A DNA stretch of 64,000 nt, from assembly GCF_001458255.1 (NCBI RefSeq), contig NZ_CYSB01000025.1, positions 124,001-188,000 of the forward strand, written 5' to 3'. Under the pieces are notes generated by a model that worked only from the letters and a program-made list of their open reading frames with translations, was not told the origin of the DNA and searched no databases. The DNA is from Thalassovita autumnalis (lineage in GTDB: Bacteria > Pseudomonadota > Alphaproteobacteria > Rhodobacterales > Rhodobacteraceae). Below, piece after piece: positions 1 to 64,000 of this stretch. The position numbers and the translations under genes were made by a program. How positions within the stretch are numbered: the first letter of the stretch is position 1; every line of letters starts with the position of its first letter.

Positions 1-12
1 AAAGAGGCGCCG

Positions 13-3000
13 GTGAACCAACCCGTCGACGAAGCCGTCGACACACCGGCACCCGCAGCCCCGCGTAAACGCCGCCGCCTGTTGCGCGCGGGCCTGTGGG
101 GCTGTGGCTGCATGGGGCTGTTGCTGATTGCGTTGGTCATTGTAGCGCTGCTGCTGATCGGGCGTGAAATGGCGGTCCCAGCCTGGATGCACAGCCGGCT
201 GGAGGCGCGGCTGTCCACCATGGTGCCGGGGGCAGAGGTGCGCTTTGAGGGGATCAACTTTGAGGTCTCCTCCGGTCTGAAGCCCCGGGTGCTGCTGCAA
301 GGGGTGGAGATTGACGGCAAAGATGGTCGCCCGATCCTGGCCTTGGGCGAGTTGGAAACGGGACTGGCCGCGCGGCCTTTTCTGGATGGCAAAATGCGGC
401 TGGGCAAATTGCGGGTCTCGGGCGCAGAACTGTTTGTGCGTCGCCGCGCTGACGGGACCTTTGATTTGGCTTTCGGTGCCAGCCTGCCCGAGGTTGAACA
501 GGCCGCCAGCCCGGCCGAGCTGATCGCCAATCTGGACCGGCTGATGCAAAGCGATGAGCTGCGCCACCTGCGCGATGTCACTGCGGAGGCGATGATCCTG
601 CGGTTTGAGGATGCCCGCGTGGGCCGCGCCTGGACGGTGGATGGCGGCCGCGTCAGCCTGACCCGGGAGGGCGATGATCTGCGCATCCGGGGCGATATGG
701 CGCTGCTGGGCGGGCACCAATATGTCACCACGGTCGAAACCAATTTTGAGAGCAAGATTGGCGAAACGGCTGCGCGCTTCGGGATGAGTTTTGAGGATAT
801 GCCGGGGCCGGATATTGCGGTGCAATCGGCGGCAGTCGCCTGGCTGGAGGCGGTGCAGGCCCCCATTTCCGGCGCGCTGCGCGGCTCGGTCACGCCAGAG
901 GGCGATCTGGGTCCGATCAGCGGCACCTTGCAGATTGCTGAGGGCGTGATCCAACCCACGGCGGAGACGAAACCGGTGCCGTTCCGCTCGGCCCGCAGTT
1001 ACTTCACCTTTGATCCGGTCAGCCAGAGCCTCAGCTTTGATGAGTTGACTGTGGACAGCAATTGGGTGTCGCTGAAGGCCGAGGGCAAGGCGGTGCTGCA
1101 GGGGCTGGAGGCGGGCATTCCTGAGGCGTTTCAAGGTCAATTTACCCTGACCGATCTGACCGCCGCCCCCGAAGGTCTGGTGCCAGAGCCGGTGTCGGTC
1201 GACCGCGCGGCGATGAGTTTCCGGCTGACGCTGGATCCGTTTGAATTGCACATGGGCGAGTTGACGCTGGAGGCGGAGGGTCAGACGCTGGTCGCCAATG
1301 GCCGGGCACGCGCTGCGGAAGATGGCTGGGCGCTGTCGGTTTCGGCGCAGGCGGCCTCCCTGGACCCCAAGGCGGTGCTGCGGCTTTGGCCTGAGGAGTT
1401 TCGGGTGAAAAACCGCAAGTGGGTTGCGGAAAACATTTACCATGCGGACATTCGAAACGGCCATTTCGCCTACCGCAAGATGCCCGGGCAAGAGCATGAT
1501 ATCTTTGCCAGTTTTGAGTTTCAGGATGCCAATGTGCGCTACTCACGCCACCTGCCACCGATTGAGGCGGGCATGGGCCACGGCGTGCTGGAGGGCAAAC
1601 GTTTCGCGGTCACCGGCGATGGTGGCTATATCACCCCGCCTGAGGGCGGGCGGATCGATATCACCGGCACCACCTTCGTTATCCCCGACATCACCATCAA
1701 ACCCGCCCCGGCGGAGGTTAATCTGGTAGCACGCAGCAATCTGACCGCGGCGCTGTCGCTGCTCAACCTGCCGCCCCTTTCGGTCCTTGATAAGGCCGGG
1801 AGGGATCTGGATCTCGCGACCGGGCAGGTGGCGGCCACGGGGCAGTTGCGGATGCCGCTGAAAAAGAAGCTGCCGCCGGAAATGGTGCGCTATGAGATTG
1901 AGGCGCTGCTGGCTGGCATGGAAAGCACCACGCTGGTGCCGGAAAAGACGCTGCGTGCGGAGCGGCTGGAACTGTCGGTGGACAATGACCGGCTGGTGAT
2001 CATCGGGCCGGGCACCGTCGATGGCGTGCCCTTTGATGCGGTTTATGAAAGCGGCCTCAGCAAAGAGGAGCGTGGCAAGGCGCAGGTGTACGGCACCGTT
2101 GATATCACGCCCGAGGCGCTGGAGGCGCTGAACATCACCCTGCCCAAAGGCACCCTGCGCGGCGCGGGTGAGGGGCGGATGACGCTGTTGTTGGAAAAGG
2201 ATCAGCCGCCGCTGTTTGAACTGACCAGCGATCTGGCCGGTCTGGGCCTGTCGGTGCCGCCGCTTGGCTGGTCTTTGCCGCAATCGCGCGAAGGGGAGTT
2301 TTCCATTCGCGGCGCGCTGAGCAAACCGGTGCGGGTTGATGCGCTGTCCCTGCGTGCGCCGGGGCTAAGCGCTGCGGGGCGGCTGACGCTTGCGGCAGAT
2401 GGCGGGTTGCAGAGCGCCCGGTTTGATCGGGTGCAGGCCGGGGGGTGGCTGGATGCACCGGTGATCTTGACCGGACGGGGCAAGGGCCGCGCACCTGCGG
2501 TCAACCTGCCTGGCGGCACCGTGGATCTGAGCCGCAGGCCCGCCAGTGCCAATGGTGGTTCCACCGCCGGGGGCAGCACTCCGTTGGAGGTCAAACTGGA
2601 CCGGCTGCGCATTTCGGATGGGATCAGCCTGACCGGTCTGACGGGGCGGTTTAACGCGGGCGTCGGACTGAACGGTGATTTCACCGCGCGGGTCAACGGT
2701 GCGGCGGCCATCACGGGGCGCGTGGCCAGTGCCGGCAGCCGCGCCAGCTATGAGATCCGCAGCGAAGATGCCGGCGGCGTGTTCAAAGCGGCCGGGCTGC
2801 TGAAACAGGCGCGCGATGGTGACATGCTGCTGCGCCTGTCGCCGGCGACGCAGCAGGGGTATTACGATGGCACGCTGCAGGTATCTAACACCCGGGTGAC
2901 CGAGGTGCCGGCGCTGGCCAGCCTGCTGCATGCGGTCAGCGTGGTTGGCGTGTTGGAGCAGATGGCGGGCGGCGGCATCATGTTTTCCGATGTGGAGGCC

Positions 3001-3315
3001 AAATTCCGCCTGACCCCGGAGCAACTGCTGTTGCAGAAATCCTCGGCCGTGGGGGCCTCCATGGGGATTTCGATGGATGGGATCTTTAACCTAAAATCGG
3101 GCACGATGGATTTTCAGGGTGTGTTGTCGCCGGTCTATATGTTCAACGGCATCGGCGCCATTCTGACCCGCAAGGGCGAGGGGCTGATTGGCTTTAACTA
3201 TCTGCTGAAAGGGTCGGCCGAAAATCCGCGGGTTCAGGTCAATCCGCTGTCGCTCTTTACACCCGGCATGTTTAGAGAGATATTCCGCCGCCCACCGCCG
3301 CAGGTGGGGCAGTAA
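13..3315 (+). CDS. AsmA/YhdP-like (DUF3971) envelope protein
   Basis: A 1,100-residue protein of the AsmA superfamily, closest to the YhdP/DUF3971 type. Family members are anchored in the inner membrane and span the periplasm as long beta-rich structures; E. coli relatives are implicated in phospholipid movement to the outer membrane. Visible here are a Pro/Arg-rich cytoplasmic tail, one membrane segment at about residues 28-50, about 800 residues of repetitive beta-type sequence, and an AsmA-like C-terminal part (about 830-1,090). The start is GTG, with AAAGAGG at the first bases of the window. It ends 69 bp before queA on the same strand, so the two may be co-transcribed. The family is clear; lipid transport is inferred from family knowledge. 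Confidence 0.85.
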   Translation: MNQPVDEAVDTPAPAAPRKRRRLLRAGLWGCGCMGLLLIALVIVALLLIGREMAVPAWMHSRLEARLSTMVPGAEVRFEGINFEVSSGLKPRVLLQGVEIDGKDGRPILALGELETGLAARPFLDGKMRLGKLRVSGAELFVRRRADGTFDLAFGASLPEVEQAASPAELIANLDRLMQSDELRHLRDVTAEAMILRFEDARVGRAWTVDGGRVSLTREGDDLRIRGDMALLGGHQYVTTVETNFESKIGETAARFGMSFEDMPGPDIAVQSAAVAWLEAVQAPISGALRGSVTPEGDLGPISGTLQIAEGVIQPTAETKPVPFRSARSYFTFDPVSQSLSFDELTVDSNWVSLKAEGKAVLQGLEAGIPEAFQGQFTLTDLTAAPEGLVPEPVSVDRAAMSFRLTLDPFELHMGELTLEAEGQTLVANGRARAAEDGWALSVSAQAASLDPKAVLRLWPEEFRVKNRKWVAENIYHADIRNGHFAYRKMPGQEHDIFASFEFQDANVRYSRHLPPIEAGMGHGVLEGKRFAVTGDGGYITPPEGGRIDITGTTFVIPDITIKPAPAEVNLVARSNLTAALSLLNLPPLSVLDKAGRDLDLATGQVAATGQLRMPLKKKLPPEMVRYEIEALLAGMESTTLVPEKTLRAERLELSVDNDRLVIIGPGTVDGVPFDAVYESGLSKEERGKAQVYGTVDITPEALEALNITLPKGTLRGAGEGRMTLLLEKDQPPLFELTSDLAGLGLSVPPLGWSLPQSREGEFSIRGALSKPVRVDALSLRAPGLSAAGRLTLAADGGLQSARFDRVQAGGWLDAPVILTGRGKGRAPAVNLPGGTVDLSRRPASANGGSTAGGSTPLEVKLDRLRISDGISLTGLTGRFNAGVGLNGDFTARVNGAAAITGRVASAGSRASYEIRSEDAGGVFKAAGLLKQARDGDMLLRLSPATQQGYYDGTLQVSNTRVTEVPALASLLHAVSVVGVLEQMAGGGIMFSDVEAKFRLTPEQLLLQKSSAVGASMGISMDGIFNLKSGTMDFQGVLSPVYMFNGIGAILTRKGEGLIGFNYLLKGSAENPRVQVNPLSLFTPGMFREIFRRPPPQVGQ

Positions 3316-3384
3316 CCGCAAGCCTATCTGGCTTTGCCCCAATGTGCCTATGCCCCAAGCCGCCTTTACCCAAGAACGGATCCG

Positions 3385-4437
3385 ATGAAACTCTCTGATT
3401 TCGATTTCGACCTGCCTGAAACCCTGATTGCCACGCGGCCTGCGAAACCGCGGTCCTCGGCGCGGATGCTGGTCTGTGACAGCGGAGCGATCCATGATCA
3501 GGTGGCAATAGATCTGCCCGATTGGCTGCGTCCCGGCGACCGGTTGGTTTTGAATGACACCAAGGTGATCCCGGCGCGTCTGTTTGGGGAACGTCCGCGT
3601 CTGGGCGCCGAAGGGCCAACCCGGGCCAAGATGGATGTGACCCTGCTGGAACCCCGCGCCGATGGCACATGGGCGGCGCTGCTGAAGCCGCTGAAAAAGA
3701 TCCGCGAGGGTGAGGTGATTGAGTTTTCCGCCGCCTTGTCCGCCACGCTGGAGGCGAAAGAGGACGGGCAGGCGCATCTGCGGTTCAATCTGACGGGCGA
3801 TGATTTTGACGCCGCGCTGGCCGAGGCCGGTGCAATGCCGCTGCCGCCTTATATCGCCGCCAAACGTGCTGCGGATGAGCAGGATAAAGAAGACTACCAG
3901 ACGCTTTGGGCCAAAAACGCGGGCGCAGTCGCCGCGCCCACCGCATCGCTGCACTTTGATGAGGCGCTGATGGCGGCGCTGGAGGCGCGCGGCGTCCGTT
4001 TCACCCATGTGACCTTGCATGTGGGCGCGGGCACCTTTCTGCCGGTCAAGGTGGAGGATGTGACCACCCATAAGATGCACGCCGAATGGGGCCAGGTCAG
4101 TGAGGCCGCCGCCGAGGAGATGCGCGCGACCAAAGCTGCGGGCGGTCGGGTGATCCCGGTGGGCACCACGGCACTGCGGCTGATCGAAAGTGCGGCGCGC
4201 GGGGGGCAGATTGCCGCCTGGGAAGGGGAGACGGATATCTTCATCTACCCCGGATTTCAGTTCAATGTGACCGATGCGCTGATGACCAATTTCCACCTGC
4301 CGAAATCGACCCTGTTGATGCTGGTGTCTGCCTTGATGGGCAAAGAGGTGATGGATCAGGTCTATGCCCATGCGGTGGCTGAGGGCTATCGCTTCTTCTC
4401 TTATGGCGATGCCTCGCTTTTGATCCCCAAGGGTTGA
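3385..4437 (+). CDS. queA: S-adenosylmethionine:tRNA ribosyltransferase-isomerase QueA
   Basis: QueA makes epoxyqueuosine in tRNA by transferring and isomerising the ribosyl group of S-adenosylmethionine onto 7-aminomethyl-7-deazaguanine at position 34. The 350-residue protein has the family length, the N-terminal [16 protein letters not shown] opening, the [13 protein letters not shown] segment (about 58-70) and the C-terminal [15 protein letters not shown] block typical of QueA. An in-frame start 51 bp upstream exists, but the ATG used here matches the conserved N terminus. No tgt or other queuosine gene is nearby. A perfect palindromic terminator follows about 50 bp after the stop. Confidence 0.96.
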
Positions 4438-4487
4438 TCCCCCAGTTGGCCGTAACCGACACCTGACTTTTCTGCCCCGGCGGATTG

Positions 4488-4512
4488 GAAACGACCCGGC
4501 CGGGTCGTTTTC
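4488..4512 (+). terminator. Rho-independent terminator after queA
   Basis: A near-perfect palindrome with arms built on AACGACCCGG and CCGGGTCGTT, ending in a short T run. It lies 50 bp after the queA stop and before the next gene, so it should end the queA transcript. Confidence 0.8.
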
Positions 4513-4603
4513 ATCTCATCTTTCGGCGGCATGCTAAGCTACCCAGCGATTCTGTTTAGTCATCCTGGCCCCGTCCTTGGGCCCCCCAGCTGGGACAACG
4601 AAA

Positions 4604-5872
4604 ATGATCCAGATCCTGTCGAGCGCCTGGGCGCTTTTTCTTGGTTTGATGCTCCTGATGGTCGGCAACGGCCTGCAGGGGACTTTGCTTGGTGTGCGCG
4701 GCGATATCGAAGGGTTTTCGACCTTTGAAATGTCGATTGTGATGTCGGCCTATTTCGTCGGCTTTCTGGGCGGATCGCGCATGGCGCCAGAGATGATCCG
4801 CCGCGTGGGGCATGTGCGGGTCTTTGCGGCGCTGGCCTCCATGGTGTCGGCGGTGCTGATCCTTTACCCGGTGCTGGCCCATCCCGTGGCCTGGGCCCTG
4901 GGCCGGGTGGTGATCGGATTCTGTTTCTCGGGCGTTTACGTGACGGCCGAAAGCTGGATCAACAATGCGGCCGACAATGAAAACCGTGGCAAGGCGCTGT
5001 CGCTCTACATGATCGTACAGATGACCGGGATCGTGTCGGCGCAGGGTCTTTTGTTGGTGGCGGACCCGTCGGGCTACGTGCTGTTTGTGATCCCCTCGGT
5101 GCTGGTTTCCATCTCATTTGCGCCGATTTTGCTGTCGATCACCCCGACGCCGGCCTTTGACACCACCAAACCCCTGTCGATCAAAGAGCTGTTGGAGCTG
5201 TCCCCCCTGGGCTGCATGGGTATGTTCTTGCTCGGTGGTGTCTTTGCAGCGCAGTTCGGCATGGCGGCGGTTTACGGCGGGGAGGTTGGGCTGACATTGC
5301 CGCAGATCTCGATCTTTGTGGCGGCGTTTTATGTTGGGGCGGTTCTGCTGCAATACCCGCTGGGCTGGCTGTCGGACCGGATGGACCGGCGGGTGCTGAT
5401 CGTGGCGGTCTCGCTGGTGGGCGGCATTGGCGCGGTTGTGGGTATGGCGCTTGGTGGTCAGTTTCAGATCCTGCTGGTTGCGGCCTTCCTAATCGGCGGC
5501 ACCTCAAACCCGCTTTATTCGCTGCTGGTGGCCTATACCAACGACTTCCTGGACCCCGATGACATGGCGGCCGCGTCGGGTGGTCTGGTGTTCATCAACG
5601 GGCTGGGGGCGATCCTGGGGCCTGTGATCGCGGGGTGGATCATGTCGGTTTCCGGGCCGCAGGGCTATTTCTTTGTGATTGCGGTGCTGATGCTGACCAT
5701 GGCGGGCTATGCACTCTACCGGATGACACAGCGCGCGGCGATTCCGGCCGAAGACACCACAACATACACCCCCGTTATGCCCTCAGCGACGCCGGTTGCG
5801 GTGGAGTTTGCGCGGGAATACGCAATTGATAGCGCAAACGAAGAAGACGATGCGCAAAATGACGGGAATTAA
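4604..5872 (+). CDS. MFS transporter, YcaD-like
   Basis: A major facilitator superfamily permease of 422 residues with about 12 hydrophobic segments. The N-terminal half matches the YcaD-type pattern: the membrane segment after residue 10, then YFVGFLGGSRMAPEMIRRVG in the first loop, and RVVIGFCFSGVYVTAESW followed by NRGKALSLYMIV. The second half has the MFS loop motif GWLSDRMDRR. The substrate cannot be told from sequence. I chose the ATG at 4604 over a TTG 27 bp upstream because the hydrophobic N terminus starts there. The C-terminal ~40 residues are polar and acidic, probably cytoplasmic. The gene stands alone between queA and the DUF924 gene. Confidence 0.85.
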   Translation: MIQILSSAWALFLGLMLLMVGNGLQGTLLGVRGDIEGFSTFEMSIVMSAYFVGFLGGSRMAPEMIRRVGHVRVFAALASMVSAVLILYPVLAHPVAWALGRVVIGFCFSGVYVTAESWINNAADNENRGKALSLYMIVQMTGIVSAQGLLLVADPSGYVLFVIPSVLVSISFAPILLSITPTPAFDTTKPLSIKELLELSPLGCMGMFLLGGVFAAQFGMAAVYGGEVGLTLPQISIFVAAFYVGAVLLQYPLGWLSDRMDRRVLIVAVSLVGGIGAVVGMALGGQFQILLVAAFLIGGTSNPLYSLLVAYTNDFLDPDDMAAASGGLVFINGLGAILGPVIAGWIMSVSGPQGYFFVIAVLMLTMAGYALYRMTQRAAIPAEDTTTYTPVMPSATPVAVEFAREYAIDSANEEDDAQNDGN

Positions 5873-5965
5873 TACAGAACCGTTGCAAAAATTGACTGTT
5901 CTTCAACGGTTTTTCGTTATTAACCTTGGGTCATCGAGGGTGCCGTTTGCGAACAGGAGGCAGGC

Positions 5966-6589
5966 ATGAACGGGGCAGCAAAAGCAACTCAGGAACCGAT
6001 GGTCGGGGCAGACGAGGTTCTGAAATTCTGGCTGGATGAAGTGGGTCCAGACGGCTGGTATGCGGTGGATGAAAAACTGGATGCCACCATTCGCAGCCGT
6101 TTTGGCGAAGCCTGGCGTCAGGCGAAGGAGGGCAAGTTCGGCATGTGGCTGACCTACCCGTCGGGCGCCTTGGCCTATATCATTCTGCTGGATCAGTTCC
6201 CGCGCAATATGTTCCGCGGCAAGGGGGAGGCCTTTGCGACGGATAAGGCAGCACTGGCCGCAGCCAAGATCGCCATTGATCACAAGTGGGACATGAAGAT
6301 TGATGAACCGGCGCGCCAGTTCTTCTATCTGCCGCTGATGCATTCAGAAAACCTGTGTGATCAGGAACGCTGTGTGCGGATGATGAAGGAACGGATGCCG
6401 GAAACTGGCCCCAGCAACCTGTTGCACGCCAAGGCGCATCGCAAAGTGATCCGTGATTTCGGCCGTTTCCCCTATCGCAATGAGGCGCTGAACCGGCATT
6501 GCACACCACAGGAAAAGGACTTCCTTGCCAACAGCGGTTACGGCGATGTGGTGCGCGCCCTGCGGGCGGCAGTGGCCACACCGGCATAA
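5966..6589 (+). CDS. DUF924 family protein
   Basis: A cytosolic 207-residue protein of the DUF924 family, whose biochemical role is not established. Family landmarks are the N-terminal VLKFWLDEVGPDGWY, the central LAYIILLDQFPRNMFRG block (about residues 70-87) and FFYLPLMHSENL (about 112-123). The start ATG follows a strong AGGAGG ribosome-binding site. It is followed by a terminator and then lpdA, so it looks monocistronic. The family is confident; the function is unknown. Confidence 0.85.
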   Translation: MNGAAKATQEPMVGADEVLKFWLDEVGPDGWYAVDEKLDATIRSRFGEAWRQAKEGKFGMWLTYPSGALAYIILLDQFPRNMFRGKGEAFATDKAALAAAKIAIDHKWDMKIDEPARQFFYLPLMHSENLCDQERCVRMMKERMPETGPSNLLHAKAHRKVIRDFGRFPYRNEALNRHCTPQEKDFLANSGYGDVVRALRAAVATPA

Positions 6590-6636
6590 TCAGGGGCGCG
6601 TTGCCTCTAGAAATTGATGTAAAAAGAATATGTTAG

Positions 6637-6670
6637 ACCCCGCATGCGCATGAAATCGCTGCGGGGTTTT
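6637..6670 (+). terminator. Terminator after DUF924 gene
   Basis: Arms CCCCGCA and TGCGGGG, separated by about 15 bases and followed by TTTT, between the DUF924 gene and lpdA. Confidence 0.7.
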
Positions 6671-6734
6671 CTGTTTGTTGTTCCGTGGAAAAAAATAGTT
6701 TAATATCAAACTAATTCAGGAATCGGAGGGGCTG

Positions 6735-8132
6735 ATGGCTTCCAAATCATTTGACGTCGTGGTGATCGGGGCGGGTCCCGGTGGGTATGTGGCTGCTATT
6801 CGTGCAGCACAGCTGGGTCTGAACGTGGCCTGCGTGGAACGCGAACATTTGGGCGGCATCTGCCTGAACTGGGGATGTATTCCCACGAAGGCGCTTTTGC
6901 GCTCGGCTGAGGTCTATCATCAATTTGAACGCGCTAAGGAATTTGGCCTGACCGCAGACAAGTTCGGCTTTGATCTGAATGCTATCGTGGACCGCTCGCG
7001 CAAGGTTGCCGCGCAGATGAACGGCGGCATCAAGGGTCTGTTCAAGAAGAACAAAGTCACCTCGATCATGGGTGAGGCGACGATCACCGGCAAGGGCAAG
7101 GTCTCGGTCAAAACTGACAAAGGCACCGAAGAGCTGACCGCACCCAGCATCATCGTAGCCACCGGCGCCCGCGCACGCGAACTGCCAGGCCTGGAAGCGG
7201 ACGGTGATCTGGTTTGGACCTACCGCCATGCGCTGAAGCCTTCGCGTATGCCAAAGAAACTGCTGGTCATCGGCTCCGGCGCAATCGGTATCGAATTTGC
7301 CAGCTTCTACAACACCTTGGGCGCTGACACGACCGTGGTTGAGGTGATGGATCGCGTGCTGCCGGTGGAAGACAAGGACATCTCGGACTTTGCCAAGAAG
7401 CAGTTCAAGAAACAGGGCATGACCATCTGGGAAAAGGCGATGGTCAAGCAACTGGACCGTACCCCGGGTAAGGGCGTTGTTGCCCATATCGAAAAGGGCG
7501 GCAAGATCGAGAAGCATGAATATGACACGGTGATTTCTGCCGTGGGCATTGTTGGTAACACCGAGGGTCTGGGGCTGGAAGCGCTGGGTGTGCAGATCGA
7601 CCGCACCCATGTGATCACCGATGAATATTGCCGTACCGGCATCGAGGGCGTTTATGCCATCGGCGATATCGCCGGCGCGCCTTGGCTGGCGCACAAAGCC
7701 AGCCACGAAGGTGTCATGGTGGCCGAACTGATCGCGGGCCAGAAAGTGCATCCGATCAAGCCAGGCTCCATCGCGGGCTGTACCTATTGTCATCCGCAGG
7801 TCGCCTCGGTCGGGATGACCGAAGAGAAGGCCAAAGAGGCGGGCTACAAGATCAAGGTTGGCAAATTTCCCTTCATCGGCAACGGTAAAGCGGTCGCGAT
7901 GGGCGAAGCCGAAGGCATGGTCAAAACCATCTTTGACGAAAAGACCGGTGAGCTGCTGGGCGCCCATATGGTTGGCGCCGAGGTGACCGAGATGATTCAG
8001 GGCTACGTGATCTCTCGTCAGTTGGAGACCACCGAAGAAGATCTGATGGAAACCGTCTTCCCGCATCCCACAATGTCAGAGATGATGCACGAAAGTGTGC
8101 TGGCGGCCTATGGCCGGGCGCTGCACATCTAA
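6735..8132 (+). CDS. lpdA: Dihydrolipoyl dehydrogenase
   Basis: The E3 flavoprotein of 2-oxoacid dehydrogenase complexes: it reoxidises dihydrolipoyl groups using FAD, a redox-active disulfide and NAD+. The 465-residue sequence has the N-terminal FAD dinucleotide fold (VVIGAGPGGYVAAIRAAQLG, about 7-26), the active disulfide in GGICLNWGCIPTK (about 37-49), a second dinucleotide fold near 175-200 (LLVIGSGAIGIEFASF), and the C-terminal His-Glu pair in FPHPTMSEMMHE. No dehydrogenase or acyltransferase subunits flank it, so it may be a stand-alone copy serving pyruvate, 2-oxoglutarate or branched-chain complexes. An AATCGGAGGGG ribosome-binding site precedes the ATG, and a terminator follows. Confidence 0.95.
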   Translation: MASKSFDVVVIGAGPGGYVAAIRAAQLGLNVACVEREHLGGICLNWGCIPTKALLRSAEVYHQFERAKEFGLTADKFGFDLNAIVDRSRKVAAQMNGGIKGLFKKNKVTSIMGEATITGKGKVSVKTDKGTEELTAPSIIVATGARARELPGLEADGDLVWTYRHALKPSRMPKKLLVIGSGAIGIEFASFYNTLGADTTVVEVMDRVLPVEDKDISDFAKKQFKKQGMTIWEKAMVKQLDRTPGKGVVAHIEKGGKIEKHEYDTVISAVGIVGNTEGLGLEALGVQIDRTHVITDEYCRTGIEGVYAIGDIAGAPWLAHKASHEGVMVAELIAGQKVHPIKPGSIAGCTYCHPQVASVGMTEEKAKEAGYKIKVGKFPFIGNGKAVAMGEAEGMVKTIFDEKTGELLGAHMVGAEVTEMIQGYVISRQLETTEEDLMETVFPHPTMSEMMHESVLAAYGRALHI

Positions 8133-8159
8133 GGAGCGTATCCTTCTGAAATAAAACGG

Positions 8160-8186
8160 AAAGCCGGGCCTCAGGTCCGGCTTTTT
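8160..8186 (+). terminator. Terminator after lpdA
   Basis: Stem GCCGG/CCGGC with a nine-base loop, flanked by an A run and TTTTT, about 28 bp after the lpdA stop. Confidence 0.8.
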
Positions 8187-8260
8187 GCTTGTTCCGGGCC
8201 TTGGGTGGAGCAACCGAATGGGGCTGGACCTTGGTCCGATTGCGGGGCAGGGTCCGCCAA

Positions 8261-9478
8261 ATGACAGATCCGAAAACACAGATGTCACGTGACCCGCTGA
8301 GTGACCCAGTGAGCAATCGGCGCGCAGCCTTTTTGGTGGCGGTGATTTGGTTTGCCGGCCTTGGCGCTGCAGCGCAATACGGCAAGATCAGTGTGACCTT
8401 TGACCGGCTTGGCGCGCTGTACCCTGAGGCGGGCACGCAACTGGGCCTGGCGCTGTCGCTGGTGGGCAGCGTGGGTATTGTGCTGGGGGTGATTGCCGGG
8501 GTTTTGGGCGCGCGCATCGGCTTGCGCCGCTGCCTCATTTGGGGGCTTGGCCTGGGCGGCGTTCTGTCGCTGGCGCAGGCGGCCCTGTTGGCGGGCGGCG
8601 CGGCGCTGGAATGGCTGTTGATCGCCCGGGTGTTTGAAGGCCTGTCGCATCTGGCAATTGTAGTGGCGGCACCGACCCTGATTGCCCGGATTGCGCCCCC
8701 GCGCTGGCATGGGTTTGTCATGACGCTTTGGGGCACGTTTTTCGGCGTGGCCTTTACCCTGCTGGCCTGGTTTGGCCTGCCTTTGGTGGATCACGCGGGC
8801 CTTGCGGCGCTGTTTGTGGTGCATGGTCTGTGGATGGTTGGCTTTGCGCTGCTTTTGTCGCTGGTCACCCTGCCGCCCAGCCCGCATCCGGTGCCCGAGC
8901 TGCGGTTGAGCGGGCTGCTGGCGCATCATCTGGCGATCTATCGCAGCCCGTTTGTGAACGCGGCCGCAGTGGGCTGGCTGTTTTACACCTTCTGCTTTGT
9001 CAGCCTTCTGACTCTGCTGCCGCCGACAATTCCGGAAGAATGGCGGGCGCTGACCCTTGGCGCGATGCCCTTGATGAGCATTGTCAGCGCGATGACGCTG
9101 GGGGTTTATCTGCTGCGCTACACCACAGCTGTCGGGGTGGCGGTCATTGGCTTTGTGCTGACGGCGCTGGTGGTTTTGGCGCTGACCCTCTGGCCGGGGG
9201 CGCCGTTGCTGTGTCTGGCGATGGCCTTTGCGCTGGGGCTGGTGCAGGGGGCCGGGTTTACCATTGTGCCGCAGTTGAATGCGGCCGAGGGGGATCGCGC
9301 CGCCGCCAATGGCGCGATGGCGCAGACCGGCAATTTGGGCAACACGCTGGGCACGCCGGTCATGCTGATGATCGGCGCTTGGGCGGGCTATGTGGGCATG
9401 ATGATGTTGGCGCTGCTGGTGCTTTTGGCCGGGGCCCTGGCGCATCTGGGATTGGCGCGGCTGCGGGCCCGGGCCTAA
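8261..9478 (+). CDS. MFS transporter (CynX/NarK-like arrangement)
   Basis: A second major facilitator permease, 405 residues from the ATG at 8261; another in-frame ATG lies 21 bp downstream. About 12 hydrophobic segments alternate with short charged loops. The first cytoplasmic loop carries GARIGLRRCLIWG (about 83-95), the usual MFS Gly/Arg loop. There is an Asp/Glu/Arg-containing segment ARVFEGLSHLAIVVAAPTLIARI in helix 4-5. The substrate is unknown. The gene ends 18 bp from the convergent rhodanese gene. The similarity is general MFS, so transport specificity should not be assumed. Confidence 0.78.
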   Translation: MTDPKTQMSRDPLSDPVSNRRAAFLVAVIWFAGLGAAAQYGKISVTFDRLGALYPEAGTQLGLALSLVGSVGIVLGVIAGVLGARIGLRRCLIWGLGLGGVLSLAQAALLAGGAALEWLLIARVFEGLSHLAIVVAAPTLIARIAPPRWHGFVMTLWGTFFGVAFTLLAWFGLPLVDHAGLAALFVVHGLWMVGFALLLSLVTLPPSPHPVPELRLSGLLAHHLAIYRSPFVNAAAVGWLFYTFCFVSLLTLLPPTIPEEWRALTLGAMPLMSIVSAMTLGVYLLRYTTAVGVAVIGFVLTALVVLALTLWPGAPLLCLAMAFALGLVQGAGFTIVPQLNAAEGDRAAANGAMAQTGNLGNTLGTPVMLMIGAWAGYVGMMMLALLVLLAGALAHLGLARLRARA

Positions 9479-9496
9479 GTACGGCGTCGCCGTGGC

Positions 9497-9856
9497 TTAG
9501 GTCGCCACAACGGTTCCGCCGGCGGAGATCCAATCGTCAAAGCTGCCAATTACATGGACATCGCTGTAGCCCATATCCTGCAGCATTTTGCGCGCGTTTT
9601 GCGCCCGTCCACCGGAGCTGCAGTAAAGCGCCATGGTGCCGTCATAGCTGAAACGCGGGTTGAACAGCGGGTCACGTGGGTTTGCTGCAGCGCGTAGCCG
9701 TCCCATCGGGATGTGCAACGCACCTTTGGCCTTGCCGGTGCGCGCCAGTTCATCGGGCTCACGCACATCCACCACCAGCGCGCCGCCGGAAATGGCACGA
9801 TGCACCGCATCCTCGGGGCGGAAATAGGGGGACGGGGGCTGGCGGAACATGAACAT
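9497..9856 (-). CDS. Single-domain rhodanese-like protein
   Basis: A 119-residue rhodanese-fold protein, the size of small sulfurtransferases that carry persulfide sulfur on a cysteine. The active loop is CSSGGR with the nucleophile at Cys79, matching the CxxGxR form. The N-terminal DVREPDELARTG (about 30-41) is the conserved strand-helix seen in the family, followed by the GALHIPMG block. No signal peptide is evident, so it is probably cytosolic. An AAAGGA ribosome-binding site precedes the ATG at 9856. The substrate and partner are unknown. Confidence 0.88.
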   Translation of the reverse strand: MFMFRQPPSPYFRPEDAVHRAISGGALVVDVREPDELARTGKAKGALHIPMGRLRAAANPRDPLFNPRFSYDGTMALYCSSGGRAQNARKMLQDMGYSDVHVIGSFDDWISAGGTVVAT

Positions 9857-9953
9857 GGGCTGTCCTTTGGTGGCGGTCCGGGGGAAGATCCGGTTTGGTC
9901 TTTTTCTTGGTTATTGGCCAAAAAACGGCCCGCACACACTGCTCTTACACAGG

Positions 9954-9980
9954 AAAAACGGCCCCGAAGGGCCGCTTTTT
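9954..9980 (-). terminator. Terminator of the VWA-repeat gene
   Basis: Stem CGGCCC/GGGCCG with loop CGAA, bordered by A5 and T5, about 65 bp after the stop of the minus-strand VWA gene. Confidence 0.8.
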
Positions 9981-10044
9981 AGTCGTTTTCTGCAGGTTTT
10001 CGTGATGTGGCCTTTTGGTCACGTCACAGCGTCACACCAGCCGG

Positions 10045-12537
10045 TCATTCCACGGTAAAGGTCTGGCGGGCCAGAACCCGTGAGGCGCCGTTTGCCGTGA
10101 CATAGCGCAGCTCATACGTGCCGGGGCTGTCCGGCGTCATGACCTGCAACTCAGACCCTTCACGGGTGTAGGTGTAGGTCAGATAGGCGTCCGCATTGGC
10201 ACCGACCTCAGTGAAGGTCACATAGTCACCATCATAGTCGGGCCCATCATGGCGGACGCTGATAGCGCTGCCCGCCTTGGCGCTGGTCGGGGCGGTCAGG
10301 GTGACAGCAACATCGGTCAGGCTGATCGGCTGGCTGTATGCGATGGAGGCATCCTGCCCGTTGATATAGCGCAGCTCATAAGCGCCGGGGATCACCGGCA
10401 TGCGGAAGCGTAGCGGGTTGCCGTCGCGGACATAGACATAGCCCAGATAAGCGCCGCCATCGCTGCCCACCTCGGCCACGGTCAGGTAGTCATCATTGTA
10501 ACCGCCACCGGTCCAGCCGACGTCAATCGTCGCGCCCAGCGGGGCGCTGCCCACCGCATCGAGCGAGAAATCGAGCGCCGTGATCTCAATCTGGTGGGAG
10601 GTGGCGATCGTGCTGTCCTGCCCGTTGACATAGCGGATCTCATAGGTGCCGGGCGTTGAGGGCATCAGCAGCGGCGCCGGGTTGCCATCGCGAACGTAGG
10701 TGTAGGCCTCATAGCGGTTTGGCGCAGCGTCAAGGGCGGCCACCGATAGGTAATCGCCATCATAGCCGCCACCGGTCCATGTGACATCTATGGTGGATCC
10801 GGCCGAGGCGGTTTCCGGCCCCTGCAGCGAGAAATCGAACGCCGTGATCTCAATCTGGCGGGAGGAGGCGATCGTGCTGTCCTGCCCGTTGATATAGCGG
10901 ATCTCATAGGTGCCGGGGGCGGAGGGCATCAGCAGCGGTGCCGGGTTGCCGTCGCGCACGTAGCTGTAGGCCTCATACCGGTTTGGGGCTGCGTCGAGGG
11001 CCGCCACCGACAGGTAGTCGCCATCATAGCCACCGCCGGTCCATGTGACATCGATGGTGGATCCGGCTGTGGCACTTTCCGGCGCGTCGAGGGTGAAGGC
11101 GAGGGCGGTGACCTCAATCTGTCTGGTGACCGCGATCGATGTATCCTGCCCGGTGATATAGCGGATTTCGTATTGGCCGGGTTCGGTTGGCATCAGCAGC
11201 GGTGCTGGGTTGCCCTTGCGCACATAGGTGTAGGCCTCATACCGGTTCGGGGCAGTACCTGCGCTGGCGATGGAGAGGTAATCCTCATCATAGCCGCTGC
11301 CGGTCCAGCTGACGTCAATGGTGGCGCCAGCAATGGCTGTGGCAGGGGCCTCCAGCGCAAATTCGGCCGGGGTTACTGTGAGGGGCACGCGGGCCAGGAT
11401 CTGTGCGCCGTCGCCCAGAACATAGCGGATTTCATAATCACCGGGCTGGGCTGGTACCCGTAGCGCGGTGGGGTTGCCGCGTTCGGTATAGGTGTAGGTC
11501 AGATAGGTGCGGGCCTCGGCTCCGACAGGGGCGGTGTCCAGATAGTCCTGCGCCGCATCGGGGCCGGTCCAGTCCACGCTGATGGTGGCGCCGGCGGCGG
11601 CGGTTTGGGGCGCCAGCAGGGTGACCTGCGGCAGGGGCGCCTCAAATTCAAAATGCGCCTCAGTGCGGGCATTGGGGCGGATCACCACCTGTTTTTCCTG
11701 CCGCGCGCCGTCGCTGACGCGGGTGACGGTGAGGGTGTAGATGCCTTCGGGCAGGTCCTGTTCGCCAAAATCAACGTGATAGGCGGTGATCATCTGCTCG
11801 CCGTCTTCATTGAGCAGCGACCATTCCACATCAACGCGACGGCTGGCCTCACCGTGTTTTTCGGCCACCGAGTAGATCAGCGATCCGGGCAGCGGCGCGG
11901 GTTCGGGGGTGGGGTCTACCACCGCCACCTCAGTCAGTGCAGCCGAAAGCTGCGCCGCATTGGCGGCGGAGAGGAACTGACCGCCGGTGCTGTCGGCCAT
12001 ACATTGGAACTGCGCCAGTGTTTCCGGGGCATCCACGCCAAAACCCACCACATGGGCGGTGAAATCAACGCCGGTTTCTTCCAGCGCGCGGGCCACAGCG
12101 CAGACATCAGGCACGCAGGTTTCAATCCCGTCTGAGACAAGGATCACCGTTGCGGCCTCTTCGGTGTGGCGCAGCGCCTTGGCGGCGGCGACCACCGCAT
12201 CGGCCATGGGTGTTTTGCCTTTGGGCTTGATGCCGTTCACCGCGCCGGTGATGGCGCCGCGGGTGTCGGGGCCGGGCATCACCAGCGTTTCAATATCGGC
12301 GCAATCGCCTTTGCGGCGGTGGCCATAGACCGTCAGCCCCAGATCCAGATCCGCGGGCAGGGTGGTCATCAACCCGCCGATCACATCTTGGGCGATGGTG
12401 ATTTTTGCGGTGCCATCGATCTGCCCCCACATGGAGCCAGATCCATCCAGAACCAAAATCGCGGCAGGGCGTTCCTGCGCGGTGAGCGGGCTGGCCATAA
12501 GGGCGATCACCGCAAGGGCGGTGGGCAAACGTGTCAT
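10045..12537 (-). CDS. Secreted VWA-domain protein with six tandem ~88-residue repeats
   Basis: An 830-residue exported protein. A signal peptide spans residues 1-20 (cleavage after PLTA). A von Willebrand factor A domain follows (about 23-215), with the metal-binding motif DGSGSMWG at residue 31, TPMAD near residue 130 and the strand VILVSDGIETC. A linker domain (about 225-300) leads into six tandem repeats to the C terminus. Each repeat follows the scheme AGxTIDVxWTGxGYDxDYLxxA, a YxxYxYVRxGNP block, xMPxxPGxYEIRY and GQD. Repeats 3 and 4 are nearly identical in DNA, 264 bp apart, which points to recent internal duplication. The start is the ATG after GGAGA; an upstream in-frame ATG lacks a signal peptide. 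The gene shares an SOS-box-containing promoter region with uvrA. Its ligand is unknown. Confidence 0.85.
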   Translation of the reverse strand: MTRLPTALAVIALMASPLTAQERPAAILVLDGSGSMWGQIDGTAKITIAQDVIGGLMTTLPADLDLGLTVYGHRRKGDCADIETLVMPGPDTRGAITGAVNGIKPKGKTPMADAVVAAAKALRHTEEAATVILVSDGIETCVPDVCAVARALEETGVDFTAHVVGFGVDAPETLAQFQCMADSTGGQFLSAANAAQLSAALTEVAVVDPTPEPAPLPGSLIYSVAEKHGEASRRVDVEWSLLNEDGEQMITAYHVDFGEQDLPEGIYTLTVTRVSDGARQEKQVVIRPNARTEAHFEFEAPLPQVTLLAPQTAAAGATISVDWTGPDAAQDYLDTAPVGAEARTYLTYTYTERGNPTALRVPAQPGDYEIRYVLGDGAQILARVPLTVTPAEFALEAPATAIAGATIDVSWTGSGYDEDYLSIASAGTAPNRYEAYTYVRKGNPAPLLMPTEPGQYEIRYITGQDTSIAVTRQIEVTALAFTLDAPESATAGSTIDVTWTGGGYDGDYLSVAALDAAPNRYEAYSYVRDGNPAPLLMPSAPGTYEIRYINGQDSTIASSRQIEITAFDFSLQGPETASAGSTIDVTWTGGGYDGDYLSVAALDAAPNRYEAYTYVRDGNPAPLLMPSTPGTYEIRYVNGQDSTIATSHQIEITALDFSLDAVGSAPLGATIDVGWTGGGYNDDYLTVAEVGSDGGAYLGYVYVRDGNPLRFRMPVIPGAYELRYINGQDASIAYSQPISLTDVAVTLTAPTSAKAGSAISVRHDGPDYDGDYVTFTEVGANADAYLTYTYTREGSELQVMTPDSPGTYELRYVTANGASRVLARQTFTVE
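10570..11098 (-). repeat. Tandem 264-bp coding repeat (repeats 3 and 4 of the VWA protein)
   Basis: Two consecutive 264-bp units, about 10570-10830 and 10834-11098, with very high nucleotide identity: the same runs around GTCCATGTGACAT and GGTGGATCC recur exactly 264 bp apart. More diverged units at the same spacing lie on both sides. Confidence 0.8.
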
Positions 12538-12620
12538 AAAATGTCTCCGGTCAAAATGAATTGGCAGGACTATGCCGCTTTTTGAGATTTTGGCAAAGCG
12601 CGTAACGTCGAAATTAAAAT

Positions 12621-12635
12621 GTTCGTGTAATGTTC
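12621..12635. promoter_or_regulatory. SOS box (LexA operator) between uvrA and the VWA gene
   Basis: The sequence GTTC-GTGTAAT-GTTC fits the alphaproteobacterial LexA operator GTTC-N7-GTTC exactly. It is 80 bp upstream of the uvrA ATG and 84 bp upstream of the divergent VWA gene, so it could repress either or both promoters. uvrA is a classic SOS gene and lexA itself is in this window with the same operator form. Confidence 0.8.
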
Positions 12636-12714
12636 GCACTTTTCGGTTGGAGACTCGCGGCGCGTCAACTATCTGTTAGGGATTACCACCACTGGGGTGA
12701 GCTCGGGACTGAAG

Positions 12715-15597
12715 ATGGCTGATCTGAAGAAAATCGAAGTGCGCGGCGCGCGGGAACATAACCTCAAAAGCATTGACGTGGATATTCCCCGTGATGAGCT
12801 GGTGGTGATCACCGGCCTGTCCGGTTCCGGCAAGTCCTCGCTGGCGTTTGACACCATCTATGCCGAAGGTCAGCGCCGCTATGTGGAATCCCTCAGCGCC
12901 TATGCCCGTCAGTTCCTTGATATGATGGAAAAGCCGGATGTGGACCACATCAGCGGCCTCAGCCCGGCGATTTCCATTGAGCAGAAGACGACCTCAAAGA
13001 ACCCGCGCTCAACTGTTGGCACGGTCACTGAAATCTACGATTACCTGCGTCTGCTCTTTGCCCGTGTGGGCACGCCCTATAGCCCGGCCACCGGCCTGCC
13101 GATTGAGGCGCAGCAGGTGCAGGATATGGTGGATCGCGTGATGACGATGGAGGAGGGGACCCGCGCCTATCTGCTGGCCCCGATCGTGCGCGACCGTAAG
13201 GGGGAATATAAGAAAGAGTTCCTGGAGCTGCGCAAACAGGGCTTCCAGCGGGTCAAGGTGGATGGCGAGTTCCACGATCTGGACACGCCGCCGACGCTGG
13301 ACAAGAAATTCCGCCATGACATAGATGTGGTGGTGGACCGTCTGGTGGTGAAAGAGGGGCTGGAAACCCGTCTGGCCGATAGCTTCCGCACCGCGTTGGA
13401 TCTGGCAGACGGTATCGCGGTGATGGAAACCGCCCCGAAAGAAGGCGATCCGGAACGCATCACCTTCTCTGAAAACTTTGCCTGCCCGGTCAGCGGTTTC
13501 ACCATTTCTGAGATTGAGCCACGGCTGTTTTCCTTCAACGCGCCGTTTGGTGCCTGCCCGGATTGTGACGGTCTGGGGATGGAGCTGTTCTTTGACGAAC
13601 GGCTGGTGGTGCCGGATCAAAGCCTGAAGGTCTACGATGGCGCCCTGGCGCCCTGGCGCAAAGGCAAATCGCCCTACTTCCTGCAAACCATTGAAGCGAT
13701 TGCGAAACACTATCAGTTCGACAAGAACACCAAGTGGAAAGACCTGCCCAAGAAGGTGCAGCAGGTGTTCCTCTATGGCTCGGGCAAAGAGGAAATCCTG
13801 TTCCGCTATGACGAAGGCGGCCGCGTCTATCAGGTGACCCGCACCTTCGAAGGTGTGATCCCCAATATGGAGCGGCGCTACCGTGAAACGGATTCAAACT
13901 GGGTGCGTGAGGAATTTGAACGCTACCAGAACAACCGCGCCTGCGGCACCTGTGGCGGCTACCGGCTGAACCAAGAGGCGCTGGCGGTGAAAATCGGCCC
14001 GGCGGACGGTGGCCCGGATGAGCTGCTGCATGTCGGCCAAGTGGTGCAAATGTCCATCCGTGAGGCCTATGCCTGGTGCAAAACCGTGCCGGAGCATCTG
14101 ACCGACCAGAAAAACGCCATCGCTGGCGCGATCCTGAAAGAGATCCGCGAACGTCTGGGCTTCCTCAACAACGTGGGTCTGGAATACCTCTCGCTTAGCC
14201 GAAACTCGGGCACACTGTCGGGCGGCGAAAGCCAGCGGATCCGTCTGGCCAGCCAGATCGGTTCGGGTCTGACGGGTGTTTTGTATGTCTTGGATGAACC
14301 GTCTATCGGTCTGCACCAGCGCGACAATGACCGCCTGCTCGGCACGTTGAAAAGCCTTCGGGACCAAGGCAATACCGTGATCGTAGTGGAACATGACGAA
14401 GAGGCGATCCGCGAAGCGGACTACGTTTTTGACATCGGTCCGGGGGCGGGTGTGCATGGCGGGCAGATCGTGTCACAGGGCACCCCGGCTGAGATTTCAG
14501 CGGATAAGAGCTCGCTCACCGGGCAATACCTCAGCGGCGCGCGTGAAATCGCGGTGCCGCTGGACCGGCGTGAGGGCAATGGCAAAGCGGTCACCGTGGT
14601 CAAGGCCACCGGCAATAACCTGCAGAATGTCACGGCGGATTTCCCGCTGGGCAAATTTGTCTGCGTCACTGGCGTCTCGGGCGGCGGCAAGTCGACCCTG
14701 ACGATTGAAACCCTGTTCAAAACCGCCTCCATGCGGCTCAACGGGGCGCGGCAGACGCCGGCGCCTTGCGAAACCATCCGGGGGCTGGAGCATCTTGATA
14801 AGGTGATCGACATTGACCAGCGTCCCATCGGGCGCACGCCGCGGTCGAACCCGGCGACCTACACCGGTGCCTTTACCCCGATCCGCGAATGGTTTGCCGG
14901 CCTGCCTGAGGCCAAGACGCGGGGGTATAAACCCGGCCGCTTCTCCTTCAACGTCAAAGGTGGGCGCTGTGAGGCCTGTCAGGGTGACGGGGTGATCAAG
15001 ATCGAGATGCACTTCCTGCCGGACGTCTATGTGACCTGCGAAACCTGTAATGGCGCGCGGTACAACCGCGAAACACTGGAGGTGAAGTTCAAAGGTAAAA
15101 GCATCGCCGATGTACTGGATATGACCGTTGAGGACGCGCAGGAGTTTTTCCAGGCGGTGCCGTCGATCCGGGAAAAGATGGACGCGCTGGTGCGGGTTGG
15201 TCTGGGCTACATCAAGGTGGGGCAACAGGCCACGACGCTGTCAGGGGGTGAGGCCCAGCGGGTGAAACTGAGTAAGGAACTGGCGCGCCGCTCGACCGGC
15301 CGTACCCTCTATATTCTGGATGAGCCGACCACGGGCCTGCATTTCGAAGACGTGCGTAAGCTGTTGGAAGTGCTGCATGAATTGGTGGATCAGGGCAATA
15401 CCGTTGTGGTGATTGAACACAATCTGGACGTGGTGAAAACCGCCGACCATATCATCGATATCGGCCCAGAAGGCGGCGACGGCGGTGGCCGGATTGTGGC
15501 TGAGGGCACACCGGAACAGGTGTCCGAGGTCGCGGAAAGCCACACAGGCCACTACCTGAAACCGATGCTGAAAGGCGCCAAGGTGGCAGCCGAATGA
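12715..15597 (+). CDS. uvrA: Excinuclease ABC subunit A
   Basis: UvrA is the damage-recognition ATPase of nucleotide excision repair, acting as a dimer with UvrB. The 960-residue protein has the N-terminal Walker [10 protein letters not shown] (about 34-42), the C-terminal Walker [10 protein letters not shown] (about 648-656), both ABC signatures (LSGGESQR and LSGGEAQR), and two zinc-binding cysteine sets: CPVSG...CPDC and CEAC...CETC. I chose the ATG encoding [17 protein letters not shown], which matches the family start; a GTG 18 bp upstream is possible. An SOS box lies 80 bp upstream. The stop overlaps the next gene by 4 bp (ATGA), implying translational coupling to the Nudix gene. Confidence 0.98.
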
Positions 15598-16022
15598 ACG
15601 GGGTGAGCAACCGGCCAGCGCTGGCGGCGCTGGCTGTGACGGTGCATGACGATCACGTGCTGCTGGTGCGCCGCCGCAAAGAACCGGATCGCGGTCTTTG
15701 GGGCTATCCCGGTGGCCATGTGGAGGCGGGTGAAACCGTAGCCGTGGCTGCCGCGCGTGAATTGGCGGAAGAAACCGGCGTCCGCGCGGAGCCCTTACGG
15801 ACGCTGGGCGGGATTGATGAGATCGGCCATCACGGTGACGGCGCGGTCAAACATCACTACTATCTGGTGGCGGTGCAATGCCGGTATCTGGCCGGGGTGC
15901 CACAGGCCGCTGATGATGCGGAGGAGGCCGCGTGGATTCCCGTGGCGGATGTGCTGGCCCGGCGGATTGAGATGAGTGACTATGTTGACGATCTGCTGGA
16001 ACAGGTTCTGGCCAGCGCGTAA
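15594..16022 (+). CDS. Nudix hydrolase
   Basis: A 142-residue Nudix-family pyrophosphohydrolase. The Nudix box is complete, running from GHVEAGE (about residue 43) to RELAEETGV and carrying the metal-binding glutamates. The overall make-up resembles ADP-ribose pyrophosphatase/MutT-like small Nudix enzymes, but the substrate cannot be assigned from sequence. Its start overlaps the uvrA stop by 4 bp, so it should be translated with uvrA and may be SOS-inducible along with it. A role in nucleotide pool cleaning during DNA repair would fit but is only inferred from that context. Confidence 0.9.
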
Positions 16023-16123
16023 TGCGCGGCTTGTTAACCCGCGTTAACAGGTATTCTACACAGCCCTCTTGAATGTTAATTTGATTTACTTACTTGTGAA
16101 GAAGTTCATTTAAGGAGGGACCC

Positions 16124-16825
16124 ATGCGTGGGATAGTTCCAATTGTTTTGACCAGCGCCGCCGCCATTGCACTGGCATCGGCCGCATTTTCCGAGGAGCG
16201 CAGCTACGCCTTCGACGATTTCCAAAGGATCGACGCCGCGATGGGCGTTGAGGTCAAGGTGACAACCGGCACCGGCTACGCCGTTGAGGCCGAAGCCCTG
16301 CGCGGCGAACTGGACCGTCTGGTGATCCGCCAGAAAGGTGACCGGTTGATTATCAAGCGCAAGAAGCCGCTGGGGCTGATCGGGGCGCTACGGTCTGATC
16401 TATTCGTGGTCACCGTCAGCCTGCCGCAACTCACCGCGGCGGAGGCCAGTTCCGGCGCATCCATCAGTGTGACGGGCGATGGCACGGCAGATCTGGTGAT
16501 TGACGCCTCCAGCGGATCTAACGTGAAAATACGCGGCATTTCAGAGGGTTCGGTTGATGTCGATGCCTCAAGTGGTGCCCATGTGTCACTGGCGGGGCAC
16601 TGTGGATCCATCACGGCCGATGCCAGCTCCGGCGCCCATGTTCAGGCCGGCGATCTGATCTGTCGCATGGGGCAGTTTGACGCCAGTTCGGGCGCTTCGG
16701 TGCGGGGCCATGTCACGGGGGCTGTCAGCGCTGATGTCAGTTCTGGCGCGTCGGTGAAGGTGCAGGGTGGCGCGGATATCGCCAAGAAGAGCCTCAGTAG
16801 TGGCGGATCGCTTCAGGTGATCTGA
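16124..16825 (+). CDS. Exported DUF2807 (head GIN domain) protein with ASSGA repeats
   Basis: A 233-residue exported protein. A signal peptide covers about residues 1-23. The mature part fits the DUF2807/putative auto-transporter adhesin head GIN domain, a right-handed beta-helix: the opening FDDFQRIDAAMGVEVKVTTG is characteristic. From residue 105 onward the phrase (D)ASSGA or VSSGA recurs about every 18-22 residues (six times), as expected for turns of a beta-helix. There is one Cys pair (near residues 162 and 184). Function unknown; such proteins are periplasmic or surface-located. A strong AAGGAGG ribosome-binding site precedes the ATG. It is monocistronic, followed by a bidirectional terminator. 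Confidence 0.82.
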   Translation: MRGIVPIVLTSAAAIALASAAFSEERSYAFDDFQRIDAAMGVEVKVTTGTGYAVEAEALRGELDRLVIRQKGDRLIIKRKKPLGLIGALRSDLFVVTVSLPQLTAAEASSGASISVTGDGTADLVIDASSGSNVKIRGISEGSVDVDASSGAHVSLAGHCGSITADASSGAHVQAGDLICRMGQFDASSGASVRGHVTGAVSADVSSGASVKVQGGADIAKKSLSSGGSLQVI

Positions 16826-16832
16826 GGAAACT

Positions 16833-16877
16833 AGAAAGCCCCGGCAACGCGATAAACACTGCATCCGGGGCTTTGTC
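16833..16877. terminator. Bidirectional terminator between convergent DUF2807 and DUF2892 genes
   Basis: Arms AAAGCCCCGG and CCGGGGCTTT, about 20 bases apart, lie between the two convergent stop codons. The stem can end transcription from either side. Confidence 0.75.
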
Positions 16878-17075
16878 TTATTTTTTCACCGAACAGGTGG
16901 AAATGCCAAGCAGGGAATAGATCGGGCAGCTGCCGATCAGCGCTGTGGCCAATGGGATCAGGCCAATCCACATCCAGACGCCATAGCCCAGTAATGCACC
17001 GATCATCAGTAATGTGCCCAGAACGGCGCGGAGAAATTTGTCAGTGCTGCCGACGTTTTTCGCAGAGAAATTCAT
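16878..17075 (-). CDS. DUF2892 small inner-membrane protein
   Basis: A 65-residue membrane protein of the DUF2892 (YgaP-like membrane domain) family. It opens with MNFSAKNVGSTDKFLRAVLG and continues with two hydrophobic segments (about 17-33 and 35-47) and the conserved GSCPIYSLLGIST signature with its cysteine. In other bacteria this domain is often fused to or beside rhodanese domains; here it stands alone. The ATG at 17075 follows GGAGG; a longer reading frame upstream lacks this signal. It probably affects sulfur or metal handling at the membrane, but this is unproven. Confidence 0.85.
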   Translation of the reverse strand: MNFSAKNVGSTDKFLRAVLGTLLMIGALLGYGVWMWIGLIPLATALIGSCPIYSLLGISTCSVKK

Positions 17076-17206
17076 AAGTCTTACCAACCTCCGTTTAATG
17101 AACGTGAAACAATGATAAGATGAATTATATATGTTGAATATGATTTGAGTCAAATTGCCCAAATCCGTGAGGGGCAGGGTTGCCCCTCACTGAGGGTATT
17201 GCAGTC

Positions 17207-18079
17207 TTAGCCGCGACCACGCTTTTCAAACCGCGGCAGCATGGCCGAGAAGTCCATGCCCTGACCACCTTCGTTTTCGACAAACTGCTCATAAAGGGCC
17301 TTGGCCAGTTCGCCCATCGGGGTGTCGGCATCGGCGCTTTCGGCGGCTTGCTGGCTGAGGCGCAGGTCCTTCAGCATCAGTTCAGCAGCAAAGCCCGGCT
17401 GGTAGTCATTGTCAGCCGGTGATTGCGGGCCAACGCCGGGGGCGGGGCAATAGGCGTTCATCGTCCAGCTGTAGCCCGAGGAGGTGGAGACCACATCAAA
17501 CATCTTGCCGCGATCCAGCCCCAATTTGTCTGCCAAAGCAAAGGCTTCGCAGGTGGCGACCATGGTGACGCCCAGGATCATGTTGTTACAGATTTTGGCG
17601 GCCTGACCAGCGCCCGCATCGCCGCAATGCACGGCTTTCTGGCCCATGATGTCAAACAGCGGATCAACCGTGGCGAAAGCATCCGCGCCGCCGCCAACCA
17701 TGAAGGTCAAGGTGCCGCCTGCCGCGCCGCCAATGCCGCCGGAGACCGGTGCATCCAGTGCGCCAAGGCCGGCCGCCGTCGCCTGCTCTGCGACCGCGCG
17801 GGCGCTGTCGACATCCACGGTGGAACAGTCACAGAGCACAGCGCCTGCGGACATGGCAGGGATCACCTCACCGGCAACCGCGCGCAGGATCTGACCGTTG
17901 GGCAGCATGGTGATGACCACATCCGCGCCGGTGGCTGCGGCTGCGGCGGTGTCGGCTTTGCTGACGCCTTCGGGCATCGGTGCGGCCAGATCAAAGCCTG
18001 CAACCTCATGGCCTGCTTTGGCTAGGTTTGCGGCCATTGGGCCACCCATGTTGCCAAGTCCGATAAATCCGATTTTCAT
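17207..18079 (-). CDS. mmsB: 3-hydroxyisobutyrate dehydrogenase
   Basis: This enzyme oxidises 3-hydroxyisobutyrate to methylmalonate semialdehyde with NAD+, a late step of valine breakdown. The 290-residue sequence starts with the dinucleotide fold and family signature (FIGLGNMGGPMAANLAKAG), contains DAPVSGGIGGAAGGTL (about 121-136) and the catalytic-lysine region GAGQAAKICNNM (about 167-178). It is the last gene of a minus-strand run: acyl-CoA dehydrogenase, hydrolase, mmsB, with 10 bp or less between neighbours, so a single operon is likely. The product feeds MmsA, encoded 5 kb away on the same strand. Confidence 0.94.
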   Translation of the reverse strand: MKIGFIGLGNMGGPMAANLAKAGHEVAGFDLAAPMPEGVSKADTAAAAATGADVVITMLPNGQILRAVAGEVIPAMSAGAVLCDCSTVDVDSARAVAEQATAAGLGALDAPVSGGIGGAAGGTLTFMVGGGADAFATVDPLFDIMGQKAVHCGDAGAGQAAKICNNMILGVTMVATCEAFALADKLGLDRGKMFDVVSTSSGYSWTMNAYCPAPGVGPQSPADNDYQPGFAAELMLKDLRLSQQAAESADADTPMGELAKALYEQFVENEGGQGMDFSAMLPRFEKRGRG

Positions 18080-18089
18080 GTCTGTCTCC

Positions 18090-19121
18090 TCAGATCTTCA
18101 GGGCGTCATCGCCCAGCGGCAGCAGCATCTGGGTGATCTCAAGCGAGGTCACCTCGGCAGGGCTGCCATGTTTCCATGTGGGGGTGCGGTCCTTGTCAAT
18201 GATCTGGGCGCGGACGCCTTCCAGAAAATCACCCATATCCATGGACCGGTAGGTGAAGCGGAACTCCTGCTCCAGCGCTTTTTTGATCTCGTCCGTGGCC
18301 CGGGCGCGGTGCACCAGTTCGATCGTGCAGCCAGCAGAAAGCGGTGATACTCGGGTGAGCGTCTTCAGCGCCTTGGCGGCAAAGTCACTGTCCGCACCGT
18401 TGAGGGCGTTCAACACATCCGTCAGCCCGTCACCGGCAAAGAGCGTATCGATCTCATCTTGTTGCCCGGCTAGAACCCCGTCCGGGGATTTTTCTGCTGC
18501 GCGATCAATGGCTTCCCAGTCACCGGTCTGGGCCAGTTCAGCTGTCAGCGCAGCCCATTTTTCCTCTGGCACGAAGTAGTCGGCAAAGCCGGCGTGGATG
18601 GCATCGGCTGGCCCAATCCGGCCACCCGTGGCGCCCAGATATTCGCCAATCCGCCCCGGCGCACGGGCCAGGATCAGGGTGCCGCCCACATCCGGGATCA
18701 ACCCGATGCCGGTTTCGGGCATGGCGATCTGGCTGCTTTCGCCAACCACGCGGTGGGAGCCGTGACAGCCAATGCCAACGCCACCGCCCATGGTGAACCC
18801 CTGCATCAGCGAGGCCACGGGTTTGGGGAAGTTGAACAGCTTGGCGTTCATCCGGTATTCGTCACGCCAGAAGGTGCGGGCGATCTCATATTCGCCTTTG
18901 GTGCCTGCCTCATACATGGCGGCGATGTCACCGCCTGCGCAGAAGGCGCGCTCGCCCTCGGCGTCCAGCAGAACCATCTTCACGGCGTCATCAGTCGCCC
19001 AGGCATCCAGCGCCTTCTCAATCTCAAGGCACATCTCATAGCTGAGCGCATTCAGCGCCTTGGGACGGGTCAGGGTGATCCGGCCGATCTGGCCGTCGAT
19101 ACGGGTGTGGATGTCAGCCAT
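18090..19121 (-). CDS. 3-hydroxyisobutyryl-CoA hydrolase (enoyl-CoA hydratase superfamily)
   Basis: A 343-residue crotonase-superfamily protein of the 3-hydroxyisobutyryl-CoA hydrolase type, which releases free 3-hydroxyisobutyrate from its CoA ester in valine catabolism. Diagnostic features are AFCAGGDIAAMYE (about 59-71), GFTMGGGVGIGCHGSHRV (about 109-126), and PETGIGLIPDVGGTLILAR, with the Glu and Asp expected in the hydrolase branch. It is longer than plain enoyl-CoA hydratases (~260). It sits 3 bp after the acyl-CoA dehydrogenase gene and 10 bp before mmsB, which supplies the pathway context. Confidence 0.9.
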   Translation of the reverse strand: MADIHTRIDGQIGRITLTRPKALNALSYEMCLEIEKALDAWATDDAVKMVLLDAEGERAFCAGGDIAAMYEAGTKGEYEIARTFWRDEYRMNAKLFNFPKPVASLMQGFTMGGGVGIGCHGSHRVVGESSQIAMPETGIGLIPDVGGTLILARAPGRIGEYLGATGGRIGPADAIHAGFADYFVPEEKWAALTAELAQTGDWEAIDRAAEKSPDGVLAGQQDEIDTLFAGDGLTDVLNALNGADSDFAAKALKTLTRVSPLSAGCTIELVHRARATDEIKKALEQEFRFTYRSMDMGDFLEGVRAQIIDKDRTPTWKHGSPAEVTSLEITQMLLPLGDDALKI

Positions 19122-19124
19122 GGG

Positions 19125-20270
19125 TTATGCGTTCTCTGCCAGAAGTTGCCGCGCCACGATCAGACGCATGATTTCATTGGTGCCTTCAAGGATCTCATGC
19201 ACCCGCAGGTCACGCACGATCTTTTCAACACCATAATCGGCCAGATAGCCGTAACCGCCGTGCAGTTGCAGGCATTGGTTGGCCACTTTCGATCCGGTCT
19301 CGGTCACAAAACGTTTGGCCATGGCGCAGAATTTGGTGGCATCGGGCGCACCCTGATCCAGTTTCCATGCGGCCTGACGCAGGAAGGTGCGGGCGGCTTG
19401 CAGCTCAATCTCCATATCGGCCAGACGGAATTGCAGCGCCTGGAACTGGTCAATGGATTTGCCGAAGGCCTTGCGTTCGCTCATATATTGCAGCGTAGCG
19501 GTCAGTGCAGATTGTGCAGCACCCAGACTACAGGCTGAGATGTTGAGGCGCCCACCATCCAGACCCGCCATCGCGTATTTGAACCCGTCACCTTCGCTGC
19601 CAACCAGGTTGGCTGCGGGGATTTTGCAATCGTCAAACTGCACCTGACGGGTCGGCTGGCTTTTCCAGCCCATCTTATCCTCTAGCCCACCAAAGCTGAG
19701 ACCGGCGGTGCCGTCATCCACCACCACGGTGGAGATGCCCTTGGGCCCATCATCGCCGGTACGGACCATGACCACATAGGCGTCTGAGTAGCCGCCACCT
19801 GAGATAAAGGCCTTGGTGCCGTTCAGCGTGTAGCCTTCGTTGCTGCGCTCTGCGCGGGTTTTCAGCGCCGCTGCGTCTGAGCCGGAGCCGGGTTCTGTCA
19901 GGCAGTAGCTCAGCACCTTGTCCATGGTGATCGCGGGCGCAAGGAACTGTTCCTTCACATGGTCATCGCCGAAGGTGTCGAGCATCTTGGCGCACATGTT
20001 GTGGATCGACAGAAAGGCCGCCACCGAGGGGCAAGCCATTGAAAGGGCTTCAAAAACCAAAGTGGCATCCAACCGGCCAAGGCCCGAGCCGCCCGACTCC
20101 TCAGAGACATAGATGCCGCCCAGACCCAGCGCGCCCACTTCGGACCACAGCTCTTTGGGGATGGTGCCGTCTTTTTCCCATTGGTGGGCATGTGGGGCGA
20201 TATGTTCTTCGCCAAATGCCTTGGCCATGTCGAAAATGGCGGATTGTTCTTCGGTCAGTGCAAAATCCAC
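19125..20270 (-). CDS. Acyl-CoA dehydrogenase, probably isobutyryl-CoA dehydrogenase
   Basis: A 381-residue FAD-dependent acyl-CoA dehydrogenase. Family marks include CLTEPGSGSDAAALKTRAE (about 135-153), the substrate/FAD segment GTKAFISGGGYSD and the C-terminal QLHGGYGYLADYGVEKIVRD, followed by EILEGTNEIMRLIV with the expected catalytic glutamate near GTNE. The operon position ahead of the 3-hydroxyisobutyryl-CoA hydrolase and mmsB argues for isobutyryl-CoA as substrate (ACAD8-like), producing methacrylyl-CoA. The hydratase step between them is not encoded here. The enzyme class is certain; the substrate is inferred. Confidence 0.9.
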   Translation of the reverse strand: MDFALTEEQSAIFDMAKAFGEEHIAPHAHQWEKDGTIPKELWSEVGALGLGGIYVSEESGGSGLGRLDATLVFEALSMACPSVAAFLSIHNMCAKMLDTFGDDHVKEQFLAPAITMDKVLSYCLTEPGSGSDAAALKTRAERSNEGYTLNGTKAFISGGGYSDAYVVMVRTGDDGPKGISTVVVDDGTAGLSFGGLEDKMGWKSQPTRQVQFDDCKIPAANLVGSEGDGFKYAMAGLDGGRLNISACSLGAAQSALTATLQYMSERKAFGKSIDQFQALQFRLADMEIELQAARTFLRQAAWKLDQGAPDATKFCAMAKRFVTETGSKVANQCLQLHGGYGYLADYGVEKIVRDLRVHEILEGTNEIMRLIVARQLLAENA

Positions 20271-20418
20271 TGGCTCGTCCTCCGGTAAGTGTCGCGCGAA
20301 ACCATTGCCGGCACGGGGAACCCCATGCGGCGTCCATTATTGAACGCCTGTTTAATTTCCAATTCCTACAGAAGTTTTGCAAGGGCAAAGCCACGGCAAT
20401 GAGCCGCAAAAAAGGAGA

Positions 20419-20856
20419 TTATTCTGCGGATTTCAGGTGCGGCGGGGTTTGCATGAGCGCTTGGATTTGCTGCGCCTTCAGCGACAGGTGTTGCATGGCC
20501 TCTTCGGCGGTTTCAGCGATGGAAACGCGGACCGAAGGGAAGGGCGCCCAGAAACTTTGCAAATTTGCGGCGATATCCTGTGACAGGGCATTGGGGGCAA
20601 AAAACACGAGTCTTGTTGTCGGTGCGTGCAGGTTTTGCGCCTGTAACACCTGTTGTTGTATCGCCAAGAATGCTGGCATTTCCAGCTTGACCAGAGTGAC
20701 CCGGGACAGATCGATCAGTTGGCGTTGATGTGGGGAATAGTCCACGTGGCTGCGGTAGCGCAGCATCAGTGTGCTGATCTCTTCGACAACAATGGCACCT
20801 TGATAGCGTGCGTAGACCAGATTGTGATCAAGAAAGATTTCAAATTCGGCTGGCAC
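20419..20856 (-). CDS. Paralogous small alpha/beta protein A (SpoIIAA/STAS-like pattern)
   Basis: An unassigned 145-residue cytosolic protein, last of five tandem paralogues on the minus strand. The order visible is strand NLVYARYQG (about 12-20), a helix, then LIDLSRVTLVKLEM (about 48-61), a helix rich in Gln, strand TRLVFFAPN (about 83-91), helix with W, and VRVSIAETAEEAM. That pattern resembles SpoIIAA/STAS-like domains. I place the start at GTG 20856: GGAGG lies 8 bp upstream, and the resulting MPAEFEIFLDHN aligns with MPAS starts of two paralogues. A TTG 15 bp upstream is less likely. No conserved phosphorylatable serine is obvious. Function unknown. Confidence 0.75.
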   Translation of the reverse strand: MPAEFEIFLDHNLVYARYQGAIVVEEISTLMLRYRSHVDYSPHQRQLIDLSRVTLVKLEMPAFLAIQQQVLQAQNLHAPTTRLVFFAPNALSQDIAANLQSFWAPFPSVRVSIAETAEEAMQHLSLKAQQIQALMQTPPHLKSAE

Positions 20857-20915
20857 GCTAGTGTCCTCCAAAAATCAGGGTGATTTGGGTAAGACACAGT
20901 CAAAAAACGTGGGGG

Positions 20916-21338
20916 TCAGTCTTTTTCTGCTGCGATCATTTCAGCAAAAGACCTATAAGGCAATTGAAGTATAAGTAAAGCTTCGCTTTCGCTGGCGGTC
21001 AGATGGACATCAATCAATGGGACGGCCTCCCAGAACCTGAGGTAGTTCTTGGCCAGCTTAGCGGATTTTCCATCGGGCACATACATCACATAGGTGCGTG
21101 CCTTGCCGCCCATGGTTAGGATCGGTTCCATGATGGAATGCAGGGCCATCCGTTTTTGATAGTCGATCCGACTTTCTTCAATGCCGGACATGTCAGCCAA
21201 CATGTTTTGCCCCGGGCGGGCCGCAGGGTGGGTGGCGTAGGTTTCAAACGCGGCAATGGAATCCGCGTCAGTCACCAATCCGTGGGATCGCATGAACATG
21301 AGATCCGATTTTTCCAAAATGCTTATTTCTAGCGGCAT
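20916..21338 (-). CDS. Paralogous small alpha/beta protein B
   Basis: A 140-residue member of the same family. It shares YATHPAARPGQNMLADMSG (about 31-49) with neighbour C almost word for word (YATHPDARIGQDILSDMSG there), so B and C are the most recent duplicates in the array. Other shared elements are the opening strand with hydrophobic-Met-Phe, the strand ARTYVMYVP, LAKNYLRFWEAVP and the late SESEALLIL. The ATG at 21338 is preferred over an upstream TTG because it yields the family-type N terminus MPLEISIL, with GGGAAG just upstream. Soluble, no signal peptide, function unknown. Confidence 0.75.
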   Translation of the reverse strand: MPLEISILEKSDLMFMRSHGLVTDADSIAAFETYATHPAARPGQNMLADMSGIEESRIDYQKRMALHSIMEPILTMGGKARTYVMYVPDGKSAKLAKNYLRFWEAVPLIDVHLTASESEALLILQLPYRSFAEMIAAEKD

Positions 21339-21452
21339 CGGTCTTCCCAAATGGTCGAGTGAAACCAAGTGATATCGGTACCTTACGAGGACTAAACTAT
21401 ACAGTTCATAGGCGAAAGGGTCAGTACGGGATATACCGTAGAAAGCTCAAAT

Positions 21453-21872
21453 TTATTCATTTCTATCCAGTACTTCCGCGATTGATCCTGCCGTAATTTT
21501 AAGCAGAGCCAGCGCTTCGGCTTCGTTTGCAGTGACATGAGCTGTCACAGAGGGTGTGCAATCCCAAAGCGCGGCATATTGATCGGCCAATTCCTGTGAT
21601 TGCGGGGTTGGCGCAAAGTAAACGATGGTGCGGTTCTTGTCGCCGAGTCCTAGAACCCGGTCCAGTGACGCCTGCAGCGCCAAACGTTTAGGTAGGTCAA
21701 AATATCCGGTTTCAACCCCGCTCATGTCGCTGAGAATATCCTGACCAATCCGCGCATCGGGATGGGTCGCGTAGGTCTGCAGCGCCTCGGCGCTTTGGTC
21801 ATCGTTTACGATGCCGGACCAAACCATGATCACAAGATTGCGTTGCAACAGGATGTCTAGGTCAATGGCCAT
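21453..21872 (-). CDS. Paralogous small alpha/beta protein C
   Basis: A 139-residue member, closest to B. It opens MAIDLDILLQRNLVIMVWSG, then YATHPDARIGQDILSDMSGVE, a helix KRLALQASLDRVL, strand NRTIVYFAPTPQSQELAD, a Trp (LWDCTP), and VTANEAEALALL. The ATG at 21872 is the only good start, although the ribosome-binding site is weak. The 37-bp gap to D and 84-bp gap to B, all on one strand, suggest a common transcript. It has the strand-helix order of STAS-like domains but no recognised catalytic motif. Confidence 0.75.
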   Translation of the reverse strand: MAIDLDILLQRNLVIMVWSGIVNDDQSAEALQTYATHPDARIGQDILSDMSGVETGYFDLPKRLALQASLDRVLGLGDKNRTIVYFAPTPQSQELADQYAALWDCTPSVTAHVTANEAEALALLKITAGSIAEVLDRNE

Positions 21873-21909
21873 GAGTGGTCTTTCGGATCTTGGGGGGTAA
21901 GCGGGGGGA

Positions 21910-22335
21910 TTAGTGCAGCAGGGGGGAACTGATCACCTGTCGTAACGTGCCGTCGGGATCATCCAGAAACCTCAGCGCCTCATCGGTGGTTTCGCAGATA
22001 ATCGGCTGCGGCATTGGCAACCCGTCCCACAGATGGCAGATCATTTTGGCAAAGCTCATCGCCACATCCGTGGGGGCCAGATAGATCGGGGTTGGCGGGT
22101 AGTCGACCTGTTTCAACTCGGCCAAAGTGGTACGCATTGCCTGCATTGCCTTGGCATAGTCCAACTCAACCGAGATAACTTCGGTGAAGTCGGCAAGTTG
22201 TTGTAATTTCGGGTGATAATCAGGATCAACAGTCAGCTCGGCCAGCAAAGCTTTGGTTTCCCCAGCACGAATGTGGCCGCTGTAACGGAAATAGACGATG
22301 TCTTCTTTCGCCAGGATCTTGAAGCTGACCGTCAC
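21910..22335 (-). CDS. Paralogous small alpha/beta protein D
   Basis: A 141-residue member that starts with GTG and has no clear ribosome-binding site. It reads DIVYFRYSGHIRAGETKALL, then DPDYHPKLQQLADFTEVISVELDY, a helix, strand TPIYLAPTDVAMSFAKM, HLWDGLP and CETTDEALRFL. It keeps the paralogue landmarks: the R-Y-x-G after the first strand, D-P, L-x-D-x-x-x-V, A-P, and E-A-L near the end. Sequence divergence from the other four is high, so the array is old apart from the B/C pair. Function unknown. Confidence 0.7.
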   Translation of the reverse strand: MTVSFKILAKEDIVYFRYSGHIRAGETKALLAELTVDPDYHPKLQQLADFTEVISVELDYAKAMQAMRTTLAELKQVDYPPTPIYLAPTDVAMSFAKMICHLWDGLPMPQPIICETTDEALRFLDDPDGTLRQVISSPLLH

Positions 22336-22408
22336 GTCGGGGGGCTGCCTGTATTGTTATTCTTCTGCGCTCAGCTTGCGGGGTAAGTCTGCCCAAATCA
22401 AGAATAAT

Positions 22409-22846
22409 TTACCCAGCGGCAGAAGGGCAGTTGTCTTGTTGCACCATGGTCGCGAAATCATCGAGGGGGATTTCCAGCTCTGCGAGTGCAGAGGCTTCAC
22501 TGTCTTCTACAATTGAAACCTCCGCACCCGATGGTTCCCATGTTTTGGCAATAAGGCGGGCAAAGGTGCAGCCAAAATCGGTTTGAGCAAACAGCACCAG
22601 GCGTACGGGATCCCCGCTTGGGGCGATTTTTTGCATCCGGTATTTCTGCAGCTCGCGCATTTTGACCAGATCCATCTGCGCGCCGGTGACCCGGTTCAGG
22701 TCAAACAGGCCGCGTTGATTGATCCGGAAATCCCGGTGGTTCAGGTATTTTTCAAAGTTCTGAGCGGTCTCAATCGTTAAAAGGTAATCTGAGTACCGTA
22801 CCAACACCAAATTCCACTCGGGGTAGATCGTGGTCGATGCGGGCAT
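22409..22846 (-). CDS. Paralogous small alpha/beta protein E
   Basis: First gene of the array in transcription order, 145 residues. It begins MPASTTIYPEWNLVLVRYSD and carries GLFDLNRVTG, MRELQKYRMQ, strand VRLVLFAQTDFGCTFARL, KTWEPSG and EVSIVEDSEASALAEL. The N terminus MPAS-xx-YP is shared with the distant paralogue at 47.3 kb. The ATG at 22846 is preferred over a TTG at 22861. The mmsA terminator lies only 15-45 bp upstream, so a separate promoter must sit inside the end of mmsA or the terminator must leak. Function unknown. Confidence 0.75.
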   Translation of the reverse strand: MPASTTIYPEWNLVLVRYSDYLLTIETAQNFEKYLNHRDFRINQRGLFDLNRVTGAQMDLVKMRELQKYRMQKIAPSGDPVRLVLFAQTDFGCTFARLIAKTWEPSGAEVSIVEDSEASALAELEIPLDDFATMVQQDNCPSAAG

Positions 22847-22860
22847 CGTAAAATGGTCCA

Positions 22861-22890
22861 AAGAAAAACAGCGGCTGAAGGATCAGCCGC
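22861..22890 (-). terminator. Terminator of mmsA
   Basis: Perfect 8-bp stem GCGGCTGA/TCAGCCGC with a 4-base loop, followed in the minus direction by TGTTTTTC. It sits 25 bp after the mmsA stop and directly ahead of paralogue E. Confidence 0.85.
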
Positions 22891-22915
22891 CGTCAAACTT
22901 AGCAGAACTAAGAAA

Positions 22916-24415
22916 TTAGTCCATTGCCTTGAAGGCAAACTCGCCGCCCTCTTTGATGCCGGAGAACCAGCGGGCCGTGACGGTTTTGGTTTTGGTGTAG
23001 AACCGCAGCGCATCCGGGCCGTACTGGTTCAGGTCACCAAAGGCCGATTTCTTCCAGCCGCCGAAGGTGAAGTAGGACAGCGGAACCGGGATCGGGAAGT
23101 TGATGCCAACCATGCCGACGTTCACTTTGTTGGCAAAGTCACGCGCGGTGTCGCCATCTGCGGTGAAGATCGAGGTGCCGTTGCCGTAGTTGTTCTTGAT
23201 GATCAGGTCCAGCGCCTCGTCATAGCTTTCGGTGCGCACCTGACTCAGAACCGGGCCAAAGATTTCTTCTTTGTAGATGTCCATGTCTGCAGTGACATTG
23301 TCAAAGAAGGTCGGGCCAACATAGTAGCCGTTTTCATAACCCTGCAGGCTGAAATCACGACCATCGGTGACCAGTTCCGCACCCTGCTCAACACCCGAGG
23401 AGATAAGGCCGTTGATACGGTCCTTCGCCTGTGCGGTGATGACGGGGCCGTAGTCGACATCTTCTTCCGACGTGTAAGGGCCAACCTTCAGCGCCTCGAT
23501 GCGGGGCACCAGACGTTCGCGCAGGGCGTCGGCGGTTTTCTCACCAACAGGCACAGCAACCGAGATCGCCATGCAGCGTTCGCCAGCGGCGCCAAAGCCT
23601 GCGCCAACCAGCGCATCAGCAGCTTTGTCCATGTCTGCGTCGGGCATGATGATCATGTGGTTCTTGGCACCACCGAAGCACTGGGCGCGTTTGCCGTTGG
23701 TGGCGGCGCGGCCATAGATGTACTGGGCGATCGGGGTCGAGCCCACAAAGCCAACAGCCTGAATGTCCTCGTTGTCCAGGATCGCGTCCACGGCTTCTTT
23801 GTCGCCGTTCACAACCTGCAGAACGCCATCGGGCAGGCCTGCTTCTTTCAGCAGTTCCGCCAGACGCAGCGAGGTCGAGGGGCAGCGCTCGGACGGTTTC
23901 AGGATCATCGCGTTACCGGCAACCAGCGCCGGGGCCATTTTCCACAGCGGGATCATGGCGGGGAAGTTGAACGGGGTGATGCCCGCAACAACGCCCAGCG
24001 GCTGACGCATCGAGTAGAGGTCGATGCCGGGGCCGCCGTCATTCATGTACTCGCCCTTCAGCATGTGCGGGGCGCCCATGCAGACTTCGACCACTTCCAG
24101 ACCACGCTGCACGTCGCCGCGCGCGTCGGGCAGGGTTTTGCCGTGTTCACGGCTGACCAGCTCAGCCAGTTCGTCCATGTGCTCGTTGATCAGCGCACCG
24201 AACTTCATCATCACGCGGGCGCGACGCTGCGGGTTGGTGGCGGCCCAAGCCGGCTGTGCAGCTGCGGCTTTGGCAATGATGGCGTCCATTTCTTCTTTGG
24301 TCGCCAGCGGGACCTTGCTGGCCGGCTCACCGGTCGCAGGGTTGCAGTTTTCAGTGTAACGGCCCGAGGTGCCAGGCACCATTTCACCGTCTACGTAGTT
24401 CATGATTTCCTGCAT
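22916..24415 (-). CDS. mmsA: CoA-acylating methylmalonate-semialdehyde dehydrogenase
   Basis: MmsA converts methylmalonate semialdehyde to propionyl-CoA with NAD+ and CoA, completing valine (and myo-inositol/thymine-type) catabolism. The 499-residue aldehyde dehydrogenase has GITPFNFPAMIPLWKMAPAL (about 152-171), the KPSERCP cofactor lysine region, VGFVGSTPIAQYIY and the nucleophilic cysteine in GERCMAISVAV (near 285). The ATG at 24415 has AAGGAGGA upstream, and the upstream extension of the frame is spurious. It is divergent from a LysR-type gene, with 169 bp between starts, the usual layout for a regulator and its target. Confidence 0.96.
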   Translation of the reverse strand: MQEIMNYVDGEMVPGTSGRYTENCNPATGEPASKVPLATKEEMDAIIAKAAAAQPAWAATNPQRRARVMMKFGALINEHMDELAELVSREHGKTLPDARGDVQRGLEVVEVCMGAPHMLKGEYMNDGGPGIDLYSMRQPLGVVAGITPFNFPAMIPLWKMAPALVAGNAMILKPSERCPSTSLRLAELLKEAGLPDGVLQVVNGDKEAVDAILDNEDIQAVGFVGSTPIAQYIYGRAATNGKRAQCFGGAKNHMIIMPDADMDKAADALVGAGFGAAGERCMAISVAVPVGEKTADALRERLVPRIEALKVGPYTSEEDVDYGPVITAQAKDRINGLISSGVEQGAELVTDGRDFSLQGYENGYYVGPTFFDNVTADMDIYKEEIFGPVLSQVRTESYDEALDLIIKNNYGNGTSIFTADGDTARDFANKVNVGMVGINFPIPVPLSYFTFGGWKKSAFGDLNQYGPDALRFYTKTKTVTARWFSGIKEGGEFAFKAMD

Positions 24416-24452
24416 GGAACAGTCCTCCTTCAAGATTGCCGGCATCATAGGC

Positions 24453-24540
24453 TTGCAAAAATCACTCGGAAAGACCAAAGTTCCCAAAATAGATTTGCAA
24501 AAATGCAGCTTGCCCTCCGGCGCAGTTCTGTACGGGCAAG
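24453..24540. promoter_or_regulatory. Repeats in the mmsA-lysR divergent promoter region
   Basis: TTGCAAAAAT occurs twice in direct orientation at 24453 and 24495 (42 bp apart, four helical turns), the second within TGCAAAAATGCA. Further on, CTTGCCC (24509) and GGGCAAG (24534) form an inverted repeat with an 18-base spacer. These are candidate operators for the LysR protein encoded at 24585, but this is inference from layout alone. Confidence 0.4.
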
Positions 24541-24584
24541 AAATCAGAACAAACAAGACTTTGACGCGAAATGAGGGGGCAGTG

Positions 24585-25490
24585 ATGAATCCGAATTGGG
24601 ACGACATGAAGGTGTTCCTGGCCGTGGCGCGGCTGGAAAGCCTGTCCGCGGCAGGACGGGAATTGAAGGTGGATCCGGCGACCGTAGGCCGCCGGGTGGC
24701 GCGCTTCGAAGAAGAGATGGGCGCGCCGCTGTTTGCAAAATCACCCCAAGGTTATGCGCTGACTGACGCAGGTCAGCGGCTGCTGGCCCATGCGGAACGC
24801 GCCGAACAGGCGATGAGCGGCGCGATGGAGGAACTGGCAGGGCAGGCGGGCAACCTTTCCGGCACGATCCGTATCGGTGCGCCGGATGGCTGTGCTAACT
24901 TCCTGCTGCCGCAGGTGTGCAACAAGATCGCTGAGGAGAACCCCGATCTGGACATTCAGATCGTGGCGCTGCCGCGGGTCTTTAACCTGTCCAAACGTGA
25001 GGCGGATATGGCGATCGGTGTGTCAGCACCCGAGGCCAGCAACCGCCTGACCGTGCAAAAAATCACCGACTATAAGCTCTACCTTGCAGCGGCACGGTCT
25101 TACCTGATCCAGCATCCACGTATTCAGGAGCTGAAAGACCTACGTGGCCATCGGATGATCGGCTACATCCCCGATATGATCTTTGACAAAGAACTGGATT
25201 ACCTGGCTGAGCTGGGTCTGGACCATGTCAATCTGGCCTCAAATTCGGTCTCAGTGCAGTTCAACGCAATCCGCTCCGGCGGTGGCATCGGGGTGGTGCA
25301 TGGCTTTGCGATGGCCAATGCGCCGCGTCTGCGCAAGGTTCTGGGCGATGACATCAGCCTCACCCGCAGCTTCTATCTGATCCGTCATGCGGATGACCGC
25401 CGCCTGGAACGGATGAACCGCTTCGCCGCAGCGCTGAGCGAGGGGTTGAAGGCCGAAGTGAGCCGTCTGGAAAACTGGCGCAAGGAATAA
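24585..25490 (+). CDS. LysR-family transcriptional regulator (probable mms regulator)
   Basis: A 301-residue LysR-type regulator. The N-terminal winged helix-turn-helix covers about residues 8-66 (SLSAAGRELKVDPATVGRRV), followed by a linker helix and an effector-binding domain (about 92-290). Its start codon lies after GAGGGGG; an upstream in-frame ATG overlaps mmsA and is rejected. Being divergent from mmsA, it most likely controls valine/isobutyrate catabolism, perhaps responding to a pathway acid. Unusually for a LysR protein it opens with NPNWDDMKVFLAVARLES and has DPATVGRR in the recognition helix, a subfamily widespread in alphaproteobacteria. Confidence 0.9.
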   Translation: MNPNWDDMKVFLAVARLESLSAAGRELKVDPATVGRRVARFEEEMGAPLFAKSPQGYALTDAGQRLLAHAERAEQAMSGAMEELAGQAGNLSGTIRIGAPDGCANFLLPQVCNKIAEENPDLDIQIVALPRVFNLSKREADMAIGVSAPEASNRLTVQKITDYKLYLAAARSYLIQHPRIQELKDLRGHRMIGYIPDMIFDKELDYLAELGLDHVNLASNSVSVQFNAIRSGGGIGVVHGFAMANAPRLRKVLGDDISLTRSFYLIRHADDRRLERMNRFAAALSEGLKAEVSRLENWRKE

Positions 25491-25616
25491 GGGTTGGAAC
25501 ATTGACGGGCTCCGACCAGCCATCCGGATAGGCGCTCATGCGGCGGATCCCTTGACAGCAGGGGTTGTGGTGAGGGACGCTGAACCTACAAATCATTGTT
25601 GTGTAGGAGATTGCTC

Positions 25617-26051
25617 ATGCTGGTCCATCAGATCCTTAAGGCCAAAGGCGACAGCGGTGTGGTGACTGTGACACCCGGAACCGGTGTTGCTGAAGTTGCC
25701 CAGATCCTGGCAGAACGAAGGATCGGCGGCGTTGTGGTTTCCTCGGACGGCAAACAGGCCGAGGGCATTATTTCCGAACGTGACATCGTGCGGGCCCTTG
25801 GGGTGCGTGGCGCGGGCTGCATGGGGGAAACGGTGGATGACCTGATGACCCGAAACCCGGTCTGCGGCTCACGCAATGACTCGGCCGATGCGATCCTGCA
25901 GCGAATGACCGACGGGCGCTTCCGCCATATGCCGATCACCGAGAATGGTGAGTTGGTGGGGATCGTGACCATTGGTGACGTCGTGGCTGCCCGGCTGGAA
26001 GAGCTGTCGATGGAGCGTAACGCGCTGGAAGGCATGATTATGGGGCACTGA
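25617..26051 (+). CDS. Two-CBS-domain protein
   Basis: A 144-residue stand-alone CBS pair. The first CBS spans about residues 10-62 (VAEVAQILAERRIGGVVVSS then GIISERDIVRALG) and the second about 76-130 (DAILQRMTDGRFRHMPITE then LVGIVTIGDVVAARL). Such pairs bind adenosine ligands (AMP, ATP, SAM) and regulate partners, which are unknown here. TAGGAGA precedes the ATG. Cytosolic and monocistronic, lying between the LysR gene and coaD on the same strand. Confidence 0.9.
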   Translation: MLVHQILKAKGDSGVVTVTPGTGVAEVAQILAERRIGGVVVSSDGKQAEGIISERDIVRALGVRGAGCMGETVDDLMTRNPVCGSRNDSADAILQRMTDGRFRHMPITENGELVGIVTIGDVVAARLEELSMERNALEGMIMGH

Positions 26052-26243
26052 GCCTGCTGCCCGTCAGATCTGGCACAGTAGGCCGGGTCTGACGTGGCGT
26101 TCCGGGGGGCGGCTGTCTGCGTAGAAATACCAAATGCTGCAATTGCACTTGCATTTCCCCGCGCAATAATATTGCGTGCGCGCAACACATTCAGGCCCAA
26201 CATGCCTTGCCTTAGGGCAGGGCGCTGCAAGGGGGAGCACAGC

Positions 26244-26738
26244 ATGCGCATTGGCCTTTATCCCGGCACTTTTGATCCGATCACACTTGGACATGTCGAT
26301 ATCATCCGCCGCTCAGCCGGTCTGGTGGACCGTTTGGTGATCGGCGTTGCCATCAACCGTGACAAGGGGCCGTTGTTCAGCCTCGAAGAACGGGTGGCAA
26401 TGATCGAACATGAAACCGCCGAGTTGAGCGCCCAAACCGGCACTGAGATCGTTGTGCATCCGTTTGAAAACCTGCTGATCGACTGCGCCCGCGACGTTGG
26501 TGCACAGCTGATTGTGCGTGGTCTGCGTGCGGTCGCGGATTTCGAATACGAATACCAGATGGTTGGCATGAACCGTGCATTGGACAGCTCGGTAGAGACG
26601 GTGTTTCTGATGGCCGAAGCCCGGCATCAGGCGATTGCCTCGAAACTGGTAAAAGAAATCGCCCGTTTGGGTGGTGACATCTCAAAATTCGTGACCCCGG
26701 CGGTGCGTGAACAGCTGCTGGAGAAACTCAACAGGTAG
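26244..26738 (+). CDS. coaD: Phosphopantetheine adenylyltransferase
   Basis: CoaD catalyses the penultimate step of coenzyme A synthesis, adding AMP from ATP to 4'-phosphopantetheine. The 164-residue sequence opens with the nucleotidyltransferase motif YPGTFDPITLGHVDII (about 5-20, T/HxGH type), has RGLRAVADFEYEYQM (about 88-102) and the C-terminal SSKLVKEIARLGG-type block (here ASKLVKEIARLGG). GGGGGAG precedes the ATG. It ends 4 bp before the next gene, so the two are probably translated together. Confidence 0.96.
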   Translation: MRIGLYPGTFDPITLGHVDIIRRSAGLVDRLVIGVAINRDKGPLFSLEERVAMIEHETAELSAQTGTEIVVHPFENLLIDCARDVGAQLIVRGLRAVADFEYEYQMVGMNRALDSSVETVFLMAEARHQAIASKLVKEIARLGGDISKFVTPAVREQLLEKLNR

Positions 26739-26742
26739 AAAA

Positions 26743-27237
26743 ATGGCCAAACAGGACATTCAGGCACCGGAACAGGAAGAAACAATTTTCACCATTCCGG
26801 TCAGCCGCTTGATCCTGTGGCTGTCCCTTGCGGCCGGGGCGATGGTGTTGATCGTGGCGATCTGGGCCGTCACCCACAACCGCTATGTGGTCACTGTTGA
26901 TGTGCGCGCGATGGATGCGCCGCGCGACTGTTGGGAAGACATCGATGGTGGCCTGCTAAGCCGCGCGCGTGAGGCCAAACGCTCCCGCGCGCCCCGGCGC
27001 AGCTACCTGGGCTACTGCGGCGCTGTGCTGACCACACATGGCGCCTTTGCCCTGCCAGAGACCTTTCCGCGTCCCTGGCTGGGCCAAACCCGTGCCGATA
27101 TCCACAACCGCCTGCAGCGCGGCTGTCGCTACGATCTGGTGGTCACCGCTGACAAACGCCCCAGCCGCCGCGACGCCGGAAAATCCCGGCGCAATCGCCC
27201 GGAAATCCGCCGTATCATGTTCAGCTATCCCTGTTGA
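26743..27237 (+). CDS. Hypothetical single-span membrane protein downstream of coaD
   Basis: I do not recognise the family. The 164-residue product has a short acidic cytoplasmic N terminus, one membrane segment (about residues 22-44, LILWLSLAAGAMVLIVAIWAV), and a basic Arg-rich periplasmic domain with four cysteines (CWED, YCGAV, GCRYD and the final PC), which could form two disulfides. It begins 4 bp after the coaD stop without its own clear ribosome-binding site, so coupling with coaD is likely. The C-terminal stretch ADKRPSRRDAGKSRRNRP is very basic. Function unknown. Confidence 0.7.
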   Translation: MAKQDIQAPEQEETIFTIPVSRLILWLSLAAGAMVLIVAIWAVTHNRYVVTVDVRAMDAPRDCWEDIDGGLLSRAREAKRSRAPRRSYLGYCGAVLTTHGAFALPETFPRPWLGQTRADIHNRLQRGCRYDLVVTADKRPSRRDAGKSRRNRPEIRRIMFSYPC

Positions 27238-27380
27238 GCCCATGGTCTGGCGCCACGGCGCGGGCTGCCCTCAATCATTTACCGAAGTGTCTTGATCCCA
27301 TCGTTTTGTAGCGAAGACAGCTGTCTAAATGAAAATTGGGTTTCAAGCGCGTATAAAATTGCAAGCGCAGCCCTGTCGTC

Positions 27381-27524
27381 TCAGCGCCAGAACGCCAGCC
27401 ATTCCAAGAAATCGTCAAACTTCTTACCGAGGTAGAGCAGCGTCTCGCCTCCGGTCATGAAAAGATCGCCGCCAATAAAGGCGACGATCATGATGCCAAG
27501 AACGATGGCAATCTGGTTGGTCAT
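27381..27524 (-). CDS. 47-residue membrane protein behind gap
   Basis: A short gene: MTNQIAIVLGIMIVAFIGGD opens a single membrane segment (about 4-24), followed by a soluble tail ending KKFDDFLEWLAFWR. It starts 25 bp after the gap stop codon on the same strand, so it is probably the second gene of a gap transcript. Hydrophobic organisation, an acidic/aromatic tail and an intact frame support it; the longer open frame reaching back into gap is a shadow. No function known. Confidence 0.6.
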   Translation of the reverse strand: MTNQIAIVLGIMIVAFIGGDLFMTGGETLLYLGKKFDDFLEWLAFWR

Positions 27525-27549
27525 GAAACTGATCCGTGATGAATGGCCC

Positions 27550-28614
27550 TTAGGCCAATTCATGCCCGCGAACGGCCTCAGGATCAACCTCAGCTTTTTG
27601 CAGCTTTCCCATGGCCACCGCCACATCCGCCATCCGGCAGGAGAAACCCCACTCATTGTCATACCAGGCCAGAACCCGGACCAGACGGCCGCCGGTGACT
27701 TTGGTTTGATCGGGGGCAAAGATCGAGCTTTCTTCGGTGTGGTTGAAGTCGATCGAAACCTTCTGTTCGGTGTCAAAGCCAAGGATGCCCCGCAGCGGGC
27801 CATTTGCGGCGGCTTCTGCCACGATGGCGTTGACCTCAGCCACGGTAACGTCACGGTCTGCGATGAAGGTCAGATCCACGGCCGAGACATTCGGCGTCGG
27901 CACACGTACAGCGGAGCCGTCCAGCTTGCCCTTCAGCGCCGGCAGAACCTCACCCAGGGCTTTGGCCGCACCAGTGGAGGTGGGGATCATCGACATGGCC
28001 GCCGCACGGGCGCGGTAGAGGTCCTTGTGACGACGGTCCAGCGTCGGCTGATCGCCGGTGTAGCTGTGGATGGTGGTCATGATGCCCGACTCGATGCCGA
28101 TCTTCTCATGCAGCACCTTGGCCAGCGGTGCCAGACAGTTGGTGGTGCAGGACCCGTTGGAGATCATCACGTCGCCCGCGACCAGCTCATCATTGTTCAC
28201 ACCCATGACGATGGTCTTTTGGACGTTCTTGGCCGGGGCCGAGATCAGAACAGCGCCGGCGCCCTGTTCGATGTGCTTTTTGGCCTTTTCACCGTCGTTG
28301 AACTGACCGGTGCATTCCAGCACAACGTCAACGCCGCTCCAGTCCAGCTCATCCATGTTGTAGGTCGACATGACCTCAAACTTGCCACGACCCAGATCCA
28401 TCCAGTTTTTACCGTTTTCATCGGTGCCGGTGGTCACGTCACCGGGGAAACGGCCATGGACCGAGTCATAGCGCACCAGATGCGCCGCGGTGTCCAGCGG
28501 GCCGGTGGCGTTGATCTTGACCACTTTGATATCTTCACGTGCGCTTTCAGCGATATGCATCAAGGTGCAGCGACCGATGCGGCCAAATCCGTTGATACCG
28601 ACGGTGATGGTCAT
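27550..28614 (-). CDS. gap: Glyceraldehyde-3-phosphate dehydrogenase (Gap2/GapB type)
   Basis: Phosphorylating GAPDH, 354 residues, interconverting glyceraldehyde 3-phosphate and 1,3-bisphosphoglycerate. NAD(P)-fold start NGFGRIGRC (about 8-16), catalytic Cys156 in SNGSCTTNC, and SYTGDQPTLDRRHKDLYRAR as in Gap2-class enzymes. At the position where NAD-specific GapA enzymes have the coenzyme-selecting Asp (IND), this protein has Ala36 (INA), which suggests NADPH or dual use, as in the GapB/Gap2 class. That fits gluconeogenic flux in an organism that degrades sugars by the Entner-Doudoroff route. The ATG at 28614 is chosen by family N terminus. LacI-type operator-like sites lie upstream. Confidence 0.95.
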   Translation of the reverse strand: MTITVGINGFGRIGRCTLMHIAESAREDIKVVKINATGPLDTAAHLVRYDSVHGRFPGDVTTGTDENGKNWMDLGRGKFEVMSTYNMDELDWSGVDVVLECTGQFNDGEKAKKHIEQGAGAVLISAPAKNVQKTIVMGVNNDELVAGDVMISNGSCTTNCLAPLAKVLHEKIGIESGIMTTIHSYTGDQPTLDRRHKDLYRARAAAMSMIPTSTGAAKALGEVLPALKGKLDGSAVRVPTPNVSAVDLTFIADRDVTVAEVNAIVAEAAANGPLRGILGFDTEQKVSIDFNHTEESSIFAPDQTKVTGGRLVRVLAWYDNEWGFSCRMADVAVAMGKLQKAEVDPEAVRGHELA

Positions 28615-28705
28615 GGCAGTGTGACTCCTGTCTCGGGTTTGCTTGGGGCTGCTATAGGCGGGGTTTGCACCTGCGGAAAGATAAAAAACACAGGTTTTGC
28701 AGCAT

Positions 28706-28717
28706 GTTGGCGCAAAC
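28706..28717. promoter_or_regulatory. LacI-type operator-like site 1 upstream of gap
   Basis: GTTGGCGCAAAC, part of the near-palindrome TGTT-G-GCGC-A-AACA centred on GCGC, 92 bp upstream of gap. It matches the half-site form GTTNGCGCNAAC of LacI-family regulators of central carbon metabolism. Confidence 0.5.
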
Positions 28718-28724
28718 ATAGGGT

Positions 28725-28736
28725 GGTTGCGCTAAC
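28725..28736. promoter_or_regulatory. Partial LacI-type operator-like site 2
   Basis: GGTTGCGCTAAC keeps the right half-site GCGCTAAC. It also forms an inverted repeat GTTGCGC (28726) / GCGCAAC (28741) with an 8-base spacer. Confidence 0.35.
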
Positions 28737-28780
28737 GATGGCGCAACCATGGTCTTTCCGTCATAGGACCAATGGATTAA

Positions 28781-28792
28781 GTTGGCGCTAAC
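28781..28792. promoter_or_regulatory. LacI-type operator-like site 3 between gap and the DUF808 gene
   Basis: GTTGGCGCTAAC, a match to GTTNGCGCNAAC, 46 bp upstream of the DUF808 start and 167 bp upstream of gap. It could affect either divergent gene. Confidence 0.5.
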
Positions 28793-28837
28793 GTATTGCA
28801 GCCCCCCCTGAGGGGACCATTTCCAAGAGGTGAATTC

Positions 28838-29812
28838 ATGAGCGGTCTTCTGGCATTGATGGATGATGTGGCAGCGATTGCCAAAGTGGCGGCCACCAGT
28901 CTGGATGATGTCGCCGCCGCGGCTGCCAAGGCGGGGTCCAAAACCGCTGGCGTGATCATCGATGATGCCGCTGTGACGCCGAAATACGTGCAGGGGTTTG
29001 CCCCGGCGCGCGAATTGCCGATCATCTGGAAGATCGCCCGCGGATCCTTCTTCAACAAGCTGGTGATCCTGCTGCCGCTGGCGCTTTTGTTGTCGAACTT
29101 TGCGCCTTGGCTGGTGACGCCGCTCCTAATGCTTGGCGGCAGCTACCTCTGTTTTGAAGGTGCTGAGAAGGTCTTCCACGTGCTCTTCCCACATGGTGAC
29201 AAACATATTGAGGCCGATATGTCGGTCAAAGATCCCGGCCACTTGGAAGAGGAAAAGGTCAAAGGCGCGATCAAGACCGACTTCATCCTCTCAGCCGAAA
29301 TCATGACCATCTCGCTCGCCGCCATCGAGGTCTCCAACATCTATATGGAGGCCGCCACTCTGGCCCTTGTAGGCATCATGATCACCATCGCGGTTTATGG
29401 CTCGGTAGCGTTGATCGTCAAAATGGATGACGTCGGTCTGCATTTGGCCCAGAACGCCAGCCTTGGTCTGACCAAAAGCTTCGGCCGTGGTCTGGTGAAA
29501 TTCATGCCGGTTCTGATGAAGCTTTTGTCGATCATCGGCACCGCCGCGATGCTCTGGGTGGGCGGATCGATCATGATCCACGGGCTTTATGAGCTGGGCA
29601 TGCCGCATCCCTACAAAGACATTCACAACATCGCCGTCGCGGTCGCCTCAGGCGTCTCGGAAAACCTGCACGGGTTTGTGGAATGGGCGGTCACCGCCTT
29701 TGCGGATGGGGTGCTGGGGCTGATCTGGGGGCTGTTGCTGATCCCGCTGGCCACCCGCGTGATGGGGCCGTTGATCGGCGCCTTTTCCGGAAAGAAGCCT
29801 GCAGCCCATTGA
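28838..29812 (+). CDS. DUF808 (YedI-like) inner-membrane protein
   Basis: A 324-residue polytopic membrane protein of the DUF808/YedI family, function not established. Family-typical opening MSGLLALMDDVAAIAKVAAT, then KTAGVIIDDAAVTPKYVQG (about 36-54), GGSYLCFEGAEKV (about 103-115) and KTDFILSAEIM (about 148-158). Five or more hydrophobic segments follow. AAGAGG precedes the ATG. It is divergent from gap with 223 bp between, and its stop is followed by a large hairpin repeat. Confidence 0.88.
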   Translation: MSGLLALMDDVAAIAKVAATSLDDVAAAAAKAGSKTAGVIIDDAAVTPKYVQGFAPARELPIIWKIARGSFFNKLVILLPLALLLSNFAPWLVTPLLMLGGSYLCFEGAEKVFHVLFPHGDKHIEADMSVKDPGHLEEEKVKGAIKTDFILSAEIMTISLAAIEVSNIYMEAATLALVGIMITIAVYGSVALIVKMDDVGLHLAQNASLGLTKSFGRGLVKFMPVLMKLLSIIGTAAMLWVGGSIMIHGLYELGMPHPYKDIHNIAVAVASGVSENLHGFVEWAVTAFADGVLGLIWGLLLIPLATRVMGPLIGAFSGKKPAAH

Positions 29813-29825
29813 GCGCGGAATTGTG

Positions 29826-29872
29826 AGTATTTGGGGAACATTGAAAGGCGCTTTCATCGTTCCCTAAATACT
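29826..29872. repeat. Dispersed intergenic repeat, palindromic copy
   Basis: Two inverted half-copies of a short dispersed element form a long hairpin. Outer arms are AGTATTTGGGGAAC (29826) and GTTCCCTAAATACT (29859); inner arms TGAAAG (29842) and CTTTCA (29851) close a GCG loop. The same element occurs at about 38521 and 60580. It probably also ends the DUF808 transcript. Confidence 0.75.
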
Positions 29873-29911
29873 CCGGGGGAATTGGCCGTGAGGCCAAGGG
29901 GGCAGCGCCCC

Positions 29912-30328
29912 TTAGCTCCTGCGTCTCAAGAGCGAGTCGTTGATAGATTTGCGGTGCCAGTAGAATTCTGAGCCGGTGACCGTTTGGCGAACTTCGAAGC
30001 CAAGTGTTTTCAGCACACGCATCAGCTTGGGGTTTGGGACCTGACAGTTTCGCGCCAATACGGTCCATTCGATGGCGTAGTATTGTCGCGTTTTGGCAGC
30101 GGCCTCGATCGTTTCAATGAGGGTAGGCAGCACCCCTTCGCCGCCCTGTTCAACCACGGCAATTTCAACCATCAACACGCTATCTTTACGTGAAAATTGT
30201 GCAAGCAGTTGCGCCTTGCCAATTGAAAACACAATTGGTCGATCGACAACGACCAGGTCTTCTAGTTCCGGAAGGGTGACGAGGGTCTTGGGCGGTATGC
30301 CGTCGATCAGGAGGTCCGGAGATGCCAT
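29912..30328 (-). CDS. Hypothetical protein with GNAT-like C-terminal half
   Basis: A 138-residue protein without a firm family. The middle and C-terminal part (strand SVLMVEIAVVEQGGEG, helix LPTLIETIEAAAKTR, strand AIEWTVLARNCQ, then NPKLMRVLKTLGFEVRQ) follows the order of the last strands and helix of GNAT acetyltransferases, including the N-x-K-L-x-x-x-L-x-x-x-G-F element. The usual acetyl-CoA loop RxxGxG/A is not obvious, so it may be a degenerate or phage-type relative. It stands alone between the palindromic repeat and the tkt terminator. No activity should be assumed. Confidence 0.55.
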   Translation of the reverse strand: MASPDLLIDGIPPKTLVTLPELEDLVVVDRPIVFSIGKAQLLAQFSRKDSVLMVEIAVVEQGGEGVLPTLIETIEAAAKTRQYYAIEWTVLARNCQVPNPKLMRVLKTLGFEVRQTVTGSEFYWHRKSINDSLLRRRS

Positions 30329-30411
30329 CTAAGCGCCTTTCAGATTTAGCCCCAGATCTGAGGAGTAAGGGCTCTTCCTGATAATAATGATGTCCCAACT
30401 CAATGCCAAAG

Positions 30412-30444
30412 AAAAAGGCCACGCGGTTACGTGGCCTTTTTTTG
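30412..30444 (-). terminator. Terminator of tkt
   Basis: Stem GGCCACG/CGTGGCC with A5 on one side and T7 on the other, 20 bp beyond the tkt stop in the minus direction. It can also act in the plus direction. Confidence 0.85.
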
Positions 30445-30464
30445 TTTTCGGCGATGCCGCGGGC

Positions 30465-32486
30465 TTAGCCCAGCAGTGCCTTGACCTTTTCGGCCACAGC
30501 TTCGGCGGTGATGCCGAATTTTTCGTAGAGCACGTTCGCCGGGGCGGAGGCGCCGAAGCTTTCCATGCCGACAAAGGCCTGTTTCTGTTCACGGCCACGG
30601 TTGCCGAGCAGGTATTTGTCCCAGCCACCGTCACGCACGCCAGCCTCGATGCCGACACGCACGGGGCCTGCGGGCAGGACACGTTTGCGGTAGGCTTCGT
30701 CCTGGGCGTCAAACAGTTCCATACAGGGCATGGAAACCACACGGGTGCCAATGCCCTCGGCCTGCAGTAGGTCACGTGCGGCCAGCGCAATGGAGACCTC
30801 GGAACCGGTGGCGATCAGGATTGCCTGACGTTTGCCTTCGCTGTCGGCCAGCACGTAGCCGCCCTGCGCTGTCAGGTTCTTGGTGGTGTGTTTGGTCCGC
30901 ACGGTCGGCACGCCCTGACGGGTCAGCGACAGAACCGATGGGGTCTGCTTTGCGGTCAGCGCGATTTCCCAGCTTTCTGCGGTCTCAATGGTGTCGGCGG
31001 GACGGAACACATAGGTGTTCGGGGTCGCGCGCGAAATAGCGACATGTTCCACCGGCTGGTGGGTCGGGCCATCTTCGCCCAGACCGATCGAGTCATGGGT
31101 CATGACAAAGACCGACGGGATCTGCATCAGTGCCGCCAGACGCATCGCAGGGCGGGCGTAGTCGGTGAAGGCCATGAAGGTGCCGCCGTAGGGGCGGATG
31201 CCCCCGTGTAGCGCCATACCGTTCATCGCAGCCGCCATACCGTGTTCACGGATACCCCAGTAGACATAACGTCCTTTGCGGTTGTCGGTGTCAAAGATGC
31301 CCATGTCGCCGGTTTTGGTGTTGTTCGAACCGGTCAGGTCAGCCGAGCCGCCGACGGTGTCGGACATGATCGGGTTCACAACTTCCAGCACTTTTTCAGA
31401 AGATGCGCGGGTTGCCAGCTTGGGCTGCTCTTCGCTCATCTGCTTTTTCAGTGCGCGGATGGTCGGGGCCAGACGCTTGGGCGCGTCACGGTCGAAGATG
31501 CGGGCGAATTCCGCCTGCTTGCGTTCCGAGATGGAGCCCAGACGCTCTTCCCATTCAGCGCGATCTGCCGCGCCGCGCGATCCGATGGCTTCCCAGGCCG
31601 ATTTGATGTCGGCGGGGATTTCAAACGGACCGTAGGTCCAGCCATAGGCCTCTTTGGTGTCGGCGATCAGCTTCTCATCGGTCAGCGCGCCGTGGCCCTT
31701 GGAGGTGTCCTGTGCTGCGGAGCCCAGTGCGATATGGGTTTTGCAGGCAATCATCGAAGGCTTGCCAGCCTTTTTCGCCGCAACAATCGCTGCGTCGATG
31801 GCTTCGGGATCGTGACCGTCGATTTCCTGAACGTGCCAGTTGGCCGATTTGAAACGCTGCACCTGATCGATGCGGCAGGACAGGTCAACGGTGCCGTCGA
31901 TGGTGATGTTGTTGTTGTCCCAGAAGACGATCAGCTTGCTCAGCTCATGACGGCCGGCCAGACCCAGGGCTTCCTGGCTGATGCCTTCCATCAGGCAGCC
32001 GTCGCCGGCAATCACATAGGTGTGGTGATCCACGATCTTCTTGCCGTACTGGCCGCGCAGAATTTCTTCGGCCATGGCGAAACCAACAGCGTTGGCGATG
32101 CCCTGACCCAGCGGGCCGGTGGTGGTCTCAATGCCTTCGGCGTGACCATATTCCGGGTGGCCTGCGGTCTTGGCGCCCCACTGGCGGAAGTTCTTGATTT
32201 CTTCCAGGGTCATGTCCTTGTAACCGGTCAGATGCAGCAGCGAGTAAAGCAGCATCGAGCCATGGCCTGCCGACAGGATGAACCGGTCACGGTCAGGCCA
32301 GTTCGGGGCCGAGGCGTCGAACTTCAGGTGCTTTTCGAACAGCACAGTTGCCACGTCGGCCATGCCCATCGGCATGCCGGAGTGACCGGAGTTTGCAGCG
32401 CGGATCGCATCCAGGGTAAGGGTGCGGATGGCCGCGGCCTTGGACCAGTGATCCGGGTGGGCAGAACGCAGAGCAGAGATATCCAC
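30465..32486 (-). CDS. tkt: Transketolase
   Basis: Thiamine-diphosphate enzyme of the non-oxidative pentose phosphate (and Calvin) pathway, moving two-carbon ketol units between sugar phosphates. 673 residues, the usual length. Landmarks: N-terminal [20 protein letters not shown] (about 25-44), thiamine diphosphate/metal motif [13 protein letters not shown] (about 153-165), and the central [20 protein letters not shown] (about 463-482) with catalytic His and Asp. It is transcribed alone on the minus strand with a strong terminator. An operator-like GTTAGCGC site lies 27 bp upstream of the start, of the same type as those near gap. Confidence 0.97.
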
Positions 32487-32512
32487 GGGTGGCTTCCTTT
32501 GATCGGGGCTTC

Positions 32513-32524
32513 GTTAGCGCTGCT
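32513..32524. promoter_or_regulatory. LacI-type operator-like site upstream of tkt
   Basis: GTTAGCGCTGCT: the left half GTTAGCGC is a perfect match to the GTTNGCGCNAAC pattern found at gap, the right half is degenerate. It lies 27 bp upstream of the tkt ATG. Confidence 0.4.
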
Positions 32525-32686
32525 CATACCAGCCCTTGCGTTAATATCAAGCGCTGCAATGGGCCAAAAACCGCTTGGGGGGCGCATTTTCCCCCTCTAT
32601 TCGGTATTCTGAGGCTGAACAGGCGCCATTTTGATTCGTCGAGCGGATGAAACGAGCGCCCTGAGAAAAGAAGAGGCAAAAGGCGC

Positions 32687-33262
32687 ATGAGCGAAATCAG
32701 CGAATTGGAACGCCGCATCACCGCCGCATTGGACCGGATTGCCCGGGATGTGGACGTATTGGCAGCGCGTCCTGCAGTGGCGGAGAGCACGGCAGAGAGC
32801 GACAGTGAACAGGGGGCGGATCAGGCCCCCTCGGATGCAGTTGAGACTGCGGCAGAGGCTGCGGCAACGGCAGAGGAGCTGGCGACCCTGAAACAGCAGC
32901 TGGAAGATGAAAAACTGGCCAATCAGCAGCTGGAAGAGCGGCTGAAAAGCCTGCGTCTGAAGCTGGACAAGAAAGACGCTGAGGCCGAGCTGGCAATGAG
33001 CGATCTGAAAACCTCCATGGCGGAGCTGGACGGCGCGCTGCAGGCGCTGCGGCAGTCTTCGGCAGAGCTGCGCGGCAGCAGTGTGGCCCTGCGTCAGGGC
33101 GCGGCCGCTGGCGTCAGCGACCCGGAAGCGATCAATGCGGCAATGGCGGCGGAACTGGCCGCGCTGCAGGCGGAACGTCAGGCTGAGGCGGCTGAAGGCG
33201 GTGCAATCCTCACCGCGATGGAACCGCTGCTGACCCGCGCCGAAGAGAAGGAGCAAGCCTGA
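32687..33262 (+). CDS. Coiled-coil protein upstream of zapA
   Basis: An unassigned, highly acidic 191-residue cytosolic protein, rich in Ala, Glu, Gln and Leu. A short helix (residues 1-27), a low-complexity acidic linker (about 30-60) and a long predicted coiled coil (about 62-125, EELATLKQQLEDEKLANQQL onward), then a second Ala-rich helix. No catalytic motif. Its stop overlaps the zapA start by one base (TGATG), so the two are translationally coupled. That suggests a division-related partner of ZapA, but this is inference. Confidence 0.78.
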   Translation: MSEISELERRITAALDRIARDVDVLAARPAVAESTAESDSEQGADQAPSDAVETAAEAAATAEELATLKQQLEDEKLANQQLEERLKSLRLKLDKKDAEAELAMSDLKTSMAELDGALQALRQSSAELRGSSVALRQGAAAGVSDPEAINAAMAAELAALQAERQAEAAEGGAILTAMEPLLTRAEEKEQA

Positions 33263-33663
33263 TGCCTGAGGTCGAAATTCACATCGGTGGCCGTGCGTTT
33301 GAGGTCTCCTGCCAGGAGGGTGAGGAGCATTTCCTGCATTCCGCTGCCCAGATGCTGGACAGCGAAGCCAGCGTGTTGTCGCAACAAATCGGCCGTCTGC
33401 CAGAGGCGCGGATGCTTCTGATGGCGGGTCTGATGCTGGCGGATAAAACCGCCGGGGTTGAGGACAAACTGGCCGAGATCGAGGCCAAGCTTGCAGAAAA
33501 AGAAGCCGAACTGGCTGCCCTGAAGGAGGCCCCTGCGCCCGAGCCTGAGCGTATCGAGGTGCCGGTGATCCCGCAGATCGTCAATGACACGCTGGCCGAA
33601 CTGGCCGCACGCGCCGAAGCGCTGGCCGGTGATATCGAAGATAAGGTGAAAGCCGAGGCTTAA
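33262..33663 (+). CDS. zapA: Cell division protein ZapA
   Basis: ZapA binds FtsZ and bundles protofilaments at the division ring. The 133-residue protein begins with the ZapA fold (VEIHIGGRAFEVSCQEGEEH, about 4-23, then LHSAAQMLDSEASVLSQQIG) and continues into a coiled-coil region typical of the family (about 65-95). The Pro-rich break (PAPEPERIEVPVIP) and extra C-terminal helix make it longer than the ~109-residue E. coli protein, as in other alphaproteobacteria. It starts inside the stop codon of the coiled-coil gene. A terminator follows. Confidence 0.92.
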   Translation: MPEVEIHIGGRAFEVSCQEGEEHFLHSAAQMLDSEASVLSQQIGRLPEARMLLMAGLMLADKTAGVEDKLAEIEAKLAEKEAELAALKEAPAPEPERIEVPVIPQIVNDTLAELAARAEALAGDIEDKVKAEA

Positions 33664-33681
33664 GGCGCTGTTTTTTCAGTT

Positions 33682-33709
33682 AAAAGGCGCTCCAACAGGG
33701 GCGCCTTTT
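33682..33709. terminator. Bidirectional terminator between zapA and dedA-like gene
   Basis: Arms AAAAGGCGC and GCGCCTTTT with a 10-base loop, located between convergent stop codons. Confidence 0.8.
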
Positions 33710-33739
33710 GTGTTTGTAACAGCGTGATCCCACCTCGGG

Positions 33740-34375
33740 CTATTGTGCTTTGACCGGGGTCTCGCCTTTTGACGCCGCCTGTTTCTGATGCGCGCGGTGC
33801 AGGTGCCAGAGGCGCAGGCCGAGGAGCACGGCAACAGCGACCGCAGCGTTGAAACCGATGCCGTCGCGCACCAGCGGCCAGAGGTAGGCGACCTGATCCA
33901 TCGCGCCAGCTCCCATGCCAACGTAGATGGCCACCCATGTGGCTTCCCCGGCGATGCTGCCAAGGGTGAAGGCGATCCAGCCCATTTTGGCCGCCCCGGC
34001 GGTGAAATTCACATAAGGCCCCAGCGGGCTGACCAGCCAGCGGCTGAAAAACACCGCCCAAATGCCGCGTTGCCGGGTGAACGCGGTGGCTTTTCTCAGC
34101 GCATAAGCCTGTTTGCCGCCCTTGGCCTCCATCCGTTCCACATGGCCCGTGCCCAGACGCCCGATGTGAAAGCCCAGCTGATCCCCCAGAATGGCCCCGA
34201 CCAGCGCCCCCAGCGCCACATGCCAGAGCGTCAGATCGCCCGCCATGGCAAAGCCGCCCGCCGCGATCATCATCACGGAGGCGGGGATTGGCATGGCCAG
34301 GCAGGACAGCAAAGTCACCAGCAGCAGCAGATAGGCGCCATAATCCGGCAGGATGGTGAGCAGCGTCTCGGTCAT
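33740..34375 (-). CDS. DedA-family membrane protein
   Basis: A 211-residue inner-membrane protein of the DedA/SNARE-associated family, related to lipid (undecaprenyl phosphate or phospholipid) flipping in other bacteria. Features are the N-terminal membrane segment with SCLAMPIPASVMMIAAGGFA, GAILGDQLGFHIGRLGTG (about 60-77), and the family signature FFSRWLVSPLGPYVNFTAGA (about 109-128), with the conserved Arg and Pro. Four to five membrane segments. It overlaps the preceding gene by 4 bp (ATGA). The exact substrate is unknown. Confidence 0.88.
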   Translation of the reverse strand: MTETLLTILPDYGAYLLLLVTLLSCLAMPIPASVMMIAAGGFAMAGDLTLWHVALGALVGAILGDQLGFHIGRLGTGHVERMEAKGGKQAYALRKATAFTRQRGIWAVFFSRWLVSPLGPYVNFTAGAAKMGWIAFTLGSIAGEATWVAIYVGMGAGAMDQVAYLWPLVRDGIGFNAAVAVAVLLGLRLWHLHRAHQKQAASKGETPVKAQ

Positions 34376-34743
34376 TGCCCGCGCGGCTCACGGCGGGGTG
34401 GGCGGTGTTCGGCCAGAAACGCCTCAATGTCGGCGATCAGATCCTCAACCGGGCGACCCTGTAGCGCGGCCAGTTCCTCAAGGCTGAGTTTCCAGCGGAT
34501 CTTCTCCGCGCCGATGGCATCGCTGATCAGCGCGGGGCGCACCAGATAGCTGCGAGCCACAAAGCGCACGGTCATCCAAGGCTCAATCGGGGCGGCCTCT
34601 GCCGGGCGATCGCGCCAGTCGCGACCGCGGTCATTGACCTGAACGCCAAAAAAAACGGCAGCCGCAATTGCGGCCACCATCATGATCATTGTGGGTTTGT
34701 GATGAACCCAGAGACGATGCAGCGCGGCGGGTGGTTTTGCCAT
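34372..34743 (-). CDS. Hypothetical single-span protein coupled to dedA-like gene
   Basis: A 123-residue protein I do not recognise. It has a basic N terminus (AKPPAALHRLWVHHKP), one membrane helix (about 18-36, TMIMMVAAIAAAVFFGVQV), then a charged soluble part with a predicted helix (LSLEELAALQGRPVEDLIAD) and a Pro/Arg tail. GGAGG precedes the ATG. The stop overlaps the start of the DedA-family gene (ATGA), so the pair is likely translated together and may work together at the membrane. Confidence 0.72.
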   Translation of the reverse strand: MAKPPAALHRLWVHHKPTMIMMVAAIAAAVFFGVQVNDRGRDWRDRPAEAAPIEPWMTVRFVARSYLVRPALISDAIGAEKIRWKLSLEELAALQGRPVEDLIADIEAFLAEHRPPRREPRGQ

Positions 34744-34783
34744 CTAGACCTCCTGCACCTTTAGACCCCGTGCGGGGCGCCGA

Positions 34784-35146
34784 TCAGGCGTTTGCTTCGC
34801 GGATCTTGTCGGCGGCGTCTTTGGAGTAGACCACCTCATTGGTGTCAAACAGCGCGTCCAACTCACCCGACAGGGTCATCTCGGTCACGATATCACAGCC
34901 GCCGATAAACTCACCCTTTACGTAAAGCTGCGGGATGGTCGGCCAGTCCGAGTAATCCTTGATGCCCTGGCGGATCTCATCATCGGCCAGCACGTTCACA
35001 TCGGTGTAATCCACACCCATGTAGTTCAGCACGCCCGCCACACGGCTGGAGAAGCCACATTGCGGCATGTCCTTGGTGCCCTTCATGAAAAGCACCACGG
35101 TGTTGGCTTTGACGGTTTCGTCGATGCGGGTGTTTGCGTCAGTCAT
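34784..35146 (-). CDS. grxD: Monothiol CGFS glutaredoxin (Grx4 family)
   Basis: A 120-residue monothiol glutaredoxin. These bind and deliver [2Fe-2S] clusters with glutathione, usually in partnership with BolA proteins. The CGFS active site is at Cys30 ([10 protein letters not shown]), and the glutathione-binding [19 protein letters not shown] block is at about residues 67-85. The ATG at 35146 follows GGAGA. A BolA-like gene lies just upstream on the same strand, supporting the Fe-S role. A 57-codon open frame bridges the two. Confidence 0.94.
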
Positions 35147-35316
35147 CTTATTCTCCGTTTCCAGGCGCGCCATCGGATTTGCCGCTCAACCCGCCAGAAC
35201 CTAGGTCCATATTTTAGCAAATTTCTGCAGCCACATATGGGAACCATCAGCATGTAGGCAAGGTCGATAATGAGTATCAACGCCTTTGCGAATGGCCACC
35301 ATATGAGCTCGTCCAT
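35143..35316 (-). CDS. Candidate 57-residue membrane protein between bolA-like gene and grxD
   Basis: An open frame starting ATG at 35316, one base inside the bolA-like stop (TGATG), and ending TGA at 35143-35145, overlapping the grxD start as ATGA. The product reads [20 protein letters not shown], continues hydrophobic ([14 protein letters not shown], with a CxC pair), then becomes strongly basic ([17 protein letters not shown]). The double overlap and one clear membrane segment argue for a real coupled gene. Against it are the short length and a separate ribosome-binding site for grxD. I recognise no family. Confidence 0.45.
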
Positions 35317-35555
35317 CACTCCGGTGCTTTGGTGGTCAGGGCCAAGGCGTGCAATTCGCCGTTGGGGCCATCCATCTTGCCTTTCAGCGCCGCATAGACA
35401 GCGCGTTGCTGCTGCACACGGTTTTTGCCACGAAAGCTCTCATCCACGATCATTGCGGACATATGTTTGCCATCGGTGCCTTCTACAACGATCTGAGCGG
35501 CGCCTGGAAACGCCTCGCGCAGCATGTCTTCCAGTTCCTGTGCGTATACGGCCAT
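35316..35555 (-). CDS. BolA-family protein
   Basis: A 79-residue BolA/IbaG-like protein that partners monothiol glutaredoxins in binding and trafficking [2Fe-2S] clusters. The fold is covered end to end: EDMLREAFPGAAQIVVEGTD (about 8-27), HMSAMIVDESFRGKNRVQQQ (about 31-50) with the invariant His31 and FRGK, then RAVYAALKGKM and the C-terminal strand HALALTTKAP. It lies upstream of grxD on the same strand, which is the usual functional pairing. Confidence 0.92.
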   Translation of the reverse strand: MAVYAQELEDMLREAFPGAAQIVVEGTDGKHMSAMIVDESFRGKNRVQQQRAVYAALKGKMDGPNGELHALALTTKAPE

Positions 35556-35697
35556 CGGGCCCTCCGGGTGTTCTTTGGTCTTGAGGGAAATCTAGGGCGC
35601 AGCGAGGCCGGGTGCAAGCGTTCCCCCCGGGGCTTGCGTCAAAAAGAGACAGAGAAGGGGCATCTTTTTCGGGTCCAGTTGTTTTAGGTCACCCAGA

Positions 35698-36219
35698 TCA
35701 CAAATAGGCCGCCAGGGACTGCAGGTAGCGGGGGACATCGGCCAATGCCTCCTGCACCTCGGGTTCTTCGAAATCGTGGACCGAGGTGTCTTCGGCCGGG
35801 CACATCGCCACCATCAAGGCGCGACCTTCGTCTAGGGCGGCGGCAGGCAGCGGCAGTTTGGCGGCCTCCTGCAGCAGCAACAGGGCCTCATGGATGGGCC
35901 GGATCACCCGCAGTGCGTGGGCCATGTGGTAGATCAGATCGGGATCATCGCGCCAGGTTTCACCGGGAAACAGCTCCTGTGTGATCCGCTGACCGGCGCC
36001 TGCGCAGGAATAGGCGACGCAGCCGCCAAATCCTTTGACCTTCAGGTCTTTGTGGATAGTGCAGCGGAAATCGCAACCCAGATTGGGGCAGGGGCTGTCT
36101 GCCTCTTTCAGAAGGCCAAAATCCTCATCCGCATCAAATGGATAAGCCACGCAGCAAAGCGCTGCGCAGCTTTCACAGTTTTCAGTGAGCACCGGCAAAT
36201 TGGGGTGCTCGATCGCCAT
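35698..36219 (-). CDS. Cysteine-rich hypothetical protein downstream of purL
   Basis: A 173-residue cytosolic protein with a dense N-terminal cysteine cluster: CESCAALCC (about residues 14-22), CPNLGCDFRC (about 44-53), and later GGCVAYSC. The arrangement resembles zinc/iron-cluster binding YkgJ-type proteins (CxxCxxxCC), but I cannot assign it firmly. The C-terminal half is helical and acidic. An ATG at 36219 starts 4 bp after the purL stop; a TTG 12 bp upstream would overlap purL. Its neighbours, the bolA-like gene and grxD, make a metal-cluster role plausible but unproven. Confidence 0.7.
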   Translation of the reverse strand: MAIEHPNLPVLTENCESCAALCCVAYPFDADEDFGLLKEADSPCPNLGCDFRCTIHKDLKVKGFGGCVAYSCAGAGQRITQELFPGETWRDDPDLIYHMAHALRVIRPIHEALLLLQEAAKLPLPAAALDEGRALMVAMCPAEDTSVHDFEEPEVQEALADVPRYLQSLAAYL

Positions 36220-36223
36220 GGGA

Positions 36224-38383
36224 TCAGCCAACCGCAGCTTCGAAGCTGGCGCGGAACTGTTCCGCCAACTCAGCCAGAGGTGCCGCGGATCCGCCCAGCT
36301 TCACCGTATCGCCGGTGAACTTGCCCACGGTTTCGATATGCACGCCGGCCTTGGCCGCTTCGCCCATCAGCCATTCGGCCTGATCGAAGTTACAGGCCAG
36401 GAGGTAGCGCGCCTGATCTTCACCAAAGAGCAGCGCCTGATCCGCCACGTCGATCTGAACGCCAACCTCACCCGCCTCAGCCATTTCAAAGGCCGCCAGC
36501 GCCAAGCCACCGTCTGCCAGATCGGAACAGGCGCGGATGTATTCGGCATTGGCGCGGATGAAATCACCGTTGCGTTTCTCAGCCGCCAGATCCACATGCG
36601 GGGCGTCGCCGTCTTCACGGTTGAACACCTCGGCCAGCAGGGCCGACTGACCCAAGTGGCCTGCGGTTTCGCCCACCAGCAGGGCCACATGGCCGTCTCG
36701 TGCGGTGCCGATGATCGCCTGTTCCGGCGTTTCGATCAAACCCACGGCGCAGATGGTCGGGGTCGGCAGGATCGCCTGACCGTCGGTTTCGTTGTAGAGC
36801 GAGACGTTGCCCGAAACGATCGGCACATCCAGCGCTGCAACCGCTTCGCCGATGCCTTTGATCGCGCCAACAAACTGGCCCATGATCTCAGGCTTTTCGG
36901 GGTTGCCGAAGTTCAGGTTGTCGGTGGTGGCCAGCGGGGTGGCGCCCACGGCGGTCAGGTTCCGGTAGGTTTCCGCCACCGCCTGTTTGCCGCCCTCAAC
37001 CGGGTTGGCGCGCACATAGCGTGGTGTCACATCCGAGGTGAAGGCCAGCGATTTTTCGGTGCCATGCACCCGCACGATGCCTGCGCCCAGACCCGGCGCC
37101 TGCACGGTATCTGCCATCACTTGTGAGTCATACTGCTGATAAACCCACTGTTTGGCCCCGTAGTTGGCCGAGCCGATCAGCGCCTTCAGCCCGTCGATGG
37201 GATCCACCGCGGGAATATCTCCCAGCTCCGCGTCCACTTCGGTTTCCACCCAGGGGCGGTCATATTCCGGCGCGCGGCCCGACAGCGGTGACAGCGGCAG
37301 GTCGGCTTTCACCTCGCCATTGTGCAGGATGAGGAAGCGGTCCTCAGCAATGGTTTCACCAACGATGGCGAAATCCAGATCCCATTTTTCGAAAACGGCG
37401 CGCGCTTCGGCTTCCAGTTCCGGTTTCAGAACCATCAGCATACGTTCCTGAGATTCCGACAGCATCATCTCATAGGCTGTCATGTTCTCTTCGCGCTGCG
37501 GCACGTCTTCGAGGTTCAGCTTTACGCCCAGCTTGCCCTTGTCGCCCATTTCCACGGCCGAACAGGTCAGACCCGCCGCGCCCATATCCTGGATTGAGAT
37601 CACCGCGCCGGTCTGCATCAGCTCCAGCGTGGCTTCCATCAGGCGTTTTTCGGTAAAGGGGTCGCCAACCTGAACGGTGGGACGCTTTTCCTCAATGGTG
37701 TCGTCAAACTCGGCCGAGGCCATGGTCGCCCCGCCAACCCCGTCACGGCCGGTCTTGGCGCCGAGGTAGACCACCGGCATACCTACGCCTGAGGCGGCGG
37801 AGTAGAAGATCTTATCGGCATCGGCCAGGCCCGCGGCAAAGGCATTGACCAGGCAGTTGCCGTTATAGGCCGGGTGGAAGCGTACTTCGCCGCCCACAGT
37901 CGGCACGCCGAAACAGTTGCCGTAGCCGCCGATGCCTTCGACCACACCATGCACCAGCTGGCGGGTCTTGGGGTGGCCGGTTTCACCAAACGACAGCGAG
38001 TTCATCGCCGCAATGGGACGCGCGCCCATGGTGAAGACATCACGCAAAATGCCGCCAACACCGGTGGCGGCACCTTGATAGGGTTCGATGTAAGAGGGGT
38101 GGTTGTGGCTTTCCATCTTGAAGATGACGGCCTGACCGTCGCCAATATCTACAACACCGGCGTTTTCGCCCGGGCCACAGATCACCTGCGGGCCTTCGGT
38201 CGGCAAGGTGCGCAGCCATTTCTTCGACGATTTATAGGAACAGTGTTCGTTCCACATGGCCGAGAAGATGCCCAGCTCGGTGAAGGTTGGCTCTCGCCCG
38301 ATGATCTCAAGGATGCGCTCATACTCATCGGGCTTTAGCCCATGCGCTTCGATCAATTCGGGGGTCAGGCTCGGGTCTTGCAT
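36224..38383 (-). CDS. purL: Phosphoribosylformylglycinamidine synthase subunit PurL
   Basis: The ATP-dependent large subunit of FGAM synthase, working with PurS and the PurQ glutaminase (not in this window) in purine biosynthesis. 719 residues, the small bacterial form. Landmarks: [19 protein letters not shown] (about 41-59), [34 protein letters not shown] (as separate motifs near 83-116), [14 protein letters not shown] (about 274-287) and [16 protein letters not shown]. It is followed closely by the Cys-rich gene. The upstream region lacks a PurR-like palindrome I can recognise. Confidence 0.97.
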
Positions 38384-38513
38384 ATCCGGTCACTCTCCAG
38401 CAGGCGCTATTTGCGCGCCTCTTTAAGGCACGGGGCGGATTTGGGGAAGGGGGCAAAGGTCGGGAAACGCCGCTTCTTTGCCGCAGATGCGCAGTTTTTG
38501 CCTCCTGGCACCC

Positions 38514-38554
38514 CGGCAGCGCTTTCAATGTTCCCCAAATACTCCCGCCGGAGG
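38514..38554. repeat. Dispersed intergenic repeat copy 2
   Basis: Element of about 33 bp running from TTTCAATGTTCCCC to AATACTCCCGCCGGAGG. It differs from the copy at 60580 by about three bases and is related to the palindromic copy at 29826. Confidence 0.75.
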
Positions 38555-38623
38555 CCCGCAACCGCGCCGCCAGACACACCGATGAAGATGGGCTTGACCC
38601 GATTTGCGCCAATGGGGATTGGA

Positions 38624-38654
38624 CAAAAAAAGAGGCCGAGCACTAAGCTCGGCC
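38624..38654 (-). terminator. Terminator downstream of the LysR gene (38806-39711)
   Basis: Stem GGCCGAGC/GCTCGGCC with a five-base loop, followed in the minus direction by CTCTTTTTTTG. It sits 150 bp after the LysR stop, leaving room for a 3'-UTR or a small RNA. Confidence 0.85.
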
Positions 38655-38805
38655 AAAGTCCAACAGGGAGGTATGAAAGTGGCGAGAGTTTGATCGTCGT
38701 CACCGTCGAGTGCTGAAATAGGCATCAGAAATGAATCGTTCAAGCACCATAATGCCGCAGATGCATCATGGCTGTTATGCATCCAATGCATGGCTCAGCC
38801 AAAAC

Positions 38806-39711
38806 CTAACTAACTGACTGATCTTTCATCTGTTTGCGGTAGGCGATAATCTCTTCCTGAACAAAGTCACGGAAGGCCGAGATGCGCTTGGAATGCCGCA
38901 ATTCCTCCGGGTAGGCCAGATATACGGGCACTTCGACCGATTGCACGTCCGGCAATACCCGCACCAGATTCGGGAAATCCTGGCTCAGATAGTTGGGCAG
39001 AACACCAATTCCCAGATGGTTGGCCACCGCCTGCAGCACCCCGAAGTAGTTGTTTACCATGAGGGTCGATTTCACATCATAGGTCATCAGATGGCCCACA
39101 AGGTTGGAACTGGCGCCCACTTGCGGGGAATTTGTGTTTTGGCAGACCAGACGATGTTCCCCGATATCCTCAATGGCGGCGGGGTGGCCGTTCAGCTCCA
39201 GATATTCCTTGGAGGCAAAAAGCTGCATCCGAACCGCCATCAGTTTCTTGCGGATCAGATCGGCCTGGCTGGGCTCTTTCATCCGGATGGCAACATCCGC
39301 TTCGCGCATTGGCAGGTCCAGCACCCGCTCTTCCAGCATCAGCTCAATATTGAGGTCGGGATATTGTTCATAAAGCTTGGGCAGGCGCGGGGCCAGCCAC
39401 AGGGTGCCAAGGCCAATGGTTGTGGTCACCCGCAGCTGACCAAAGACCTCTTCCTCACTGTCGCGGATCCGCGCGGCGGCGGCGTCCAGGCGTTTGGCCA
39501 TGGCGCGGGTGGCGTCAAACAGCAATTCCCCCTGTTCGGTGAGAATCAAACCACGTGCGTGACGGTGAAACAGGGTGGCGTTCAGGCTCTCTTCGAGGGC
39601 GCGCACCTGACGAGACACAGCCGATTGTGACAGGTGAAGCACATCACCGGCATGTGTGAGGCTGCCTGCGTCGGCAACCGCGTGAAAAATTCTAAGCTTG
39701 TCCCAATCCAT
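38806..39711 (-). CDS. LysR-family transcriptional regulator
   Basis: A 301-residue LysR-type regulator. The helix-turn-helix is clear at about residues 13-45 (AGSLTHAGDVLHLSQSAVSR), with VRALEESLNATLFHRHARGL following and a substrate-binding domain (about 90-295; FGQLRVTTTIGLGTLWLAPR). No divergent catabolic operon lies beside it: a 468-bp non-coding stretch separates it from the acyltransferase gene, so the target genes are unclear. The transcript likely extends to the strong terminator 150 bp downstream. Confidence 0.9.
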   Translation of the reverse strand: MDWDKLRIFHAVADAGSLTHAGDVLHLSQSAVSRQVRALEESLNATLFHRHARGLILTEQGELLFDATRAMAKRLDAAAARIRDSEEEVFGQLRVTTTIGLGTLWLAPRLPKLYEQYPDLNIELMLEERVLDLPMREADVAIRMKEPSQADLIRKKLMAVRMQLFASKEYLELNGHPAAIEDIGEHRLVCQNTNSPQVGASSNLVGHLMTYDVKSTLMVNNYFGVLQAVANHLGIGVLPNYLSQDFPNLVRVLPDVQSVEVPVYLAYPEELRHSKRISAFRDFVQEEIIAYRKQMKDQSVS

Positions 39712-40179
39712 TTCGACAATTTCCCGATGTGAAGCGCCCTGTTACACGAAACCATTGAAACATTAACCCGTTTTTCTGATTTTTCGACAAGAAATGATTA
39801 GGTTCATCGCCGTAGCTTATGATGTGTGACCCTAGAATGGGGCCTGTCTAAGCAGCTCTGCTGTCTTGGTGGGCATTGGGGCAGGCACCGACTATGCCCC
39901 TTGCGCGGGTTTCTCCTTTCGATCGTTTAGATTGCCAGAGCTGAGAGTTTCCATTGACGGACCTGCGTCAAAGCATCGGTGGGGATCCCGCCCGCTTGGG
40001 AGCGGGCGCAAGCCTCAGATCGTCGCTTAGGCCCCACAGGGTGCATGATCGGTGGCGCTAACGGCTCTGCTGCTACACTTTTGCCACCCCGCATTTTCCC
40101 GGTTTCTGTTGAAACTAGGGGGCAGGGGCTGTTAAACGCCCTTTCAAACACGCAGGAACTATCAAGGCGGCTCTCCTCC
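39712..40179. other. 468-bp non-coding region between lysR and acyltransferase gene
   Basis: No supported gene. It should hold the divergent promoters. Secondary-structure potential is visible: a 7-bp hairpin GCCCGCT-TGGG-AGCGGGC at 39990-40007, an inverted GGGGCA/TGCCCC pair near 39880-39900, and GCGCTAAC at about 40054, a half-site like those at gap. I could not match it to a known RNA family. Confidence 0.5.
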
Positions 40180-41109
40180 ATGGCCTCGAAAAGACATATC
40201 GCTCGTGACATCTCCTACTCCTATGCGGGGCGCACCAAAGGTGGCCGCGCTCTGATCCGGACGCTGGAAAACATGACCGGTCGGATCCGTATGATCAAAC
40301 GTGCCTCTGGTTATGAGCGCGACGTGGAAAACGGTGCGGACTTCTGGCAGGTGATGGTGGAACGCTACGGGCTGTCGCTGGATGTGATTGGCGGATCGCT
40401 GGAAAACATCCCGGCGGAGGGGCCGTTGATCCTGATCGCCAACCACCCTTACGGCATTCTGGATGGCCTGATGATGGGCCATATCCTTTCAGAACGCCGT
40501 GACCGGGATTTCCGTATTCTGGCCCACCGGGTGTTCCGCAAATCTGAGGATCTGAACAAGGTTGTTCTGCCGATTTCCTTTGATGAGGATCGCGCGGCGG
40601 TCAAACTGAACCTGCAGACCCGCAAAGAGGCCGAACAATACCTGAAAGCCGGTGGTGCTGTTGGCATCTTTCCGGGCGGCACGGTCAGCACCTCGGCGCG
40701 GCCCTTCTCAAACCCGATGGATCCGCATTGGCGCAACTTCACCGCCCGGATGATCGCCAAATCCGGCGCCACCGTTGTGCCGGTCTTCTTTGATGGCAAC
40801 ACCTCGCGCCTGTTCCAGATCGCCAGCCACATGCATTACACGCTGCGGATGGGTCTGTTGATCAAGGAATTTGCCAAACGCGTCGACACCCCGGTGAAGG
40901 TTGTTGTGGGTGAGCCGATCAAGGCAGAAGAAATCCGCGCACGGGCCGGTGACAGCAAAGAGCTGATGGATTTCCTGCGCAAATCCACCTACGATCTGTC
41001 GCCAAGACCGATTGAAACCCGAGAATACGGGTTCGAATTTGAGGACAAGCACAAGGCCGAGTTTCTGGCCCGTCAGAAGGCGTTCAAAGAAACTCGACAA
41101 TCTCGCTAA
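40180..41109 (+). CDS. Lysophospholipid/lyso-ornithine-type acyltransferase (PlsC-like)
   Basis: A 309-residue acyltransferase of the PlsC/hemolysin-like branch, presumably acylating a lysolipid at the inner membrane. The catalytic block is LIANHPYGILDG (about 86-97), an H-x5-D form as in hemolysin-like acyltransferases rather than the PlsC H-x4-D. The substrate-binding block reads GIFPGGTVST (about 164-173) where PlsC has FPEGT. The ATG at 40180 lies after CTCTCC without a strong ribosome-binding site; an upstream frame is open but unconvincing. Downstream, 44 bp away, is murI. The exact lipid substrate is unknown. Confidence 0.8.
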   Translation: MASKRHIARDISYSYAGRTKGGRALIRTLENMTGRIRMIKRASGYERDVENGADFWQVMVERYGLSLDVIGGSLENIPAEGPLILIANHPYGILDGLMMGHILSERRDRDFRILAHRVFRKSEDLNKVVLPISFDEDRAAVKLNLQTRKEAEQYLKAGGAVGIFPGGTVSTSARPFSNPMDPHWRNFTARMIAKSGATVVPVFFDGNTSRLFQIASHMHYTLRMGLLIKEFAKRVDTPVKVVVGEPIKAEEIRARAGDSKELMDFLRKSTYDLSPRPIETREYGFEFEDKHKAEFLARQKAFKETRQSR

Positions 41110-41153
41110 CAGCGGGGACCACGCGGCCCCGACCAAGAGAGGCAGGCACATAG

Positions 41154-41966
41154 ATGGCAGTTGGCATTTTCGATTCAGGGCTTGGTGGATTGACGGTTCT
41201 GGATGCCGTCAGCAAACGCCTGCCCGACGTTCCTTTCGTCTATTACGGTGATAACGCCCATGCGCCTTATGGCGTGCGCGATGCCGATGATGTTTATGGG
41301 TTGACCACCAAAGCGGTGGAGCGGATGTGGGCCGAGGGCTGCGATCTGGTGATCCTGGCCTGTAACACCGCCTCCGCCGCTGCCTTGCGCCGTATGCAAG
41401 AGGGGTGGATCCCCGAAAATAAGCGGGTTCTGGGGGTCTTTGTGCCGTTGATTGAGGCGCTGACCGAACGCAAATGGGGGGACAATTCGCCCCCGCGTGA
41501 GGTGGAGGTGCAGCACGTTGCGCTGTTTGCCACCCCTGCAACCGTTGCCAGCCGTGCCTTCCAACGTGAATTGGCCTTCCGCGCGATCGGCGTGGATGTG
41601 GAGGCGCAGGCCTGTGGTGGTGTTGTTGACGCCATTGAGGATGGTGACATGATCCTGGCCGACGCTTTGGTGCGCAGCCATGTGGATGCGTTGAAACGCA
41701 AAATGCCCCATCCTGAGGCCGCGATCCTGGGCTGTACCCATTATCCGCTGATGCATGACATCTTTCAGGAGGCTTTGGGGGAGGGCGTCAAGGTCTACAG
41801 CCAGGCTAATCTGGTGGCCGAAAGCCTTGCCGACTATTTGGAGCGGCACCCGAAAATGGTGGGTGCTGGAGAGGAAAGTAAATTCCTGACCTCCGGCAAC
41901 CCGGTCACCGTGTCGACCCGCGCCACCCAGTTCCTGCGGCGCGAGATCAAATTCGACGCGGCATAA
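41154..41966 (+). CDS. murI: Glutamate racemase
   Basis: MurI makes D-glutamate for peptidoglycan by proton exchange between two cysteines. In this 270-residue enzyme these are Cys70 (ILACNTAS) and Cys194 (ILGCTHYP). The N-terminal [16 protein letters not shown] (about 4-19) and [11 protein letters not shown] (about 30-40) are family marks. Ribosome-binding site AGAGAGGCAGG precedes the ATG. It is in line with the upstream acyltransferase gene (44-bp gap) and the downstream ccm cluster (148-bp gap). Confidence 0.96.
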
Positions 41967-42114
41967 TGCCGGTTGTTTGACCCGCGACACCATTCAAGGC
42001 AAAGCTTGTGCTAGCATAACCGGGATAATCGGTCGCAGGCGCGTTCCCTTGTGCGGGGACGCGCATTTGTTAAGTGAAGAGCCAGAGACAGACGCGCGCG
42101 AAGGAGCCAGCAAG

Positions 42115-42558
42115 ATGAAGGGCCTGAAAAAGAAACGTCGGATACAGGTGATCGCGATTGCGATCGTTGCACTGGCTCTGTCGACCGGTCTGATTGGCTA
42201 TGCGATGCGCGATGGCATCAACTTCTTCCGCTCCCCGTCCGAGGTGCTGGCCAGCCCGCCAAGCGCCTCCGAAACTTTCCGTATCGGTGGCCTGGTCGAA
42301 GAGGGCTCGCTGGTGCGCGGTCAGGGGCAGGCGATCACCTTTAATGTCACCGATGGCAACGGTGTGGTGCCCGTCACCTACAGCGGCATCCTGCCGGATC
42401 TGTTTGAGGAAAACCAAGGCATGATCGGCACCGGAAAATACATCAACGGTATCTTCGAAGCCTCTGAAATTCTTGCTAAACATGATGAAACCTACATGCC
42501 CAAAGAGGTCATGGATGCCCTGAAGGAACAGGGTGTTTATGTGGAGCCTGAGGCCTAA
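42115..42558 (+). CDS. ccmE: Cytochrome c maturation protein CcmE
   Basis: The periplasmic heme chaperone that binds heme covalently and passes it to CcmF/CcmH. 147 residues: short basic N terminus (KKKRRIQ), one membrane anchor (about 10-30), an OB-fold, and the heme-binding His123 with Tyr127 in AKHDETYMPKE. The ATG at 42115 follows AAGGAG; the upstream extension is spurious. It belongs with ccmF and ccmH, but a muramidase and a holin gene are inserted between. Confidence 0.96.
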   Translation: MKGLKKKRRIQVIAIAIVALALSTGLIGYAMRDGINFFRSPSEVLASPPSASETFRIGGLVEEGSLVRGQGQAITFNVTDGNGVVPVTYSGILPDLFEENQGMIGTGKYINGIFEASEILAKHDETYMPKEVMDALKEQGVYVEPEA

Positions 42559-42640
42559 CAGGCCCGTATCGCGCGGCGCCTTTCAGCCCTGTTAACCCAT
42601 TGCCCCTAGGGTGAGGTCATTCTCATTTTCGGGGGGTGTC

Positions 42641-43252
42641 ATGTTGGACGTCAGGCAAATCGCACGTGAAATTGTGGCCCGCGAAGGGGGCTATGTGAAT
42701 GACCTCGATGACCCCGGTGGCATGACCAAACATGGGGTGACCCTGGGCACGCTGCGCCGGTTGGGCATCGATCTGGATGGCGATGGGGACGTTGATGGCA
42801 GCGACCTGCGCCGCATCACCAAGACCCGCGCGGTGGAGATCTACCTGCAACACTACTATCAGGCGCCGGGCATCGATCAGCTGCCGATGGTGCTGCAGCC
42901 GTCTGTGTTTGACATGTATGTCAACGCAGGCGGCAATGCGGTGAAGATCCTGCAGCGGTTGCTGGGCCAGATGGGTCAGCAGGTCAGCGTTGACGGGGTG
43001 ATCGGGCCGCAGACCGTCGCCGCGACCAAAGCCGCCGCGCGGGTGGCGCCGCAGCATCTGGCCGATGCCTATGGGATTGCGCGGCGCAATTACTATTTCC
43101 GGCTGGCCGATCAGCGTCCGGCCTCGCGCAAATACGCCCGCAGCCGCAAGGGCGGCAAAGGCGGCTGGATCAAACGGGCGGAAGAGTTTATCGATCCACG
43201 CTACCACCTGACCCAGGATGAATTTGACCGGAGGGTTGCGGCATGGGGCTGA
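42641..43252 (+). CDS. Holin-associated N-acetylmuramidase (GH108-like endolysin)
   Basis: A 203-residue peptidoglycan-cleaving enzyme of the GH108 type. The catalytic Glu15 sits in AREGGYVNDLDDPGGMTKHG (about 13-32). The C-terminal part (about 110-180) has the peptidoglycan-binding block VDGVIGPQTVAATKAA. A Ca-binding-like loop DLDGDGDVDGSD (about 44-55) is present. No signal peptide, so a holin would be needed for exit; the next gene, overlapping by 10 bp, encodes one. In Rhodobacteraceae such a pair is known to serve gene transfer agent release. GGGGGG ribosome-binding site before the ATG. Confidence 0.88.
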   Translation: MLDVRQIAREIVAREGGYVNDLDDPGGMTKHGVTLGTLRRLGIDLDGDGDVDGSDLRRITKTRAVEIYLQHYYQAPGIDQLPMVLQPSVFDMYVNAGGNAVKILQRLLGQMGQQVSVDGVIGPQTVAATKAAARVAPQHLADAYGIARRNYYFRLADQRPASRKYARSRKGGKGGWIKRAEEFIDPRYHLTQDEFDRRVAAWG

Positions 43253-43776
43253 TCCTGCGGATGCTCGAGGGGCTGTTTGGCGGCGGCGCTGGTGAAATGC
43301 GCCGGACGGTTGAGGTGTTTCGTGAAAACGCGGAGAGCGGCGCGCAGCGCGGGCAGGTGATGCAACAGGCCGCCCTGCAGCAATTCGCGGCCGAGTTTGC
43401 CCGGGATCGCCGCGGGCTGTTTGACCGGCTGATTGATGGCCTGAACCGCCTGCCGCGGCCGGGCTTGGCCCTGGGCACGCTGGCGCTGTTTGTTGCGGCG
43501 ATGGTGGATCCGCAGTGGTTTGCGGCCCGGATGCAGGGCATTGCGCTGGTGCCGGAACCGCTGTGGTGGCTTTTGGGGGTGATCGTCAGCTTCTACTTCG
43601 GGGCGCGCCATCAGGCGAAGGGGCAGGCGTTTCAGCTGCGGCTGGGCCAGACATTGGCGCAACTGCCCCAAATCGCTGCGCAGCTGCCGCCGGCACCCGT
43701 GGCTGAGGAGCGTGCCACCCCAACCGACAATCCGGCGTTGGCGGCCTGGCAGCAGGCGCGTCAGGATCAAGGCTGA
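43243..43776 (+). CDS. Holin-family membrane protein
   Basis: A 177-residue protein with a charged amphipathic N-terminal half (about 1-68) and two hydrophobic segments (about 76-90, LALGTLALFVAAMVD, and 103-120, PLWWLLGVIVSFYFG), fitting holins of the Rhodobacteraceae. It overlaps the muramidase gene by 10 bp, so the two are one translational unit. It would permeabilise the inner membrane to let the muramidase out. The Pro/Ala-rich C terminus is probably cytoplasmic. Confidence 0.8.
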   Translation: MGLILRMLEGLFGGGAGEMRRTVEVFRENAESGAQRGQVMQQAALQQFAAEFARDRRGLFDRLIDGLNRLPRPGLALGTLALFVAAMVDPQWFAARMQGIALVPEPLWWLLGVIVSFYFGARHQAKGQAFQLRLGQTLAQLPQIAAQLPPAPVAEERATPTDNPALAAWQQARQDQG

Positions 43777-43852
43777 GGCCCCGCGACAATGTGATCCTTT
43801 TCTATTGCCGATTGCGATTGGCCGGACCGCCGCTTGCGCCTATAATAAGGGC

Positions 43853-45814
43853 ATGATTACAGAACTCGGTCACTTCGCCCTTATCCTGGCCTTCCTGGTC
43901 GCCATAGTGCAGTCTGTTGTCCCCCTTGTCGGGGCCGCAAAGCGCTGGCCGGGTTGGATGGCACTGGCAGAACCTGCAGCAAATGCGCAGTTTCTGCTTA
44001 CCGCTTTTTCCTTTGCAGCGCTCACCTATGCCTTTGTCACGTCAGACTTTTCTGTCGAGCTGGTGGTGCTGAACTCGCACTCGCTGAAACCGATGCTCTA
44101 CAAGGTGTCGGGTGTCTGGGGCAACCATGAGGGCTCGATGCTCCTTTGGGTGCTGATCCTGACGCTGTTTGGCGCCTGTGCCAGCTGGTTTGGCGGCAAC
44201 CTGCCGCCAACGCTGCGCGCGCGGGTTCTGGCGGTGCAATCAGCGATTGCGGTCGCGTTCTTTGCTTTCATCATCTTCACCTCCAACCCGTTCCTGCGGC
44301 TGGCGATGCCGCCGATGGATGGGCAGGACTTGAACCCGCTGTTGCAGGACCCCGGTTTGGCCTTCCACCCGCCGTTCCTGTATCTGGGCTATGTGGGCCT
44401 TTCGATGACCTTCTCCTTCGCGGTGGCCGCGCTGATTGAGGGCCGTGTCGATGCCGCATGGGGCCGCTGGGTGCGGCCCTGGACCTTGGCGGCCTGGCTG
44501 TTCCTGACCATCGGCATCGCGCTGGGATCCTGGTGGGCCTACTACGAGCTGGGCTGGGGTGGTTTCTGGTTCTGGGATCCGGTCGAAAACGCCTCCTTCA
44601 TGCCATGGCTTATTGCGGCGGCGCTGCTGCATTCGGCCATCGTTGTGGAAAAGCGTGAAGCGCTGAAAAGCTGGACAATCCTCCTGGCGATCATGGCCTT
44701 CGGCTTCTCGCTGATCGGGACCTTCATTGTACGCTCGGGTGTGATCACCTCGGTGCATGCTTTTGCCAATGATCCCGAACGCGGCGTGTTCATCCTGATG
44801 ATCCTTGCCGTCTTCATGGGCGGGGCGCTAACGCTTTATGCGGCACGTGCCAGCGTGATGGAGGCTAAGGGCATCTTTTCCATGGTCAGCCGCGAAAGCG
44901 CGCTGGTGATGAACAATATCCTGCTGGCGGTCAGCTGTTTTGTGGTCTTCATCGGAACCATCTGGCCCCTGGTGGCCGAACTGGCGATGGGCCGTAAACT
45001 GTCGGTCGGTGCACCGTTTTTCAACATGGCCTTCACCCCCTTTATGGTGGTGTTGGCGCTGCTATTGCCATTGGGCGCCATCATGCCGTGGAAACGGGCC
45101 CGGATCGCACGCAGCTTCAAGCCGCTGATCCCGGCGCTTGTGCTGGCGCTTTCAGTGATGGGGCTGGCCTGGGCCATTCAAACTGAGCGGACACTGCTGG
45201 GCCCCATCGGCATGTTCCTGGGCACTTGGCTGGTGGCGGGCGCTGCGGTTGATCTGTGGTCGCGCACCGGCAAAGGCGGCTTTGCCCGGCTGAAACGTCT
45301 GCCCCGCGCGGATTGGGGCAAGGCGGTATCCCATGCGGGTGTTGGCATCGTTTTCCTTGGGGTTTCGGGGCTGATGGCCTGGGAACAGGAAGACATCCGT
45401 GTGGTTCAGATCGGCGAAAGGTTTGAGATCGCTGGCTTCACCCTGTCGTTGGACCGGGTGGAGGAGGTCGAAGGCGCCAACTACCTGTCGACAATGGGCT
45501 GGGTCACCATCCGCAAAGGGGATCGGGTCATTTCGGTCGTGAACCCTGAAAAACGGGTCTACCCGGTGGCGCGTATGCCCACCACCGAGGCCGGGATCGA
45601 CAATGGGTTCCTGCGCGACGTCTACGTCGTGATCGGCGACGAACAGGCAGGTGGGGGCTACGCGGTGCGCAGCTACTACAAACCCTTGGCCAACTGGATC
45701 TGGGGCGGCTCCATCCTGATGGCCTTTGGCGGCTTGCTGAGCCTATCTGACCGCCGTCACCGTGTCGCCGCTGGCGCGCGCAAAACCAAAGCTGTCGGGG
45801 TGCCTGCAGAATGA
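43853..45814 (+). CDS. ccmF: Cytochrome c-type biogenesis protein CcmF
   Basis: CcmF is the membrane heme lyase component that attaches heme to apocytochrome c. 653 residues with about 14 membrane segments. The tryptophan-rich heme-handling loop reads WGGFWFWDPVENASFMPW (about 235-252), with conserved histidines elsewhere (HEGSMLLW near 90, HPPFLYLGY near 170). The ATG at 43853 follows ATAAGG. The stop overlaps the ccmH start by 4 bp (ATGA). Confidence 0.97.
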   Translation: MITELGHFALILAFLVAIVQSVVPLVGAAKRWPGWMALAEPAANAQFLLTAFSFAALTYAFVTSDFSVELVVLNSHSLKPMLYKVSGVWGNHEGSMLLWVLILTLFGACASWFGGNLPPTLRARVLAVQSAIAVAFFAFIIFTSNPFLRLAMPPMDGQDLNPLLQDPGLAFHPPFLYLGYVGLSMTFSFAVAALIEGRVDAAWGRWVRPWTLAAWLFLTIGIALGSWWAYYELGWGGFWFWDPVENASFMPWLIAAALLHSAIVVEKREALKSWTILLAIMAFGFSLIGTFIVRSGVITSVHAFANDPERGVFILMILAVFMGGALTLYAARASVMEAKGIFSMVSRESALVMNNILLAVSCFVVFIGTIWPLVAELAMGRKLSVGAPFFNMAFTPFMVVLALLLPLGAIMPWKRARIARSFKPLIPALVLALSVMGLAWAIQTERTLLGPIGMFLGTWLVAGAAVDLWSRTGKGGFARLKRLPRADWGKAVSHAGVGIVFLGVSGLMAWEQEDIRVVQIGERFEIAGFTLSLDRVEEVEGANYLSTMGWVTIRKGDRVISVVNPEKRVYPVARMPTTEAGIDNGFLRDVYVVIGDEQAGGGYAVRSYYKPLANWIWGGSILMAFGGLLSLSDRRHRVAAGARKTKAVGVPAE

Positions 45815-46281
45815 TGCGTTTCGTAAAACCCATGGCCGTGACGCTGGCCTTAGCGCTGAGCGTCACACCGGCCGGCGCGGTGCAACCGGATGAGATCCTG
45901 GCCGATCCGGTGTTGGAAGAACGGGCGCGCGATATCTCCAAGGATCTGCGGTGTCTGGTCTGCCGGAACGAAAACATCGACGATTCCAATGCCGAACTGG
46001 CGCGTGACCTGCGTCTGCTGGTGCGCGAACGGCTGGTGGAGGGCGACAGCAACGGTGAGGTGATCGACTATGTGGTTGATCGCTATGGCGAATATGTGCT
46101 GCTGAACCCGACCAGCCGGGGGGCGAATTGGATCCTGTGGTGGGCTGGGCCGATCATGCTGGTGCTGGGGCTTGGCATCGGTTTCAGCTTCCTGCGGCGG
46201 CGCGAAAAGACGCCGGAGCCGGTGGTCGCGGCCCTCTCAGATGAAGAAAAAGAACGTCTCAAGCAAATTCTCGACGAATAA
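45811..46281 (+). CDS. ccmH: Cytochrome c-type biogenesis protein CcmH
   Basis: CcmH (CcmL/CycL) is the periplasmic thioredoxin-like partner that keeps the CxxCH motif of apocytochrome c reduced and presents it to CcmF. 156 residues: a signal peptide (about 1-24, ending AGA), the active pair Cys48-Cys51 in LRCLVCRNENIDDSNAELA, and a C-terminal membrane anchor (about 105-128). The short form (without CcmI fusion) is used. It overlaps the ccmF stop. Confidence 0.95.
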   Translation: MMRFVKPMAVTLALALSVTPAGAVQPDEILADPVLEERARDISKDLRCLVCRNENIDDSNAELARDLRLLVRERLVEGDSNGEVIDYVVDRYGEYVLLNPTSRGANWILWWAGPIMLVLGLGIGFSFLRRREKTPEPVVAALSDEEKERLKQILDE

Positions 46282-46346
46282 CGCCGCGTTTGGGTTTTAA
46301 CTGACCGTTGGGTCACCTAAGTTGCACTCAAGAAGAGGGAGAGCCC

Positions 46347-47126
46347 ATGGAATACGAAACAATTAAGCTTGAGATTTCCAAAGACGGCGTGGCGATTTTG
46401 ACGCTGAACCGCCCAGATAAAATGAACGCGCTGAACACCCAGATGCGGGCTGAAATCACCCATGCGGCGCAAGAAGCGGCGGGCAAGGCACGGGTTCTGG
46501 TGCTGACCGGCGCGGGCAAGGCGTTCTGCTCGGGTCAGGATCTGAGCGCCCGCGCCAATGCCAACAATCTGGATCTGGAACGCACCCTGCGGGACGAATA
46601 CGGCCCGATGCTGAAAGCGATTTATGACTGCCCGATCCCGACCATCTGCGCGGTGAACGGTGCAGCAGCCGGGGCAGGGGCGAACCTGGCGCTGGCGGCG
46701 GACGTGGTGATCGCCAAGGAAAGTGCCTATTTCCTGCAGGCGTTTTCGCGCATTGGCCTGATCCCTGACGCTGGCGGCACCTACTGGATGACCCGCAACA
46801 TGGGCATGGGTAAGGCGATGGGTGCTGCGCTGTTCGCTGATAAGATCTCGGCCCGTCAGGCAGATGACTGGGGCCTGATCTGGGAAGCGGTGCCGGACGC
46901 CGAATTTACCGCGATCTGCAAAGCCCGTGCGCTGCACCTGGCCAAGGGCCCGACCCTGGCCTATGAACACATCAAATCAGCCATCCGGGGCAGCTGGGAC
47001 AACTCGCTGGAACAGCAGCTGGAACTTGAGGGTCGCAAGCAAGGCACCTGCGGTCAGAGCCGTGATTTCAAAGAAGGTGTTGTGGCCTTCCTGGAAAAGC
47101 GCCCGCCGCATTACGAAGGCCGCTAA
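46347..47126 (+). CDS. Enoyl-CoA hydratase/isomerase, PaaG-like
   Basis: A 259-residue crotonase-fold enzyme. It resembles PaaG, the 2-(1,2-epoxy-1,2-dihydrophenyl)acetyl-CoA isomerase of phenylacetate degradation: FCSGQDLSARAN (about 60-71), FSRIGLIPDAGGTYW (about 133-147), QADDWGLIWEAV and a C-terminal SRDFKEGVVAFLEKRPP. Other paa genes are absent from this window, so a general enoyl-CoA hydratase role is possible. AAGAGGGAG precedes the ATG. A terminator follows. Confidence 0.85.
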   Translation: MEYETIKLEISKDGVAILTLNRPDKMNALNTQMRAEITHAAQEAAGKARVLVLTGAGKAFCSGQDLSARANANNLDLERTLRDEYGPMLKAIYDCPIPTICAVNGAAAGAGANLALAADVVIAKESAYFLQAFSRIGLIPDAGGTYWMTRNMGMGKAMGAALFADKISARQADDWGLIWEAVPDAEFTAICKARALHLAKGPTLAYEHIKSAIRGSWDNSLEQQLELEGRKQGTCGQSRDFKEGVVAFLEKRPPHYEGR

Positions 47127-47144
47127 TGCCAAGCAAATGCTGTC

Positions 47145-47176
47145 AAAGGGCGCTCCATGAGGGGCGCCCTTTGTTG
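47145..47176 (+). terminator. Terminator after the PaaG-like gene
   Basis: Arms AAAGGGCGC and GCGCCCTTT with a 10-base loop, 18 bp after the stop. Confidence 0.75.
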
Positions 47177-47317
47177 TGAAAGGTCGGCGTTTTAAGGTGA
47201 GTTTTAGGTAAATCTTTTTCGGTCGCTTGAAATGTCGCAACATAGGATCACTTAATTTAGACATTGAATAAAATGAAAATGTGATGCCGTGAAGGCAGCT
47301 TAGTACATGGGGGTGGA

Positions 47318-47740
47318 ATGCCCGCAAGTTATCAAGTTTATCCAAAACAACGCCTTCTCTACGTGCGTTATGAGGGGCACCATCACACACGTCAGACCGA
47401 AGATCTGTTGCCTTATTACCGGTTGGATCCGATGGTCAGGCCCGGTATGCGCTGCATGATCGACTGTGAACATCTGACAAGCGCCAAGATTGACATTGAC
47501 CTGAGACGCCAACAGATGGATCAGCTGTGTGCCTTGCTGAAAGATCCAGCGAAAGATTGGCCCATCGTCTACTATTGCCCGAATAAGGTCAGCCAAAGCC
47601 TGACCGCCATGACCGCCAAGATGTGGGCGGAATATGAGGGGGTCAGTTTTCAGGTGGCGAAGACCCGCGAAGAGCTGGCCCAGATCCTGAACGAGCCGCT
47701 GGATTTCGTCGATATGATTCTGCAACGGCCAACGACGTAA
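47318..47740 (+). CDS. Paralogous small alpha/beta protein F
   Basis: A 140-residue cytosolic member of the same family as the five at 20.4-22.9 kb. It opens MPASYQVYPKQRLLYVRYEG, then HHHTRQT, DPMVRPGMRCMIDCEHL, IDLRRQQMDQL, strand WPIVYYCPNKVSQSLT, KMWAEYEG and late EELAQIL. It shares HHHT, DLRRxQM and YYCP with its neighbour G, so F and G form a subgroup. GGGGGTGG precedes the ATG. It lies on the plus strand, between a terminated enzyme gene and G. Function unknown. Confidence 0.78.
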   Translation: MPASYQVYPKQRLLYVRYEGHHHTRQTEDLLPYYRLDPMVRPGMRCMIDCEHLTSAKIDIDLRRQQMDQLCALLKDPAKDWPIVYYCPNKVSQSLTAMTAKMWAEYEGVSFQVAKTREELAQILNEPLDFVDMILQRPTT

Positions 47741-47926
47741 CATATCTTTAACACGTGCTAGCTATGCTACGCGGTAACCTTGGATCATCCTATTTCAAGC
47801 GAAGAGCGCTCCGTTCTGAGGTTAAAACATCCTTGGGTGTTATTTCCTCAATATTTCAGTGACTTGCCACTTTCTCCGTTTGTAAGCTGAGGTTGCCTGT
47901 GTAGTTTCATTCGAGAGGATGTGGTG

Positions 47927-48346
47927 ATGAGTGTGACCTATACTGTTTTGCCTCAGTATCAGCTGCATTATGCGCGTTATTTCGGTCATCACCATACAGT
48001 TCATACAAGTCAGTTGTTGGCTGACTACCGGCGCGATCCTCTCATCCGGCGCGGCTTGCGTTCTGTTTTGGATTTCTCCCGCATTCAGAGCGCTGAACTT
48101 GATCTGGACCTGCGCCGGCGGCAGATGGAAGATCTTTATGGGATGTTCTATCAGCCCGGCACCACGTGGTGTGTAACATACTACTGCCCAACCGAAATTA
48201 GCCGTGGCCTGACCTCAATGCAGCAAAAGATGTGGGAGTCGTGGCCCGATGTGGATTTTCTCGTCTCCGACAACATCCGGGACATCGCCCAGAAAGTGGA
48301 CGTTCATGAGGACGTTATTCGATCCTTGGTCACGCAGAAGGTTTAA
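47927..48346 (+). CDS. Paralogous small alpha/beta protein G
   Basis: A 139-residue sister of F. Shared phrases: QLHYARYFGHHHTVHTSQLL, DPLIRRGLRSVLDFSRI, LDLDLRRRQMEDLY, strand TYYCPTEISRGLTSMQQKMW, DVDFLVSDNIRDIAQ. The R-Y-x-G, D-P, L-D-x-S/x and C-P positions match the five-gene array. The ATG at 47927 has GAGAGGA 8 bp upstream; a GTG 6 bp earlier is less well placed. The 186-bp gap from F suggests a separate promoter. Function unknown. Confidence 0.78.
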   Translation: MSVTYTVLPQYQLHYARYFGHHHTVHTSQLLADYRRDPLIRRGLRSVLDFSRIQSAELDLDLRRRQMEDLYGMFYQPGTTWCVTYYCPTEISRGLTSMQQKMWESWPDVDFLVSDNIRDIAQKVDVHEDVIRSLVTQKV

Positions 48347-48362
48347 TGGTTTGGCACCGCAA

Positions 48363-48391
48363 TGAAAAAGGGCCGCCCGAAGGCGACCCCT
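48363..48391 (-). terminator. Terminator of gltA
   Basis: Stem GGGTCGCC/GGCGGCCC (one G-T pair) with loop TTCG, followed by TTTTT in the minus direction, 23 bp after the gltA stop. Confidence 0.75.
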
Positions 48392-48413
48392 AAATCTTTG
48401 ATCCGCTGGAATA

Positions 48414-49709
48414 TTAGCGGTTTTCAACATCCACGTAGTCGCGGTTGGTCTCACCCAGATACAGCTGACGCGGACGGCCGATTTTGTTCTGAGGATCTGC
48501 GATCATTTCTTTCCACTGCGAGACCCAGCCGACGGTGCGCGACAGCGCGAAGATCGGGGTGAACATCGAGGTCGGGAAGCCGAGGGCCTCAAAAATGATG
48601 CCCGAGTAGAAGTCTACGTTCGGGAACAGTTTCTTCTCGATGAAGTAGGGGTCTTCCAGTGCGATGCGCTCCAGCTCTTTGGCAACCTGCAGCAGCGGGT
48701 TGTCTTCGACGCCCAAGAGTTCCAGCACTTCGTCGGCGGATTCTTTCAGAACCTTCGCACGCGGGTCGGTGTTTTTGTAGACACGGTGACCAAAGCCCAT
48801 CAGACGGAACGGATCGTTCTTGTCTTTGGCGCGTTCGATGAATTCCGGGATACGATCGACGGAGCCGATTTCTTTCAGCATTTCCAGACAGGCCTGGTTT
48901 GCACCACCATGCGCCGGGCCCCAGAGGCAGGCGATGCCAGCAGCGATACAGGCAAACGGGTTGGCACCCGAGGACGATGCCAGACGTACGGTCGAGGTCG
49001 AAGCGTTTTGTTCGTGGTCGGCGTGCAGCGTGAAGATACGGTCCATCGCGCGGCTGACGATCGGGTTCACTTCATACTGTTCTGCAGGCACCGAGAAGCA
49101 CATATGCAGGAAGTTTGCAGCGTAATCCAGATCGTTGCGCGGATAGACGAAGGGCTGACCGATCGAGTATTTATAGGCCATCGCAGCGATGGTCGGCATC
49201 TTGGCGATCAGACGGTGCGATGCGATCTCACGCTGGCGCGGATCCGAGATATCGGTCGAGTCGTGGTAGAAGGCAGCCATGGCGCCAACAACACCCACCA
49301 TGATCGCCATCGGGTGTGCATCCCGGCGGAAACCACGGAAGAAGTTGTGCATCTGCTCGTGGATCATGGTGTGGCGGGTGATCGTGGTCTCAAACTCTTC
49401 CAGCTGAGCCGCGGTCGGCAGCGCACCGTAAAGCAGCATGTAGCACACTTCGAGGTAATGCGACTGACCGGCCAGCTGATCGATCGGGTAGCCGCGGTGC
49501 AGCAGCTCACCTTTGTTACCATCGATATAGGTGATGGTGCTGTCGCAGGACGCGGTCGAGGTGAAGCCCGGATCGTAAGTGAAGACGCCGCCCTGTGCGT
49601 AGAGCTTGCGGATGTCGATCACATCGGGGCCAGCCGTGGGGCTGAACATTGGCAATTCCAAAGTTTTCCCGTCAAACGTCAGCGTTGCGCTTTTGGTCGA
49701 TTCCGTCAT
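48414..49709 (-). CDS. gltA: Citrate synthase
   Basis: Type II citrate synthase, condensing oxaloacetate and acetyl-CoA at the entry of the TCA cycle. 431 residues as in other hexameric enzymes. Landmarks: N-terminal [20 protein letters not shown] (about 29-48), [10 protein letters not shown], the catalytic histidines in [10 protein letters not shown] (about 230-239) and [12 protein letters not shown] (about 268-279), and the Asp in the [15 protein letters not shown] block. Alone on the minus strand downstream of gltX, with a terminator. No unusual features. Confidence 0.98.
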
Positions 49710-49814
49710 GGTTTTCCCTTCATCACATGGCTCAGCGCGCCCGGACGGGCGCGCGGCGTTGCACTATTTTGTTGGCCGTTTTGGCATTTAGGAGGGACCG
49801 TTTGGTCCCCGCTG

Positions 49815-51215
49815 TCAGCCTGCGGCGTCGGTCAGACGGGCAAGTGTTTCGTCCTGCCCGAGGACCAGCATCATGTCAAAGACACTAGGGGTAGCAGCGC
49901 GCCCAGCAAGAGCGGCACGCAACGGTCCGGCGAGTTTTCCGAACTTCATCCCCTGCGCTTCGGCAAACTGGTTGGCCGTGGCCTCCAGTTCGTCACGCGT
50001 CCAGCTAACATTTTGCAAATGCGGCGTCAATTCCTTCAGTATACCACGGGATACATCATCCAGGTGTTTTGCCGCCTTTTCCTCAACGTCAATTGGCCGG
50101 CTTGCCAGGGCAAAGCGTGATTTTTCAATGAGTTGAGGGAAGGTTTTTGCACCGGTCTTGGTGCAATAGAGCGCCTTACGTAGAACTACGTTCTGCGCGT
50201 CGGTCAGCGCCTCTTCGCCGGTTGCGGCCAGAAAAGCCTCCAGCTCATGCAGCACTGCAGCATCATCCGTTGCAGCCATATGCTGACCACAGAGGTTTTC
50301 CAGTTTTTTGAAATCAAACCGGGCCGGCGATTTGCCGATGCCGTTCATGCCGAACCATTCCTGCGCCTGCGCATCGGTGAAGAACTCATCATCGCCGTGG
50401 CTCCAGCCCAGTCGCGCCAGATAGTTGCGCATGCCCGCTGCCGGGTAGCCCATTGCCTGATATTCTTCGACGCCAAGCGCACCGTGGCGTTTGCTGAGTT
50501 TCTTGCCGTCGCCGCCATGGATCAGCGGGATATGGCCCCAGACCGGAACGTCCCAGCCCATCGCGTCATAGATCATCATCTGACGCGCGGCATTGTTCAG
50601 GTGGTCATCGCCACGGATCACATGGGTCACACCCATATCGTGATCATCCACCACCACGGCCAGCATATAGACAGGTGTGCCGTCCGAACGAAGTAGGATC
50701 ATATCGTCCAGCTGATCGTTGCGGATGGTCACATCGCCCTGCACCTCATCCTTGATGACGGTGCTGCCCTCCTGCGGTGCCTTGATCCGCACCACATAGG
50801 GCGCATCGGGGTGGCTGTCCTCAGCCGCCTCACGCCAAGGCGAACGATAGTGGGTCGATTTCCCTGCAGCGCGGGCTTCATCGCGGAAGGCTTGGATTTC
50901 TTCCTGCGTGGCGAAGCACTTATAGGCTTTGCCTTCGGCCAACAGCTGGTTGGCGACCTCGGCGTGACGGTCGGCGCGTTCGAATTGGCTGATGACCTCA
51001 CCGTCGTGATCCAGCCCCAGCCACTCCATGCCTTTTAGGATGGCGGCGGTTGCTTCGGGGGTGGAACGCTCGCGGTCCGTATCCTCAATCCGCAGCAGGA
51101 ATTTGCCGCCACGGCCCCGGGCGTAAAGCCAGTTGAACAGCGCGGTGCGGGCGCCACCGATGTGCAGATAGCCGGTGGGGGACGGGGCGAAACGGGTCAC
51201 GACTTGTGTCGACAT
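49815..51215 (-). CDS. gltX: Glutamyl-tRNA synthetase
   Basis: Class I synthetase charging tRNA(Glu), and possibly tRNA(Gln) for amidation, as is usual in alphaproteobacteria. 466 residues. The HIGH-type motif is [12 protein letters not shown] (about 12-23) and the KMSKS-type motif is [10 protein letters not shown] (about 237-246). The start ATG at 51215 is the family start. It is divergent from comEC with 79 bp between starts and has gltA downstream on the same strand. Confidence 0.97.
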
Positions 51216-51294
51216 GCGGGTATTAACCTTTCGGTAACCAGGAAGATCGTATCATTTCCGCCTGTCTATCCATGCGAACCTTTAGGGGCAAGGC

Positions 51295-53337
51295 TTGGCT
51301 CTGTTACCGGACATCATTGCAAGGGCAAATACGCTGCTGTTGACCCAGCGCGGCCATCTGTTCCCTTGGGCACCGGTGTTTCTGGCCCTGGGGATCGGCA
51401 GCTATTTCGCGATGCTGGTGGAGCCTGCGCCTTTGCTGCTTGTGGCCTTCGCTGCGACCTCTGTCGCCGCCGCCATTCTAGCGCTGTGGCTGAAATCCGG
51501 CCCGGCCCCTGTGATCTGGGCCTTGGCGCTGCTGGCGGCGGGGCTGCCCTTGGCGGCGATACGGGCCCATCTGGTGGCGGGCCCGGTGCTGACCAACCGC
51601 TACTACGGCCCGGTGGAGGGGCGGGTGGTTGGGTTGGATAGATCGGCCTCCGGCGCCTTGCGGGTGACGTTGGATCAGGCGGTTCTGGCGCGATTGGCCC
51701 CGAAGGCGACACCGCGCCGTTTACGGGTTGCGTTACATGGCGATCAGCACTGGCACGCGCCACAGCCGGGGGAGCGTGTGCTGGTCACCGCCCACCTGTC
51801 GCCACCCGCCGGCCCTGCCGAGCCGGGCGGGTTTGATTTTCGCCGTCACGCCTGGTTTCAGCGCCTTGGGGCCGTGGGGTATGCCCGCACGCCGCTGTTG
51901 CTGCTGGAGCCAGCCACAAAGGGCAGCGTTGCGCGGCTGCGGATGGATCTGTCTGCGCGGATCAAAACCGCCTTGCCCGGTGAACGTGGCGCCGTTGCGG
52001 CGGCGCTGATGACCGGGGATCGCACCGCATTGTCGGCGGATCTGCTGCGGGATCTGCGCCGGGCCAATCTGGCGCATCTCTTGGCGATATCGGGACTGCA
52101 TATGGGGTTGGTCAGCGGCTTTGTCTTTGCGCTGGTCCGGCTGATGCTGGCAGCGGTGCCTTACATCGGCTTGCGCGTCCCGGCGAAGAAAATCGCCGCC
52201 CTTGCCGCCCTGGCCGCTGCAGCGGGCTATCTGCTGCTGTCGGGCGGGAATGTCGCGACGGAGCGTGCCTTTGTCATGGTGGCGGTGATGCTGGTGGCAC
52301 TGCTGTTTGACCGGCGCGCCATTTCTCTCAGGGCGGTGGCCGTTGCCGCATTGGTGGTGCTGGTGTTGAGACCAGAAAGCCTGTTAAGTCCAGGTTTTCA
52401 AATGTCCTTTGCGGCCACAACAGCGCTTGTCGCGGTCTTTGCGGGCCTGCGGGACAGCAACCGCCTGGCACGCGGCAGGCTGGGCGGGCCTTTGACCTTG
52501 CTCTTGTCATCAGCGGTGGCGGGGTTGGCCACGGCCCCCTTTGCCGCGGCGCATTTCAACATGGTGTCGCAGATGGGGCTCTTGGCCAATCTGGCCTCGG
52601 TGCCTCTGATGGGGGCCTTTGTGATGCCCGCGGCTGTGCTGGCCGCCGTGGTGATGCCCTTGGGGCTGGAGGCCTGGCCGCTGTGGCTGATGGGGCAGGG
52701 GATTGCCTGGATCATGGCGGTGGCCCATTGGATATCTGTACAGGAAATGGCGGTGCGCCATGTGGTTAGCCCCGGCAGCCATGTCTTGCCGCTGCTCAGC
52801 CTCGGTGCCTTATGTGTCATCCTCTGGCAGGGGCGATTGCGCTGGGGCGGCAGTGTGCTGGTCGCCTTGGGTTTGGCGGGCTGGATGCAAAGCGAACGGC
52901 CCGATCTTTTGATTGCGGAAAATGGCAGCTTGGTGGGTGTGGTGACACCTGACGGGCGGGCCCTGTCCAAATCCCGTGGGTCTGGATTTGTTGCCGGCGT
53001 CTGGCTGGAAAACGACGGCGCGCCGATGCCGCAGGAGGAGGCCGCCGCGCTGTGGCCCGCGCATGTGGCGGTGGAGCAGGGGGCGCTGCGGGTGATCGCT
53101 GGCAAGAAAGCAGCGGCAGGGGCATGGTGCAACAAGGGCGATTGGCTGGTCAGCAATCAGCGGATTGAACAGCCCTTGCCCTGTCAGGTCTTTGATCCAA
53201 AATCCCTGAAACAGACAGGCAGCATCGCGGTATTTGACGGGGCAGAGGGCCCCAGAATCGAAACCGCCCGCCAAAGGGCGGGCGATCGTTTGTGGAACCA
53301 TTGGGTCTGGCAAAAAGAATTTCCGCTAACCCGTTGA
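51295..53337 (+). CDS. comEC: ComEC/Rec2-family DNA uptake channel
   Basis: The inner-membrane channel that carries single-stranded DNA into the cytoplasm in natural transformation (and recipient uptake of gene transfer agent DNA in Rhodobacter). 680 residues, about 10 membrane segments; the competence core has LLAISGLHMGLVSGFVFALV (about 262-281) and GGNVATERAFVMVAVMLVAL (about 316-335). The N-terminal DUF4131-like OB region is present. The C-terminal metallo-beta-lactamase domain of long ComEC proteins is missing: only ~150 residues follow the last helix and lack the HxHxDH motif. The start is TTG with AGGGG upstream. Convergent with lexA, 10 bp apart. Confidence 0.9.
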   Translation: MALLPDIIARANTLLLTQRGHLFPWAPVFLALGIGSYFAMLVEPAPLLLVAFAATSVAAAILALWLKSGPAPVIWALALLAAGLPLAAIRAHLVAGPVLTNRYYGPVEGRVVGLDRSASGALRVTLDQAVLARLAPKATPRRLRVALHGDQHWHAPQPGERVLVTAHLSPPAGPAEPGGFDFRRHAWFQRLGAVGYARTPLLLLEPATKGSVARLRMDLSARIKTALPGERGAVAAALMTGDRTALSADLLRDLRRANLAHLLAISGLHMGLVSGFVFALVRLMLAAVPYIGLRVPAKKIAALAALAAAAGYLLLSGGNVATERAFVMVAVMLVALLFDRRAISLRAVAVAALVVLVLRPESLLSPGFQMSFAATTALVAVFAGLRDSNRLARGRLGGPLTLLLSSAVAGLATAPFAAAHFNMVSQMGLLANLASVPLMGAFVMPAAVLAAVVMPLGLEAWPLWLMGQGIAWIMAVAHWISVQEMAVRHVVSPGSHVLPLLSLGALCVILWQGRLRWGGSVLVALGLAGWMQSERPDLLIAENGSLVGVVTPDGRALSKSRGSGFVAGVWLENDGAPMPQEEAAALWPAHVAVEQGALRVIAGKKAAAGAWCNKGDWLVSNQRIEQPLPCQVFDPKSLKQTGSIAVFDGAEGPRIETARQRAGDRLWNHWVWQKEFPLTR

Positions 53338-53347
53338 TTGAATTACT

Positions 53348-54046
53348 TTAGTAGCTGCGGATCAGCCCGACCAGACGCCCCTGCACTTTGACCCGATCCG
53401 AGGGGAAAATGCGGGTTTCATAGGCGGGGTTTGCGGCCTCCAGCGCGATATTGCTGCCCTTGCGGCGCAGGGTTTTCAGCGTAGCCTCCTGATCCTCAAC
53501 CAGTGCGACCACAATGTCACCGTCATCTGCGGTGCGGGTTTCGCGGATGATCACAACATCACCGTCATTGATGCCCGCGTTGATCATCGAGTCCCCTTTG
53601 ACCTCAAGCGCGTAATGCTCATAGCCGGAGGTCAGCATGGATCCGGGCACGGCCACGTTATGGCTGACCTCGCTGATCGCCTCAATCGGGACACCGGCGG
53701 CGATACGGCCCATCACCGGCAGCTCCTGCGCGTGGATCACCTCAACAGGCTGCGCAGCGGGCGGGGTGGCCTCGGGGCGGCCGCCCTCAATCACCTTGGG
53801 GCTGAAGCCGGCGGTTGCTTCCCCGCCCATGCTTTCAGGCAGCTTCACAATCTCAATGGCGCGGGCGCGGTGGGCCAGACGGCGGATGAAACCGCGTTCT
53901 TCCAGTGCGGTGATCAACCGGTGGATGCCCGACTTGGATCGCAGGTCCAGCGCCTCTTTCATTTCATCAAAGGAGGGGGGCACGCCATCCTGCTGCACCC
54001 GCCTATGGATGAACTGCAAAAGATCGAGCTGTTTTTTGGTCAGCAT
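53348..54046 (-). CDS. lexA: LexA repressor
   Basis: SOS response repressor, 232 residues. The N-terminal winged helix-turn-helix (about 1-65, with [20 protein letters not shown]) binds GTTC-N7-GTTC operators. The C-terminal protease domain has the cleavage site Ala117-Gly118 ([10 protein letters not shown]), Ser153 in GDSM and Lys191. The ATG at 54046 gives the family start [14 protein letters not shown]; the longer frame upstream is spurious. A matching SOS box 32 bp upstream implies autoregulation. It is the last gene of a run trpG-trpD-trpC-moaC-moeA-lexA on the minus strand. Confidence 0.97.
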
Positions 54047-54077
54047 GGAACGCACCCTCGCCTGTTGGTTTGGGTTT

Positions 54078-54092
54078 GTTCTATACATGTTC
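54078..54092. promoter_or_regulatory. SOS box upstream of lexA
   Basis: GTTC-TATACAT-GTTC (GAAC-N7-GAAC on the lexA strand), 32 bp upstream of the lexA ATG. It is an exact match to the alphaproteobacterial LexA operator, lying between the moeA stop and lexA. Confidence 0.85.
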
Positions 54093-54137
54093 CTGTTTTG
54101 TGTCAACTGAGTTGCGGAACAAGGGGGGAACGCGCGG

Positions 54138-55310
54138 TTAAAGAGGTATGAATTCCATTTCTTCGCCAGCAGAGCGCGCCGGGTCACGTACGGGGCGCAC
54201 AAGAAGGGCATTGGCGGCAGATAAAACCGTCAGGAGGGAGCTGTCCTGATTGTCGAAAACCGTGATCTCGCCCGCCTCAACACGCGCCCGCATGTAATGT
54301 TCGCGCGGGCCGTTTGCACCGATCGGGGTGGCGAGGCGGGCGGTTTTGCGCGTTGGGGCAGTTGCTGGCAGCCCCTGCATCGCCTGCACCACCGGCACCA
54401 GAAAGATCGCGCCGCAGACCATGGCCGAGACCGGGTTGCCCGGCAGCCCAACCATCATCGCCTGACCCATCCGGCCCGCCATCAGCGGTTTGCCGGGACG
54501 CATGGCGATTTTGTAAAAACTCCGCTCCATCCCCAGTTCGGCTGAGACCGGCGCAACCAGATCGTGATCGCCGACCGATGCGCCGCCGATGGTGACCACC
54601 AGATCAGCCCCTTCGGCCAGCGCAAAGGCTGTTTTCAGACTGTCCACATCATCGCGTGCAATCGGCAGGATGCGGGTCAAGGCGCCGTGCTGGTCCAGCA
54701 AGGCCTTCAGACCAAAGGTGTTGGAGGCGATGATCTGATCAGGGCCGGGCGTTTCCCCCGGCATCACCAGTTCATCCCCGGTTGAAATCAGCGCAATATC
54801 GGGGCGGCGGATCACCGGCACCGCAGAGATGTTCATCGAGGCCAGCAGCGCAATGTCCGACGGGCTGACCAGCCGGGGTGCCGCAATCACATCGCCGATT
54901 TTGAAATCGCCACCTGCGGGGCGGATGTTGTCCCCCTGACCGGGATCCCGCGCGATGGTGATACGGTCACCTTCTCGGTCGATATCTTCCTGAATGACAA
55001 CGAAAAAGTCACCTTCCGGCACCGGGGCGCCGGTGAAGATGCGGATTGCCTGACCTTTGCCGACCACGCCTTTGAAGCCAGATCCGGCGGCGGCTTCACC
55101 GATCACGTCAAACTGCGCGCCAATCTGCATCTCACCTCGGTGCACGGCATAGCCATCCATGGCGGAGGCGGCAAAAGGCGGCTGAGTGCGCTGTGCGGTG
55201 ACGTCTTCGGCCAGCACACGCCCGACGGCTTGTACCAGTGGTACGGTCTCTGCGCCAAGCTGCGGCGTCAGGGAAAACAGATGGTCGAGGGCCTCGGCAA
55301 CGGGGATCAT
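54138..55310 (-). CDS. moeA: Molybdopterin molybdotransferase MoeA
   Basis: MoeA inserts molybdate into adenylylated molybdopterin. 390 residues. Marks: SAMDGYAVH (about 48-56), [19 protein letters not shown] (about 91-109), [14 protein letters not shown] and the GGASVGDHD motif (about 245-253), with [12 protein letters not shown] (about 291-302). It overlaps moaC by 4 bp, so the two molybdenum cofactor genes are coupled. It precedes lexA. Confidence 0.96.
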
Positions 55311-55813
55311 TTGGCTTCGTAGCGGCCGGATTTGCCACCGTCTTTCAGCGTGACGTGAATGCCGCCGATTTCCATGGCTTTGTCGACGGCTTTGATCATG
55401 TCGTAGACGGTCAGCGCGGCGGTGGAGACGGCAGTCAGTGCCTCCATTTCAACGCCGGTCTGGCCGGTGGTTTTCACGGTGCCTTCGATGCGCACACCGG
55501 GCAGGTCCGGGTCCAGAACCAGCTCCACCGCGACCTTGGTCACGGGCAAAGGATGGCAGAGCGGGATCAGATCCGGGGTTTTCTTGGCCCCCATGATGCC
55601 CGCCAGACGCGCGACGCCCAGCACGTCACCTTTCTTGGCCTTGCCTTCCGAGATCATCTGGAAGGTGGCCTCGGCCATACGCACCCAGCCTGCCGCCGTG
55701 GCGATGCGGCTGGTCACGGCCTTTTCGGAAACATCCACCATATGGGCATCGCCCTTGGCGTCGAAATGGGTCAACCCGCTTGCAGCCTGTCCGCCAGTAT
55801 CTTGTCCGCTCAT
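55307..55813 (-). CDS. moaC: Cyclic pyranopterin monophosphate synthase MoaC
   Basis: MoaC converts the 3',8-cyclo-GTP made by MoaA to cyclic pyranopterin monophosphate, the first stable molybdopterin intermediate. 168 residues. Marks: [18 protein letters not shown] (about 25-42), [18 protein letters not shown] (about 79-96) and [20 protein letters not shown] (about 122-141). It follows trpC after 15 bp and overlaps moeA, forming a mixed trp/mo operon. Confidence 0.96.
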
Positions 55814-55828
55814 CTCTTCACCCTTGCC

Positions 55829-56644
55829 TTACATGCCAGTTGCGGTCAGCGGGTTGGCCAGCAGGCGCCGCGTTGCTGAGGCCACATCTTCGTTGCGCAT
55901 CAGGCTTTCGCCGATCAGGAAGGTGCGGGCGCCGTAACGTGCCATATCGGCCAGATCCTCGGGCGTGTTGAGCCCGCTTTCGCTGACAAGCATCCGGTCG
56001 GCAGGCACCCGTTTGGACAGTGTGCGGGTGGTGTCCAGCGTTGTCTCAAAGGTTTTGAGATTGCGGTTGTTGATGCCGATCAGGTTGGATTTCAGCGCCG
56101 TGGCGCGTTCCAGTTCTTCGGCGTCATGTACTTCGATCAGCGCGTCCATGCCCCATTCAAAGGCGGCGGCCTCCAACTCGGCAGCCTGCGCATCGCTGAC
56201 CGAGGCCATGATGATCAGGATACAATCGGCCCCCAATGCGCGCGCCTCAGCCACCTGATAGGTGTCATACATGAAGTCCTTGCGCAGCACCGGCAGGCTG
56301 ACCGCGTCACGCGCGGCGACAAGGAATTCCTTGGCACCCTGGAAGGATGGGGTATCGGTTAGCACCGACAGGCAGGTTGCGCCGCCGTCTTCATAGGCTT
56401 TGGCCAGTTCCGGCGGGTTGAAATCTTCGCGGATCAAACCTTTGGAGGGGCTGGCTTTTTTGACTTCAGCGATCAGCCCGTAGCCTTCGCGGCTGGCTTT
56501 GGCCAGCGCTTCACCAAAGGGGCGGACGGGGCTGGCGGCGCGGGCTTCAGCCTCCACCGCTTCCAGTGGCTTGGCGGCCTTATCCGCGGCCACTTCTTCC
56601 AGCTTGTAGGCTTTGATCTTGTCCAGAACGGTGCCGGTGTTCAT
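55829..56644 (-). CDS. trpC: Indole-3-glycerol phosphate synthase
   Basis: TrpC closes the indole ring of indole-3-glycerol phosphate in tryptophan synthesis. The 271-residue monofunctional form lacks the PRAI domain seen in E. coli. Marks: [19 protein letters not shown] (about 57-75), [38 protein letters not shown] (about 119-138) and [17 protein letters not shown]. It is placed between trpD (31 bp upstream) and moaC (15 bp downstream). Confidence 0.97.
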
Positions 56645-56675
56645 TGTTTTTATCCCTGTTCAAGCTGTGGTGTGA

Positions 56676-57692
56676 TCACCCGGAGGTGACGGCGGCCAGC
56701 GTTGTGACGGCCTTCATGGCTGCCCCGCTATCGATGCTTTCTGCGGCAATTTCAACACCTTCTTTGAGGGTGCTCACCTTGTCCGCCACAATGAGCGCAG
56801 CGGCTGCGTTCAGCAACACCGCGTCGCGGTAGGCGCCCGCTTCCCCCTCAAGCAGGGCGCGCATTGCCACCGCGTTTTCCTCAGGCGAGCCTCCCAAAAT
56901 GTCGCGCAGCCGGTGGACCGGCAGGCCGGCGTCCTCAGGGTGCACCTCCAGCGGGGTGATCTTGCCCTGATCCAGAACCGCAACCTGCGTGGTGCCGGTG
57001 ATGGTCAACTCATCCGTGCCATCCGATCCATGCACCAGCCAGGCCTTTTCGCTGCCCAGTTCCAACAGGGTTTCCGCCATTGGGAAAATCAGGTCCAGCG
57101 CAAAGGCACCGGTCAGCTGGCGTTTCACCCCGGCCGGGTTGGTCAGCGGCCCGAGGATGTTGAAGATCGTCTTGCAGCCTAGTTCCTGACGCACGGGCAT
57201 CACATGTTTCATCACCGGGTGGTGCATCGGCGCCATCATGAAGCCGATCCCGGCCTCGGCAATGGCGCGTTCCACCACATCGGGTTGCACCATCACGTCA
57301 ATGCCCAGTTGCCCCAGCGCATCTGCAGCGCCGGATTTGGAGCTGAGGTTGCGGTTGCCGTGTTTGGCCACGGGCACGCCTGCACCCGCCACCACGAAGG
57401 CCGTCGCGGTGGAGATGTTCAGCGTGCCGATGCCGTCACCACCGGTGCCGACGATGTCCATCGCGTTTTCCGGGGCTTTGACAGGGATGCATTTGGCGCG
57501 CATCTGCGCCGCCGCTGCGGCATATTCCGCCACCGATTCACCACGGGCCCGCATGGACATCAAGAGACCGCCGACCTGCGCCGGGGTGGCCTGACCTTCA
57601 AACAGGATCTCAAAGGCCATATCTGCCTGCGCCCGGCTCAGCGGACCTTCGGAAGCGGCAAAGATAAGCGGTTTGATCTGCGAAGCGGTCAT
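56676..57692 (-). CDS. trpD: Anthranilate phosphoribosyltransferase
   Basis: TrpD joins anthranilate to PRPP. 338 residues. Marks: the PRPP-binding [19 protein letters not shown] (about 82-100), [20 protein letters not shown] (about 109-128), [20 protein letters not shown] (about 153-172), and [14 protein letters not shown]. It overlaps trpG by 4 bp, so the two are coupled. Confidence 0.97.
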
Positions 57693-58270
57693 GCGGGTAC
57701 TTTCATAATATCAAGGAAGTTCTGCAGCAGCTTATGGCCATGCTGCGACGCAATGGATTCAGGATGGAATTGCACGCCGTGGATCGGCAGCTCGCGGTGT
57801 TGCAGGCCCATGATGGTGCCATCTTCCAGCGCGGCGGTGATCTCCAGACAATCGGGCAGGCTCTCACGCTCAACGACCAGCGAGTGATAGCGGGTGGCTT
57901 CAAACGGGCTGGGCAGGCCTTTGAACAGGCCCAGATCATCATGGTGCATGGTGCCCATTTTGCCATGCACGATCTCATGGCAACGCACCACCTTACCGCC
58001 AAAGGCCTGACCAATGGTCTGATGACCCAGGCAAACCCCCATCAGCGGGGTCTTGGTTGCGGCCGCCGCTTCGGTCAGGGCCAGACAAATGCCGGCCTGA
58101 TCCGGGTCACAAGGGCCCGGCGACAGCAGGATCCCGGCCGGGTTCATCGCCATGGCCTCCTGCACATCCAGCGCATCATTGCGTTTGACCACCACATCGG
58201 CGCCCAATTCGCCCAGGTAGTGAACCAAATTATAGGTGAAACTGTCGTAATTATCGATCAGAAGCAGCAT
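57689..58270 (-). CDS. trpG: Anthranilate synthase glutaminase subunit TrpG
   Basis: The glutamine amidotransferase subunit that supplies ammonia to TrpE. 193 residues from the family start [20 protein letters not shown]; an ATG 9 bp upstream is also in frame. The catalytic Cys is in [15 protein letters not shown] (about 79-93) and the His/Glu pair in [13 protein letters not shown] (about 169-181). It overlaps trpD. The partner gene trpE lies about 2.4 kb upstream on the same strand, separated by rluE and an oppositely oriented deacetylase gene. Confidence 0.97.
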
Positions 58271-58411
58271 CGCGCCCATCTTTGTTCTATGCGGGGCTGG
58301 AACGCCCCTTCAGTCGCGGTATACTTGTTCAGGCTTGCGCCCCAGCGTCAAGGGGGGCAGGGGCGTCAAAAGGTCGGAAAACGACCCATCGCAAGGCAAG
58401 AGGGGGCGTAC

Positions 58412-60013
58412 GTGGCACGCAGCAGTATTAGCGGATTTCTTTTGGGCACGGTTGTGGCCGTGGGTGGCATGGCCGCTGTGTCAGTATTGCAGACGCTGAA
58501 CACGCCCATCCCTGAGGCGGCAAATGTTAACGTGCCAGCCGGCAGCGGCTTTGACGGCGCGCGCGAAGATGTCGCCACCAGCCTGCCCGCGGCCGATCCG
58601 GTGGAAACCACCACCGAAGCGGCGCGCGCCGATGCCCCGGCGCCAGAGGATACCGCCGGGATCCAAGGGGTTGAGACCACGCCGGCCACAGCGCCGGAAA
58701 CCGGCACGGCTGAGGTGGCCTTGAGCGCCCCCGCCAGTGGCAGTGACAGCCCTGATGTTGCCAGCGCTGCGGATGAAACGCCACGGGCCACCGCCCCCAG
58801 CCTGCCAAGCGCCAGCGCTGATGCGCCTGTAACGGCAGTGCCTGCACGGCCCAACAACCCCGAAGTGGGCGACAGCACCGATCAGCCGGAACTGGCCGCG
58901 CTGCCCAATGCCGACAGCCCTGACGTCCCTGCTGGCGAGGCGGCTCAACCCAGCGGCGCGGCCCCGAGCGCGCCCACGGCTGACACGCCAGAAAGCCAGC
59001 CTAGCGCCGTTGCCCCGCTGCCCTCGTCAGATGTGGCGGGTGATGTGGCAGAACCGCAGGCCAGCCCTGAGACAAGCGCGCCCGATGCGCCTGTTGTGAA
59101 TGAAGATACTGCACCCAACACCTCCACCGCCGCGCGTCCTCAGATCAGTGAGGAGCGGGAGCCGGCCGTGATCGTCGCCATCCCAACAGAAGAGGCGCCG
59201 AAACGACCCGCGCTGCCAAAAGTGGGCGAAGCGGTCTCAGACGCGCCGCGTATCGGCACCCCGGCCAGCCGGCTGACCGACCGCACGCCAGACAGCACCG
59301 CTGAGGAAGCCGCCCCTGAGCCCGCGCCGGACCTGCCGCCGCTGGAAAAATTCGCGGCCGACTTCAGCAACCCCGACAACAAACCGCTGATGTCGATCGT
59401 TTTGATTGACCGCGGTGACAGTGACATCGGGCTGGAGGCCTTGGCCGCCTTCCCCTATGCGCTGAGCTTTGCGGTGGATGTGACCAGCCCCGAGGCACGC
59501 GCGCGGATGGAACGCTACCGCGCGGCGGGCTTTGATGTGCTGGCGCTCAGCGACATTCCGCTGGGGGCCACTGGCGCGGATACCGAAACCCTGCTGCGCG
59601 CCGGGCTGCGTGAACTGCCCGAAGCGGTAGCCGTGATGGAGGGTGACGGCACCGGGCTGCAATCGGACAAAGCGGTGTCAGATCAGGTGACAGCCGTCTT
59701 GCAGGAAAGCGGCCATGGCGTCGTTTTCTTTGCCAAAGGGCTGAATACCGCACAGAAACTGGCCAGCAAAAACGGCGTTGCGGCCACAACCGTGTTCCGC
59801 GATTTCGACAACAAAGGCCAAAGCGCCGTTGTGATGCGCCGTTTCCTGGATCAGGCGGCGTTCAAAGCGCGGCAACAGCCGGGCGGCGTGGTAATGGTTG
59901 GGCGTCTGCAGGCGGAAACCATTTCAGCGCTTCTGCTCTGGGGCCTTCAGGACCGCGCCACGCGCGTTGCGCTGGCGCCGATCTCAGCCCTGTTGCAGGC
60001 CACGCAGAACTGA
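58412..60013 (+). CDS. Divergent polysaccharide deacetylase (YibQ-like) with long disordered region
   Basis: A 533-residue envelope protein. An N-terminal membrane/signal segment (about residues 7-28) is followed by about 280 residues of low-complexity Ala/Pro/Ser/Thr/Asp-rich sequence, probably disordered. The C-terminal domain (about 318-530) is of the divergent polysaccharide deacetylase family (YibQ, DUF610): KPLMSIVLIDRGDSDIGLEA, then LSFAVDVTSPEARARMERYR and AETISALLLWGLQ. The usual metal-binding deacetylase triad is not obvious. The start is GTG with AAGAGGGGG upstream; a far longer frame reaching into trpG is rejected. It is transcribed opposite to the trp genes. Confidence 0.82.
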   Translation: MARSSISGFLLGTVVAVGGMAAVSVLQTLNTPIPEAANVNVPAGSGFDGAREDVATSLPAADPVETTTEAARADAPAPEDTAGIQGVETTPATAPETGTAEVALSAPASGSDSPDVASAADETPRATAPSLPSASADAPVTAVPARPNNPEVGDSTDQPELAALPNADSPDVPAGEAAQPSGAAPSAPTADTPESQPSAVAPLPSSDVAGDVAEPQASPETSAPDAPVVNEDTAPNTSTAARPQISEEREPAVIVAIPTEEAPKRPALPKVGEAVSDAPRIGTPASRLTDRTPDSTAEEAAPEPAPDLPPLEKFAADFSNPDNKPLMSIVLIDRGDSDIGLEALAAFPYALSFAVDVTSPEARARMERYRAAGFDVLALSDIPLGATGADTETLLRAGLRELPEAVAVMEGDGTGLQSDKAVSDQVTAVLQESGHGVVFFAKGLNTAQKLASKNGVAATTVFRDFDNKGQSAVVMRRFLDQAAFKARQQPGGVVMVGRLQAETISALLLWGLQDRATRVALAPISALLQATQN

Positions 60014-60023
60014 GCCTCTTGCC

Positions 60024-60569
60024 TTAAGCGTCGCGCCATTGGCCGGGTTGCAGCCCGGCCAGATGCCAATCGCCAATCCTGACCCGGATCAGCCGCAGTG
60101 TGGGAAAACCCACCGCGGCCGTCATCCGGCGCACCTGCCGGTTGCGCCCTTCGGAAATGGTCAGCTCCAGCCAGCTGTCGGGAATGGATTTGCGCACCCG
60201 AATGGGCGGCACCCGCTCCCAGACCTCAGGCGCCTCCAGCCGCGCCGCTTTGGCGGGGCGGGTCATGCCGTCTTTCAGCTCCACCCCTTTGTGCAGGCGC
60301 GCCAGCGCCTCATCAGTAATCTCACCCTCAACCTGCGCCCAATAGGTTTTGGTCATCTTGTGTTTCGGGTTTGAGATTTTGGCCTGCAGCTTGCCATTGT
60401 CGGTCAGAACCATCAGCCCTTCGCTGTCACGATCCAGCCGCCCGGCCGGATAGACCTTCGGCACGTCGATGAAATCCGAAAGCGTCGCGCGTTTGCTGCC
60501 CTCGGTGCCGCGGTCGGTGAATTGCGACAACACATCAAAGGGTTTGTTGAACAGGATCACCCGGGTCAC
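60024..60569 (-). CDS. rluE: 23S rRNA pseudouridine synthase (RluE-like)
   Basis: A 181-residue pseudouridine synthase of the RsuA/RluB/E/F family, matching RluE, which modifies U2457 in E. coli 23S rRNA. Marks: [18 protein letters not shown] (about 4-21), the catalytic Asp in [18 protein letters not shown] (about 42-59), and [20 protein letters not shown] (about 140-159). No S4 domain, as in RluE. The stop lies 11 bp from the convergent deacetylase gene. Confidence 0.93.
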
Positions 60570-60575
60570 GCCGCG

Positions 60576-60622
60576 CCCCTTTCAATGGTCCAAAAATACT
60601 CCCGCCGGAGGCAGCGCCGTCA
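60576..60622. repeat. Dispersed intergenic repeat copy 3
   Basis: TTTCAATGGTCCAAAAATAC then TCCCGCCGGAGGC: about 30 of 33 positions identical to the copy at 38521. It lies between rluE and trpE. Confidence 0.75.
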
Positions 60623-60643
60623 GGCGCGCCTCAGACAGAAAGG

Positions 60644-62155
60644 TCAGCTGTTGCCGTCGCGGGTAAAGCGCGCTGCATCGGCAGCGGCACGACGGATCGC
60701 GTTGGATTTATGCACGGTTTCCATAAACTCAGCCTCAGGATCGCTGTCATAGACAACGCCGCCCCCAGCCTGGATATAGAGCTTCTTGTCCTTCACGATG
60801 GCAGTCCGAAGCGCGATACACATGTCCATGTCGCCGCCTGCGCTGAAATAGCCCAGACCCCCGCCGTAGATGCCGCGCTTTTCCGGCTCCAGCTCATCGA
60901 TGATCTCCATCGCCCGCACTTTTGGCGCACCAGACACGGTGCCTGCGGGCATACCGGCGAAATAGGCATCAACCGCATCTTTGCCCTCATCTAGTTCGCC
61001 CACCACGTTGGAGACGATGTGCATGACGTGGCTGTAGCGCTCGATGATGAATTCTTCGGTGGGTTTCACCGTGCCGATTTTGGCCACACGGCCCACATCG
61101 TTGCGGCCCAGATCAAGCAGCATCAGGTGTTCTGCCAGCTCTTTCTTGTCGGCCAGCAGATCGGCCTCCAGCGCCTTGTCTTCTTCGGGGGTTGCACCGC
61201 GTGGGCGGGTGCCGGCGATGGGGCGGATGGTGACCTCTTTGTCAAAGACGCGCACCAGGATTTCCGGGCTGGCGCCAACAACCTGAAAACCGCCGAAGTT
61301 GAAGTAGAACATGAACGGCGACGGGTTGGTGCGGCGCAGCGAGCGGTAGAGCGCAAAGGGCGGTTGGGTGAAATCCTGCGTCCAGCGCTGGCTGGGCACC
61401 ACCTGGAAGATATCGCCGGCGCGGATGTAGTCTTTGGCCTTTTCCACCGCAGCCAGATAGGCCTCTTTGGCAAAGTTCGATTGCGGCGGCTGCACCACAT
61501 CGGCTTCGCCCAGATCGCGGCTGGCCTGGGGCAGGGCGCGTTCCATATCGCGCACCGCATCCATCACCCGTTCTGCCGCTTGCGCATAAGCGGCGCGGGC
61601 GGATTGGCCGTCATTGACCCAGACCGGGGCCACAACGGTCACATCGCCTTTGACGCCGTCCAGCACGGCCACGACCGACGGGCGCATCATCACTGCATCC
61701 GGCACGCCCAGTGGATCCGGGTTCACATTGGGCAGATGTTCGACCAGACGGATCGTGTCATAGCCCAGATAGCCAAACAGCCCGGCAGAGGCGGCTGGCA
61801 GATCTTCGGGCAGGTCGATGCGGCTTTCGGCGATCAGGGCACGCAGATTGTCCAGCGGGTTGCCCTGCTGGTCCTCAAAGGCGTCTGGATCAAAACGGGC
61901 CATCCGGTTGATCTGGCTTTTGTCACCATGGCAGCGCCAGATGGTGTCTGGTTTCATCCCGATGATCGAATAGCGCCCGCGGACTTCGCCACCGGTCACG
62001 GATTCCAACATAAAGGCGTCTTTCTGCGCGCCGGTCATTTTCAGCATCAGCGACACAGGCGTGTCGAGATCTGCAGCCAACCGGGCGTAGACCACCTGAT
62101 TTTCGCCAGCCTCATAGGCTTTGGCGAAATCGTCATAGGAGGGGATGAGTTCCAC
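60644..62155 (-). CDS. trpE: Anthranilate synthase component I
   Basis: TrpE makes anthranilate from chorismate with ammonia from TrpG. 503 residues. Marks: FAKAYEAGENQVVYARLAAD (about 10-29), the feedback-type N-terminal region, PFMFYFNFGGFQVVGASPEI (about 280-299), PIAGTRPRGATPEEDKALEA (about 315-334), and PAGTVSGAPKVRAMEIID (about 410-427). It is 23 bp downstream of ppiD on the same strand, so it may share its transcript. No trp leader peptide fits in that gap. Confidence 0.97.
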   Translation of the reverse strand: MELIPSYDDFAKAYEAGENQVVYARLAADLDTPVSLMLKMTGAQKDAFMLESVTGGEVRGRYSIIGMKPDTIWRCHGDKSQINRMARFDPDAFEDQQGNPLDNLRALIAESRIDLPEDLPAASAGLFGYLGYDTIRLVEHLPNVNPDPLGVPDAVMMRPSVVAVLDGVKGDVTVVAPVWVNDGQSARAAYAQAAERVMDAVRDMERALPQASRDLGEADVVQPPQSNFAKEAYLAAVEKAKDYIRAGDIFQVVPSQRWTQDFTQPPFALYRSLRRTNPSPFMFYFNFGGFQVVGASPEILVRVFDKEVTIRPIAGTRPRGATPEEDKALEADLLADKKELAEHLMLLDLGRNDVGRVAKIGTVKPTEEFIIERYSHVMHIVSNVVGELDEGKDAVDAYFAGMPAGTVSGAPKVRAMEIIDELEPEKRGIYGGGLGYFSAGGDMDMCIALRTAIVKDKKLYIQAGGGVVYDSDPEAEFMETVHKSNAIRRAAADAARFTRDGNS

Positions 62156-62178
62156 CGTTTTGTCCTTTGCCTTTCCGC

Positions 62179-64000
62179 TTAGCGGAAGTTTGCATGCACC
62201 GCGTTGAGCGCGGTCTGGTCCAGATAGATGCCGGCCTGATCCTGAATGGCACGGGCATAAGCCGCATAAAGATCATCCGAGATCCCTGCATCACCCTGTT
62301 GTGCCAGCAGCGTGCGGAAGCCGGTGACCTCAGCATCGTTTTCATCGGGGCCTTTGATGGCGTCCAGTTTGACGATGGCGACGCTGTCAGTGCCGCGGAT
62401 CACGGTGACGCCGCCATCCTGCATCTTAAAGACCTCATCGATCAGCCCTGCGGGTGCTTCCGAGATGAAATCAGAGCGTATCATGTCTGCTTCCGGCCGG
62501 GCGGTCAGGCCCAGTTCGGCCATGCCGGCGCCCTGGACCAGCTGGTTGACCATGATCTCACCCTGCGCAGCCAGGCCGATGTTGATCTGCTCTGCCTTAT
62601 AGGCGGCGGTCACGGCGTCGCGGACCTCCTCCAGCGGCTGCAGGGCGGCGTCAATGTTGGCTTCCCAGCGCAGCGCGGCGATGCCGCCGTCATCCAGACG
62701 GATCACTTCGGGGTAATCGCCATCTTTTGCGGCCAGTGCGGCGCTGCGGAAATCAGCGTAGCCGGCAATCTCTTCTTCGGACCCTGCGTGCCAGTCGATG
62801 CTGGACAGCACAGCGCCGCCTTCCCCTTCCAGCTCTTCCAAGGTGGCGCCGCCTGCCAGCAGGTCATCCAGGTCTTCGGCCACACGGTCGATCTGACGGC
62901 GGGCGGCATCGCTGGCCAGTTCGGCGTGCAGTTCTTCGCGCGCCTCGTCCAGTGAGGTTTCTGAGCCGGGCAGAACCCCGTTCACCCGGAACAGCGCCGG
63001 GCCAAGCGTGGTTTCAACAGGGCCCACAACGCCGGTGCCGTCCAGGGCAAAGACATCAGCCCCCGCAACGCCAAGGCTGGCGGCGGTCACATCGCCCATG
63101 TCAACGTCGGCCAGATCAAGGCCACGATCCGCAACCAGCGTTTCAAAGTCCTTCTCACCGGCGTCCAGCGCGGCCTTGGCAGCATCAGCGGCAGCAGCAT
63201 CGGAATAGATCAGGCGTTCGACCAGACGGCGTTCGGCGACGATGAACTGATCTTTGCGCTCTTCATACAGGGCGGTGATCCGCTCTTCGTCCACATCGAT
63301 GCCTGCGACCAGCGCGTCGGGCGACAACCAGACATAGGTCAGCCGCTTTTTGGCCGGGCTGGTGAAATCAGCGGCGTTGTCGGCGTGGAATTTGGTCAGC
63401 TGCTCTTCGGTGGGTTCCACCTGTGCGGTCATCAGATCTGCGGCGCTCAGCAGGGCCCAGGTGAAATCGCGGCGTTCGCCCGCAAAACCGATCAGCGTGT
63501 CAGCGTAGGCCGAAGGCATGGGCGCGCCGGTGACAACGGCACCCTGCAGGATGGCGCGGACGGTGTCGGCGCGCATCTGGCCTTCAAATTCAATCTCGCT
63601 CAGGCCTGCCTGATTGAGGGCAAAGCGGTAGCTTTCACGGTCAAAGCCATTGGCACCCTGAAAGGCGTCAATCTGCACGATCTGCTGGCTGAGGTTTTCA
63701 TCCCCGATCGACAGGCCCAGTTTGGCCGCCTCATTGTCCAATGCGGCCTGGCCGATCAGCCGGCCCAGCGCGGCGCGGTCAACACCTGCGGCCAGCACCT
63801 GATCAAAGGTCATGGCGGAACCGGTCTGTGCCTCAATCGCGCGGATGTCCTGTTGCAGGGCACGCGCATATTCGTTGACGTCAATGTCCTCATCGCCGAC
63901 CGAGCCAACGCGGGTGATGTTGCCCGACAGGTTGGTTGCCCCGAAACCGCCGAGACCCACGATCAGGAGGCCCATAATCCCCCACATGAAAGTTTTGGAA
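62179..64000 (-). CDS. ppiD: Peptidyl-prolyl isomerase PpiD-like (5' end beyond window)
   Basis: A periplasmic folding factor anchored in the inner membrane, PpiD/SurA-type. The visible ~606 residues start within the N-terminal anchor (SKTFMWGIMGLLIVGLGGFG) and cover a SurA-N-like region (about 30-170), a degenerate parvulin domain (about 230-340, much less conserved than in PpiD of E. coli) and a C-terminal chaperone-like region. The start codon is not in the window: the frame stays open to 64000. It ends 23 bp before trpE. The family is clear; isomerase activity is uncertain. Confidence 0.85.
   Translation of the reverse strand, partial: SKTFMWGIMGLLIVGLGGFGATNLSGNITRVGSVGDEDIDVNEYARALQQDIRAIEAQTGSAMTFDQVLAAGVDRAALGRLIGQAALDNEAAKLGLSIGDENLSQQIVQIDAFQGANGFDRESYRFALNQAGLSEIEFEGQMRADTVRAILQGAVVTGAPMPSAYADTLIGFAGERRDFTWALLSAADLMTAQVEPTEEQLTKFHADNAADFTSPAKKRLTYVWLSPDALVAGIDVDEERITALYEERKDQFIVAERRLVERLIYSDAAAADAAKAALDAGEKDFETLVADRGLDLADVDMGDVTAASLGVAGADVFALDGTGVVGPVETTLGPALFRVNGVLPGSETSLDEAREELHAELASDAARRQIDRVAEDLDDLLAGGATLEELEGEGGAVLSSIDWHAGSEEEIAGYADFRSAALAAKDGDYPEVIRLDDGGIAALRWEANIDAALQPLEEVRDAVTAAYKAEQINIGLAAQGEIMVNQLVQGAGMAELGLTARPEADMIRSDFISEAPAGLIDEVFKMQDGGVTVIRGTDSVAIVKLDAIKGPDENDAEVTGFRTLLAQQGDAGISDDLYAAYARAIQDQAGIYLDQTALNAVHANFR

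Follow-up and report, generated by a model that had tools for sequence, protein, structure and literature searches.

A family of small proteins with a predicted STAS-like fold lies behind mmsA in Rhodobacteraceae and forms a diverged five-gene array in Thalassovita autumnalis

STAS modules are familiar chiefly from sigma-factor partner switching and from anion transporters, and SpoIIAA is switched by serine phosphorylation. A second point of reference is provided by the SpoIIAA-like structures 2OOK and 2Q3L, for which a CRAL-TRIO-like role in carrying or sensing a ligand has been proposed (PMC2954212). The 64,000-nucleotide stretch of Thalassovita autumnalis DNA analysed here (the window) contains, at 20419-22846, five consecutive minus-strand open reading frames (ORFs) of 139-145 amino acids between an acyl-CoA dehydrogenase gene and mmsA, just as the original prediction described. 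The array is surrounded by genes of valine degradation, of which those for MmsA, the hydrolase and 3-hydroxyisobutyrate dehydrogenase each score above their curated cut-off in NCBIfam. A search with array protein E also identified two members of the window that had previously been overlooked, F and G (47318-48346). The features are as follows.

17207..18079, minus strand: 3-hydroxyisobutyrate dehydrogenase (TIGR01692, 366 bits against a cut-off of 291.6)
18090..19121, minus strand: 3-hydroxyisobutyryl-CoA hydrolase (NF004127, 389.5 bits against a cut-off of 274)
19125..20270, minus strand: acyl-CoA dehydrogenase, the conserved downstream neighbour (acyl-CoA dehydrogenase models match, none above its own cut-off)
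20419..20856, minus strand: array gene E, STAS-like family, 145 aa, GTG start, adjoins the acyl-CoA dehydrogenase gene
20916..21338, minus strand: array gene D, STAS-like family, 140 aa, nearest paralogue C (39.6%)
21453..21872, minus strand: array gene C, STAS-like family, 139 aa
21910..22335, minus strand: array gene B, STAS-like family, 141 aa, GTG start
22409..22846, minus strand: array gene A, STAS-like family, 145 aa, adjoins mmsA
22867..22894, minus strand: terminator-like hairpin of 12 pairs with a T-rich tail, between mmsA and gene A
22916..24415, minus strand: mmsA, methylmalonate-semialdehyde dehydrogenase (TIGR01722, 649 bits against a cut-off of 448.5; start codon inferred)
46347..47126, plus strand: crotonase-family gene upstream of F (best model PaaG TIGR02280, 290 bits, below the cut-off of 345; start inferred)
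47318..47740, plus strand: paralogue F, 140 aa, between the crotonase-family gene and citrate synthase
47927..48346, plus strand: paralogue G, 139 aa, 38% identity to F
48414..49709, minus strand: citrate synthase gltA (TIGR01798, 771 bits against a cut-off of 485), convergent with G

The array is a homologous family, since E as query retrieved the other four proteins from the genome with E-values of 3.1e-10 to 1.7e-6. Pairwise identities among members range from 19 to 40%, and as even the closest pairs reach only 39.6% (C/D) and 38.1% (F/G), no pair is recent. The earlier description of B and C as recent duplicates was thus overstated; those letters denote our C and D if assigned by coordinate, and a pair of 22% identity if assigned by transcription order. 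The landmarks proposed for the family are partly shared: Trp103 and the Asp of the L-x-D motif, among others, are invariant in all five array proteins, while R-Y-x-G is strict in B and E only and F-A-P is found in C and E only. A seven-member profile run against the genome at E ≤ 1 returned the seven window genes and, beyond the window, a single broken copy. This distant member (L150 5954-6196; G000:C25 about 270995-271318) carries an internal stop, and its counterpart in the sister genome G007 (L148 6318-6797) is open.

The view that the family is unassigned was borne out by searches of Pfam, NCBIfam and PADLOC with all five array proteins and of PHROGs with three of the five, none of which gave a significant match. 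Pfam returned nothing for the five at E ≤ 10, NCBIfam a single noise match at 0.042, PADLOC nothing for all seven window members, and PHROGs nothing for A, C, E and two relatives. A defence or phage origin is therefore unsupported by PADLOC and PHROGs. When 95 members, seven of them from the window, were compared with Pfam at E ≤ 1, 23 families were matched in total. The STAS family PF01740 was matched weakly by two of the 95 (best E 0.0074) and, even at E ≤ 10, by no array protein; the other 22 families were each matched by one to three members with a best E of 0.0012, a chance-like pattern. A sequence-profile search of the PDB gave nothing beyond designed helical repeats and weak chemoreceptor matches, and a literature search, mostly of freely accessible papers, returned no paper on the family.

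Structure models cover two of the seven window members. AlphaFold yielded models of B (pLDDT 88.3, pTM 0.83) and C (pLDDT 88.5, pTM 0.84), whose best solved matches are the SpoIIAA-like structures 2OOK/2Q3L and SpoIIAA. Foldseek places STAS anti-sigma antagonists above CRAL-TRIO folds. At modest scores, these two models support the original guess of a STAS/SpoIIAA/SEC14-like fold, and the expectation of a single common fold holds for the two of five array members modelled. In a register taken from a low-probability hhalign alignment, serine or threonine occurs over positions 57-60 in nine of 95 rows, and position 59 is Asp or Glu in 82 of 95. The phosphorylatable serine of STAS proteins thus appears not to be conserved in the family at the aligned phospho-site.

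Within Rhodobacteraceae the family is found chiefly in the valine-degradation locus, immediately after mmsA. A sequence-only search of bacterial genomes gave 80 loci. In 73 of these the family gene is preceded, in the same orientation, by mmsA (at least 60% identity), with 0 to 2053 positions between the two genes, mostly fewer than 210. An acyl-CoA dehydrogenase gene also lies downstream in 63 loci; ten of the others have mmsA and no such dehydrogenase in the DNA examined, six have neither, and one has the dehydrogenase only. The family match begins 0-3 positions after the mmsA stop in 13 loci, which suggests co-transcription there. The 80 loci were drawn from 82 relatives found with a query built of conserved members, so that every locus in the set necessarily has at least one conserved copy. 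The locus order is mmsA, family gene, sometimes a GCS2-type ligase gene, acyl-CoA dehydrogenase, 3-hydroxyisobutyryl-CoA hydrolase and 3-hydroxyisobutyrate dehydrogenase. The ligase-like gene, a single BLAST cluster present in 33 of the 80 loci, resembles GCS2-type carboxylate-amine ligases (PF04107 in the one copy scanned, L214; the others judged by eye from a shared N-terminal motif). As it is missing from the window, an obligate partnership with it is ruled out.

A second route gave a similar picture. When 394 genomes of the taxonomic family were searched with a seven-row profile built from the window members, 95 gave a match. Of these, 93 lie outside the window's genus; 60 of the 93 were sampled, taken in handle order, and 57 had coordinates. 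In 45 of the 57, mmsA is followed within 1.4 kb by a family gene in the same orientation (in one of these, G196, with a stop inside it); in 12 it is not. The two routes are not independent, because their genomes overlap (G193 and L066, for example, are the same contig judging by length). Looking beside mmsA in other genomes was thus strongly positive, and the array is no local curiosity: a single copy next to mmsA is common, and the five genes are an expansion of that arrangement. Of 80 genomes tested for mmsA, 60 carry the family gene and 20 lack it, and every one has a match at E ≤ 1e-150 (in one of the 20, G016, at only 56-65% identity). As mmsA is present where the family gene is not, the family gene is an optional companion and not an essential step.

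Beyond the taxonomic family, members were found in 13 genomes of a class sample, and mmsA was not seen among the ORFs shown at nine mapped loci from six of them. No functional theme was found among neighbours outside the mmsA niche; genes in the loci fetched for mapping were picked by GC content at codon position 3 and by BLAST. Three stray members form close same-strand pairs with an alpha/beta hydrolase (L215 4022-5391), a zinc-type dehydrogenase (L218 4326-5889) and a cytochrome P450 (L230 4508-6175). The loci L148 (3830-4300, G007), L093, L110, L111, L115 and L126 carry conserved-type copies, and the DNA examined there shows no mmsA; these copies, from Shimia, Octadecabacter, Loktanella and G007, cluster in the tree, which looks like horizontal transfer. 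In G007, another member (L149 5019-7695) closely follows, in the same orientation, a gene for a PAS-HisKA-HATPase-receiver hybrid histidine kinase, a hint of signalling.

Copy number at the locus varies. Among the 80 loci, 66 have one copy, 11 have two, two have three, and one has four (L101, which includes a broken gene). Elsewhere, four copies lie beside mmsA in G225 and three in G272. Within the genus, G004 and G006 each carry a pair of family genes at mmsA and a single one at gltA, the sister genome G007 has five and two, respectively, and so matches the window, and a genus search found no member in three of nine genomes.

Divergence accompanies this variation. Across the 66 single-copy rows, which served to define them, 34 positions show at least 85% conservation, and 15 of these are polar; the polar positions suggest a real binding site in the single-copy type. 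The conserved query also yielded 13 multi-copy loci (L101 left out); in each of them a single copy retains 29-33 of the 34 positions and all others 9-25. The five array proteins keep just 16-21 (gene A, 19), so that the array contains no conserved-type copy, and they retain 7-10 of the 15 polar positions. F keeps 16 of the 34 and G 13, and the four copies at mmsA in G225 keep 11-15. These counts indicate that the locus is held in place while the sequence drifts. The drift is not neutral. A simple Nei-Gojobori count on one genome pair, that of the window and G007, puts dN/dS at 0.08-0.26 for the seven genes (A 0.26, B 0.10, C 0.12) against 0.02-0.07 for ten neighbours, and all seven are thus under purifying selection.

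A tree of the family, in which 43 of 116 forks are open and long branches are flagged, groups E with the acyl-CoA-dehydrogenase-side gene of G004 and G006 and places C and D near the mmsA-side gene of the same genomes (83, open fork). A joins copies from Nioella through a very long branch; B has no assigned position. The positions of E, C and D raise the possibility that the array expanded from two genes. Judged from these sequences, the gene has multiplied to five in this Thalassovita lineage, and none of the copies has stayed close to the conserved type. The hairpin between mmsA and A, which by count is weak (four terminator-like sites found against 3.9 expected from shuffles), recurs in G007 with one pair altered, and the array may therefore be transcribed apart from mmsA here.

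Our best explanation, which we offer tentatively, is that this is an uncatalogued stand-alone STAS/SpoIIAA-like family of non-phosphorylatable binding or regulatory modules that serve the neighbouring valine and acyl-CoA enzymes, with specialised diverged copies. A to G would be small, cytosolic, single-domain binding modules that, unlike SpoIIAA, could not be switched by serine phosphorylation. They would dock on the valine and acyl-CoA enzymes encoded alongside, or sense a metabolite on their behalf, and would thereby tune the activity or assembly of those enzymes, each diverged copy being specialised in its partner or ligand. With somewhat greater reserve, we consider it possible that this phosphorylation-insensitive family is a dedicated accessory of valine/acyl-CoA catabolism in Rhodobacteraceae, kept at one site behind mmsA as its sequence diversifies, its paralogues, up to five in number, acting as different adaptors or sensors for the enzymes of the pathway.

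The main rival is a CRAL-TRIO-like ligand carrier or sensor. The proteins would then carry or chaperone a nonpolar ligand, acyl-CoA-related or of another kind, held in a CRAL-TRIO/SEC14-like pocket into which the SpoIIAA-like fold would open, and differing from paralogue to paralogue. We regard this as rather doubtful: the intermediates of valine breakdown are soluble CoA esters that require no lipid carrier, and the Foldseek order puts STAS anti-sigma antagonists ahead of CRAL-TRIO folds. That same order favours partner-switching modules of the SpoIIAA/RsbV/SiaC type that belong to a distant kinase or sigma system and merely reside here, as does the G007 member adjoining a PAS-HisKA-HATPase-REC protein. 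However, 86 of 95 rows have no serine or threonine at positions 57-60, and inspection by eye of the ORFs of at least 80 aa between 15 and 29 kb, like an NCBIfam scan of ten genes, brought up no recognisable kinase, phosphatase or sigma regulator. The missing serine and the lack of a recognised nearby kinase make a classical partner switch less likely, and distant signalling would leave the strong tie to mmsA unexplained; we consider this reading distinctly unlikely.

The patchy presence of the family (95 of 394 genomes), its rapid divergence and changing copy number, and the broken copy elsewhere in the same genome would all fit passenger genes, that is, copies of a dispensable family gathered at a duplication-prone spot and without a role in the pathway. 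Such a reading is very unlikely in view of the dN/dS values of all seven genes, the occupation of the same niche across many genera, and the recurrence of the five-gene array in G007. An enzyme of the valine or a related CoA pathway, for which the 15 polar positions conserved among single-copy members would be a putative active site, is highly improbable, as the protein is small and single-domain, the diverged array copies have lost many of these positions, and mmsA is retained in all 20 tested genomes that have no family gene. The preferred reading, modules that assist the valine and acyl-CoA enzymes, is consistent with a fixed site and a variable copy number, a combination that suggests an overlooked helper or regulator of valine breakdown and that makes a genetically simple, direct test possible.

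The modelled fold has been described before; neither the family nor its association with mmsA nor its diversifying arrays turned up in the libraries and literature searched. Among described families, PF11964 (DUF3478), to which the Shewanella structures 2OOK and 2Q3L belong, shares the modelled fold, but a sequence relation is not detectable: PF11964 is not among the 23 Pfam families matched by the 95 members, hhalign gives about 1% (1.3%) against seven members, and a true PF11964 gene elsewhere in the same genome (C39:7614-7940) is not listed by the family profile at E ≤ 1. A second comparison is with the STAS proteins of PF01740, such as SpoIIAA and RsbV. The models have the STAS fold, with 4HYL, 1TID and 1TH8 as top Foldseek matches, and the L-x-D-L-S-x-V strand of the family is in register with STAS in a low-probability hhalign alignment. 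In contrast to SpoIIAA and RsbV, the phospho-serine is unconserved, and the family, with no recognised kinase or phosphatase gene near the array, sits in a catabolic locus. It thus places a predicted STAS-like module, unmodelled in the family libraries searched, in a core amino-acid degradation locus of marine bacteria.
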